Shown here: positions 1 to 64,000 of the stretch, one piece after another
Layout: the number at the start of each line of letters is the position of its first letter
Numbering within the stretch: position 1 is the first letter of the stretch
Assembly (NCBI GenBank): GCA_947034885.2
Contig: OX344749.2
Location: 33,103,182 to 33,167,181 of the forward strand
DNA: 64,000 nucleotides
Reading direction: 5' to 3'
Origin: Thuidium tamariscinum
Lineage: Eukaryota; Streptophyta; Bryopsida; Hypnales; Thuidiaceae
Program-made: the position numbers and the translations under genes
The notes under the pieces: generated by a model
Seen by the model: only the letters and a program-made list of their open reading frames with translations
What the model was told of the DNA's origin: nothing
Databases searched by the model: none

Positions 1-2440
1 ATTAGTATCTATTCTAAAGTTTTCATGCAAAGATTTCAAATCATGAAGTTGACAAAGCATATCCAAGCTCTCTAAAAGCCATAGTAGTCTTTTTAGTCTT
101 TTAGGAGTTAAAAGTCAAGCATCAGTTTGAATGAATGAAAAGTTATATGGATATAATAGCCCAATGAATGTTTTTGTTCATTTTCTAGAATTTAGACATT
201 AGAGTTGCAAGGATTCAACTCTTTAGATTACATACAATTTTGTTTAAAAGCTATTTTTAATGCCTATTTAAGAAACATTGTTTTTCATGGAAACATAGAA
301 TAAAATGTAGACATAGAGTCTAAGTATAGAAAGTGGAATTGCACTCAATGAAACTATAGTATGTAAAATTTGGTAGGCATCCAACGATGCATTTTGCAAT
401 ATATTTTGTATATTGCAACCATTGCAATTGTTTAGTCTGTGTAATATCACATGACCTCATCATAATTATAATTTTATGGAGATCACAAAAATAAAAATCC
501 AATGAAGCAAACTTGAATGTGAAAATTAAACATTGTAACCTTCCAAAAATGCATTGCATACAAATATTTCTGAAATTTTTGTTAAATTTCAAAGTTTTAA
601 ACCACAATCCATACATTTTAGGGGTAAAGGCCTATTCATACTTCTAACAATACATCATGAATATATAAAAAGATGAGAAGGGTAATTCTAGTACCTATAA
701 ACTATCTTTACTATCCCCAAATAATAAAACAAATTTTTTAATGTGCATACATTGCTAATACACAAAAGTATATTTTCATCCATGGCAATCAAAGTTAGCA
801 TTAAATATTTAATAATAATTGAAGATTCTAATTTGGAAAGTTCTAAATAAGAATATGCCTTCGAAATTTGAATTTTTACCATGCAAATTTTTTCTTTTCT
901 TATTTTTATTTCCCTTAAATTTTGACATGTTCTTAGAATAATCTTTTGGTGCCCTTGATTACTAGATACGGTAGTATATATTGGCATACATTGCAATGTA
1001 GTAGGGTATTATTAGCATATCAAGTATACATATTGTAGAATTTTGAGAATTTCGAACATGCCCCAATAGTAATCCGAGTTGTTGTATTTGCCATATGCAT
1101 TCTTCTTATTGTTTGTCTAAAGACTTGTCTAAATATCATTCCTTTGCATAGGCTAATGATTGTACAAGAATTATAACATTTGCATTGTCAAATATTGTGC
1201 ATGGTTTCATTCATGTTCAACTCGATGTTCAACCAATCTAGACTCTATAGTGACTACTATACTATACTTACCAATTCTAAAGCAAAGTGAGACCTCTTCA
1301 AAATCCATACATGAGGACCTTAGTATCTTGTCAATACCTTGAATGCAAGAGTGTTTTAAGAAAAAAATTAGTCTATCATCTTATTTGAACCAATTTATTT
1401 CAAATTATGAATAGTGTGATCATGGTCCTACTATTGCTAAATGGGCATTGTTTTAAAAACTAAAAACTAAAAACCACCTTACTATAATGGCAACTTGTCT
1501 AAGGGTAACTTGGTGCAACTTCAAATTATATCATAATAGGAGACTTTGCCTTCCTAGGCCTAGGTGTTTCTAAACCATAGTTTATGCATCCATTATAATA
1601 CCTACAAGGCCAATTTTTTGGTTGATTGACCAATTGAAAATTTAGATAAGTTCCTACAAAGTTAATTTTCAATGTGTTTTTCTAAATATATGACAAAAGG
1701 TGTGGAAATGTATTGCCTTCTTATAACTATATATTTTTCCAATTAGGTGACCAAATCCAAAGTTATATTGTTCACAATATAATAGGTAAGGCAAACAACA
1801 TTAGGCAGTATATAAAAACCTCTTTTTCTCTTCTAAAATTTGGCATACATGTAGCTAATATGATTTGGAATGCAATTGTAAAAAGAATTCACACATGGTG
1901 TGAAAATCTCAATTTGGAAGGAATTAAATTCTATTGATCCTATATGAGAATGGGCAAGAAACCCCTTTTTCATCTAGCCTCAAATTCTAAAATCCTTCAA
2001 CCCATATAGACAAAGATTTGCAATTTTTTAGAAATCATTCTTGCAATAGTTTGTATATTTACTTTTTATTTTTTCTCATTGCCATCCAATGTGAATGTTT
2101 TTGACAAAGTATGCCAAACACGTGCTCTGGTCCCTTAGGAATAAAGAGCAACAATGTGGATCATCCACATTTAATGTAAATTGATTTGGATCCTTTGAAA
2201 GTGATAATCATTAGAAGAAATTTGGGGCAAGGGAGGTTCGTTTCAAGGTTGTTCCCTTTATTGTGTAGGAATTATTAACCAACTATTGTTGCCTAAATTT
2301 TTTTACATATGAAAAAAAATTCCAAAAATTCCAAAAATTTCATGAATTTTAAAAAATATTGAAAATTAATATTTTTAATTTCAAAAAATAAATAATATAT
2401 TAAATAAATAAATATTATTATCTAACATAATATGATCTCA
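1..2440. other. AT-rich intergenic DNA, nothing recognised
   Basis: No gene, terminal repeats or recognisable transposon coding was seen. Open frames are under about 100 codons, lack codon bias and match no family I know. The stretch near 2280-2420 is almost pure A/T. Confidence 0.6.
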
Positions 2441-2446
2441 ACTACA

Positions 2447-2620
2447 TTAGGTTGTTGATGTGGCAAGTTCCCACAATCCAAGAACAATCCAACAACTCGA
2501 AAGATAGATGAAATTTCAAGGCATGAAGAGATTATGAATTCCAAGACTATAGGAACTTTGGGAACAATGCCACATCAACAGTTTAATATAGCCATCACTA
2601 TGCCACATTAGATTTTAATT
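2447..2620. repeat. Degenerate inverted repeat, GTTCCCA/CCACATCA type
   Basis: A short inverted repeat pairs GTTGATGTGGCAAGTTCCCA (from about 2452) with a complementary stretch ending near 2581. The same words (GTTCCCA, CCACATCA) recur in the MITEs at 28557-28885, 32933-33260 and 51955-52208, and in a looser copy near 5750-5830. It is probably a decayed relative of that family; its limits are uncertain. Confidence 0.45.
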
Positions 2621-2850
2621 TAGTTAATTTTTTTATAATTTTTTTTTTGAAAAAAGAATTTTTAATTCACTTTTTAGTTACTTAGTATTTTTGGAATTTT
2701 TTGAAAATTCTGAAAATAGGATTATCAAACTTGGTTCGCAATTTTTGAACAACATTGTAAACTCCCACAGGAACAACCCTAAAACAATCTCTCTTAGGCC
2801 TCAAATTTCATCTAATGATAGCTCGGGGGTTTATTTAGCCTCGGAATATC

Positions 2851-3509
2851 TTAAAACCCCTAAATGCCCAAGACACCAAAATCTAGTGTTTGCAAAACTT
2901 TGACATTAAATAAAACCTAATCAAATTGATATTTTTAGTATTTCATATTTTTGGAAACTTTTTTTTGAAGTCTAGTTTAAACATGAAAAAATCTAATCTT
3001 GAAAATGATTGATTATAATTATTCTATTTAAGATTTTGTACAAGGGTGTCCCTTGCAATCTTGACTTTCCATAGCATTGAGGGTTCTTGAAAATGAGCCT
3101 CAAATACACTAGATTTTGGAGAGAAAACCACATTTGAAATTCATTTAAAAAAATTGTAGAGTAGATTTTGGGAAGCCATAAAGTGATTGGAATTATTCAA
3201 TCTAGGCCCTTCAACCTCATCTTTTTTCGGTGACCAACTTTTTAGATTTGACATGTCAAAAAGTGAATCGAAAGACTTCAAATCTTTTTTGCAATTTTAA
3301 TACCTTCTTGATCAAACATTATAATCTTTCGATCTATATATTATATTTTTGGATTTTCTTTTTCCTAAGTGATCTCCAGCATATCTATTTTGAATTGATA
3401 TAGTTACATTTCAAAAAAATTGATAAAACTAATCAAAATGTTGGCATTTTGTTCAATTTAGAACAAATTCCAAGAAATTCAAAATAGGCCTTGGGCATTT
3501 AGGAATTAA
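2851..3509. mobile_element. TTAA-flanked TIR element, copy A (non-autonomous)
   Basis: A roughly 650-bp element with ends TTAAAACCCCTAAATGCC (left) and the inverted CATTTAGGAATTAA (right), each bounded by TTAA. It codes for nothing. Its whole interior aligns in reverse orientation with 34898-37134 once the Tc1 insertion there is removed (about 651 against 659 bp). TTAA at both ends plus C-rich termini resembles piggyBac target use, but a Harbinger-type TTA/TAA duplication cannot be excluded because the flank is palindromic. Confidence 0.65.
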
Positions 3510-4645
3510 TGACCAAACCCTTTTTCAATAATTGTAACACCCTTCTACACAATACCAAACAGCTAGAAGATAGCGACCCATTTCTAATCAGCCCCCATTT
3601 CTAATCAATAGGTTGGTTTCTTTCCGTGAAGTTGTGGTGTAGTTCCCGGAGCAATTGTGACACATTATGATTGGTTGCAAAGCTCTTATAAATGCAACTA
3701 GCCCTTGGTTGGTTTTGCTATTAGCCTATACCACCATTACAGGTTACAAAGAATCTTTCACTAAATTTTCTTTTAATAATTAAATTCTAAAAAAATATGG
3801 CATCCTTCCCAATTCTATTTCTGTACATGAAAAGAAATTGCATTCAAAAAAGCTGCATTCTACATATGTGTAATTGCTTAAGTCGTTGGAAATGGGTGAA
3901 ATACTCGAGCTTTTTCTATAGGCACCATCATTTAGGGCCGAGTCAAGCCATTTTGTAGACGTGAGCAGCGCACATGCTCTCCCCTAATGGACCCCAACAA
4001 TGGGAACAACCGGAAGTGAAGGGCCCCGCCGGGGGGCAACCAACAGGTGACTGTGCATGATACCCTGAGTGAACTTACTACTTACTAGTTACTCCACTAG
4101 TAAGTTCCCGAGGTTTTGGACTCATGTGCAATGATGTACCCCAAGCTGCTGACATTAGATATCATGCTTCCTCGGCCTGTTCCAACCTCGTGTTCCCATT
4201 GGCAAGGGAGGCAGATCGTCATGATAGTTGGACAAAAACCTAACATCATGCATTCTATCAGAAGCAAGCCCGGACTCCCTGGCGAGGGGCTACTTTGACA
4301 CATTCTTGTCTTTCTTATCTTTAAAAGCGGGACATTCTTTCTTCCTTCTTTTTCTTTTAGGAAAAACCGGGAAAGACAAGTCCACTCTCGGACTTGTTAG
4401 TCCCCATGACGGAATGGGCCCACCTGTATTTGAATTTTGGGAACATTTCTTTCTTTCCAAATATGGAGTATTAGGTTTACAAAAAGAATGCACCTTGCTC
4501 ACATTTGCATATAATCCCTACCTTTTAACCCTACCTTTTAACCCTTGAATGTTGAGGCGGATGTTTTGTGTTTGATGAATGACAAAAAAATCTTTCATTA
4601 GAAGACGAAAGTGCAACTATTCATCTTTGGTATTAGAGGTGACAA
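3510..4645. other. Intergenic DNA with a small GC-richer island
   Basis: Positions 3950-4450 are less AT-rich than their surroundings and include a 10-bp perfect inverted repeat (GAACTTACTA at 4071-4080, TAGTAAGTTC at 4098-4107). Short open frames here overlap on both strands and show no protein family. It may be a fragment of an old insertion, but I could not assign it. Confidence 0.4.
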
Positions 4646-4795
4646 TATTTTGACTTCCAATGAGTATGTTTGACTCATTCAAAGTAGATGATGTCACACA
4701 GTATCATAAAGCACAATGAGTATTTTGACTTCCAATGAGTATGTTTGGCTCATTCAAAGTAGATGATGTCACACAGTATCATAAAGCACAATGCA
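4646..4795 (+). repeat. 75-bp tandem duplication, two copies
   Basis: Two head-to-tail copies (4646-4720 and 4721-4795) differ at only a few bases, for example GTTTGACTC against GTTTGGCTC. The period is 75 bp. The near identity points to a recent local duplication in otherwise unremarkable DNA. Confidence 0.85.
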
Positions 4796-4869
4796 TGATT
4801 TCCATAGCCACGAGTCTATCCCTCAAAGGTTAACCCTTAACCTTGAAGTACTTTGAAGTCTACTTTCTA

Positions 4870-5240
4870 GACAATGTTTGGATTGAAAATCAAATTTCCT
4901 TCTCATTATAGGTTGGATGAAAGTCATCCTAATTTTAAGAGATACTCTATGAAGCTGTTGTCCTATCCAAGGGTTGGATTGGGTATTGGTATAACACGTA
5001 TTTTTCTAAAATCACAAATGAGGAAGTTTGTCAAGTAATTGACAAAGCCAAAATTGCATTGACTCTAATTCAAACCTAGAATTGCAAAAATGAGGTTATA
5101 GAATCAAATAATACAAAAAATTCCAAAAAATCACCATGTCAAAGAACCTCACTTCAAATCCATTCCAACAAAAATTTATTCCAAAAATGATAATATCTTA
5201 CTTGTAATTGAATTTTGAAGGAATTTTGAATTTTTCCTTT
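4870..5240 (+). repeat. Dispersed repeat, partner of 12530-12900 (inverted)
   Basis: This segment matches 12530-12900 in reverse orientation along its length. Shared blocks include CAAAATTGCATTGACTCTA and TTGCAAAAATGAGGTTATAG (here) with their complements there. It is noncoding and highly diverged. The two copies lie outside the long-TIR element at 8531-12382, so they are probably members of a separate family. Confidence 0.6.
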
Positions 5241-8014
5241 CAAAATTTAGAAAAGAATATTGGTGATGGCATTGGTAAATCTAATTGTGTGAATAGAATC
5301 TATAACTCAAATTCTACAACTTTTATTTGCATCTTAATTCCAAAATAGTCTTCCAAATAGTATTTCATGATGATTTTTCCCAAATCGTCAATTTTGAAGA
5401 TGAGTGTGGATACTTAGGGGTTAAACATTGAGGCAAATGTTTTGTATTGAAAAGACAATAGAAGATTTTTCTGTATAGGACATAAGTGCAACTATACATC
5501 TTTAGAATTTTATGTAAAAAAGAGAGATCTTCTATACTACTTTGACTTCCTACGCATGCTTTTGGATTTTTTTGAAAACTACACAAAATAGTGAAATTAG
5601 GTTGCTCCACACTAATTTCTTGACATTTGATATTATATCAAAAATTTCAATCATTGTATAAGAATCTACTACTTTTGAATTAGGTATTGCTATAATTGGG
5701 ACTTATAAACCTCCATCATTAGAGGAGATTTGAAGGCAATACAAGATAGAAAGTTCCCAAACTCTCTGAACTCTAGGAACAAGGCCACATCGGCAATTTG
5801 ACATAGCTAAGACTATACCATGTCACATATTAATTTAATAAATAAATCAATAAGTTAAAAATTGAATTTTTTATAAAAAAATGTATAATTCATTTGTTAA
5901 TTTTTGAATACTTTTCAAATTTTAAAAAAAAATTCAAAAATTCAAAAATTCAAAAGAATTAGTTTGTCAAGGCTAGTTTCCAATTCCTAGATAGGATATA
6001 AAACAACTAGGAAAAAAGCTCTAAAACGACCCTTTTTTGCCCTCAAATATCCTATAATGATGTGCAAATAGAAATATTTGTAGGCTTTGATGGCTTGTAA
6101 AGTAGCTTTCTTGATGCAAAACAATCTTATTATTAAGGCAATCTAATTTTGATATTTTGTATAATGATTTTCTTCGTAACAAAATGGATGATTTGGGAGG
6201 GCACTAGTCCATCCTTCAAGGATTAAGATAGGATGGGTTTTTTTTGTTGTTATATCAAGATATCTTCAACTCTACGCCCCCTAGTTATGTTATTGAAACT
6301 ATTGAAAAGTCCTAGGCAAGGAAGGGTGCACAAGCTTTGTTTTATGGCATTTTGGCCTACAATGAGATAGTTATTGAATTTCAAAGTTCTTATGAATTAA
6401 AAACTTAAATTTTTATTTTATTTTATTTTATTATATTGTGGCAACAATGCAAAGGCACACTAGTCCATACCTTTGGTTAGGTTGTTTGTTTTGTTTATTT
6501 GTTAGTTACAGTTAGATCTTCCAAATTGCTATGCCCCCTAATGGCATGTTCTTAGAACCATCAAAAAGCTCTTTGAAAAGATGGGTGTACAAGCTTGGAC
6601 CTATTATGGTATAAAAGTTATTGAATTTTGAAGGTTTTATGAATTAGAATTTTATTTTTACACTTAAATTGATTGTTGCAACAACATAGGGTATATTTTG
6701 TTATGAAGCATTTAGATATACAATGAAAAAATAATTGATTTTTGATTTACTTTTGGATCTTAAATTATCCAAAATTATGAATCTTTTGAACTATGTTACT
6801 TGTAATCACATTCTTGGTACCATTAGAAAGTTCTTTGCATGAAGGGGGGATGATCTAGTTTTGTTACATTTGGACCTCCAATGTAAAGGTGATTGATTTT
6901 TGAGTTATTTTTTTAATTAAAAAATAATTATTTTTTACTTTAAGAATGCGGGGGTCATGATCTTTTATATTGGGCCAACACCTCATGGCTACACTAGTAT
7001 ATAATAAAATATGGCAAGATGTACACCATTGTATAAACATGCTAATCATCAAATGTAAGTTATTTTGTTATGAATTTTCCTGAAAAAATCATAGAATTTG
7101 AAGTTGAGATTTGGTGAATTAGACGAAATTAACTATTGGAACCTCATTGTTTTGAATACATCTACATCAAACTATGTACTAGATAACCAACAAGTTGTGG
7201 TAATAGTGAGTAGGTTATTGGACATAACCAGTTGTTCACTTTTCAATCACAACCTTTGATCTTCATGATCCAAGGGTGTAGGAAGCAAGTTAAAAGGAAA
7301 GAAGGTTATGAATTACAACTTGTAATGGCAATGGTGATGGGTAGTCCATGGTATAGAGCCATGTTAGTATTGAAAAGTCAACGTAGAATTTATTATATCT
7401 TCAAGCTTTAAATCATTGAGACATAGACACAGACTTGAGCACTCAGATGTACGGAAAAATATGCAATTAACGTACATGAAAAATACTAAGGTACTGATGT
7501 GGACCATACATACAGGTAAAAAAACAGGGGTCATTTGGATTAAAAAATCAAGGGTCATGTGGATGAAGAAACATAGTCATTTGGATGAAAAAGCATCATC
7601 TTTTGATATTGATGCATTATTATAATAACAACCTGGTGGGCATAGATTGCAAACCACCCATACATATACCAAACTTGAGTATGATTCTTTGGGTAAAATG
7701 TTGTATATGTTTTTTTACTGTCAAACCACAATATTCCATAGAGAATGACTTTCAGTTACCGCAGGTATGGGAGAGAATCAAAAGGCTCAATTAGAGGATA
7801 TTTGCAGAAACCACGGCCTTAAACTAAGATAGGTGAGGAGATGGGAAGTACAGCCCTAGATATGCTTGTGGCTTTTGGAGGTGCACCCAAGAGATTCTGT
7901 TACAATGGTTGATAAAAATTTGAAATTTCTAGAATCATGCATGGGTTGAATGACCTCCATTAGGTACTTGACTTTTTTTGTTTATTGAAACAAATGAAAT
8001 AGAATTTCATTGCC
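5241..8014. other. AT-rich intergenic DNA with faint repeat traces
   Basis: No gene seen. Around 5700-6070 lies a weak relative of the 2447-2900 sequence. A (TTTTA)n microsatellite occupies about 6411-6432. The short open frames near 6864-7794 have no recognisable domain. Confidence 0.55.
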
Positions 8015-8407
8015 AATTAAGGGAGAAACATCCATTTCTGTCCATGTACTTTGCACTGGATTGTAGAGTCACCTAAATATGTCCCTACAGTGCAGTTAAT
8101 GTATTTGCCACATGTGTGATTGTAATTTGCTGACACAATTGAACGACACATAGGAAAATCTGGTTGGCTGAGTGTTGATTTTTGCAGGGTTCAGTTTTGG
8201 GTGCACCTATTGCACACCTTCAGTGATTCAGGGAGCCAACACTTCAAAAAAACATAAAAATTACATACAATGTTCAAAAAATTTATTTCTTTTTTTGAGT
8301 ATTCATAATTTTCACTCGCTAATACTAGAAAAATATCAGTTTCAGGAAAATCTCCCTCCAACTATGATGAATTCCTTATTTGGACGGTTTAGGGTGCTTC
8401 CACCGTA
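8015..8407 (-). repeat. Dispersed ~390-bp repeat, copy 1 (inverted)
   Basis: Reverse-orientation copy of the repeats at 16271-16655 and 17661-18055. Shared blocks on the complementary strand include AAACCGTCCAAATAAGGAAT and TTTCTAGTATTAGCGAGTG, followed by a block with GTTGGCTCCCT and the GGTTGGCTGAGTG region. It is noncoding. The three copies diverge by substitutions and small indels, so they look like separate insertions of one non-autonomous element. Confidence 0.8.
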
Positions 8408-10975
8408 GATACTTGATTTCATAACACACAACTCATAACTGATTGTTTACCAATTCAATGAGACAGAGGTCCTTTTGCAATTTGCACCCTTTGAAAAAGA
8501 GACCCTACAATAAACAAAATTATCTTATATAAGTCCTTAGGGTACGTTCGCACTTGTTGTTAGTAAAAATTTAGGTGCATTTACAGAGGGTGTGGTTAGA
8601 CAAAATGTCCCTATTGAGCCTTTTTCACGGGTAGGGATGGGATGTGGGCAAATCAAGGGGCTGCTCCACAACACTCTGAGGACCCATCAATCTACTTCTA
8701 ATTTTGGTTTAAGTTTGATTTTTCCAACAAAGTAGAAGTGAATGCTATAGAACACAAGATTTTCAATAAGAAAATTGAAGCTATGATGCAGGTTCTATGC
8801 CACATGTTCACTTGAGCCTCATAGCCAATCTTGTGTTGAAATGGGAAAGGAGAGAAACTCTTTATACTAGTGGAGTAGTGGTGAGTGAAACAAACCATGT
8901 GGGATATGTGATTTAGGAGAAAAAAGAGCTCCTCCATTCATGGTTGTGGAAATGTAGGAATTAATATAAAAGTCAAATTTCAGACCTCAGTTAAACATAG
9001 TAGACTATATTTTTTCAAAAAACTTCAAACTCAAAAAAGTAAGGGAATCAAGTACACTTTTACCTCCAGAAATCTGTCTCAGATTTCAATACTCCACCTA
9101 AAAGTTATGAACAGATTTCAGAGGAGGTGTTCGAAAACGTCTCCAAAAAATGTCGTTTCTACACACAACTTAAAAAATCCACTTGAGATTTTGAAGCCTC
9201 ATGTAAGAGTTCTCAACAAATTAAATGCTAGCTTGCTTCTCCCACTTCTTTTAGTTCTATTTCATTTTTGAAAGAAGCTACTATACGATGCCTAATTGAA
9301 GTCTAAAATTCAACTTCAAACACAATTCTTGTGTTTCTACCTAACCATTAGTAGCTTCATTTTTTATAAACAAAATTGAAAAGTGTTGAAAATTGTACAA
9401 TCTTAGAGGCATAGAATTTTGTATTTGATTAAGTGAACCTAATTGTGATCCTTTTCTTAAAGTGATAGTCTGTACAAATTCCTATCTAATTTGTAGACTA
9501 TTATTGTAGGAACCCTAATTTTTTAGCATTGTGAAAATTCATAATTTATTCATATGTTGTGTAAAAAAAATGCATTTTGGAGTTTTTAGAGTACTCTATT
9601 GGCTTCTACTAAAATCCTACAAGAGCTTGGTAGTTTCTTTATACAAACAATGTGCAATTGCATATTCAATCATGTATACATGTAGTTACTTTATGAGAAT
9701 CTAAATAGTGATGTTTTCATTCTCAAATCTCCATTGGAAATATTTCTTATACATATATGAAATATGTGTGTGTAAAGCGTAAGTTTAGTCAAATACAAGA
9801 AACTTTCATTAAAGCAATGAAATAAAAATTGTACTTTTCAAGTATTTAAAAGTTATATGTTTTTTTAATTGATTTGACAAATATCAATCATTAAAGATAT
9901 TAGAAGCTTGATATGAATATTGTCTAATCATAAATTTGAACATCAAACAAAGTAAGAATGTCAAAAAAGTTGTACAATGTTACGTATTCGTAATAGCTCA
10001 TGTAGATGTGGTCTAAGTTGATAATACTCCACCACTAACATTGTACCATATTCAACACTTCTCAATTTTGTTTATAGAAAATGAAGCCATTCATAGTTAC
10101 ACCTCAAATTTCGCTTCCCCCTTGTTTCATTGTTGTTTCAACATTTGGTGCATTACTGCATTTTTTCAAAGATGTTTTCAAGACTAAAAATTAGTCTAAT
10201 GTTGTTTGAAATAACAATGGAACATTTTACCATGTTACTTAATGGTTAAATGTATAACAAAAGTTAAATTGTTTTAACATCATGTCATCAATAGACAATT
10301 AAATTTGAAATTAATACATATTTCATACCTTTTCATAAGAAGTTTCATTTCCTGTAAGATACCCTCTATGTGATAAGAGCTTTGACATGCTTAAACGTCC
10401 TACTAAACAAGAAGGATTATTGTGTGTACAATACCCTCCTCATACAAACCTATTAAATAAATAAATAAATACTTGCATTACAATACAATATTCAAATCCA
10501 ATCTAATTAGTTTGAGAGAAGAAATAGTCTCCTTTTGCATTCTCAAGTAACTGGAATTTTGGATATTGACAAGTTTCTTTTATCATCAGTAATCTATCAT
10601 CAAGTGCTTGCAATACATAAGGGGTGAACAATTGGCATAAGATATCCACCAACATTTCAAAAATCCGAATGTTATTTTGATACAGACTATTAACATCAAT
10701 TGAAAGGTATGAATTATAAAAGGGTATTATTCCCTCATTAAAACCCCAAAGCACTTTTTGTCACAATTTTGAGAGCAATTATATTGCAAAAGAATTAAAA
10801 TTTGACAACATTCTTGAATTAACATTTCAACATTTCTACTTGAGAGCATGAATCAATTAAAATAGAACAAGCCCTTACAAGCACATAATGAGGTGACCAC
10901 TTTTTTTATAAGTCTTGAGAAACCCTTATAGTAGAAGATGGTTTTCAAGAATTCAACTATGAATAATTGTTAATC

Positions 10976-11160
10976 CAATATTCTACACCAACATATTGAA
11001 AATGTGAAAAAATACCTTTGAGTAAATTTTTATTCAATATTCTACAACACCATATTAAAAATGTAGAAACAATACCTTTGAATAATTGTGGATTCAATAT
11101 TCCTACATCACCATATTCAAATTATTGATACAATACCTTTGATTTACAACACTGATTCAA
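10976..11160 (+). repeat. ~60-bp tandem repeat, three copies
   Basis: Units starting at 10976, 11035 and 11095 begin with CAATATTC and run through a CACCATATT block to AATACCTTTGA. A partial fourth start lies at 11158. Periods are 59, 60 and 63 bp. The array lies inside the core of the long-TIR element. Confidence 0.75.
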
Positions 11161-11677
11161 TATAACTTGTAACATTGCTAAGATAACCTTAAGTGTCTAC
11201 TTTGTATTTGTCATGATGTTTCAATAATGGTGAAATATTGATTAAAAGTTCTTAAGAATTTGAGATGTAACTAGAAATGCAAGAATTGTGTTCGAAGTTG
11301 AATTTTAGACTTCAATTAGGCATCGTATAGTAGCTTCTTTCAAAAATGAAATAGAACTAAAAGAAGTGGGAGAAGCAAGTTAACATTTAATTTGTTGAGA
11401 ACTCTTACATGAGGCTTCAAAATCTCAAGTGGATTTTTAAAGGTGTGTGTAGAAAAGACATTTTTGGGGGACATTTTCAAACACCTCCTTTGAAATCTTT
11501 TCATAACTTTTAGGTGGAGTATTGAAATCTCAGACGGATATTTGGAGGTAAAAGTGTACTTGATCCCTTACTTTTCTGAGCTTGAAGTTTTTTGAAAAAA
11601 TATAGTCTACTATGTTTAAATGAGGTCTAAAATTTGACTTTTATCACAATTCCTGCATTTTCCACAACCATGAATGG

Positions 11678-11973
11678 TAGGGTTTGTTTTTTCTGGCAAT
11701 TTGGTGCAAAATTGCACCAATTTTTTTGGCCTGGCACCAAGCCTATAGAAAAAAACAATAAAATTTTAGATGAAATCGCCAATAAACTTCAATTTTTTTA
11801 AAATAGTGGATGAAGTCGCCAAATAATGGATGAAAATAGAATGATAGATATGTATTATGTGTTAATATGATATTTTCTATCCAATATATGGATGAATGTT
11901 GAAATTTGGAACTCCACAATAAAATGAAATATCGCCACTTTGACACTTCACAAGAAATAGAAAAAAAGAACTG
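11678..11973. mobile_element. hAT-type MITE, 296 bp, 8-bp TSD
   Basis: Flanked by perfect 8-bp direct repeats ATGAATGG (11670-11677 and 11974-11981). The left end, TAGGGTTTGTTTTTTCTGGC, matches the end of the element at 26356-26496 (CAGGGTTTTTTTTTCTGG). The other arm of the host long-TIR element has a single ATGAATGG at the matching place (near 8933-8942, complementary strand), giving an empty site. It therefore inserted after the host arms formed. An 8-bp TSD with Y-A-G-G-G ends fits hAT. It has no coding capacity. Confidence 0.85.
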
Positions 11974-12529
11974 ATGAATGGAGGAGGTCTTTTTTCTCCT
12001 AAATCACATATCCCACATGGTTTGTTTCACCCACCATTATTCCACTAGTATAAAGAGTTTCTCTCCTTTCCCATTTCAATACAAGAATGGCTACAAGGCT
12101 CAAGTGAATATGTGGCATAGAACCCACATCATAGCTTCAATTTTCTCATTGAAAATCTTGTGTTCTATAGCATTCACTTCTACTTTGTTGGAAAAATCAA
12201 ATTTAAACCAAAATTAGAAGTAGATTGATGGATCCTCAGAGGGTTGTAGAGCAGCCCCTTGATTTGTCTGCATTCCATTCTTACCCCGGAAAGAGGCTCA
12301 ATAGGGACATTTTGTCTAACCACGCCCTCTATAAATGCACCTAAATTTTTACTAACAACAGGTGTGAACGTACCCTTAGCCACCTCCAATCCTGGAATTA
12401 ATTGATAAGTCCCTCCTATGTGTCTAACTAGCGCAACGTGATACCTTTCTAGCATAGGTAGGACTATTGCTTGGGTATATAATGTTATGCTTAAATTCAA
12501 AGATAGGCAAGTTGTACTTCAACAAGTTG

Positions 12530-12900
12530 ACTAAATGATTCAATGTTTGGATGTGTTCAAAAAATAAAGAGAGTGATTATTTCAAAATCCATTCAAAATT
12601 CAATTACAAGTAAAATATTTTCATTTTTGAGTAAATTTTGTTTTGAAATGAGATTCTCTTAACATGGTGATTTATTGGAATTTTTGTATTCTTTGATTCT
12701 ATGACTTCATTTTTGCAATTCCAAGTTTCAAGTAGAGTCAATGCAATTTTGGCTTGGTCAACCACTTGACATACTTCTACATTTGTAATTTTAGAGAAAT
12801 ATGTATTCTAGTAACAACAAATCTAGCCATTGGATAGGACAACAACTTCATCATGTATCCCTAAAAATTAGAATGACTTCCATCCAAGTTGTAATGAGAA
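12530..12900 (-). repeat. Dispersed repeat, partner of 4870-5240
   Basis: Inverted copy of 4870-5240. Recognisable blocks are the complement of TTGCAAAAATGAGG and the CCATTGGATAGGACAACAA segment, matching GTTGTCCTATCCAA there. Noncoding, function unknown. Confidence 0.6.
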
Positions 12901-15900
12901 AGACTTCTAGCATTCACTTTGTACATCATGTAGAAAATGGATGTTGGAGCACTAAAGGACCATTGTTCCTTTGGGGGACAGTGGAATTTTGGGCAAGTAT
13001 CTACAATCTCAATTTTTGACCTAATTCTTTGAATTTTTTTTGAAGATAGAAAAATTGATGAGCTTGGTTGGAATAAAGTGTTCTTTCAATCAATGCCCTC
13101 GAACAAAAGTTATACCTAAATAAGCTCAAAATAGGGGAGAAGGGCAAACTCCCCCAAAATTTAAAAATTTGAGCTTTAATTCCATAGATTGTATTTTTGT
13201 CTACATGGAAAGTTTTGGTTCATTCCTCTTAGATTTGTTATGAGAAAGTTATGGACATTCTTAGTTTTGGGGCAATTTCATCATCTTATTGAAAAAATAA
13301 CTTGTAGAATTCATTTCTAAATATAATTTCTACAATTAAATTTTTTTCATGTAGTTCATTTTGTTTGCTAGAACAATTTCATCATTGTAGTTAATGCATT
13401 TTAATTCCATCATAGAAATATGAATAATTTAGATTATTTATCTTTCTATCTTCTACCTATTTATACTCAATAATTTTTTTAAGAATAAAAATTGAATTTT
13501 TTAATATTTTCTTTTTTTCCTAGATCCTCAACTCAATTTTCCAGGATAAATATTTCATGCTCAAAACTTTGTAGTGCAAAATATTAAAGTTAAGTCAAAA
13601 TCAAACAATCTGGATTTAGTGCTGAAAAACTTAGTTTTTTTTAATTTAAGAAGCAAATATCTTACAGTCCATGTTGTTAAGATCTTTGAATTTTTTTCCA
13701 TGCATTTTAATACTTATTAAGTGTAAGGTCTTATGGTTATATGAACAAAATTACAATTTTCAAGTTTTTTTACTCTTTGCTATAAAAAATGGTAGTTTTG
13801 AGTGACTTTTTGCAAAAAAGGCTTTAGTCCTTGAGAGATTTTATGTCCAATGTACAATGACATCACAACTACTCCTATGCTAAGAAAGAGGGTGATCATT
13901 TACAATGATTTCATCTAATAAACAATTTATTTTCATATCACAATGAATCTTCAAATGAAATGTTTTTTCAAAATGCACTAATAGCTTAGTCAACATAGCT
14001 TAGTATCAAGTTTACTAGTACAAATTCCACACTATTTGCTTTTGGCTTGGGACATTCATTCTAGCATCATTAAGTTTGATTTTGTTAAAATTGGTTAAAA
14101 CATGTCATAAACAACAAATATTGAACAAATTTTAGCACAATCATATCAAAAGAATCATGTTGGGTATTAAAAGGTATTATATTTAACAAATTTTAGCAAA
14201 TTTTAATATGAATTTTTCCAAAAGCAAAAATAAAAAATTATAAAATAATATTATTATAAAAAATTGGAAGATTTAAAAAGGTCATAGTTTCATTGTGGTT
14301 TTATGATTAAATACACATGATTTGTATATGCTTATTAAATTTTGTTTGAGTTTAGATTTATTTTTCTTCAATAGAAGTCATGTCCTATTATTAAGTAGAA
14401 ATAACATTGACATTCTACGGTGCTCATGACATTATTGAGCTAGTTAGAATGATTCTTACAGTATGCATGGCAAGTGGCAAAACATTAAGGAATTGTCAAA
14501 TCAATAACTTTGAGCAAAACTATCAATAATCTAATCTACATTTAGTTCAACTACACCCTTGCCATAAGACACAAAAGATGTGCTTTTTTAGTGCATTGAT
14601 CACATTAGAAGTTTAATGGAAGAAAAAAAGACATCTAAAAGTACTTGAAAATGGCTTCTAAAATGATACCTTCTTTATTTGCTTGTTTTTCAACACATGG
14701 CTCCTACATTCACCCCTTGTACTATAGATCATATAATTGGACAATCATTATATATCATTGAAATTCATCATGTTGTATATAAACATAATTGTATAAGTTG
14801 TACATGTCAAATTTTGAATACAATGTAAAGTGTAATTAAAAGCCTATCTCACCTTTCTTTCCCAAAGCAATGTCTTTCATAAAAGTTAATAGTTAGAAAA
14901 TCACTTTTTGAAGCCTACATTAAATATTATAATGACTAAAGAACGACTACAAAAGATGGTGAAATAATTTGATGACTAGGAAAAAATGAAGGAGGTGGAT
15001 TTTGAATTGAAACAAGGTGCACCAAAGATTCTTTTCATATTTACATCCCAAATTCTTAAGAAATTTGGATAAAATTTAGATATCCTATAGAATATGATTT
15101 TAAATTTTTTTTTGAAGCTTGTTATTTACAGAAACTATCTAGTCTATACAATTAAATTTGAAAAAAGCTTTATTTTTTTGTTGAATAAAAAAATAATAAT
15201 TAAAGTTTAAAAATTCACCAAAATAACCTTTCTATTGTTTCTATTAAAATTTTGGCATGATAATACAACAAGGTTATCAATTTAATATACATTAGTATTG
15301 AATTTTTTTAATTACTTTGTATTCAAAGGCTTGAACCTTATTTGTATGCAAAAAGTAAATTATAGAGAAAGATCATGGTTCTTTAGTTTATTTTTATTTT
15401 TCCAAATAAAGCACGACACTTATTTACACAAAACCAACATTCATTCAACAAAAAAGGTTCATCACCATCTTCCTAGAACTTTATAAGGTAGGAAGTTCAA
15501 AAACTCTACTCACGCTCTAAAACCAGTCACCTTGTCAAATGTAAACTACTTGTGCATGTTTCTTTTTTCAACTTTGTAAGATTGTGCAAACAATGAATAT
15601 TTCGCAGTTTAAGACTGTGGATAAACACACCTTCAAAAATTCATAAGTAATTCCACAAAGCTCCAAAAAATGTGAAACAAATTGGGTTAAATGCCAATTC
15701 CACTTGTGTTTCAAGAGAATTTGTTTGAAAAATGTTTGAAGAAGTTCCATCTCCCCCAAATTCAGTTTCGTCTCTGAGATGAACAGCTTTTGCCCCTCCT
15801 GCGTCAGCAAAGTAGCCCACGGCAGTAGGGTCCACACGGCAGTAGGACTCAGTTTTTCAGATGTGGCATGATTAGACGGGGGAACCTTTTACTTTTTCCT

Positions 15901-16270
15901 CCAAACTCAAAGAATAATACTTAATGATACTCATTCAGCCAGCCATGGCAGTTATTTCTTGTGACTGCACCAAAGATGGATGAGAAATTACAAAGAACAT
16001 GCTTCCAGAATACCGGGCAGCTTCTAAAACTGTGTCCTATCTCTGTCCAGTAGTAGTAGTGTTCAAATTAAAATTAAAAAAATTAAAGAATTATAAACTA
16101 AGATGAAGAAAAAGAAAGAATGAGAAGAATATTGTTTGATTGGAGATCAGTCTATTTTAACAAATGATTGGCACCCGCTCAGTGTAACTTAAATTTTTTT
16201 TTGAACAACTGGGTAAGACCCATGCTCAGTGTAACTTATGAAGAGCACAATTCTTGTGTTCAATAAATTC
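12901..16270. other. AT-rich intergenic DNA, nothing recognised
   Basis: No gene or paired terminal repeats were found. A GC-richer patch at 15570-15840 holds a 64-codon minus-strand frame beginning DPTAVGYFADAGG. It looks slightly protein-like but matches no family I know, and nothing around it extends it. Confidence 0.5.
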
Positions 16271-16655
16271 TACAGTGGAAACACCCAAAACCGTCCAAAT
16301 AAGGAATTCAGCATAGTTGGAGGCAATGTTTTCTAAAAATGATATTTTTCTAGTATTAGCGAGTGAAAATCATTAAAATTAAATAACAGATTTTTCAGAT
16401 ATCATATGTAATTTCTACAAATTTTCAAAGTGTTGGCTCCCTAGACCTATGGAACCATCCTGTAGGTGCCCCCAGAACCGAACCCTACGAAAATCAGCAC
16501 TCAGCCAACCAAATTTTCCTATATGTCCTTCAGTTGTGTTAGCAAGTTACAATCATACATGCGGCAAACACATCAAGGGAAGTCTACTAACGCATTTGGG
16601 TGAATCTACAATCCATTGCAAGGAACAGGTGCGGGAATGGGTGTTTTGCCCTTAC
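16271..16655 (+). repeat. Dispersed ~390-bp repeat, copy 2
   Basis: Direct-orientation relative of 17661-18055 and inverse of 8015-8407. It starts with TACAGTGGAAACACCC and carries the GTATTAGCGAGTGAAAATCA and GTTGGCTCCCT blocks in the same order. The short plus-strand frame at 16449-16724 falls mostly in it and is not a gene. Confidence 0.8.
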
Positions 16656-17660
16656 TTATCACGTCTTCTTTTAGGGTTCAGTTTTTTGGGGTTTTTTTTG
16701 GACACCCATGAAACGGAATTTTAGGGTTCCATTCAGTTCCTCAGTGGCTTTGGCGTGGAATAACTTATTATTAGTCCTTCGAGTCCAAACGCAACCAACA
16801 ATAAGAAAATGACACAGCCTGCCACTTGTTGGAGAAAGAGTCAATTCAGTCTCCAACCCATTATAATAATTATAAAAAATATGGGGAGTGAATAGTGGGG
16901 ATTATGATACACTACAGTACTGTACTGAACAGTGGAAGGACATGGAGGATCAATATTATTATTATCATTATTTAATTCTATTTTTGAAAAGTAAACTGGT
17001 GTGAATTCGAAGGGACAATACCTTACCCTTATCAATATTTGGTTTCCAGTAAGGTACAGGAGTTCATTACACAACCCTCCGGATTGATGTTATTGGAAGA
17101 TTTTTGTATCTTCTCTTCCCGAATCCTTCTTAATTTTAGGCACCCAAATGGACCTCGATGGTCATTAATTCAACCCTAGTTGCACTAATTAGCACCCCAG
17201 ACCGACCCCACATGAATGAAGAAGGCACATGGAATCAATTCCAAATCCACCCCCAGCTAGGAGACGGAAAGGTAGTTAACTGAACCCCAAGGACATTCAA
17301 CGCAGGGCCCCGGAGTGGCGCCCGCAGGAGTGATGGGAAGTTCACCAGTAGGGTAGGGTAGGGCTGGGCGGGGCTTAGGGTTAACTTGGGGGTTTAGGGT
17401 TTCGTCTGCCAAATTCCCTTCAATTAGGGTTTGGATTTGGAAATTATTCAAAAATTGAAACATGCATAACATTCAGTAGCCCATAGAACAACTGCCTTTC
17501 CCTTTGTGAAGTCCCCATCACCTAATTTCATCTAACATTTCTTGAAGTTTGCAACTTTAGTTACTGAATGCTATGGAATATTCCACACCATTTCATCCAC
17601 TGGGTGGTAGTGTGATAGGTTGCTACTGAATGTAATGTGGAGAGGTTTTCACTTTTGATT
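16656..17660. other. Intergenic, moderately GC-rich, unassigned
   Basis: Balanced composition around 17100-17450, including a short GGGTAGGGTAGGGCTGGGCGG run near 17350. No supported gene. Small frames on the minus strand lack family features. Confidence 0.45.
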
Positions 17661-18055
17661 TACGATGGAAGCACCCTAAACCGTCCATGCAAGGAATTCA
17701 ACGTAGTTGGAGGCAGCTTTTTCTAAAAATGATATTTTTCTAGTATTAGCGAGTGAAAATCATGAATATTCCAAAAAAATTTAATTTTCTCGGATACAGG
17801 ATGTAGTTTCTATAAATTTTCAAAGTATTGGCTCCCTTGAGCATTAGAACCGTCCTGTAGGTGTACTATGAATTGAACTCTGCTGAAATCAATAGTGAGC
17901 CAATTAGATCTTTGTTATATGTGTCCTTGAAATGCATTAGCCAATTAAAATCAAGTATGTGGCCAACACATTAAGGGAATTCTACTGACGCATTTGGGTG
18001 AGTCTATGGTCCCCTGCAAAGGACAAATTTGGGAATAGGTGTTCCTCCCTTAATA
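17661..18055 (+). repeat. Dispersed ~390-bp repeat, copy 3
   Basis: Tandem-like neighbour of copy 2, about 1.0 kb apart and in the same orientation. It starts TACGATGGAAGCACCC and ends near GGTGTTCCTCCCTTAAT. The copies diverge enough to be separate insertions rather than a recent duplication. Confidence 0.8.
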
Positions 18056-18107
18056 CCAAAATTGAAACTAAGTAGGCTATAGGATCTTCCTTAGCCCCGT
18101 AAAAGGA

Positions 18108-18330
18108 TGGTGGGATGAATTGGCCCCCTTGCTTAGCCCCTCTAAGTCATTCAAAGTGTGTAAGTAAAAATAAAAGCCCCCCTATTTTGAATTTACCTAT
18201 TGTACCTCTCCTTTTTGATTTGAGGCCTTTGATTGCAAATATGAATTCAAAATTTGCAAATCTCATTATGAAAGGAAAATAAGAAATTGTAGCATTTTTC
18301 CAATGGGCGGAGAGATGGGTCAATCTACTT
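18108..18330 (-). mobile_element. MITE, GGCCCCCTCGCTCGG-TIR family, copy 1
   Basis: Reverse-orientation member of the family seen at 26594-26826 and 49056-49283. Its end GAATTGGCCCCCTTGCTTAG resembles theirs. The AAAAGCCCCC block and the GGCCTTTGATTGCAAATATG block are kept in order. Noncoding, about 220 bp. The superfamily is not clear from the ends. Confidence 0.7.
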
Positions 18331-18869
18331 GGCCAAAAGGACGGATTGGTGTTTCGTAACAAGCATCCCACTAGGTATGGTGAAAATTATTTGCTAAAAA
18401 GTTGCAAAAGCACTCATTAGAAGTCAAACTATTGTTGAAGACCTATCTTCTTTACAATGAAATTCTAAAGATGAATTGCTGAACTTTTGTCCTATTAGAA
18501 GGATTTTCTATTATCCATTAGATAAAAAATGTCATCATTAGTGCTAAATGATTAAGTAGGAATTCAACAAAGTTGTGTGAGGGAATTGCAAAAATTTAAT
18601 TTTCTCTCTAAAGAATATTTGTCTTTTTTTATAGGATTTTTTAGAATATCAACAATGTGAATATGAGTTAAAATGTGCTTCATCACACTTCCATGTTGCC
18701 TTCCCATCGGAATATCATGTATGTCAAATAAACTAGGAGGAAGAATTCGCGACAAGAATTAACATGTGTAAACATTTGGTGTGGTCATTTTTGAATATTT
18801 CAGTGGTGAACATTTAAAGGGTTAAATACGTTAAACTTTAAAGTAATCTTCCCTTAAAGCTTTCCACTA
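18331..18869. other. AT-rich intergenic DNA
   Basis: Nothing recognised. Base composition changes sharply at about 18870, where the GC-rich tract upstream of the ARF gene begins. Confidence 0.5.
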
Positions 18870-21800
18870 ATCGCATGAGTCACGAGTCACGACTCACGAG
18901 TGGCAGGGCCGCCACCACGGTCACAGGCTCCCGTCCCCGTCCCCGTCCCACCCGTCCTCGTCCCACCCGTCCCGGTGCGTCTCGCCCCGCCCCTCCCCTT
19001 CCAGCAGGGGGGCTGGTGTGTCTTGTACCTGTCGTCGATGCAGCCTGGCAGCTGTTCTGTAACTTAGTAGAAGTCGTAAGGCAGGATGGGTAACGCCCTG
19101 CCGCTCGGGTTGCACACAGGCTCCCCCAGTGTGTGAGAGCGCGAGGGTTCCTCTAAGCTTAGCTTTTAGCTTAGCTTCCATTAGCTTAGCCTGGCGGGTC
19201 ATGTTCGTACAGTAAAGAAATGCCGCAGGGGTGGCAGGGAAGGACAGAAGTGGCAGAGTTGCTGCTGCACCGCCTGCAGAAGCACCAGGGAAGGACAGAC
19301 AACGCAAGAAGGCCACACAAGCGACCTCCAAGGACGGAAGAACTCGCCTCCTCCTTCTGTCCTTAACTTAACCTAGCTTTGCTTCGCTTCATCCAGCGTC
19401 GACCCCGCTTGCAGAGTTGCAGCAAACTCTACAAGCTGGAGAATCATCCGGACAGTCGCAGCAGGGGAAGAGGCACTTAGTAGCTTAGCTTAGCAGCAGC
19501 CAGCAGGGTTGGGCAGGAGGGGTGGTGGTGGAGGAGCAGGGGACGACGGAGGACCCCACATGGCCGCCATCCCATCCATCCCTCTCGTACTTGCAGCTTC
19601 CCTCCACAGCTGCTGCTCAAATCAGCAGCAGCTCTCCCACCTTGCTGTGTGACCCACCCGCCAGGCTGAGAGTGGAGCGAGTGAGCGAGCGAGCGAAGCT
19701 CTGGAGTGTGTACGAGGTTTTGTGTGTAGTCGATCTTCGAGAAAGAGAGAGAGAGAGAGAGAGGTGTGACTGCGTTGAGGAGAGAGGAGTTGGGAGAAAT
19801 GACTGGGGCGGTTGTACGTGGGTGAATGGGAGGGTGTGTCGGGGTTTGGTGTGTGCGGTGACTGGATTTGCACGTTCGAATGTACATTCGCATGCGTGAA
19901 GGGGGGCGTCTGGACCATCGGGGGAGCCTGACCCACCGTCCTTGCGGAGAGCAGAGGCGTCGTGCCGGGAATTGGGTGGGTCTTGGAGGTTGCGTTGGTG
20001 ACGGAGTTGTCGTGTAGGGTAGCTGTATCTGTTTGTGTCTTTGTGGCGTGAGACGGCTGGGTTGGGAGTCAGGGAAGGGAGTTTGAGTCGCAGGTTCAAA
20101 ATTGGGTGGTCTGCACTGTTGATTCGCATCTGCTTTTGTTCCGGAGCTCAGTTGAGGTTTGGGCTCTACTGTTCCGTTGTTCTGTTCCTGTGTGTCGCTC
20201 TCATTTGCACAATTTGGGTGGGGTTGTCGAGGTTTGTGTACATTTGCCTTTCTAGGGTTACTGGAGCTTTGTCGGTCTCGCAAACTTGGGTCTGGGGTCT
20301 GCCTTAGCTTTGTGTGTAGTTTACGTCTTGTGTGGCGAGAATTGTCGAAGTTGGAGTATTCGACGAAGAGACGTGAGTCGATGAAGACTGTGTGAACAAG
20401 AAAGGTTGACTGAGAGTGTGCTTCGAGCTTACAGCAAGAGCAGGCTTCAAGTTGGTGTGTTCGCATCCGATCTGTGGTGAGCTTCAGCTAGATCCGTAAC
20501 CTCGCACATCGGTCGTCCAGCATGTCAATTTTATACGAAGTGACTTTACTAGTGGAATCTTTTGGCGATGTCAAGATTTATAAGTAGTGTCAGATGTCGT
20601 TGGCAGTTTGTGATCTACGGGACTATCTGGCTCCGACACCAGCTCGTCTTCGCTCCTGCGCTTTTAGTTTAATTGCTCGATCCTAGTCCGTGGAAGTCCA
20701 GAGAAGTTGATTAGAAGCCAGTCGTTAGCAAGGTTCCGATCCAGATCAGCTCTTAATTGCGCCAATCAGGTGTATAATTTGAGTCTCGTCTGGTTCGATG
20801 ACGCAGATGTGTGGCTCTACTTTTAGAGAGAACTTTGTGGACTCATCCCTTGCTGTTTACCTGCGAGATGGTTGATGCGTTTTTCCGTACTGCTTGTTTC
20901 GATCTTTTCGAGCACGTTGTCGGTCTTGATCGCTGTTACTGGGTGATAATTGGGGGCTTCCGAGGGTGAGGTAGCTTCGAGAACGTCTATTGCTTCACTT
21001 GGTTCGGCATCGTCCTATCAATCGTATATATTGTTATACAAGGACCTTGTGGAAAGAACTATCAGCTTGATTACTGTTTAGCTAACCTCTGAACGCTGCG
21101 TTATACGAAGCGTCGCTATGTATCCTCGCTTACATCGTTAGGTCATTGTGACTTACATTGAGTGCCCATGTTGCCATCAGTAACGTCGGACCTCTTGTCT
21201 AGGAGAGTTACCGTCGGTTCTCCACTCGAGATTCTAAGTAGTCTAGTCTTATACGGTATGATCACTGGGGTAATTTGCCCTTCTTCCCATTCGAATCCCT
21301 CTTTCTGTTCGTCAAGGACGAGAGTGGGACTGTGGGAAAATGAACATCAGCTTGTTGGTGTGAGGCATTTCGTTCTTCACTTGGCAAGCCTGTCTGTGGA
21401 GACGTCCGATGAGAATTGTCTGTGCGAATATTTTCATGAGATTAATGAGTGGTCGACATTGCTATCTAGCTTTAGAAAAGCTTGCTAACACTGATGCTGC
21501 AGTCAGATGATATGGTCGTGGGCGTTTAGGATTGTGGTTTGTGCTTTCTAGCTACTTCATTTGCTAGCGTCTCAGACAAAGGCAATTTTAATCACCTGAG
21601 GACTGAATATGCTGTGTAAATCGGACTTGTCATAGCCATGCCATGAGCTTCATGGAGCTTCATGAACTGATCGACATTGGTGTATCGTGTTACTTAAAGT
21701 TGCGAATGCCGGTAGTGTAGTTTGATGATTTGATGATGTGCATTGCGGATTGTGGTTTTTGCTTAGTTGCTTATTCGTGTACTACCGTCGTAGACAACGC

Positions 21801-22196
21801 AATTAGCTCCAGTTGAGACTGTATTTTTTGTGTGCAAATCGAACCTTTCTGCTACATGGAGCTAATTGATGGTGTTAGATTTCCAAAAACTGTTGTTTGG
21901 TCTTTGCCTTGGTGTCTACTTCTAATCAAACTTATGACGTTGTTTGTTACCTCAGGTATTAAATTGGGAGCCAGCAGTTGGAAGTAGGTGGTTAGATCTT
22001 TTATGTTGCGAGCTGATCGAGGACGGACGACTAGGTGGCTGGAAATCGCGACTAAATTCCCGTTCAATATGTATGCACTCTAGCTCTGCGGCAGATCTGA
22101 CTGTTGCAGAGTCGTTTCAACATTCAAAACTTTCCCAGTACGCTATTAAAATCAGTCGCAATTGCTCCTCCGCAATTTCCCGTGTCTTGGTTTGGA
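18870..22196 (+). promoter_or_regulatory. Putative promoter and long 5' leader of the ARF gene
   Basis: A composition island unlike the AT-rich DNA to its left. It contains a (CCCGT)n-like run at 18929-18975, overlapping GAGTCACGAGTCACGACTC words near 18880, repeats of TTAGCTTAGC near 19160-19190, and a (GA)n tract at 19744-19763 of the kind common in plant leaders. No frame here has coding signs. A good acceptor (TTGTTTGTTACCTCAG, ending at 21955) suggests a leader intron. The transcription start cannot be placed by eye. Confidence 0.5.
21490..21880 (+). repeat. Diverged tandem duplication in the ARF leader
   Basis: Two ~200-bp units, about 21500-21690 and 21715-21880, share in order GGATTGTGGTTT, TGCTTTCTAGCTACTT / TGCTTAGTTGCTTA, TAGACAACGCAATTAGC-like, TGTGTAAATCGGACTT / TGTGCAAATCGAACCTT and CATGGAGCT. 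The alignment is by eye and patchy. It lies just upstream of the likely leader acceptor at 21955. Confidence 0.65.
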
Positions 22197-25100
22197 ATGC
22201 CCGGGCCTGGCCCTCGGCTTTCGATGAGTGTGAAAATGGAAAAACACGATGACACTGGAGGGTGTGTGGGGTCTGGAGAGAGTGTGGGACGTCTGGATGC
22301 CCAGCTATGGCATGCTTGTGCTGGAGGCATGGTGCAGCTTCCGGCTGTGGGTGCCAAGGTCATTTACTTCCCCCAGGGGCATGGAGAGCAGGCGGCCACC
22401 ACTCCTGATTTCCCCCAGTCGTTGGGTCCTTCAGGAACGGTGCCCTGTCGCGTTGTTTCGGTGAACTTTCTTGCTGATACTGAAACCGATGAAGTGTATG
22501 CGCGAATGCGCTTGCAGCCTGAAGGTCTGCCTTTCTCCAATGACCGCTTGGAGGATTTCCCGCTCTCCCCCCCTCCGGAGAAACCAGCCTCTTTTGCCAA
22601 AACTCTCACCCAGAGCGATGCCAACAATGGGGGCGGGTTTTCTGTTCCCCGCTACTGTGCCGAAACCATCTTCCCTCCACTTGATTACTCCATTGACCCT
22701 CCTGTGCAAACTGTCTTGGCGAAGGATGTTCACGGAGATGTCTGGAAGTTTCGGCACATTTACAGGTATGACCTAGGACCCAATGCATTAAGCTAGAGGC
22801 TGCTACAGACGTCACTTCTAATGTCATCTGAAACAATATGTATGATATCGGTGTACAACTCACTGGACGGGTATTACAAGAGTCAAACTTTCTTGAGATC
22901 AAAGTCATAATCACTACATAAGGAATTGCTTATGCAATACTTCAAAGTGGGAGATTGTAGACCATTATGAAAGGGACTGTAGACGAATGTATTTTCAGTC
23001 AATCATCAATGGCCATAGGTATTTGGCGAAATCGTGCTACACCCAACTGCTAATGGAAGGCCGGCTCAAAGTGCTGGAAGAGATGAGTTGCTGCTGGTAA
23101 CAGGTGTCTGTCAGTAGTAAACGGATCAGACCCCTTAGGGTTCAAGCATCCTCTACTTCTCATGCTTGTCCGTCACCTGTTCCTTTGACGACCATGAGGA
23201 ATGTTGGTGAACATGATTATTTATACCTAGTTTCCTGCACAGGGGTACGCCTAGGCGACATCTTCTGACAACAGGCTGGAGCACTTTCGTGAATCAGAAG
23301 AAGTTAGTAGCAGGAGACGCGATTGTGTTCTTGCGCAGCGCTTCCGGTGAGCTCTGTGTAGGTGTGCGACGTTCGATGCGAGGCACCAGTGGTGGCGACA
23401 CTTCTACTTGGCACTCGTCAGCCAGTGCAACGTCAGCTATGCGGGCCTCACGTTGGGAGGTGAAGGGTACCGAGAGTTTCTCAGATTTTTTTGGTGGAAT
23501 GGGTGACAATGGCCACAGTGGATTAAGCAATGGGATTCGACCTGGAAGTCAGGGCTCATCAACTACAAGTAGCTTTGCCCGAAACCGTGCCCGCGTCACT
23601 GCGAAATCTGTACTGGAGGCTGCTTCACTGGCTGTGGCTGGAAAGCCGTTTGAGGTTGTGTACTACCCACGTGCTAGCACAGCCGAGTTCTGTGTGAAAG
23701 CTGCTCTGGTAAAACAAGCTCTAGATCACACATGGTATGCAGGTATGCGTTTCAAGATGGCGTTTGAGACCGAGGACTCTTCACGGATCAGTTGGTTTAT
23801 GGGGACTATCGCTGCAGTTCAGCCGGCTGATCCCCTCCTTTGGCCTAATTCTCCATGGCGCGTATTACAGGTATGGTAATGTAGTGAAGGCTTTCTCCCT
23901 ATAAGTTCCAGTGCATTGAACGTTGCAAGCTTTGGCAGTCAATTTCGATTTCATTTCGGGATCAGCATCGAAGCTCAGTGCCGAGATCAGACCTGTTCAA
24001 CAGGAGCCAAACTATCTTGAGCTCACCTTTTTTTCTGTGTTCGAATTTTTTGTGCAATCTTTTGAAGGTGGGGGGCTGTAGACCGCTATTGAAGAGACTA
24101 TAGGAAACGCCATGTATATTCGAAGATCAGTAACCATAGACATTTTAGTCGATCCATGCTTTCACCAACGTGTTAATTGAAGTCCATCTAAGTGGAAGAG
24201 AGAGTTGCTGTTGGTAATAGGGGTCGGTCAATATGAGATGTTATCATGTTTTAGTGACCTCAGTTGCTAACCTAATTGTGGCTAATGCAGGTTACTTGGG
24301 ACGAGCCAGACCTACTGCAGGGTGTGAGTCGTGTGAGTCCCTGGCAGGTGGAGCTCGTGGCCACCTTGCCAATGCAGTTGCCCCCCTTCTCCTTGCCCAA
24401 AAAGAAACTGCGTGCTGTCCAGCCCCAGGAACTGCAGCTGCAGGCACCGGGGCTGCTCGGCCTGCCCTTAGCAGGCTCCACCAGCACCTTTACGGGACAG
24501 CTGCCCGCCCCATGGGGGGGCCCTGCACTCTTAGACGACGTCTCTGCAGGCATGCAGGGAGCCAGGCATGATCGCTTTAACGGGCTTCTAACCATGGATT
24601 TCCGGAATAGTAACTACAAGCATCCTCGAGAGTACCCAAGCGACAACTACTACAGCGAGCAGGTCCCTCCTGTTCGGGACCTCTTGAGTGATTCTCCTTC
24701 TGGTAACAATCATCACTTCTCTCTCCTCCCCAACGGACAACAGCAGCACCGATCACAAACCACAGTGAGCAGCTTTCTGCCCGCTGCTGCGAATTCCCAG
24801 CAGGGAGAGAACCATACGACTACTACCAAGACGACCTCCACCTCTTTTTTCCTCTTCGGGCAGTCCATCGACCCCACTTGCACTTCCAAGCCGCAGCAGC
24901 AGCAGTGTGCGGCATCGGGAAACAGCTCATCGGATGGTCCTCTTCTCCATGATGGCTTGCGGGTATCTACCACCAGCAACTCATCCTCTGACAACACATT
25001 CGAGAACAGGGACAGGATGAGAGGCTTCAATAACAGTAGGGGAGACGGAGCTGTGTCCCGGTACCGACAGAACGACAACAGCAGCGGCCATTGGTCAGAC

Positions 25101-25655
25101 CTTTCGATTGGAAGCGGGGGTGAGGTAGGCAGCTTGAAGTGGTTCAAAGACCAAGCTGCCGCTGACAGGGAGAAAGGAGGGTTGAATGAGGCGCTTCATC
25201 ATTGCAAAGTGTTCAGGGAGGGTGATGAAGTGGGAAGGACTCTTGACCTTTCCATCTTCCGCTCTTATGATGAAATATACGACCGTCTGGGTGACATGTT
25301 CAGCGTTCCTACACCCGATTTCAAGGACCGGCTGGTGTACCAGAATGCTGAAGGCTCCACCAGGCATGTTGGTGCAGAGCCGTACAGGTAGGTTCCAAGG
25401 ACGGCTCTCCTCTCCTTTTCCATCTGTCCTGGAGGACATTATTGATGTGCAGCTCATGCCATGTCAGGATCTGCAGGCCCGTCATACATCACCATGTATC
25501 TTTGTCTAGAGACTGGGCTGTAAGTACCAATTGATTTTGACTTTTCACCCTGATGAGATGTGCCCCATGTTGGAAATGGCAGGAGCTTTGTCACGGCAGT
25601 CAGGCGACTTACGATCCTACCTGAAGCGAGTAATGGCAGCGCAGTGCGATCGTAG
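22197..25655 (+). CDS. ARF: Auxin response factor, class C (ARF10/16/17 type)
   Basis: Nuclear DNA-binding transcription factor that binds auxin response elements; class C members repress transcription. Exons are 22197-22765, 23243-23870, 24291-25387 and 25583-25655, all GT-AG, summing to 2367 nt (788 residues plus stop). Dimerisation begins around [13 protein letters not shown] (residue 33 on). The B3 domain follows, with [14 protein letters not shown] and [13 protein letters not shown]; its last part and the auxin-response domain ([25 protein letters not shown]) are in exon 2. Exon 3 holds a Q/S/N-rich middle region with the miR160 site, then a PB1 domain ([19 protein letters not shown], from about residue 700) finished by exon 4 (RRLTIL). 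The ATG at 22197 is the first in frame. The ATG at 22236 has a better context (AAAATGGAA) and would remove 13 residues. The SDANNGGGF form of the B3 motif is the class C type. The gene is intact. Confidence 0.94.
22790..23115 (+). repeat. Sequence in ARF intron 1 shared with intron 2
   Basis: Intron 1 (22766-23242) and intron 2 (23871-24290) share ordered blocks: AAACTTTCTTGAGATCA / AAACTATCTTGAGCTCA, TGTAGACCATTATGAAAGGG / TGTAGACCGCTATTGAAGAG, and GAGTTGCTGCTGGTAACAGG / GAGTTGCTGTTGGTAATAGG. Homology runs over about 300 bp. The flanking exons are not duplicated, so this is either an inserted repeat or copying between introns. Confidence 0.75.
23945..24235 (+). repeat. Sequence in ARF intron 2 shared with intron 1
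   Basis: Partner of 22790-23115. The order and spacing of the conserved blocks are kept, and the relation ends before both splice sites. Intron 3 (25388-25582) does not carry it. Confidence 0.75.
24548..24568 (+). promoter_or_regulatory. miR160 target site in ARF exon 3
   Basis: A 21-nt site with the core GCAGGGAGCCAGGCA, differing from a perfect ARF17-type miR160 target only at its first base. It is read in frame as A-G-M-Q-G-A-R-H, the residues conserved in class C ARFs. The expected effect is AGO1-guided slicing between the bases opposite miRNA positions 10 and 11. Its position after the auxin-response domain is the usual one. Confidence 0.93.
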
Positions 25656-26347
25656 CTCATTATCTTGATTTCATCTGAATCTATTAAATATGCACGATAT
25701 GTACCGGCACTATGTGTGGACCTGCGACCCATTGATTGTCCCTGGACTTGATAACTTTGCTTCGCCTGCTGGGTAGTTCTTAATGGGAGGCTCGTTCATA
25801 GGATTCCATAGCCTAAATTATGACCTCATCTACCAGTATGGCAAGTCAGTCTAGTGATAATTGCAGGACATTTTGTGACAATTGCTGGTTCCCTTTGAAG
25901 TTTTCTGCTCTATACGTATGTTTGTAGTACATCACAAACTTTGTGACTACAATGCACAAATAGTGATTATTTCAACTATGTGGTTTGTAAGTTAAGTGTT
26001 GACCAGGCACATGCACTGAATGTGCTGGTCGTACTAGTAATACATGTGAGTGCAGCTCTATAAATTGTGATTAAAAGTAAATCTCAAGCTTGGGTACGGT
26101 ATTGGAATGGAAATATCGTATGCCAATGTGGTGCCGTAACTTAGTTTGCTGCCAATATCGAAATCCTTCTCGAGAAGCTGTGAAGGATGGGATTCTGTAA
26201 GTTAGTGGATGAAAAGTGGTCTTTCACTCGGACCTCTATAATATGACTTTGTCTAAAACGACATTCTAGAATATTCTTCCATATATCTGGCAGGATGATT
26301 GATTATAGCATGTTAAATAGTTACAGCCTATTTTTGTAACTGAGATG
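25656..26347 (+). other. Likely 3' UTR of the ARF gene and downstream flank
   Basis: After the TAG at 25653 the composition stays like that of transcribed DNA for several hundred bases, then becomes AT-rich. No second gene was seen. The polyadenylation site cannot be fixed by eye. Confidence 0.45.
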
Positions 26348-26355
26348 GTGGGGAC

Positions 26356-26496
26356 CAGGGTTTTTTTTTCTGGCGATTTATCGCCAGCTTCCCGCTCTGG
26401 CTCACCAGTGTGTGTGGCTCCCTCCCAATATTGGCCTCTGGTGGGAGGCCACAGAGGGCTTTACTGTAGATGAACAGTACCAAAAAAAAAACCCTG
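26356..26496. mobile_element. hAT-type MITE, 141 bp, perfect 8-bp TSD
   Basis: Ends CAGGGTTTTTTTTT and AAAAAAAAAACCCTG are inverted repeats. Perfect 8-bp direct repeats GTGGGGAC flank it (26348-26355 and 26497-26504). The left end continues CTGGCGATTT, like CTGGCAATTT in the element at 11678-11973, so both belong to one family. It is noncoding. It lies about 700 bp after the ARF stop codon, close enough to affect 3' end formation. Confidence 0.9.
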
Positions 26497-26593
26497 GTGG
26501 GGACCGAGCCTGTACCGCGAAGTGGCCCCAGTCGCTGGAAAATGCAGCAAGGTTTTACTTGCCATGTAAGGTAGAACAGCCCATGACCATAGG

Positions 26594-26826
26594 GCAGGGA
26601 GAACTGACCCCCTCGCTCGGCCATTTGAGTAAAATGCTGTAGTTTTGTATTTTTCACTCAATTTTTTTTTTGCCAATTTTGAATTCATATTTGTGATCAG
26701 AGACCCGAAATTAGCTAAGGGGTGCAGAAAGTAGGGGTTATGGTGGCCCAAACGAGGGGGCTTTTTGTTCTGATTGCACCTCTGGTAAGACGTGGTAAGG
26801 CTGAGCGAGGGGGCCAATCCACCTTG
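26594..26826 (+). mobile_element. MITE, GGCCCCCTCGCTCGG-TIR family, copy 2
   Basis: Left end GAACTGACCCCCTCGCTCGG pairs with the complement of GCTGAGCGAGGGGGCCAATC on the right. The GAGGGGGCTTTTTGTTCTG block matches the copy at 49056-49283. About 230 bp, no coding. It lies about 90 bp from the hAT MITE at 26356-26496. Confidence 0.75.
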
Positions 26827-28556
26827 ATCTGACCATACAGGTTAGCTATAAGGTAGAAGGCTCAGAAATGGAGCATCTAAGGGCTGATATGCCTTTTTCA
26901 TGTAATTAAACATACGGAAATATTTCTAGCCCATTTTTCAGAGGAAGAAAAATAGATGAGGAATCTAACACAAGTGATTTCATATTTTTTGGAGCATTTT
27001 TTAATTAGTTACGAATTTTCAAACAAAATGTGTTGTAGGTCCCTATTTATGTCCCTAGATCCTCCATGAATGGTTCACTTGCAACTTCAAAGAAAAATGG
27101 AAAAGCAAGGAGAATGATTGGCTCTCACTATTCCCAATGCTTCTATCTTCATTTCATTCAATGAGTGTAGAAGTCCATTTAAGAACCACATATTGTCCAT
27201 TTCAATGCCTTTTAGAGGTTCCATTCTTAATGCCCACTCTATTTTAGAGCCTCCTACCTTATAGAAACTTTGGGGAAGTTATTTCTACAAACCTGAAGTT
27301 TTGCAAAGATTGGAAAGCTTGGAAGAAATTCTTTGCAAAGAGAATGAAGACATTTTGATAACAATTGGGATCCTTAGGATTTTTCAAAGTTGAAATGTTA
27401 AAGTGTGTATAGACCCTTGTTAAAGCAGAGATGAACATGTCTACTGTGCAATTGCATTACCATCATGTGAAAGAGTTGCTAAGATTGTAGTAAAGGGTGG
27501 GATTTTGATAAAATTGGGAAGATTTTGTAGATGGTAAAATGGTGTAGATGGTATTATTGGGGAGTTTTATCTTGCGATGAAATTTACAAGTTTTGAGTCA
27601 ATATTTGGATTCAAAGATCTCAAATTTTGTTCATCTTTTCTTCATTGTTGGCTTCTCAATTTGGCATGTTTTTGTTTAGTGTCCCATTTTGATACAATGG
27701 TTTTCTAATTGTGCAAAAAAAAAATTTAATAAAAAAAAGACCCTAAATTGGGTGCAAGAGGTCAACAAATATCCTAAACATGATCCAAATTAGCTGTAAA
27801 ATTAGCTATAAAATTAGCTGTAAAATTACCTTGTAGAGCACAAAATTTACTTGGCATGAATTATGTTTTGTTTTAGTTTTATCCTTGGGAATATACAATT
27901 GACCTTGCTTGTCCCATTTCATAGGACAACTTTAGCATCTTGCAATAGTGATTGCTACATTCTAGGCATCATTCTAGGGTTGATAAGAATTCTTTGAAAA
28001 CTCAAATTTTGAATCCTAAAATTCCAAGAGTTGGTTATTAGCTATGATTAAGAATTTTTGACGAGTTTTAATGATTTTTTTGGAAAGGTTTGACTAGTCA
28101 TTAACAATGAAAATTGATATGAAAATCATAAATTATCACCTTCTAGTTGGTCCCTAGTATTTGAAATCTAATCCAAATTGTATTTAGTATGAAATAATAA
28201 GATTGGAGATATTTGCAATTTAATCACATTGGAGTGTCTTCTTTCTAAACAAGACTAGGGATAAAAAGTTTACATGTAACAAGAGAACATTTTTAAGTTT
28301 CCCTTTGAAAATTCATAGAAAGAAAAAAGAATAATTGAAAATATATTGTAAAAAATTCACAAGTAAAACTAATCTTTAATTGTAATTTTGACTCTTTCTA
28401 TACACATTACTTTAAACAGACAATTTTAAACCATTTCAAACCTTTCTACCTTATAATGTGGGATGAGGAATCAAACACTCCCTTCTATTAGTAGTCGAAT
28501 AAGGGACAATGCAAGATCTATGGAATGAATACTCCCATACCTACGACACTTTCATC
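26827..28556. other. AT-rich intergenic DNA
   Basis: No gene or bounded element recognised. A small local repeat of AAAATTAGCTGTAAAATTAG type lies near 27795-27830. Confidence 0.55.
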
Positions 28557-28885
28557 CATAAGAGGATTTCCGGGCCCCCAAAAGACCGTTTCAGGGGTGT
28601 TCCCCGAAATTGTTCCCACTGCTGCAGACCAGCCCCCTGTTGGTCTGAATTTTTGAATTTTGAAAAAAAAATTAAAATTAAAATTTCCAAAAAACTTCAG
28701 AATGTACTAAAGAGCAAAAAAATGATTTAAAAATATTTAATATTTAATTAAAATTAATTAAAAAATTAGTATTTTCTGACATGGCAATCGCTCGACCACA
28801 TCAGCATCACGTTCCTAGAGTTCCCAATGCGTTCCCAGCATTTGGGAACTCGCAGTCTTGTACAATAGCTGAAAATCCTCTTATG
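28557..28885 (+). mobile_element. MITE, CATAAGAGGATTT-TIR family, copy 1
   Basis: Begins CATAAGAGGATTTC and ends with the inverted GAAAATCCTCTTATG. It is 329 bp, with an AT-rich centre between two GC-richer subterminal blocks (CCCCGAAATTGTTCCCACTG; GTTCCCAATGCGTTCCCAGC). The copy at 32933-33260 has the same length and is in reverse orientation. I see no convincing target duplication at either copy. Confidence 0.8.
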
Positions 28886-29282
28886 CACCTTTGTCAATGA
28901 TGTTGTCATATTGAACCTACAAATTAACATTATTGGCATGCACAAAGAGTCAATTCTTTATAGTCACTAGAAGTTTGTTTTAATTTTTTATTCTTTCATT
29001 TATAATTTAAAGTTTGGCAACTTGGATGGTTACAAAGAAAAATAGATGATGTTTTCATTTTACCAATTTTAATGAGCATAACCTTCAAAGATCCATATGT
29101 CATAAATTGGCAAATATTCAAAAAATTGGTGAAAAAATCATAATTCTTCAAGAGAGGGCTTTTAAGCAATTTTAGTTTTTCTTAGGATTTGTTGTTGTAG
29201 CATTTTATTCTTGAGAAAAATATAGGTTATATAAAAATCTAGTGTTTGAAGATAGTATATGTGTGAAAATAAAGCCTTCAAA

Positions 29283-29496
29283 CACTACAAGAGAAAGGGG
29301 TGTTTTAAGTATAGTCCTAGAGATAATATTTTAAGTAATGACCTTTATAGGAGACTTTAAGTGAGAAATAAGTGTCTTTCTAGTAAAATTTTACTAGAAA
29401 GACACTTATTTCTCACTTAAAGTCTCCTATAAAGGTCATTACTTAAAATATTATCTCTAGGACTATACTCTTAAAACACCCATTTCTCTTGTAGTG
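29283..29496. mobile_element. CACTA-type palindromic MITE, 214 bp
   Basis: Ends are CACTACAAGAGAAA and TTTCTCTTGTAGTG, the hallmark of plant CACTA (En/Spm) transposons, with AAA on both sides (29280-29282, 29497-29499) as the expected 3-bp duplication. The two halves are complementary along their full length with about one substitution and one 2-bp indel. They meet with no loop at GTAAAATTTTAC, so the element is one long palindrome. It has no coding capacity. Confidence 0.93.
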
Positions 29497-29499
29497 AAA

Positions 29500-30200
29500 A
29501 TATTGTATTGTGTTTTTTCAAAGATTGTTTGGACTTTTGACAATGTGGCTTTGTTTGTCTTTTAAGCCCGATAATCCAAATTTTCTTTGCAAGAACAATT
29601 TAAGAACTTCAAATTTAGGTAGAACTTGAAGTTAGGAAGAAGTAAGCAAATTCTTAAAGCAAAATGACATTGCTCTTTCATTGCCTCAATTGGGCCCTAA
29701 AACAAAGTAAAATAAAAAACCTAATTTTTTTCAACCTTTGTAACATAATGAAAATTAGATTTCTTAGAAGGTTTTTTTCACAGTTATAGAAGGAAAAAAT
29801 GAATTAAAAAAAATAGTATAAAATCCATTTTGATTTGCAAAGAGTATAAGGGACTAACTTCATAGATTTGAAGAGAGCCCAAAGTGGTTATTATGAGTGA
29901 GCATGTAATTTGGATAATAAGAAATCCTTCTAGGTTCTAGATGTAGAGTTGTTTGTAAGCTAGCCAAATGTTTAAAATCTTACAATGCATCAATAAATAT
30001 ACTAATTTACTACAATGTATGTTAATATATGCTAATATCTTATGTTATTGCTTATAAATGCATATACAATTATACATATTGTAATGTGGAATTTTGTTTA
30101 ATTGACAATAATCACAAGACAACTAACTAAGGGGTTATTTCCATGGAAAGGTCTATAAGTCTATCGTTTGTATGACTAAGGTCACTATAATCGTATGTTG
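29500..30200. other. AT-rich intergenic DNA
   Basis: No feature recognised between the CACTA palindrome and the motif field that starts near 30200. Confidence 0.5.
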
Positions 30201-32650
30201 GACACTTATTTATGTCGTTTTTGGTTTAGTTTTAGGGTAAAATAAACCCAAGGAAAATCTCTAATGTCAAATGGTCACAGTCCACAAATGCAATGCTATA
30301 CTATAGATCATATGTATGGCGTCACAGTCTTGCCTAGTATGTGGTTCACGTCAAATCATTGTCGTCAATTTGTCTTGGATGGTCAATTTGTCTTATGCAT
30401 GCTCTAGCTACTTAATGCAATATATATAATTTAATTCCTCTTTTCTTTCTCTCACATGACAATTTATCACTCTTAATTATAATTTTGTAATTTAATTTTA
30501 AATAAAAGAAATCCAAATTCTTTCCTTTTTATTTTATTTCTTTATGTTGTCAATTTGATCCTTTTTAGCATGTCAAATGGTCTCAGCCGTTCCATTTGAT
30601 TTGGTTCATGTCAAATAGTCATCTATACTAACTACTTCATCTAATAGACCTATACTCATTGTTTAGACTAATTGATTTGATTTCAACAACCACAAGCAAT
30701 TCCTACCTACCAGATGTGCTGGTGGTTTGGAAAACAATTGCAATGTACAATTTTTAATTCTAACAACAACTTGACTCTATGAATCAATCGATTAGATTTA
30801 CTTTCTTAGACTCGTATCTTAAACAACATCAAAAGGGTCACCATCTATTAGACTTAATTCAGTTTCTACACATAGTATTCAGTCTACTAGACTTAAGCAA
30901 TTTTTGATTCATAAAATTACTCCACACATTGCATCCAGTTGACAAACCAATTTAATAAACAACATCCATTAATTGCTTCATCTCAAAATTTCCACATAAT
31001 CAATTTGACAATATGACAATTACAACCAAGGTAGTTTATAATTAATTTTTGAGACTCAATTTATCAAATCAGCATGTGTTAATTCCAAGATTAATTTTAT
31101 GTTGGATTTAATCAATTAGACTTTACAATTTTAAAGACTGGAATTCTTCACAGTCAATTTGACATACTTACCATTTAACATAGTTTCGCATTTTAATTCT
31201 TCCCATAGCAATGCCTAATCTCACTCCACCATCACAAATAAATCAAATAGACTTTACTTGATCAATTAGACAATGGTCCAGTAATTTTGATTACCAAAGT
31301 TTGAGATTCAAACTGCTCAGTCAACTAAACTTCAATTCTATGCTGGTTGGCAACTTGACATGAATACATATCCCACATGCATTAGGCAACTAGACATATT
31401 ATGGCATTACAATTCAATGCAAACTATACAGACAATTTGACACTTCTTCTTTACCAATCCAATCCACTAGACTTGCCTGAATTTTACAAAAAGAATGGGC
31501 TGAACTTGTTCCATAACTATAAATTAATTCAGTTGTATTTCTCAGTTAGTTTGATGTATCACTGTATCACATGCTTTTTATAGCCAATTGACATCTAATT
31601 TACTCTCTCCAGTCAATTAGACATAACTAAATTTTATCCCTACTGCTAATTAGCAATTGAGTAAATTAATTATTCAGTAATCTCTCAACAATAAGATACA
31701 TCCATTAGACTAGCAATTCTGAACAAGATAAATCAATTACTATTTACACAACCATAAAGTTTCCATTTGCCAAGTTGACACGGATATAACACAATTGTAC
31801 CACTTGTTCATTTTACTTAAACATCCTGTGTAAATCAATTAAACTGTAATTCCATCAACAAGGTCTAAGTGGTTACAAAATTATTCAGACCAATTGACAA
31901 AAACTTTCCACCATCAAGGACATCCAACAAGCAACCTGCTCAGTCTACTGGTCCGAACTCCAACATAGCCATCATCCGCTTTGACAATTGGACTAAAATT
32001 TCCATTTTCTAACTCCAATCTATTCCTCACTAAACTACAGTTATAGCAATTCGTCCAATCACCAGCCACCTGTTGCTTAGTCGATTTGATTTCCAATTCT
32101 ACACTCAGCAACTAACTATTTTCACCCTCCATCGTACTGACCACTGGACACTGGGGAGAATGATAAATGTAATTAATACTGCAATTTGACAATGGCAATT
32201 GGACAAAACTTCAAACGCCCACTAAAGTATAATACCCACACCAGCAAATCAACAAGTGGACAAGAAAATGAACAAGCTCACAGCTACCTGCTGTCTCAGC
32301 TCAAGACAAATGGACATACACAAATTACACAATGAAAAGCTTGAAGATATATTGACAAATTGAAAGCAATAACACTGTGAATCATACTACCTGTATGCAC
32401 TGAAGGAAAATCAACTAGACATTTGGACATATAGTCCCAAAACTGAGAAGACAATTCTTCATTATGAGGTGCATTGTCAACTTGTCCTTCCAATTTTTCT
32501 ATTAGTCCTTTCCAAATCCATTTATTTACACCCTTTTGAGTCTCAATTAACATCTACAAGTCTATTTGACCTAGGAATGGAAATGGAGCTAACTCTATGC
32601 TCTATTTACACTTTGGAAGACAAATTGACATCAAAATTGAAAAAATTGAG
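30200..32650. repeat. G-poor field with recurrent CAATT(T/A/G)GACA-like word
   Basis: Over about 2.4 kb the word T(T/A)GAC, usually inside a CAATTTGACA-, CAATTAGACA- or CACTAGACTT-like context, recurs on the + strand. I count 22 between 30640 and 32000, where composition alone would give roughly 3. From 30260 to 30620 the complementary forms GTCAAAT and GTCAATTTG prevail instead. Gaps vary from about 20 to 120 bp, so it is no simple tandem repeat. The + strand is poor in G outside these words. No long frame is present. I do not recognise this sequence class. Confidence 0.6.
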
Positions 32651-32932
32651 TTCACACATATCTAAATTAAACATTTTTTAAGGTCATAAAACTGGTGTTT
32701 AGATATTTTAATAGACCTTCTAATCTTGTAATAAGTATATAAGTTTGTAAAATATCAATATCTTTTCTTGCAATGTGTTGTTGAAAATGTTTAGATGCCT
32801 ATTTGATGTCTAAGTTTGCTTCACTAGAAAAAATTACATTGTGATTTCTATTTGGGTATAGGCTTGACAAATTTGCTAAATAATGTGCAAACTATCTAAT
32901 CACATGCCTTATAATATACAACAAAATTGTTT

Positions 32933-33260
32933 CATAAGAGGATTTCTAGCTGGTTTACAAGACTACGAGTTCCCAAATGCTCGGAACGCATTAGGAACAC
33001 TAGGATGTGGACGCATTGGGAACACTGGGATTGCTGATGTGGTTGAGTGACTGCAACGTCAAAAAATACTAATTATTTATTAAATATTTTTAAAATATTT
33101 TTTTGCTTTTCAATACATTTTGAAGTTTTTTGGAATTTTAAAATTTTTTTTTTTCGAAATTCAAAAATTCAGACCACTAGGGGGCTGGTTTGCAATAGTG
33201 GGAACAATTTCAGGAAACACCCCTGAAACAGTCTTCTGGGGGCCCAGAAATCCTCTTATG
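32933..33260 (-). mobile_element. MITE, CATAAGAGGATTT-TIR family, copy 2
   Basis: Begins CATAAGAGGATTTC and ends GAAATCCTCTTATG. It is 328 bp and aligns in reverse orientation with 28557-28885, including the GCATTGGGAACACT and CAGACCACTAGGGGGCTGG blocks. Noncoding. Confidence 0.8.
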
Positions 33261-34897
33261 TAAAAATGCATTGTTGAATGTGCACTACAATTAACATTCT
33301 TTCACCAAGTGCACATGCACTTTCTACAATTGAACTCTATGTGTAAATTTTCACATTTCTATAAATAATACCTCCTCCATGCTATAATGATCTTTTTGGC
33401 TTTGATTTTTTGTTGCAAAATGATTTTTACATTGTTCATACAATATTTCAAACTGGTACAATTTGGCTTTCAATTGCTATCTAGGACCAACCAGAACAAT
33501 TCTAAACAATAGTTCCTCTCCATCCATGCAATCAACACTATTTTATTTTTATTTTTTGCATCTATTTGAATATTGTCCGATTGAACAATATGAAGCTTTG
33601 GTGGCAAAAGAAAGGTTTACACATGGACTTTAGCCCATACTAAAATGCCCATAAATTGACAACCTAATACTCAACATTTAAATGCCAAGTGGTGATCTTT
33701 GAAAATGCTCCAAAATTTCAACTTTTCAATACTTTAGTACTACACTTTGAAAAGTGCTCAAAAACTCAAAGTTTCTAGGGCACTAAAAGTGCATAACTCT
33801 ATATACAACAAAAAGTGGGTCTTTAAAATTCCATTTTTAGCCTTAATCTAGAACATTTTGTCTAGGAGGAAAATCATTTTGGAATAGATGTAGTGGTCTT
33901 TTGTAGTTAGATACTAGAAATTGCATTTTTCAAAAAACATTTAGGATCTAAAGGGTTTAATTTCAATGAAATTTCCATGATGTAGAAGTTTTAGGCTATA
34001 TGAAACTTTGTAGCATTTAATTTAATGTACAAATTCACATAATTGTTTAAAATTTGCATTGATTTTGTTTTTTATATTTTGTGATAATTATTTAATAGGG
34101 AATGTTCGAATTCAAATATATGTCACATTTCTTATTGCAAGGATTATGTATACTATTGAATATCCATATATTTAAAGAAATTTGTAGGTGAATTTAGAAG
34201 AGATGATCTTCTAAATTAGATGAAGGGATTTTTATAATAGTCAATTTTTAAAGGACTTATACTTTTTTTCAAGAAAAATAGTCAGAAAAAATAATTTTTC
34301 AATGCATTGACTTAAAGTAAAAAGAAATTGTTTTTTTGTTCTTCTGACATAGGGTCAACAAAATTCAAGCCATTTTGGAATAAATTTTTGCTCTATACAA
34401 TATTGAACCTCTACATTACTAAGAACTACATCTTATTTGGTACATGCATGAAAAAATTTCAAAAGCAAATAAGGGGTCTATGTTATTCTAAATCACCATG
34501 CAATAGAAGGAGCTTGAGGAAATTTGCAACCTACAAGCCTTTACAATACAAGTAAATTCACAATTATATACTAACAATTTTTCTATAATTTTTTGTGCAT
34601 TAAGGAATTTTTGCTCCATGAATCCAAAAGGTAGAAAACTAGAGTCAAATATTTAGAAAACATGAAAAAAGTCAAACTTTGAGCATCCAAATTCCAAGAT
34701 TTGTATTTGTAGTTAGAGGAAAATATTTTTTTGCCAAAATTCATACTAAAAGTGGTAAAGTTTTGACTCCTTGTAAAATTGGAATTTTGACTTTTCTAAA
34801 TGGGATTTTTGCCTTAAAAATAGTTTTAAAAAAACTTGCTAATTGTATTGTATTAGTTACATTAATTTAGAAGTAGATAAGGAATTTAGAGTTAAAA
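33261..34897. other. AT-rich intergenic DNA, nothing recognised
   Basis: Short frames only, with no domain and no paired termini seen. Confidence 0.55.
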
Positions 34898-34948
34898 TTA
34901 ACCCCTAAATGCCCAAGCCCTTTTCTAAGCCTGTAGGAATTTGCTCTA

Positions 34949-36532
34949 CAGTGACTCACAAAAGTTCTTGGCTACTACTTGTGACCGTGAAAATGGGACA
35001 AAAGCTTTTGGACTTGTGAGAAATAGTAAGCAAGATTCATCATAGATGCTACACATGTTGTCAAGAACATGTTACAAAAAATTTGTGAAAAGAAAGTTGA
35101 AATGGTAAAAAGAAATTGAAAGAAGTATGCAAAAAGTATGGCCAAGAACATATGTTGATTAACTAGGAAATCATGATAACACAAAGAAAACTCAAAATGA
35201 AAAGCTCAAAAGTAGCAAATGCTACATATGTACAACAACTACAAGTCTACCAACGTGTATATCCACCCTTAGCTACAAGAAGATCAGCCACCCTAGTTGG
35301 CATTGTGCGGATGAGTTTCTGCACAAATTTTACTTCAATGCTTTGCCAAATGACTTGAATCTTCTCCCACAAGTCATCTCTACTTCTGGATGAATCACCC
35401 AACAATCGTAAGCGTCTATCTATTTCATTCCACAAGTGTTCAATAGGATTTAGGTCAGGTGATTGTGGTGGCCACTCCATCATAGAGAATTCTTGCCGAC
35501 CTAGCCATTGTTGTAGAAGACCAGATGTATGCTTCAGGTCATTATCATGCTGGAAAATGACTTCAGCCTCATCAAGACCTTGTCTCTCAATAGTGCCCAA
35601 CAACTGTGAATCTAATATGTTAAGATAAACTTGTGAATTCATAATGCCATCAATGCGATGAAGGTTTCCTACACCTGCCCAACTCATGCATCCCCATACT
35701 ATAATGCTACCACCACCATGTTTAACTGTATGTTGCACATGGCAATCATGAAGAGGCTCTGTAGGATTTTTCCAATACCATTGACGACCATCTGAACCAA
35801 AAATGTTGAACTTGGACTCATCTGACCAAATGACATGACTCTAGTTTTCTACATCGCAGTCTTTAGAAACCTTTGCCCACTGTAAACGTTTCTGCCTATG
35901 CCTCTTTGTTAGCAAGGGTTTCTTCCTTCTCACTCTAGCCCCAAGCCCTTGCCTCCGAAAACTCCAACGGACAGTCTCATCACTCAAACGAAGACCCTAA
36001 GCTCTCAAACTACGCCCAACAGCCGTCGCAGTCCCTAATTTCGGCTGATTCAAAGTCCTCACACCGAGCCTCTCATCCTAAATGCTTCTCTGAACCGAGC
36101 TAAAATGTGACCAATTGTGCTACGAGGAATGGTAAGATGGCTGGCTATGAAACGTTGTGAAAATCCTTGTTCACTCAATGCCATGACTTGGGAACGCTCA
36201 TAAAAATCCGTTTTCTTCATTGTGACTACTAGAAATGTCAAGATTCTTAACTGAAGACCTTTGGAAGCTCCACAAATCTCTACTTACAATGGAAACACAA
36301 GAGGAAGAAGAAGTCACTATAATCAACATATGTAGTTGGCGACCTTTGAGATAAATTGAACCACTCCAAAAAAAATGTACTAGTTGGATTAGCCAAATGA
36401 AGCCACCTATTACTGCATTAAATGATGTTGATTAACCGTAATTAATTTGGGAGGCAGCTTCATTAAACTAACTCCACAATTTCATGCCAAATGGATTCAT
36501 AGACAGTGGCCAAGAACTTTTGTGAGTCACTA
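34949..36532 (-). mobile_element. Tc1-type (DD34E) transposon, 1584 bp
   Basis: Terminal inverted repeats of about 24-26 bp: CAGTGACTCACAAAAGTTCT at the left, and a right end whose complement starts TAGTGACTCACAAAAGTTCT. TA dinucleotides on both sides (34947-34948, 36533-36534) form the Tc1/mariner target duplication. Length and gene layout fit a complete Tc1 element, with one transposase frame on the minus strand. Copy A has the uninterrupted sequence (TA at 3459-3460), proving the insertion. The transposase is decayed, so this copy cannot move by itself. Confidence 0.93.
35247..36220 (-). pseudogene. Tc1 transposase pseudogene, DD34E
   Basis: It formerly encoded about 325 residues. From the ATG at 36220 it reads MKKTDFYERSQVMALSEQGF and a helix-turn-helix (RSTIGHILARF), typical of paired-like Tc1 DNA binding. 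A frameshift lies near 36060, then in-frame TAG codons at 35997-35999 and 35841-35843, the second probably a former Trp codon. The DDE core is still readable: first Asp in VIWSDESKF, second in FQHDNDLKHTS, and Glu in SPDLNPIEHLWNE, with 34 residues between the second Asp and the Glu. The frame ends at a TAG at 35247. The family normally excises and inserts at TA. This copy is inactive. Confidence 0.92.
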
Positions 36533-37134
36533 TAAATTCCACAAAAAGTCAACACTTTGATAAGCTTTATCAATTTTTTTGAAATTTAACTATACAAATT
36601 CAAATTAGACATGCTAGAGATTACTTAGAAAAAGAAAACATGAAAATATCACTTATGGATTGAAAGATTTTAATGTTTGTTCATGTTTGTTCATAAGGGT
36701 GTTAAAATTGCAAAAGTGATTTGAAGTCTTTTGATCCACTTTTTACATGTCAATTTTAAAAGTTGGTTGCCAAAAAAATATGACGTCAAGAAGCCTAGAT
36801 TGCATAATCCCAATCAATTTATGGCTTCTCAAAATCTATACCACAATTTTCTTAAATGAACTTCTAATGTGGTTTTTTCTCCAAGCTCTAGTATATTTGA
36901 GGCTCATTGAGGCTTATTTCCGAGAGCCCTTAAAACTGACACCCTTATACAAAATCTTCAATAGAAAAATCAAAATAAATCATTTTCAAGATTGTATTTT
37001 TAATGCTAAGATTAGACTTCAAAAAGAAGTTTTCTAAAATATGAACTACCAAAAATAACAACTTATTTAGGTTTTATTTATCTTCAAAGTTTTGCAAACA
37101 CTAGATTTTGGTGCCTTAGGTGTTTAGGGATTAA

Positions 37135-37570
37135 CATAAAGAGATCTTGTTGTAGGATCAATTAAGAAATTTAAATTAGATGATCATTTAGGTATTTTAT
37201 GAAGGAATTTAAAATAAGTTAATTAAAAGTCAAATAAGTCAAATAGAAGTCCACAAAAAGATCTTGCATGCTTTTTTATAGTGGTTTTAGTGATAATCAT
37301 TTGTTACAACTGGACAATTATTTATTTATTTATTTGAAATACTTTCCTTCTTCTTACAAGTCAAAATGTTAAAGATCCTATTTTATTGAGATGTTGAACT
37401 TTCCATTTCTCCTTCTCAAAAACTGTTATTCTTTATTCTTGGGTTACAAGTAATGGAGTAAATAGGACAAATAGTTCTAGTATTTCTTGCAATCACCCTA
37501 ATTTAGTTTCCATTGTTAAATTTTTTTAGCATCATTTGGTTAGTTCTTGTTTTATTTAAATGAAAGAAGA
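37135..37570. other. AT-rich flank downstream of the EDR2-like gene
   Basis: Contains a short (TTTA)n run near 37319-37335. Otherwise nothing recognised. Confidence 0.5.
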
Positions 37571-38132
37571 CTCTTAGATTTGCAAACATTGATGTACTTT
37601 TTGGACATCAAGTGAATCAACCATGAAATAAGCTTGACTTACATCCAAGGTTGTGAGATTGACAAACTTCTCTGCATACCCAAACACACCATTCAATGAA
37701 GATAAGTAAAACCAAGTAATATCATGTCGACTTTCGATACATTGCTGGATTTGCATACCTCGAACAATGCTTTTTCTTTTGGCTACCAAATGCTGGTCAC
37801 CTGCTTTCAAAGTGAGCTTGAGGGACACCTGCTTTTGGCATCCAGAAGAAAACCCACTGCCGTCAACTGGTCCAGTCCAGAGCAGCAGATTGTTTATACA
37901 TCCTTTCAGAACCTCCTTCATCTCTATTGAAGAGCTGTGACGGAGGTGATAATCAGTTTCTGGTTCAAAGCTAGAGTGCCAACTTAGCGTGGTTGAGAAC
38001 AAATGAAAGCTCTCTAGAAGTGGTTCAGTTCTTTGTCAAGAACAATGACTATTGTACAGCAAATTAAACGAGCTACCTCTTTTTAACTGTTGCGATCAAA
38101 ACATGGGATGGACGAACATTTTGTCGTTAAGT
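37570..38132 (-). other. Likely 3' UTR of the EDR2-like gene
   Basis: Directly follows the TGA at 38133-38135 on the minus strand and keeps the balanced composition of transcribed DNA up to about 37600. It contains a frame of about 140 codons (37574-38002) opening at a non-ATG codon with no known domain, which I treat as chance within the UTR. Confidence 0.45.
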
Positions 38133-41100
38133 TCAGTTCGAAGCATCCCAATCGAATTGAGCTGCTGACTCGATCCTGATTCGATTCATCCTCACGGCGC
38201 CCAACAAGTACTCTGGAAGCTCCTGTGCGCCTTTAGCCTGCGACAAGCAACCAAGTTAGGACAATGGATGTAAATACTGAAGGTTCTATCGAATAAGATA
38301 TTAAAAAAAGAAAAGTGCACATGGTTTTGTGCAAATTTAACTAATTGCGTGAATAGAATTTAGGGTATACAGTTGGAAATTTTGCTTACTTTAGCCAGCT
38401 CATATCATAAGGACATAGAGACAATCATTTCGTTAGCCAGAATTATATCTAAAACGTTGATAACAATTACAATGGACAAAAAAGTAGGTTGGAGTAACAG
38501 GACATGATGGTTGCATAATTGAAATACCTCGATAAGCATCGCAAGGTCTATAACGACGTTTGTCAGACAACCTAGAACTAACCCACACGCACTCCGTGCC
38601 ATTGACGAGGATCCAACATCCACGTCAATCTGCAATAGTCAAAACAATTTAATGGATTAGAGAAGTCAGTTTAGAACGAGCAGCTTGCTAGTGACTTGGA
38701 ACTTGACAATCATCTTTTGTTGTGCAGTAGAGTCTGTAAGAGGATTATACTGAGGCATCCTTTTGTACCATAATAATGCCTCCAAATGCTTACTGCGACC
38801 ATGGGGAGGTTTCCACATGAATTGTATTAAAGATTCTCTTCACGATGCTACCTAATAGCCCCTGAAACTATCTAATTTTACTGAAATATTGTGTTATGCT
38901 GAAATTTCTACAAACAAGAGAAAACAGTGGATTTGAATTACCTCAAGGAAGTTATCTCTACGCAAGTAGTTGCAAGAGATTACTTTACCCAGTATACATG
39001 CTTTGGTTCCAAGAGCACGCTTCACCATCCAATAACCCTTGAAAAAAAATTAATGAAGTTTGATTTAACTTCAACATTACACTACTACTGATTCACATCA
39101 TCGTATAAGAGTCTCAAATAAGAAAATAAAATCTCAGAGCATCGTTGGTATCAGAAAGATACGGAGAAGCAGATCTGATAGTCCTTTAACAAAGTACTTG
39201 ACCGGAATACTACACAAGTAAAGAAGAAAATAAGGCCAAAGTCACATTCGGGTTTGAACCCTTCGTTTACAATTTTTGATACAACGGTGTTTGCAAAGTT
39301 GTAAGAGTGTAAGAACTGTATAAGTCCATACCTCCACAATGTTGGGAATGAGCTTGAACCTAGAATTTCGAAACGCGTCGTCTCCGTTGACAAACTGATC
39401 AAGTAACGATCCTGGTCGGATTGGCTTGTCAGCACCATAGTACAATACTATACTATAATTAGGCTTGCGAGGAATCTGTCCGTACAGCCACAGCTTATCA
39501 GATCTCCCACAGCACAAAAAGTGAGCGCCACAAATCAGCAAAGTTCGGAATTCCGTTTCACTGGGTTTTAAAAACAAAACAAAACACACAGCGAAGTTTA
39601 TGACTTGTCAGCGATGGTGTTCTGACCTAATGTTCAAAATGGATAATATCAGTGAGATTGGCGCAGTTTCAGTCATCCGATTAGAACCTAACCAGTTCCC
39701 GTTTCAGAGATCCAGAGCTTTGTGTACTAACTTAGAACGCGCGTCACAATTTTGGCACTCTGAACATGCCATGTTAATGGATATGCCCAAGACTTGAAAG
39801 AAAAACTTGTTGGATACATGGTCATGTTCATCACATTGGCGTAATTTTGCACAATTGGCACTTAGGCTCTAATCTAGGAATTGGACACTGGCCTACACTA
39901 ATAGAGCTTCAAGGTGTTTTCCTTTTTTTTGAAACAAATGAAGAGCTTTAAGGTTTCGGGAGAGGGACCAGACCGGTTTCAGAAACGGCCAAATAAGATT
40001 GCTCGGGTCTCCCTTTTCTGAAATCTCAGATGTCCGGTAGTCCTTGAACTTAGAGCTCTGAGATTTCAGTTGGGCAACGAATATTTGAGCACTTGCAAAG
40101 TCCTAATTTTCCGCACTACCAATTTTCAGTCACATTTTGGCGCACTGAAATTGCCAGGAGAACTAATGGGAGGCGTCAAGATAGGAAGATTCAATGTTCA
40201 GTATCAGACAATGGGGTAGCAAATGTTCATGAAATTTCTAGATTTAAGGTAGCATGTAAACCAAAAAGATCTGTCACAAATATCGCAGAGAACCCACGTT
40301 ACCTGTAGATTAAGTACAAGGATAAAAGGTGCTTTCCTCCCTGCTGCTGACTGATACACAACAGAACACAGCCTAAATAAGCAAAGCACCTTGAGCAGGG
40401 GGTTCACAATGCATTGCGTCATATTCTTGCTAATTTGGATCCCTACACATAATATTTTAATGCAATTTCTAATCCTTGTTGATTAGTAACCACTAACATA
40501 CTTCATTGAAACAATGACTAACATATTTTTGAAATTATGTAAATTTTATGCAAAATATTAAATTTCTTCATGATGTTTTAAGTTATCAAAATTTGATAAT
40601 ATTTTATTACATTTCATAATAATCATTCATCTGGCGTGAAATTCAGAATTGTCACATCCGAAAACATAAGTTTCTTTTCTTTTCTTGATATTAACCCTCA
40701 CTACCGTTACTCTCAAGAAATCAACAAAGAACATCATGAAACCGTTGAGTTCCACTTAGCCGAATTCACATGCGAGGGAATCTTACTCTTCAGCTCACCT
40801 GCACACAGCAGCTAGATTGCAACGCAATATGATCGATTCTTCGATCTGAACTCAGCCAATCCACAGCCAGCAGTTTCAGAAGAGGCTCCCCACCAGAAAT
40901 CTGATCATCATCCACCACAATGTCAGCAGAAAATGGCGACTAAATAATCTTGTTTTCAGTAAAACTAGACCCGGTCCACGGATTCTTAGGCAACGGAGCC
41001 ATGAGAATCTTCACTACGTTGCCTAAAAATCTCCATGATTAGCAGGGAGGTCTTCCTCTACTCGTAATGAATACATTGGCAGACTTCAATATGGCCACTG

Positions 41101-44100
41101 TAACAATAGGGAGACCGTCTCTCAAGACCAAACCTCTTCGTGAATTTAGATCGACCTCTCTATGAATTACAGAGAAGATTCTCTTTGTAATGTCAAAAAA
41201 GTTACTGAAACAAAAGAACATTATTGAAAACCTCTTTAAATGTTATACGTGGATATATCCTCAAACTCTAATTGCCTATATTTAATGAACTTTGGTCCAA
41301 CTAGAGTTTGGGAATTCCTACATGTCTGAGAGGTATGCCCAAGGGTTGATTTCCGAGCTAAATGTGAAGAGAGGGTTATAAGAGTAATACGAACCTTGAG
41401 ACTATCTTCATTGTAAGTCTGGCCACGAACCATGAATCCTTTTCCTCCAATTTGAGACCAACCATCGACTTCATCGTCACTTACAAGTTTCCTTAATGTT
41501 GAATTGAACATTTTAGGATCCAAGTCCAATGACGGCACACTCCAGTCAAGCTCTCGGGCAACTCTAGTTGCTGCAATTGAGTTGTGACATTAGAATTCCA
41601 AGAGCTCAAGTACACTATTTTCAAAATAATAAAAATGCATGTGCTACACTTTCAAGTTACAAAGTGAATAACAGAGGGGAGGCAAAGAATGTATAGAATC
41701 CCCCTCTCCACCCCTTCATATTACTTCCATAGGTAGCAACGATATAGAAATTTACCTGGCAACGATTTGGTGGACAAAGAACCCCAGGAAATACCATAGG
41801 CCTTTTGACTTCCTCTCTGTAAGAACAAGCAAAGAAAGTTATTGAATCTAGATATCTGAATAGCTTGACACAATCAATTTCTTGTTGGAATGACCTGGCA
41901 TCTGATGATCCAACTAATTGGATGAATTCTTTACAATTGTCAACTAAATAGACATGAGGCATTGCAATCTCATGCAGATCCTTGCTAATAGCCAACCTTC
42001 AACATTCCCCTTATTAGATTGAGGCCTCGCTTGCACCACGGTACCAAGAAAGCAGTAGCAATTAGCTAATTGAAATTAATTGTCCAAGTTGTGCCAATTA
42101 GCAAACCAATGCTAACTATCTTGCAATGAATTTATGTTCATTTCCATCAATTAACTACCCTATTTCAAACAAATAAACTAATAAACTAGACCTAGACCAA
42201 TGAGTTGAAATCATAAATCCACCTACACCAAGTTGCAGCAGCTAGCTAACTTGAAAGCCTAACTTTCATTAGTTTACCTTTCAAGTAAAAACACACAATA
42301 AGTTTGTTAAATTCCAACCCACTAACTAATGGCCATAACACCCCAGCTGTTAGCTATTTGGCATTTATTGGTTCCTGGGAGCAGGCTGCTCATCCATCAT
42401 AGTTGCCAACCATTGCAACTTCACATTATTTGAGCTACATGAGTCAATATAACAACAGAAATTTGCAACGTTCAAAACATTTTTTCTCATCAATGCAAAA
42501 ATAAAACAATTAGAGGGCATGCTTGATGTTTATTGACCAGTCCATTTTCATCGTGCTCATCTTCCTCTTCATCTGGGTCATCAGCCATAATTGCATCATA
42601 AAACTCTTCGTGTGACTCAAGCATTGCCGATTCCTTCGGAGCGTCCATCAAAATGGGAGATGCTCCCTCCACCATTGGGTCAGCCGTTTGTAGCACTTTT
42701 TTCACCTCTTTATTCAGCCTTTTCCTGGCCTGGGATTGCATAGTAATCAGCTCCGGACTTGCTTCAAGAAGTTCTCTCAAACCTATGATGCCAAACTCGA
42801 AAGGAGTGAATATGGTCCCAAGACTTGATGATGTAATAAGATGCAAGACACCCAATAAGGAGTTAACACCTTCAGATTTGTGCAAATAAATTCACACTTA
42901 GTAGCAGAAGTCTACCTGCTATCCTGCAGAGCAGAATGTAAGGAATAGTCTTGCGAAACTTTGAGTAGTAACTTCGCTTCCATTGACCCCATCTTATAGA
43001 CTTCACCTCGACAACTTGCGTAACCAGTGATCGAGGTGTTCCACAACCAGGCCTCGGTGGTAAAGGTGTAATCTCCCAAATACCCGCTGCACGGCAATTG
43101 AGATTTAGCTCTATGAGACCTAAGATTCAGAATTCTTTTATACAGAAACCCTTTCGTGAATCTTCCTCATGAATCACGAGTAAGTCATAGTGATCATACT
43201 AAGGTCTCCTCGCGGTATATAGATACCTGAACGATCTTAAACCATAGAGTCCTTCCCAAGAATCGTGGAGACAATTCACTTGATGATGAGAGTTTTCTGA
43301 AAGTAGAGACTTACGACTTAAATCAATACGTTGGACGCAAGGTTTAGATGGCCGGCTTTTGTGAGTGGTTGAGACCTGTGTGATTGCTGCAACCAACAAA
43401 GGGTCGTTTAGTCAAAACGAGCTAATACTTGTCACCACCAATAGCATTCAATTGAGGTTTGTGTACCTCATAATCAGATCCATCAGAAACAAATCATCAT
43501 TTACTAACCTGTAACGAACCAAGAAAATAATACACTACACATGCTCGAACATAAAAAATTCACCGCAACAGCTTAATGCAAAATATTAACCAAAGCACCA
43601 CATTAGTTTACCCAGAGAAGGGGCTCACAATATGATCCATCCTGATCAAGTCGCCAGTACCGTGAGAAAAGGTAGTCCCGTTTACCACGAAACCTGCACG
43701 TGATTACACCAAGTATAGTCAATATTACTTCATATTAGCAAACCTGGTACAAGCTGCAAGTCCTAAAAACATTAAATCATCCCCATGTAAATTAATTACA
43801 ACCTTGCACAGAAAAGCAGAACATCAACAAAGAAATAGCCCAGACCATACAGGATTAATAGGATGAAAGATAGTTGATCTTCGCTTATTTTCTAATGCTG
43901 TACTGCTGAGAGCATGTTGTAAGGTAGACGATACTAAACATTATGGACCTGATCCCATCACCTAAACAGAACCCTGTTACGGTCTCCTATTTACAGTTTC
44001 CTATTAGGTTTCCTATACTGACCCAGCACCAACAACACTTAGTTGGGACTTATTACCAAGTGACGTAAGCATCATTTCTATAGCAACTGAGCTGTGAATG

Positions 44101-47100
44101 GAAATGAAGTTGTCTTATTTTCACTATACTGGTCAACATCCTCCTAATTTAAATTGCACAAATAGTGGTAAAATTTCGGTCTCGACAAATTTGACTCTTA
44201 TACCAGAAGAATCCTCCAAAACTCCAAACTTCTCCCACAACACAATCCTGCATATGTTAAATTATAAAGTGACACGAACAGTGAGTCGATTTCATATTCA
44301 GACCTCTTAAAATGTTTGGGGTCGAACGAGCCATACACAATGTCCGAATGCCCATCAATTTGCTCGACAAGCTCCAAATTGCCAGTCAAAACGTCCCATC
44401 TGTGGCAGATGGACAATGACGATGAGCATCAAATTTGAGCTGCTCGTGACCAAGAAAGTTTCTAACTGAACTCCTCGGCAAAGTCCTTCAGTGGTCTGGC
44501 GGCCTCGTACGATTAAAGCAACTTAGGTGGTCTTGCATATGCGCGTCCATTATAAATATGAACAAATAAGCTAGTGTTGAATGACTCACTGGTATCGAAG
44601 AGCATTGTCCAAGCTCATAATCTGCTCAAAAATTGTCTCGGGAGTTGCTTCAATAACGCCAACCGCCTTCATTATTGTTCCTTTCTCTGACTAAACCCAT
44701 GAATAGCAGATTTATGATGATGTGTAACCCGGAATTCAGGACTCAAATCCAACAGAAGTATCATTCGAATAAAGCAGCAAATTAAGAGAAGAAGCATGAA
44801 CTACCTTGGAGGCTGTGATATCTTCGAATATCCGGAGACCTGCGTGCCTAAAAATCAATAGTAAGAAGGCTTCACGAGCATGGAATGATACCTGCACTAA
44901 CGATGACACTACGAAAGATGAAAAATTAAAAGCACACGCATCGTGATGATAGTAAAACATGAGGATCTACAAACAAGAGAATGAGAATATCGTGCCCTGG
45001 GTGCAGAATGATTGAAGAGACTAAAATTTAACCAAGCTACCTGTAGATTTTGTTCTATTTCAAATTTGTGAGCAGTGGTCATGCTTTAAATAATAATAAA
45101 ATCCACGACATGAAACCAAACCAGTCAGAGAATATCACCATTGACTATGCAGAAGCATCTCCAGTCTGCCTGCTCAACAGTATCTCCTTCCCGATAGTCG
45201 TAATATCCGGCTGGATCAGGTTCCTGCGGTGAAACCATTGACGGGCACCTCAATTGGGAACCCGGACCTGCTTCCAATAGTGATTGCAAGTTAGGTTACC
45301 AATTCCAGTCATCATCATGCAAAATATTACAGACAAAAGTTAGAGAACTTAGTAGCGAGTACCTCTCTTTCAAACCCACTGACATCATTTTCTTACTACC
45401 GTAAAAGCATAATGCAAGACATAGCCACAGGTATGTGACATTACCCCTGCCAATTGTAATAAGCTTGCAAATTTTACTCTGTACCGACCTTGAATATGTG
45501 CGAGGTCCATTTATATCAAACCTGTCAAATTGTGCAGAAATCAGTCAACAGGTTATTCTTCTGAGTTGTTAACATTGTCATTATATATCTAAAAAGTCTA
45601 CGGATAATTCATTGTCCAGTACAGAGAAGATTTCATGAAGCTTTCTCGACGTACTCATCATCAATGTTGATGGCTCGGCGGCCACTGCCAAGTCGCTCAC
45701 TAGAGAATTCAGCCTGAGACAAGTTCACCCACACAAACCAGCCATTGGTCTTCAATTCAAGGTGAAAGATCGTTCCTAGAATATTGATGAAAGTGAGTGA
45801 GTTAGGGCACAAACATGGTTTTTAATGAGACTAGTTTTTTCAAGAATTTGTAGACAATAGCATAGGGAGATTGATCGTAGGGAGGAAAGATAAGCATGAC
45901 ATAAATCATGTAGAGACCTCCCCATGAATCATTAAGAATTCTCCCAATGATCACCTACTTGGACGGTATTTATGTCCCTGTTCAAAACTTTTAGCTCACA
46001 ACTTTCCAGCAGTTTCAATGAAGTGAAGGGGATGTCTCCCCCATCTCCCTGTTGCATCCTCCTTGATTGAAGTCCAAAAATTACTAGGAACCTAATTTTG
46101 CTGAAAATCCTGTTGACAAGGAAGGAAATTGAAATGAAAGAAACAACTGAGAAAGAACTTCACCTCTTCCTTAGCATGCTTGAAAGCAGATACCCACTTC
46201 TCAGCCTCCTCGGCAGTATTACATGCGAACTGCTCAGAAGTAACCAGCAGGAGATTAAGTAGGAGATCGCGAGTTCATTATTGCACAAGATTCTCACGCG
46301 TTACGAGATCAAAGTATCGCACTTCATGGTTGTGATACAAAAGAATGTCGAATATTGTAATTTAATTCTACACAAGTACCTCTCCTTGTCTGCTGTGATC
46401 CAAGCGATTGAAAATCCGTAGAACGTACAGTGCCTGCAAAGAATCAATTACGTGAATATTACACGTTTATCCTTATGATATACACCATTGGATACATAGT
46501 CAAGACTCACGAAGCTGGTCATTTGCTACATACCCTTCCGTGGAAAATTTGGCGGCCCACTTCCTCCACCATCAAATGCGTTCCCACAACTCCACTTCTG
46601 ATAGTCACCTGCAGAGCACCAAAGAGAACAATCATTCTGTGAAAAATCTTCTACATTTCTTTCTAATTTCATCGAAGTCAGCTCAAATCCTTGACCGAAA
46701 TTCATCTCACTGCACACAAATACCACCGCCTTTGCGATCACTCATTAGAGTCCCCAGATGTTAGTGCAAATTCTGGCATTATGGGGGAATTTGTCGTGCT
46801 TTCTTAGCAATGAAAGGCAAGGTAGGGTTCACAGAGACATCTAAAGCTTCAACCGAATAAAGAACACATAAATAACTTCGGTGGTTAGAAAAAGAAGATT
46901 CAAAAAATCAGAATTCAGGTGGATTTGAAGGAGAGAGTCTTGCGGGTGGGTGGGCTGGGGAGCTACTAAGTGCAAGTTAGAAAATTTGTCAAAAACTTTC
47001 TACATTGAGATTTCTTGTGCAATCAAATCAGCTCAAATTCCTGCTCTACACTCTTCTCAATGCACACAATACCATCGCCTTTGGAATCACACATTGCAGC

Positions 47101-47361
47101 CTACAGATTTCAGTGCATTGCTAATAATCTAGAACTTCCATATGTGCTTTCACTTAAGATTTTACGCAATAATGCGTGGCAAGGGAGTGCGACGCGTAGA
47201 CATACAGCTTGAGGGTATTCGACAGGGTTGCACTTGAACATGGAGACGAATTTGCCCTTGATGACGAGAAACCGGTCGGTGCAAAATGGGTACCCCAAGG
47301 AGTTCGTGCCGACGTGATAGACCCACCCAGCATACGCGGGCACTCCTCTGCCGGACCCCAT
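38133..47361 (-). CDS. EDR2L: EDR2-like protein: PH, START and EDR2_C domains
   Basis: Relative of Arabidopsis ENHANCED DISEASE RESISTANCE 2, closest to its EDR2-like PH-START paralogues. These are membrane-associated lipid-binding proteins; EDR2 dampens salicylate-dependent defence. I read 22 exons, coding order: 47361-47206, 46608-46534, 46433-46380, 46229-46164, 45713-45655, 45521-45445, 45267-45139, 44839-44805, 44690-44590, 44399-44304, 43693-43629, 43386-43315, 43086-42916, 42782-42538, 41816-41756, 41570-41395, 40939-40799, 40350-40303, 39475-39332, 39037-38942, 38629-38528, 38237-38133. All are GT-AG and in phase, totalling 2274 nt (757 residues). PH is about residues 8-115 (YAGWVYHVGTNSLGYPF). 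START is about 195-400 (RIFEDITASK, GIWEITPL, KTIPYILL). An acidic linker has DDPDEEEDEHDE. EDR2_C is about 505-745 (GFMVRGQTY, GDDAFRNSRFKLIP, IDVDVGSSSMARS). The start is the only ATG before the PH domain. The 35-bp exon 8 is easily missed. Confidence 0.94.
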
Positions 47362-48789
47362 CCCTCTCCTCAACGTCACCTGTATCCCGCAAACTTCTCG
47401 CCCGCGCTTCCTGCTGCGCCTGTAGTATCCGACGCTCCCGTTTGGGTTCGAGGATTTTCTCAGCCACCGCGAGCCCGGGATGCCGCCATAAGGAGGGATA
47501 CACCCTTTGGATCTCACACCGGCCAGGCGACGGCGGCGACGACGACGACGGGGATGGCGGGCAAGACGTCGACCCCTCAAGCGACTCGTGGCGCTCCAGC
47601 TTTACTATTACCAGAACTCCTCGAGACGATTGTCCTTCTTCGAAAACCGCTCCAGCAACGCCAACCTCGTCGCATTCTCTCTCACGGCGTGAGAATATCT
47701 GTCTGCGAATGATTTCAGATGAACAAATGGACTGATTTCCCGGATCATCCCTTCTCACAAATAAATTCCTGTCCACCCACTTCCAAGAAGCGGTCAGATG
47801 AAGCCCGCCCAATTCTGAGATCCCTATGCACTTGACATGCATGAATTATCCTCCAGAATGAACCATCGGCACTGAGTCGCTCGATCTGCCAGTTCAATCA
47901 ATCTCTGGCGCAATGCCAAGTGAAGGACAGCGCAGGGAACCAAAATTAATCGACCACGTATCGACAGCGCCTTCAAGAAAGGGCTTCATGCGCAGGTACG
48001 CACTGACATTTCCCGATCATCCCTTAAAGTTCCAGGACGTAAGCCATTCAAGTAGAGACAAACATAATAAAGACTTCCACGAACTCGACATCAATTTCTT
48101 GTTCACTTCCAACACGCAATCACGTGACGAACATTCACGCAGGAACATTTTCTCCCAAAGCATGCAGTGACCCTGTCACCTTGCCTCGATCAATCAGAGT
48201 TGGAATGAAAAGTCAAGGGCGCAGCGTATATATTGGCAGAGCCATAATTAGAAAAACCGACAATGGTAAGGTGAATGCAGGATCACACGCTGCTACTGCA
48301 CAGTACGTAAAAGAACGATCGACCACTGAAAGTAATCAATTCTCCTCCAACACCAAAAAGAAAACAATCAATCTACGGAACTACCTAAATAATTCATCCA
48401 TGAATTCCATTCCAATCAAAATCCCAAACCCCGATCGATCTGTACGTGTCGTGTGAGGATCGGAATGTGGAAGCGTAAAGTGAAACCCTACGAGCATGAC
48501 ATGCAGACAATTGCTTGCTGGCTATGGTGCGAGGAGCCGAGGATTTGTCGTCCAGCCAAAATGCCAGGGAATGTTCAAATCAGTGAGAAGTGCAGGAGAA
48601 GCGAACTGAAAACAGAAATGCAAGTCTGGCCTCCGGGAAGCTTGATCGTCGTGTGGGTGGGACCCTAGCTTGCCTTCTATTGCGGGGTCGGACGGGTCGG
48701 TCGGTCGGTCCCTATTCCCTAACAAGGGGGGCGGTCCCTGGTTTGCTTGGTAGGTACTGTACCTGATGCCGTGTTCTTGCGGCACTTGG
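47362..48789 (-). promoter_or_regulatory. Upstream region of the EDR2-like gene
   Basis: A balanced-composition tract abutting the start codon, as expected for a 5' UTR and promoter. A (CGG/CGA)n trinucleotide run lies at about 47528-47560. The minus frame stays open upstream of the start to about 47580 without an ATG. A GGTC repeat (GGTCGGTCGGTCGGTCCC) lies near 48693-48711. No second gene is supported here, although frames of up to 226 codons occur by chance in this GC-rich DNA. Confidence 0.45.
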
Positions 48790-49021
48790 CGTTATGTCAC
48801 GGCAAGTGCGTCGTTTTGATTGCTTGGGAGTAGGCATCAGTCAGTATAAGATTATAATTGTTAGGTACAACTATCTGAAAGCCGCTCATTTTACCCTAGA
48901 AAGTAGGAAGTCTGTCACTTGGGTAGTTATCCAAAACATAATTAGATCTGTGGTGGGTGGGCCTTTGTTCTCCTTCTTTGCAATGAAATTTCGTTTCATT
49001 TGTGAAAAAAAAAAAAAAAAA
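48790..49021 (+). mobile_element. Possible retroposon 3' end with poly(A) tail
   Basis: A run of 17 A (49005-49021) follows TTCTCCTTCTTTGCAATGAA and TTTCGTTTCATTTGTG, wording that resembles 3' ends of plant LINE elements. No reverse transcriptase or target duplication was found, so this could also be a chance A-tract. Confidence 0.3.
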
Positions 49022-49055
49022 TAGATCCTCATTTATCCCCCATTTATTAATGGTT

Positions 49056-49283
49056 GGGGTGAACTGACCCCTTGCTTGGACACTTGGGAAAACACTGCAA
49101 TTTTTTATTTTTTGCAAATAATCTTTTTTGCAAATTCTGAAATCATAATTGCAATCAAAGGCCCCTAATTAGCTTATAGAAGAATTCAAGGTAAATTACT
49201 TAAGTACAAAATAGGGGGCTTTTTGTTTTACTTGCACCATTAGAATTGCTTGGAGTGGCCGAGCGAGGGGGCCATTTCACCTT
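49056..49283 (+). mobile_element. MITE, GGCCCCCTCGCTCGG-TIR family, copy 3
   Basis: Left end GTGAACTGACCCCTTGCTTG and right end GGCCGAGCGAGGGGGCCATT are inverted relatives. The interior keeps the TAGGGGGCTTTTTGTTTTAC and CCTAATTAGCT blocks of the copy at 26594-26826. About 230 bp, noncoding. Confidence 0.75.
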
Positions 49284-49447
49284 GGGGTGAATGGACCCCC
49301 TCATTCTTATTCTTATTCTTAATAAATTTTTTTTTTAATCTACCCCCCAAAATAATTAGATTCTTTGATGAATATGTACATCCTTCAATCTTTAGTCATT
49401 TTGTTAGTCTTTTATTGGACAATTTTTCTACCTAAAGTTTGCAATGT

Positions 49448-50378
49448 TTAACCCCTAAGTTCCCAAGGCATTTTCTGGCTCTGAAACCACTGAAAACTGC
49501 CATTTCTGTTGCAATCACTCAAGAAACCTAAATTTTTTTTCTCTCTTAGAATATAACCGTAGGATCTTGTACTTCACTTGTCTCAAATCATGTGGTAAAA
49601 ATTTCATGAAGTTTGACAGTACGGATTGGAAGATATTAGCATTTGAAGTTGAAAAAAAAAGTTTTTTTCAACTGCGGCCTGCAATTTCAGGTGACTTTGA
49701 TGGCCATTTGTGGATTTTTTTTGCACTACACACCATAAGGTTAAAATTTTTTATCTTGAACATTTGAGTTGAGAGTTGGGGATAAAAATTTTAGAATGTC
49801 AAAACTTGATTTTCACATATAAAAAAATTGTTAAACAGAAGTAGGTCCAAAGTTGAACAAAATACTAAATTGTTAATAGCCCTTAGAAGGAATTAAGAAA
49901 CCATAATCCCAACGGTGGGATTGTTCTTGAAAGCAAACTCAACCTTGTCAAAAAAGAAAAATTGAAAAAAATTGAAAATTGCATTCGAAAATGAATTCTA
50001 TAAGTTGTTTTTTGAAGAAGATGCTTAAATTGCCCGAAAAACAAGATTGTCCATAACTTTTTCATTATTAGTCCAAATAGGATGAATAAAAGCTTCAAAT
50101 GTAGACAAAAACATAATCTTTCAGGAAAAAAATTGAAAAAAAAAATTTCATTTTTTTGTGGGTTTTTTTTTCTACCCGCCGAACTGCTTTTTTGACTTCG
50201 GATGGCAAAACTTTTGCTCCCAGGCACCGATTGAAAAAAAAATTATATTTTTAGAAAGTTGATGTGATTCCCTATCTTCAAAAAAAGTTTCAAAAAATCA
50301 GGTCAAAATTTCAAGTCACACGAGCTTGCCCGAAATCCCAAGTGTCCTCCGAGGGGACTTTGGGACTTTAGGGGTTAA
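49448..50378. mobile_element. TTAA-flanked TIR element, copy C (931 bp)
   Basis: TTAA at both ends (49448-49451, 50375-50378). Termini are CCCCTAAGTTCCCAAGGC and, at the right, GGGACTTTGGGACTTTAGGGG inverted. The ends resemble copies A and B but the interior does not, so it is a second subfamily sharing termini. There is no coding frame of note; several A/T homopolymer runs lie inside. Confidence 0.65.
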
Positions 50379-51954
50379 AGATTAAACTCATATGCATAGA
50401 CAGAGTCAAAATTACAATTAGACATGACTTTATTTCTTGTAAAAGAATTAGAATCCATAAGTTTTTTTAACTTTGAAAAATTGACATTGTAGAGAAATTT
50501 CAGTTATCAAAAATAACTTTTTAAAATCTAGACAAGAAAAAACTTCAATTGAAGTGTTTTTACAAGTGTACCTTTGAATTGTCTTCAAAAAGACTCAAAA
50601 CCATTCACTAATGACTTTGTAAATTATACAACTTTACTGTGCAATGTATTGAGTTGAAGGCATTTTACAACGACAAGTTATGGGTCATAATTATTAGTTA
50701 TATTTCAAAAAACTTCTAAATAAAACAATGGGGGGATATTTTAAGATATTTTTACCTTTATTTTTTATTTTTTTTAATAGAATGAGTGATACTAATTTAC
50801 CAAAAACATATTATTCTAAACCACTATAAGCTAAAGCATTATTGTATTATACAAATCTCCAATTAAAAGTTTAAAAAAAATTTAGTAACCTTAATTTTGC
50901 AACAACTCTAATTTTTTTTTCTCTAATAGGAGCAAGATCTAGATCTTCATTGGCTTGATCTTTAAGTTGAAAGGGTAGTGGAATCACCTCTTGGTGGTTT
51001 TAAGCAAAGAAATAATTGAAGATACAATAGTATGACATTTCTTCCAATGTTTTCATTGGGCACTTGGAATACTATCAAGACTTGAAACCATCCTCTTCAT
51101 TTTTTTATTATATTTGTTATATTATTGTAGTAATATATGTTGCTTTTTAATCTGAACACTCCTAAATGGGTGCTTGGTCAATGACTGCATTCCAAGATAA
51201 GAACCTTGGGCTTAATTGCTTGCCATTCTACTATGACATTTGTAATTTTTCTAATTTTCCTAAGTCCTAGAATTGTTTTTATGTCTCATTTTAGGAGATG
51301 CCAAATGAACTAATAAATATGCCTTAAGAACATCCATTATATAGTCATTACTTGATCTAATAATAATATTATATCATTGAGTTTGGTGTGAAATTATTGG
51401 CCCCCCCACCTTGATTTTGCATTTTAAATGGAAAAAGTTCTTTTTGAAGTCTCTTCACCACTTTACACAAATGAAAATATTGAATTCAAGAAAGGAAATT
51501 GAAGCACAAAATTACATGATGCTTTGAGTGCCCATTCAAATTCTTGTTTGAATTGGGGCAATACCCTTCACAAAAAAGACTACAATACCAAACTAGATGA
51601 AATTCACGGGTGCTAGTATGTGAGCATAGAAGTGTGAGCTTATGAGCCTCAAAAATGATGCACCTATAGTATAGGTACTTATACTATGGAAACCTTCTAT
51701 GATCAGAGTGTATTTATACTATAGATACCTATAGTATAGGTGTTTCTACTATAAACACCTTCAAAGGTGGTAGTATATCTACTTATATACATATTAGAAG
51801 CTCACATGCTCACATGTTCATGCTCACGCACTAGCATCGTTGAGATGAAATCTATGTTTTTGGAAACATCAAACAAAAAAGAAGAAAAGGGCAACCATGT
51901 GGCATGTTTTGCAAAGAAAAGTTAATGGATAAATGTAGACTATGAATGAAAAGA
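50379..51954. other. AT-rich intergenic DNA
   Basis: A local cluster of TATAGTATAGGT-type repeats lies at 51665-51760 (ACTATGGAAACC, CTATAGTATAGGT). No gene seen. Confidence 0.5.
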
Positions 51955-52208
51955 AAAGGCATTAGATGTTTTTTCAGCAATTTAGAAGACTGTGAGTTCC
52001 CAACTGTGGGAATGCTGTCCGAAACTGCCACATCTGCGATCTGACGTGGTCGAGAGGCTGCCACGTCAGATAATAATATCTAAAAATTTAAATTTTTTTT
52101 AAAAAAAAATAATTATTATTTTTAATTATATTTTATTCTGACTGTTCACAGCCTTGGGAACAGGCCTGAAACAGTCTTCTAATCTCCCAAAAAACATCTA
52201 ATGCCTTT
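51955..52208. mobile_element. MITE with AAAGGCATTAGATGTTTTTT ends
   Basis: Terminal inverted repeats of about 20 bp are perfect: AAAGGCATTAGATGTTTTTT at the left and its complement at the right end. Subterminal blocks (GAAGACTGTGAGTTCCCAA; GAACAGGCCTGAAACAGTC) resemble those of the CATAAGAGGATTT family at 28557 and 32933, so it is a related element with different outer ends. Noncoding, 254 bp. Confidence 0.8.
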
Positions 52209-53762
52209 ATTTAAGTGGGGTAGTAGGAAGTAAAATAAAACATATGAGATATAAAAGCAAGAATTGTGTGTATGGCAAATTTCGTTACAATGGTAGTATT
52301 CCTCATGCCATTTTTGAGACCGCATGGTCTAAATTGAAAACTGACATTTAGAAACGATATAGATTTTAAACATCTAGGACACATGAAGATTTTCAAAATC
52401 TATGACACATTTAGATTTCAGACCATGTGGTCTAAAACATCTTGGATTAGTGTAGATTTTAGATATCTACAACATTGTATGTAGATTTCAAAAATCTATG
52501 ACGGTTTTAGATTTCAAACCACAAGGTCTGAACTATTAAAAGTGTCAAACTAATGGAATACCGCCATTTTAACGAAATTCACCATATGTATAGTAGATTG
52601 TCTACCGTATGCCTAAAACAATGTCCAAATGTCTAACAATGAAGGTCTCATCTTCAATTATCCCATATCTTTTATTTGAACATACATAAAGAATGGATTT
52701 TAGTATAACAACACCCCTTCTATCCTCCATCTTTACTATATGTCAATGAAGTAATTCCTTGACTTTGCAATCAAAATTCTCTTGATTGTAGGTAGAAATT
52801 CTTTCTTTCTTTTTTACTAAATTTTACAATTTTTCTTCTTCAATTTTTGAAACTTTCTTTAAGTGATTTTTTTGCCACCTCTACTTCTATACATAAAATA
52901 TGTACCAATTGATATCTCAAAAACATTTGGACATCTACATTGACATCTCAAAAAAGAGCAATAAAATTCTTAGATAGCATAAAAGTGTACTAATTAGGCA
53001 TGCCATGTAAAATCCTATGTCAATACAAGCCTAGATGAAAAACTTGTTCTCATAGCATTGCCCACCCACTTGATAGGAAAGTTGAGGTGATGTAGAAGAT
53101 ATATGGTGACCTCTCTACTATCTTTAAAGATCATGTTCTAGGAGACGTCTTCTAAGATCTTATTCAAATGAAACCACATTTTTGTGATTTTTCACATTTG
53201 GGAGCTTGGCGATTATAACAAAAAAAATTTAAACATTCATATTCATGAGGTTGATATCCAAAAACTTGTACATACCACATTTGGGTCTTATTATTAAAAA
53301 CACCAGTTTTGTCATGTGATGATTGCTAAGCAATATGGCCCTTGGATTTACACTCAAATTTTGTAGGATCATTTAGAATGGAGCCTATAAAAGGTCCTAA
53401 AACAGTTTGTGGAAAACAATGATCGTTTCTATGGACAGAGAATGCTAGTGCATTTGCATCATTTTAGGGCAAGCATGAATTCATACTCATAACATTTAGT
53501 AGTAGTCAGTGAGACTGCCCTTGATTGAACAAAATGGTATTAGGACATACTACACCTACATTTGTAACTAAAATATATGTGTCAATTACTGTTAGAGAAA
53601 TGAAGTATGCTAGGTAGGATATCTAAGTTGCACTTGTACATTGCATTTACTAGCAAAGCAAGTCATTTTAAATAAAACTCTCAACAATTAGCATTTAGTT
53701 CTTTGAGATTTATGGTGCTAAAAATGCTAACCTCACTTTGATGTGAAAGCTTTTCATGGTTT
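52209..53762. other. AT-rich intergenic DNA with short motif repeats
   Basis: Between about 52310 and 52535, TAGATTT(C/T)A and ATCTA(G/C/T)(G/A)AC words alternate with CATGGTCTAAA, a small local repeat. Nothing else recognised. Confidence 0.45.
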
Positions 53763-54376
53763 GTAAGTACACTTGAGAAGAAAATTCTTTATATAGACCT
53801 AGGGTGGTAGGAGGTGAAACAAACAATGTAGAATTTGTAATGAAAATTAGGAGCTCAATTGCTTATAATTAAGTCAAGAACAAAAATTGTGCTAAAATTA
53901 AAATTTCAAACTTCATTTTTAAAGCATAGTAGAATAATTTTCCTAAAAAGAACTTTGAACTTAGAAAATTTGGGAAATGAAGTTGAATTCATCTCCAAAT
54001 AATTATAAAAATCCACTCAACAATAATGGCCAAATTTCAAAGAGGGTGTTTGAAAATGTTGAAAAGGGACTTTTTAACATTTTAAAACACCTTTTCTGAA
54101 ATTTGGCCATAACTTTTGAGTGAAGACTTCAAACCTCAAATGGATTTTTGGAGATGAAACTTTACTTCATTTCTGAATTTTTCTTAGTTCAAAGTTTTTT
54201 GAGAAAAATTATTCTACTATGCCTAAATGAGGTCTAAAATTCTACTTTTAACACAATTCTTGTTCTTGACTTAACTTTGAGTGATTGAGGTCCTTCTAAT
54301 TTTCATTATAAATCTCACACTATTTGTTTTACCTACTACTACCCCATTTCTATATAAAGATGATTCACTTACTTAA
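53763..54376. repeat. ~610-bp hairpin, arms of about 300 bp
   Basis: Left and right halves are complementary over almost their full length and meet near 54065 with little loop. The GGTGAAACAAACAATGTAG and CATAGTAGAATAATTTTC blocks pair with CTACTATGCC and GTTTTACCTACTACTACC regions. The arm sequence is related to the arms of the long-TIR elements (8531-12382 and 55185-58895), so it is probably a deletion derivative in which two arms were joined. Confidence 0.75.
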
Positions 54377-55184
54377 TAATGAACCAATCCAAGTTATTGA
54401 TATAAAATGCTTGGAGATTCCTTCAACCTTACACTCAACCAAGATTCTTAAAAGTTTTGGCAAACCTTCTTTTGTTACAAATTTTTGTTGATGAGTATAT
54501 CTAATATTGGAACTAAAAGAAAAAAATTGGAGTATACTATAAATTTACTGCCAATATCCCAAATTTGAAACTTAGAATCATACTGAATGGATGAATTTTG
54601 CAAATGAGAACTCCTAAGTGGTAGAGGCAGTGTGGTTGAAGGCTATTAAATGTCATACTTATTACTATAATGAGCATATCGTACATTGGGGTCAGATTTG
54701 TCACACCCCAAATAAAATTATTTCTTTTTTTTGTTGAAATTTCCTTTCATTAATAGCTTTTTGAATTTTTAGAAATTTACAAGAGAGCATATGGAATATT
54801 TCATTCACTTTACCAACAAAGATCTCTAGCTTCACGGGCATGGTATTGTGGTAGCTTTACAAGTTGGGTTTAAGGATTCAAATTTGTCAAGATATTGAAG
54901 CTTTAGTGTAGTTTAGAAGGCTTTACTGACAATTTCAACTACTTGCACATAGTATTTGGTATTGATGGCTTCATGGGAATCTTTTTCTAAGATTCGAATT
55001 ATTTTCATTAGAAATTTCTACACTATGCACCCTAAAGAAGCAATAAGTGCTTGTAACACAATCAATATTATCAATCAATACTATTCAAGTATGCCATCTC
55101 ATAATTTTTGAAAATTTCATTACATGCCACATTTATTTTTATTTTGAATTATTTTTTAACAAATCTAACCCAAGTGTAGGGTAT
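54377..55184. other. AT-rich intergenic DNA
   Basis: No feature recognised. Confidence 0.5.
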
Positions 55185-58100
55185 TTGCTAGTTATTCACT
55201 TTTAAATATCATGAGGGTAAATTATAAGTATAGCTAGTGAAAGACCTACAATAAATACTAATTTGTAATGACACCAAATTTTTAAGGACTGAGAAGAATA
55301 TGAAAAGTCCCATTTCCTTCACTTTCTGGACTTTGTTGCTCCATTGGAAGACTTGTTCAACTTAATTTTTCTTGTGCCTATAACTAGGAGAGCCAACCTA
55401 CGGCCTTCTCACTTTGAAATTTCATAGTTAATTCAGATCCAGTCAAAAATTAATGAAAAAAATGTCTAGTCAGAGCTTCACCACTTTTGCCTTCACAAAA
55501 AAATTTAGGTCCTTTCAATGGGTATATTTGTTGATAGAAGCCTCTTTCCCTTATGGTACGTTTGCATTGGTTGTTGCTACATATTTTGGTGTTATTACAG
55601 GGGTGTGGTTTGATGCAGTCAGCCTTTTTCAGGGGCAAGTCTAGGATGCAGGCAAAAATTGCTTTTATTTTGCCTAAGATTGATTTTTTCCCCATCCTTA
55701 CACACTTTGCTACAATGTCAGCCGATAAGAATTCCCCAAAAGTTGTCAATCCATGCATCCAAGCAACAAGTAGTAGAATAGAATCCAACAACAAGGCTTT
55801 TGTACCACATATTTCAATTTTTGATCCACTTTCTCATTTGAGCTTCTTGGACAGTCTTGTGAAGAACTTGGAGTGGTGAGAAGCTCTTTATAGAAGTGGG
55901 GTAGTGGTAGGTGAAACAAACCACGTGGGATATGTGAATTAGGACAAAGAAGAGCTCCACCACTAATGGTTAAGTGAAAACACATGAATTGTGATAAAAG
56001 TCAAATTTAAGAATTCATTTAGACATAGTAAATTTTTTTTTTCAAAAACTTAAAACTAAGAATAGTTGGAGAATCAAGTAAAATTTCATCTCCAGAAATC
56101 CGTTTGAGATTTCAATACTCCATCTAAAAGTTATGAACAAATTTCAAAGAAGATGTTTGAAAATGTCCCCCAAAATGTCCCTTCCACACACCCTCTAGAA
56201 TTTTATTCATAACTCTTACATGAGGCTCCAAAATCCCAAGCGGATTTATGGGAGATAAAAGTTAGCTTGGTTCTCCAACTTCTTCTTTTTCAATTTTTTT
56301 ACAAATGGAAGCTAAAAGACAATTGATCAAAACATAGTATGGACAAGTACAACACTTCATTTACTATGGAAATTTTTTGTCTTGTAGTTTGACCTCTTCG
56401 CTATCCAAGCCATTATTTTGTCAGTAGATAGAACTTTTGAAAGGTTGTTTCAATATTGTATCCTGCGTGGTTACACAAATATATTCTTTAACAATATTTC
56501 ATAATTGTATTAATGATGCTTAAGTTTTTGTACTTAAAAAATGTCTCACCATTGTTTCAACAATAGATGAATGCTCTCATAATTTATATTTTGTCTAATT
56601 GTCGTTTTAACAATGGCTAAATGTTGTTGTTTAAATTTTGTCTCATGCTTGTTCCAATAATGGCTAAATGATGGTGTTTAAACATAGTTTCAATGATGAA
56701 TAAATGGTGTGCTAATATGGATTAATTTCAAATTTAATGGTCTAACTATGATATGTTGTTGAAACAATATACTTTTTTTTAATAAGTTCAACCATTAGAT
56801 AAACATCCCAAAATATTCCAGTAGTGTTTCAAATAACAATAGACCAATTTTTAGTTGTTTTCACTACTTTGAAGAATTCTACTTATGGCTTGTACCAAAT
56901 TTTGAAACAACAATGAAATAAGGGGAGAGGAGACTTTGAAGTATAACTATGAACAACTTTATTTTTAGTAAACAAAATTGAAAAATGTTGAATATGGTAC
57001 TGTACAATGTTAGCAGTGGAGAATTTTCAAAGAAGAATTAGAAGGGACATATTTGTAGAACTTAACACCACTATTGTTTGTGTTTTCCTTTCAAAGTACT
57101 CAATACTAGGTAATTCTTAAACTCATCATTGCCTAAATTTTGAAAATATTTTTTATTCAATTAGTTTTGTAAAACTCATTTATTTTTTCTAAAATTTGCA
57201 AATTAAATGGGATTAATTCTCCAAATGCTGAAAGTAAATTCATACCAAATCTACATGTATTGTTAATAGTGTAGAACGTTGTACAAAATTTTTGGCATTT
57301 TTAATTTGTTTGAATGCTTTAATTGATGATTAGAAAATATTTATATGAAGCTTCTAATATCTTCACTGATTAGTCTTTGTTAAATCAATTTAAAAACACA
57401 TGACTTTCAAATACTTGAAAAACACAGTTTTTATTTCATTGCTTGAATGAAAGTTTGTTGTAATTGACAAAATTTATGCATTACACATACATGTGAAACA
57501 AATATTTACAATGGAGGGTTGATGATAAAAAAATCACTACTTAGATTCTCATAAAGTAATTACGCTTATATATGACAAAATATGCAATTGCACATTCTTT
57601 GAATTAAGAAACTACCAATTTCTTGTAGGATTTTAGTAAAAGTCAATAGAGTACTCTAACATCTCTTAAAATGCATTTCTATAAACAACGTATGAATAAA
57701 AGTAAATTTTTACAATGCTAAAAAATTAGTGTTCCTACAACAATATTGTATATATTAGATAGGAATTTGTGAAGACTATCAACATAAGAAAATGATTACA
57801 ATTGGGTTCACTTACTTAAGTAGGGAATTCTCTACTACTAGGATTGTAAGGTTTTAAATACTTTTCAATTTTTTTCACTTAAAATACAACTACTAATGAT
57901 TAAGTGAAAACGCAAGAATTATACTCAAAGTTGAATTTTAGACTTCATTTGGGCATTGTCTTTTAGCTTCCATTTGTAAGAAAATTGAAGTAGAAGAAGT
58001 TGGAGAACCAAACTAACTTTTATCTCCCATGAATCCGCTTGGGATTTTGGAGCCTCATGTAAGAGTTATGGACAAAATTCTAGAGGATATGTGGAAGGGA

Positions 58101-58895
58101 CATTTTTTTTTTTTTTTCAAACACCCTCTTTGAAATTTGCACATAACTTTTAGATGGAGTATTGAAATCTCAAACGGATTTCTGGAGATGAAATTTTAAT
58201 TAATTCCCCAACTTTTCTTAGTTTTAAGTTTTTGAAAAAAAATATTTACTATGTCTAAATGAGTTCTTAAATGTGGCACAAGAGCCTTGTTGTTGGATTC
58301 TATTCTACTTTGTTGCTTGGATGCATGGATTGACAACTTTTGGGGAATTCTTACCGGCTGACATTGTAGCAAAGTGTGTGTAAGGATGGGGAAAAAATCA
58401 ATCTTAGGCAAAATAGAAGCAATTTCTACGTGCATCCCAGACCTGCCCCCAAAAGAGGCTGACTGTGTCAAACCACACCCCTGTAATAACACCAAAATAT
58501 GTAGCAACAGCCGGTGCGAACGTAACATAAGGGAAAGAGGCTTTTATCAACAAATATATCCACTGAAAGGACCTAGATTTTTTGTGAAGGCAAAAGTGGT
58601 GAAGCTCTGACTAGACATTTTTTTCATTAATTTTGGACTGGATCTGAATTAGCTGTGAAATTTCAAAGTGAGAAGGCTGTAGGTTGGCTCTCCTAGTTAT
58701 AGGCACAATAAAAATTAAGTTGAACAAGTCTTCCAATGGAGCAACAAAGTCCAGAAAGTGAAGGAAATGGAACTTTTCATATTCTTCTCAATCCTTAAAA
58801 ATTTGGTGTCATTACAAATTAGTATTTATTGTAGGTCTTTCACTAGCTATACTTATAATTTACCCTCATGATATTCAAAAGTGAATAACTAGCAA
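55185..58895. mobile_element. Long-TIR (foldback-like) element 2, ~3.7 kb
   Basis: Inverted arms at 55185-56323 and 57955-58895 share TTGCTAGTTATTCACTTTT-type outer ends. The right arm lacks about 190 bp present in the left, the gap falling near 58271. The core (56324-57954) is AT-rich, has no sizeable frame and is homologous, in reverse orientation, to the core of element 1 (for example TCCAATGGTATTTT-like blocks and GTAAACAAAATTGAAAAATG). It is non-autonomous. Open frames at 55450-55985 and 58196-58610 are mirror images of each other in the arms, not genes. Confidence 0.82.
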
Positions 58896-61365
58896 TTTTG
58901 ATAACTTCTTTATGTAGGTTGGAGTGCTATGAAACAAAGCATGTACACCCTACCTCATTGACGGTTTTCTAATAGTACTATAAATGCAATATGGAGACAC
59001 ATGGACGGGGAGATCTTAATGAAAATTTTAAATTTGTCTTAAAACCACTTCTAGATTCTAAACCAAACTAGAACACATAGTCATCCAATGTTTTTTTCTA
59101 TAAGCAAGATGGTATAGATATAGTCATATCACCTACCAAGCTATTTTTACTTCCTAAACCTTGTTTTTGCAAATCATCAAGACTATAAATGCAATTTCTT
59201 TAGTGTCATCCAAATAAATCTAGTAATGGAGTCTAAAAACTCCAAAGTTTGCACAATACTGTACCTCTTCTACATATTACTCACAACAGACTATTAAACT
59301 TTTACAACTTATAATCAAATAGGATTAAAATCCAACATTAGAGCTTGGTGAAGTATTTTTGTTGTTTGTCAAAAGTTCTCCATGAGATTGTAGACATCAC
59401 CTATGCCCATCCAACAACAATATAACAAGTTGGAGTCTTAGTAAGGTATTTTCATCCACAATTGTATTGCATTCATCTTTAAACAACTAGTAATTAGTAT
59501 CTTCTTAGGCCTACTTCAAAGATGTTGTCACAAAAAGGGTTTTAAAAATGAATTTGACAAAATATTATCACCCATGGTGATGTAGAATTCCATATAGGCT
59601 TCACATCTACAAAATTGGCATGAGCCTTGGCCAAGGTGTAAATCCAACTTGGACTATGCCTATGTCTTCACCAATCATACTATAATAATCCAAGAGGTCC
59701 TTGGGCTTAGTTGGGCTTGGTGTAAATTAGAGTTGTGTGGATATATGAGTTTTGACTTGGAATGTCAATTTCATTGAATTGGCAATATGTTTATACTTTG
59801 GCATGGTTTAGGACATGCAATTTGAATCCAAAATCTATACCAATTTTTGTTTGTGACCTAAAATGAGTCATTTGTGAAGATATATGTTATAATTTTGGGT
59901 TGTGTGAATATTGCAACTAGAACAAAATTGATGTTTGGGGTATCAATAGAAATATTAGTATAAATAGGGTGTACTTGAGTTGAAATGGTATGACCTCAAA
60001 TACAAACTCTAACAATACCCAATGACCTATATATTCTACAAAGGAATATTGTGAAAAAATCAACTTTGGAAGTTGTGAATGTTGATCCCTTTATCGTATT
60101 ATTGTAGTAAGTAAAATACAAGTATAAAAAACAATTCACTAATTTCTTTAATAGGTTAGGCTTGAATTAGTCAAAGAAGGATTTTGTAGAAGATATTGCA
60201 AATGTTTGTTTCAATTATTGAATTTTCTATTGGAAATGTTTTACCATTGCATATTAATCTTGAGTTTTTTTTGTTTAGATTTGAGTCTTAAATTCTTTTT
60301 ATTGTACCATACATATCTAAACAATACCTTTTTAATTCAATACTATAGTATTACTAATTTGGATGCTAGAAATGGATATCTTATATTATTGACCTTAGGA
60401 AAGTATATAACATTAAAAAAATCAATATCTACTACTACACTTACTTTCATGAGTTATTTTTTCACCAAGTACCCATACATGATGGTACTCCTAAATTTTA
60501 ATATCTGAAAAAATTTGGTATAAATTAGCCCTTAGTTACAAAACTAAAGTAGGTACACCTTAAATGGTGCCTTGCCTAAAACTACCATGATTACTTTGTG
60601 TACATCTTCAAAATAAGTATGTTTATATGATGAAGAAATTAATTTAGAACATCTACCAAAAAAACTTTAAATAAACCTTCGTAATTTTTGCATAAGATAT
60701 CTAAATATTGGATTTTTAGTGCATTGGATGCATTAGAACTTCTTTCACTTGCCAACAAGAAATTATGAAAATTTGACAAATCTAATGAAAGTAAATAGAC
60801 ACTAAGTTTGCAATCCATTCTCACCCTCTCACCCCATTTCCTTAGTATAGGTTGCTCTATTTCCAATTAGCTGTGAATTTACATTACAACTCACATAGAA
60901 TAGGACCAATTGAAACAACTTAATGTCTAAGAAGTGTACATTAGAATCATTCGGTAGTCAACTCATTCTTGATTAGCAGTCCATTCTAGTGATATAGGCT
61001 CCTATATCTCCGAGAAGATAGAGACCAAAGGTAATCAATTATTGGACAAGTTCCAACATAGTTGTGGTGTACTTTGATTGGCTATTGACAAATCTTTCAA
61101 TATTGCAAGCAAAACTTCAACAAATTTTGATAACAGCTTGTAGTTGGAAATAGAAAGGTCTACATGACTAGTATAGGTTAGACATAATCTTCACCTAAAA
61201 ATCAAGGATAATTATATTTTGAGGAAAAAAAATTCAAAAATTATGAAATCCTTCTAGAATGTATTTTTGTATATGAAGATATTACTGAAGTAAAAAAACT
61301 AGCATAATAGATATGAGTAATTGTTGAAGTAGTTGGAAATGGATTGGCTTGCAAGGCATGATTAC
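58896..61365. other. AT-rich intergenic DNA, nothing recognised
   Basis: A 100-codon plus-strand frame at 60206-60508 is almost entirely hydrophobic or aromatic from A/T composition and has no family features. Confidence 0.55.
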
Positions 61366-61859
61366 TATATGTACAATGGGGTACAATTCATTTATGAATT
61401 TTTGCATTCTTTGTGGAAGAAATTTTAGTGCTACCAACTTTGACACCCTTCAAAGGGCTACAAATTTGGTTTCACTATGAAAACTTTCTTACAAGATCAT
61501 CTTAATGTTAATTACAAAAAATAGAAGATTTACACAAAAAAGATGTTTAAAGTCTACCAACATGTGTAGTTGTGAGAAAAATTTCATTGTTGCCAACTTT
61601 GCTACGCTCCTCAAGATTGCACTTCTTTTTGGTAATGAAATTTTTGTCATGAAATCATGTGTACATCAATAAAATGTGTACTAAATTCAAGTCCAAAAGA
61701 CTCACACAATGTGACATGTGACAATGCAATGTGACAAAAAGAGGTAGTCACTGCCTTTTTGATTAATTTTCCTACCCCCCATCATCAAAAAAATCAACAG
61801 ATGTCGGATTTGAATTTTAAAAAATCCCACCCACCTTCCAAGAAAAATCAACAACCGTC

Positions 61860-62045
61860 GGATGCCAATACGGATATTGAATACGAATATAAAAAACAAA
61901 TACAAAATATGGATATAAAATACAGATATTGAAATATAGATACATAATATGGATACAAATATTGTAATGGTAATGCATAAATATACCAATACTTAAAATT
62001 GATATGAATATAGACATTGATACCAAATATAGATACGATATACAA
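61860..62045 (+). repeat. Degenerate ATATGGATACAA-type minisatellite
   Basis: About a dozen imperfect short units such as AATATGGATATAAAAT, ACAGATATTG and ATGGATACAAATATTG in a row. The minus-strand frames over it are repetitive I/Y/F artefacts of this pattern. Confidence 0.7.
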
Positions 62046-62268
62046 ATTATCATATCATTTATCCCATATCCTTTGTCTCCAAGCCCACCCTCTGAGAATT
62101 ATAAAAGAGGGTGGAGGTGGGGGTTTTACAAGTTAAAAAAATTTTAATTTAATATTTATATCAGATCAAGAGGGGAGGGTGGTTTCAAAAGTTTCAAAAT
62201 TTTAATATTTAAATTAGATTGGAAGGGGGGAGGTGCAAAATTTAAAATTTTAATTTTTTTTAGTTTTT

Positions 62269-62310
62269 GAGCTCATTGTGACACAGTTTGTCACAATGAG
62301 CAATGAGCTC
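62269..62310. repeat. Near-perfect palindrome around GAGCTCATTGTGACA
   Basis: GAGCTCATTGTGACA pairs with TGTCACAATGAG, followed by a second CAATGAGCTC, giving a 15-bp-class hairpin with a small loop. It sits at the right side of the insert within the inverted-repeat element and could be one terminus of that insert, since GAGGTAGTCACTGCC (about 61741) and GAGGCAGTCACTAC (about 62316) flank it. Confidence 0.55.
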
Positions 62311-62997
62311 AAAAGAGGCAGTCACTACTTCACTCACAAAGAGAGATATTTGAAATCTACCAACATGTATAGTTGTAAATTATAATTTCAATACTACACA
62401 CTTAGACACCTTCTTAAGGCCTAAAGAATTGATTATTTACCATAAATTTTTTTGTCATGAGATCACCTCTATGTTGGTGAGATGTATGCTAAATTTTAAG
62501 TTCAAAAGATTCATCCCAAAAAAGATATTTGAAATTTATTAACATGTGTAGTTGCAAAAATGATTTTTTACATCCATGTCAAACTTTGACTCACAAAATG
62601 ACACTATACCAAAGACTGAAAAAATCATTCTTACAACTATACATGTTGGTAGATTTCAAATATATTTTTCTGTGTCAATCTTTTGAACTTGAAATTTGGT
62701 ACACATCTTATTGATGTACAGGTGATTTCATGACAAAAATTTCATGATAAAAAAAATTCAATCTTTAGAGCAATGAATTTTTTCTCACAACTACACATGT
62801 TGGTAGACTTTGAATATCTTTTTTGTGTAAATCTTTTGGTTTTGTGTAATTAATATAGACATGATCTTGTAAAAAAAATTTAATGGTAAAAAAACCAATA
62901 TTTTAGGCCTTGAGACGGTGTTAAAGTTGGCAGCAATGAAATTTCTTTCACAGGGAATGCAAAAATTCATAAATGATTTGTACTCCCACTATACATT

Positions 62998-64000
62998 GAA
63001 AGCCACAATTATCACTTTCATTAGTTTTGTAACCACCTTGTGATCAAAAATTGAGTGACATATAACAAGAATAGGTTTCACAAAATCTTCATGAAAAAAA
63101 TTCCCAACAATTTTGTTTTAGACCAAAAAAGTGTAAGAAAATTCAAATCTTTCTTAATTCAATTTCACCACACGGGGAAATTTTTCCCTTCCACACACCC
63201 ATGTGGCAGATATGCCTAATTCCTCAAGAGGTTGGAAATGGGTCGCCATCCCACAACTTAGAAGAAAAAAGTGGCGGTTTTGGGGTGCACACCTTGTCAG
63301 CCCTAATTTCAGCAAGCCAGTTGCGAACCCAAAACGGCCCGCTCTCTCTCTCGAAGACTGTGTCGTTCCTTCCGTCCTCATCCGTGTGTTGATGCCAACG
63401 CATCTCGAAATAGCCGAGCACCGCGAAGGGAACGGATCTACGTTAGCATAATCTTAACCCGCAACAAAAGGATAGAGCTCAAGCACTTGTCATACATGAT
63501 ATGCTCAACACGTCGATCCAACGCCAGCCAGGGGATTACACTGAAGCGCTACACTTGCCAGTTTGTGCAGAATTCACGACATGCCTGAGTGCCTCATCAT
63601 CGTTCACTAAGTTATATTTTACGTATCAGAATCACGAACGCAGTCGACAGCACGCAATGCACATCTCTCTGGATTTAATTAGTTCTCATTGTTCTCGCAA
63701 AACACACTCTCTTCATTCCGGGAATTCAATCGTTGTGATCGTGATTTTTACATACGTTCTATCCCTCTCGCAGCAATCTGGAATTAGCTCATTGCTACGC
63801 TTAATATGCACAGAAAAAAATGTTCGCTGAGCTGTAATCAATTTACTCTCTCACGCTGTTGCACTCGCTGCGCACCTCGTTAGAATTTCTTCTGGCAATT
63901 CAATCCCTGATTGTCGTCTTTTGTTTCCTTCTTGCGTCCTTGAGAAATTTCGAATATTTAGTGCTATAGTATCAAACCCAGTTCCTGGTCTTCACAATGG
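62998..64000. other. Balanced-composition right edge, possible gene boundary
   Basis: From about 63150 the sequence loses its A/T runs, and frames open on both strands (for example 63203-63451 + and 63154-63381 -), but none shows a family I recognise. The change resembles those at the two identified genes (near 18870 and 48790), so a promoter or 5' region of a gene continuing past the window is plausible. Confidence 0.35.

Follow-up and report, generated by a model that had tools for sequence, protein, structure and literature searches.

Positions 34949-36532 of the window (the whole 64,000-nucleotide stretch of Thuidium tamariscinum DNA that was analyzed) hold a complete Tc1-like DNA transposon of 1,584 bp. 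The left terminal inverted repeat (34949-34976, plus strand), on the 3' side of the transposase gene, begins CAGTGACTCAC, and the right one (36505-36532, minus strand), on the 5' side of the gene, begins TAGTGACTCAC when read on the minus strand. The outer 28 bases of the two ends agreed at 26 positions, whereas in 20 shuffled windows the best match per window reached 17 to 19 of 28. With the flanking TA included, the arms 34947-34976 and 36505-36534 were 93% complementary over 30 nt. A TA lies directly outside each end, at 34947-34948 on the left and 36533-36534 on the right. The right flank (36533-37132, plus strand) is part of a host repeat, another copy of which (2855-3460, minus strand) matched it at 79% over 616 columns and carries no element. 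At 3510-3343 (minus strand), approximately 31 kb away, this repeat has a single TA at 3460-3459 and no insert, and the joined flanks of the element aligned to it without a gap across the junction, with 137 of 168 positions identical. Since an empty repeat copy with one TA aligns unbroken to the joined flanks, the TA was duplicated on insertion, and within the window this empty site is what argues best for transposition. The initial annotation had described a whole Tc1 element with matching ends and TA duplications, nested in a repeat that recurs 31 kb away; all of these observations held, with the element's coordinates exact to the base.

The transposase gene, read on the minus strand, survives in the window copy as a relic. 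An open stretch at 35247-35837 (197 aa, with the stop counted in the span) contains the DDE_3 domain (Pfam, 9.7e-10) and the entire DD34E triad, with the first catalytic Asp at 35820-35822, the second at 35544-35546 and the Glu at 35439-35441. The 34 residues that separate the second Asp from the Glu are exactly as first annotated, and the first Asp, which had gone unmentioned there, is also present. An N-terminal helix-turn-helix piece lies in another frame at 36059-36241, separated from the catalytic piece by a frame-shifting deletion and stop codons that disrupt the reading frame; of the two pieces scanned, this one matched HTH_23 at 24.6 bits, exactly at the cut-off. The complete protein is better seen in a sister copy, L003, which encodes 340 aa when read through one stop. 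Its stop-free stretch of 320 aa contains HTH_23, HTH_Tnp_Tc3_2 and DDE_3, all above the curated Pfam cut-offs, while the HTH_SB model scored 19.9 bits, below its cut-off of 43, and the best solved relative was the Sleeping Beauty transposase SB100X (E value, 9.9e-50). The paired helix-turn-helix N terminus and DDE_3 domain of Tc1-like elements were thus found in L003, and the window copy retains HTH_23 at the cut-off together with DDE_3. Of 18 Tc1-like loci of the genome, 17, six of them members of the window family, had an Asp-Glu spacing of 34, and the remaining locus, L058, which belongs to a different lineage (lineage B), had a spacing of 35. An unbroken transposase frame, as expected of an autonomous element, was found in none of the 10 near-full-length copies of the family.

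Counting copies in the source genome, a check proposed in the initial annotation, gave at least 17 loci, distributed over 10 of the 11 large contigs of the assembly; contig C4 had just a 68-bp fragment. The search of the host's own genome returned 30 matches, a lower bound, which we grouped into 10 near-full-length copies, seven partial loci and a pair of short fragments; the matches left over were additional pieces of these loci. All 10 near-full-length copies were flanked by TA on both sides, and the nine other than the window copy were 1,595 to 1,680 bp long. The termini CAGT...ACTG were exact at both ends in two copies (L002 and L004), at one end in six, including the window copy, and at neither end in two (L007 and L065). 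When the flanks of the 10 copies were read, eight had flanks of their own and two shared theirs: L008 (G000:C8 near 13.93 Mb) and L065 (G000:C11 near 3.52 Mb) had nearly identical sequence beyond both ends (12 bases a side), probably as a result of duplication between C8 and C11 and not of two insertions. No short nonautonomous derivatives were seen among the best candidates, since the 14 and 17 matches obtained with the two 230-bp ends all fell at loci already listed.

The plant origin of the surrounding DNA, as claimed for it earlier, was borne out at several levels. Arrays of TTTAGGG (at least 121 copies in 2 kb) occupied the sampled start of six of the 11 large contigs, with a few copies at the start of one more, and four contigs started with N. 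An unbroken rbcL gene was found on a plastid contig of 115 kb, and mitochondrial genes, for example cox1, were recognized by eye on a contig of 103 kb. Three published moss assemblies, in the parts of their descriptions available, have 11 pseudomolecules, mitochondrial genomes of 104.6 to 104.9 kb and plastid genomes of 123.5 to 125.0 kb. The telomere repeats, the size of the mitochondrial contig and the number of large contigs thus point to a moss, although the plastid contig is shorter than in these three. Within the window, an auxin response factor gene lies at 22104-25391, approximately 10 kb from the element; consecutive open stretches of it gave an ARF_AD match above the cut-off (3.4e-23) and B3 and AUX_IAA matches that fell short of theirs. 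Elsewhere in the window, positions 4646-4793 consist of two 75-bp tandem copies that match at 98%. Contamination or an assembly error that brought in animal or fungal DNA might be considered because animals and fungi are the groups in which Tc1 elements are most common, as stated in the accessible parts of two papers (PMC4054914 and PMC7325037). However, a family with 17 or more loci, spread over 10 of the 11 large contigs, is not contamination, most copies have flanks of their own, the element sits inside a host repeat whose empty site lies in the same window, and the auxin response factor gene is close by. We regard a foreign source of this kind as extremely improbable, in line with the initial assessment.

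The near-full-length copies fell into two subfamilies, A1 with six copies and A2 with four. Kimura two-parameter distances (K2P, changes per site) were 0.034 to 0.096 within A1 and 0.036 to 0.107 within A2 but 0.159 to 0.195 between them, and the partial copies were 72 to 78% identical. Between A1 and A2, changes at the first, second and third codon positions numbered 916, 925 and 1425, with a median dN/dS of 0.31 (24 nonindependent pairs). Third positions were slightly ahead within A1 (286, 300 and 349; median dN/dS, 0.47; 15 nonindependent pairs), and there was no third-position excess within A2 (176, 186 and 157; median dN/dS, 0.73; six nonindependent pairs). The third-position excess and the low dN/dS between the subfamilies indicate that the transposase gene was constrained while A1 and A2 diverged, and the codon pattern as a whole fits selection on a working transposase during this split followed by decay. 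The old, multiwave structure of the family shows long residence in the host lineage, which is compatible with an ancient transfer without proving one.

In addition to its outer ends, the window copy carries a pair of inner repeats at 35141-35162 (minus strand) and 36319-36340 (plus strand). Each is 22 nt long, shares a core with the outer ends and lies 192 bp from its end, so that the pair is symmetric, and each runs in the opposite orientation to the outer repeat at its end. Allowing up to five changes, the 3' inner repeat was found in all 10 near-full-length copies, 178 to 192 bp from the end, and the 5' inner repeat was found in all six A1 copies and in none of the four A2 copies. Shuffling the bases of one copy 300 times never gave a match. 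The inner repeat may be a second transposase-binding site, although this function is a guess. Direct repeats of the Sleeping Beauty type were considered for the family and ruled out, because its inner repeats are inverted relative to the outer ones.

The window family is not the only Tc1-like lineage in this genome. The DDE_3 profile matched 48 times; 30 of these loci were fetched, leaving out 18 matches, and 20 were used for a tree after 10 had been removed beforehand as truncated, frame-broken or extra family-A copies. These 20 loci formed three lineages: A, which is the window family, B and C. In the catalytic domain, lineage B was 0.36 to 0.41 and lineage C 0.22 to 0.29 identical to the lineage A copy L059, and identities to Sleeping Beauty were 0.39 to 0.42 for A (four copies, 223 columns), 0.34 to 0.38 for B and 0.28 to 0.32 for C. 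By this measure, the window family is about as close to Sleeping Beauty as it is to lineage B and is far from lineage C. The tree placed A with Sleeping Beauty, the single named eukaryotic relative not taken from the host genome, at 70/66, which does not amount to support, and lineage B was weakly supported (54/72). Only five of the 19 inner branches were well supported, and both outside rows were long-branched. Approximately unbiased (AU) tests did not reject a single moss clade (P = 0.057) or a grouping of A with B (P = 0.186). Because it includes a single named eukaryotic relative, the tree allows no statement on transfer.

Lineage B comprised the loci L050, L057, L058 and L060. At L058, inverted ends of 45 nt that were 82% complementary and began CAGTGACTTC enclosed a span of approximately 1,591 bp. 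The lineage C element L038 (G000:C1:30709249-30712713), located 2.4 Mb from the window, is approximately 2.1 kb long, with 31-nt inverted ends that are 97% complementary, and its transposase has a stop-free frame of 341 aa.

Neither the presence of Tc1 elements in a plant nor the hypothesis of their transfer is new. One of the papers on this subject, PMC7466625, is presumably by Vendrell-Mir et al. In the sections available, Liu and Yang (2014, PMC4054914) described the DD34E Tc1-like elements PpTc1 and PpTc2 in Physcomitrella, together with segments in nine angiosperms. PpTc1 is 1,584 bp long, with a 33-bp terminal inverted repeat, an open reading frame of 338 aa and 85 young copies, of which nine are intact with transcripts, and PpTc2 is 1,709 bp long (PMC4054914). 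Castanera et al. (2016, PMC4905642) reported, in the portion accessible, that Mariner2_PPa of Physcomitrella is 71% identical over 71% of the sequence to a Pleurotus element and that the moss falls inside the basidiomycete clade of their tree, and horizontal transfer from fungi was proposed there for Physcomitrella elements. The available part of the 2020 paper also suggested fungal transfer for both PpTc elements and noted no similar elements in Marchantia, Arabidopsis or rice (PMC7466625). As far as the accessible sections go, a review (PMC9033089) and a search of the literature on moss genomes yielded nothing on moss Tc1 elements that goes beyond the papers cited here. DD39D PlantMar elements, which are set apart from Tc1, were found in both dicots and monocots but in no surveyed bryophyte, according to the part of the 2020 study at hand (PMC7325037). 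This bears on two general statements of the initial annotation: that plant elements are typically DD39D applies to dicots and monocots but not to the surveyed bryophytes, and that DD34E Tc1 elements are chiefly animal and fungal is right as to where they are commonest but overlooks those of Physcomitrella, in print since 2014 (PMC4054914). With a moss host and published DD34E elements in another moss, most of the surprise is gone. Membership of the window element in PlantMar was ruled out by the spacing of 34 and by Glu as the third residue.

The window family probably belongs with the Tc1-like elements of Physcomitrella, as judged by element size, open reading frame length and ends. A stricter version of this relationship would make it PpTc1 itself, inherited vertically among mosses. 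By description, the two agree in the length of 1,584 bp, in CAGT ends, in the terminal inverted repeat (approximately 28 to 36 versus 33 bp), in an open reading frame of approximately 340 versus 338 aa and in DD34E. The equal length is partly chance, however, because the window copy has a deletion and the nine other copies are longer, and lineage B, at approximately 1,591 bp in L058, is similar in size too. We consider identity with PpTc1 somewhat doubtful.

Horizontal origin of the moss Tc1-like elements in general is plausible, and for the window family it is possible. In its specific form, the family would have come into the moss lineage from an animal or fungal donor, independently of the elements in Physcomitrella, a scenario that we judge rather unlikely. 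The catalytic domain of lineage A, which is no closer to lineage B than to Sleeping Beauty and far from C, the position of A in the tree and the published trees that place Physcomitrella elements among fungal ones, in the sections available (PMC4905642 and PMC7466625), all speak in its favor. Set against this, the tree has one named outside eukaryotic relative and is compatible with one moss clade or with A plus B, and the two old subfamilies and the partial copies at 72 to 78% identity reflect long residence, so that any transfer was not recent. Searches of microbial sequences pointed to no donor either: viral contigs (42 and 10 pattern matches) and prokaryote genomes (55 and 54) gave no confirmed relative, although an animal or fungal donor is not expected in such collections. 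By tblastn, no relative of the L003 transposase was found in phages, and bacterial plasmids yielded three records at 25 to 26% identity, one annotated as IS630 and two without annotation. A broader proposal is that mosses took up Tc1 repeatedly, so that A, B and C would each have had a different donor among animals or fungi and A would be a Sleeping Beauty-like, animal-type lineage independent of the Physcomitrella elements; we think it unlikely.

Overall, the window element is very probably a dead member of a Tc1-like (DD34E) cut-and-paste family resident in the moss nuclear genome. In the live family, a transposase of approximately 340 aa would have used its N-terminal helix-turn-helix domains to bind the inverted ends and its DDE domain to excise the element and insert it at a TA, with duplication of that TA. 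These cut-and-paste steps are inferred from the family to which the element is assigned, whereas the ends, the TA duplication, the empty site and the domains were observed directly. The window copy entered an older host repeat and has since had its reading frame broken. The family probably spread in at least two waves, corresponding to A1 and A2, and the copies seen are relics. By itself, this finding leaves existing knowledge unchanged. It adds a second moss, one with a chromosome-scale assembly, to Physcomitrella as a published host of Tc1-like elements; in this moss, a family with old, repeated amplification is found beside two other Tc1-like lineages, and with the moss genomes now being released, repeated transfer from fungi or animals to mosses becomes a testable question.

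Among known systems, Sleeping Beauty has an IR/DR layout, in which each end holds an inner and an outer binding site in direct orientation, and the PlantMar mariners have TA as their target. Sleeping Beauty, a reconstructed fish Tc1-like transposase (PDB 5cr4), shares DD34E and a catalytic domain 0.39 to 0.42 identical with the window family, but the direct arrangement of inner and outer repeats that defines IR/DR is absent from the family, whose inner repeats run inverted to the outer ones. The PlantMar mariners belong to the same Tc1/mariner superfamily, but they are DD39D and the window element is DD34E (PMC7325037, in the section available). By published description, the closest known systems also include Mariner2_PPa from Physcomitrella and TIR_1 from Pleurotus ostreatus (PMC4905642, accessible part). 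PpTc1, with its 85 young copies, nine of them intact and transcribed, differs from the window family, which has at least 17 loci, is older and has no intact copy among the 10 that are near full length. With PpTc1 and PpTc2 together, likened by description, the window family has in common a moss host, DD34E, CAGT ends, TA duplication, a transposase of approximately 340 aa and a length of approximately 1.6 to 1.7 kb.
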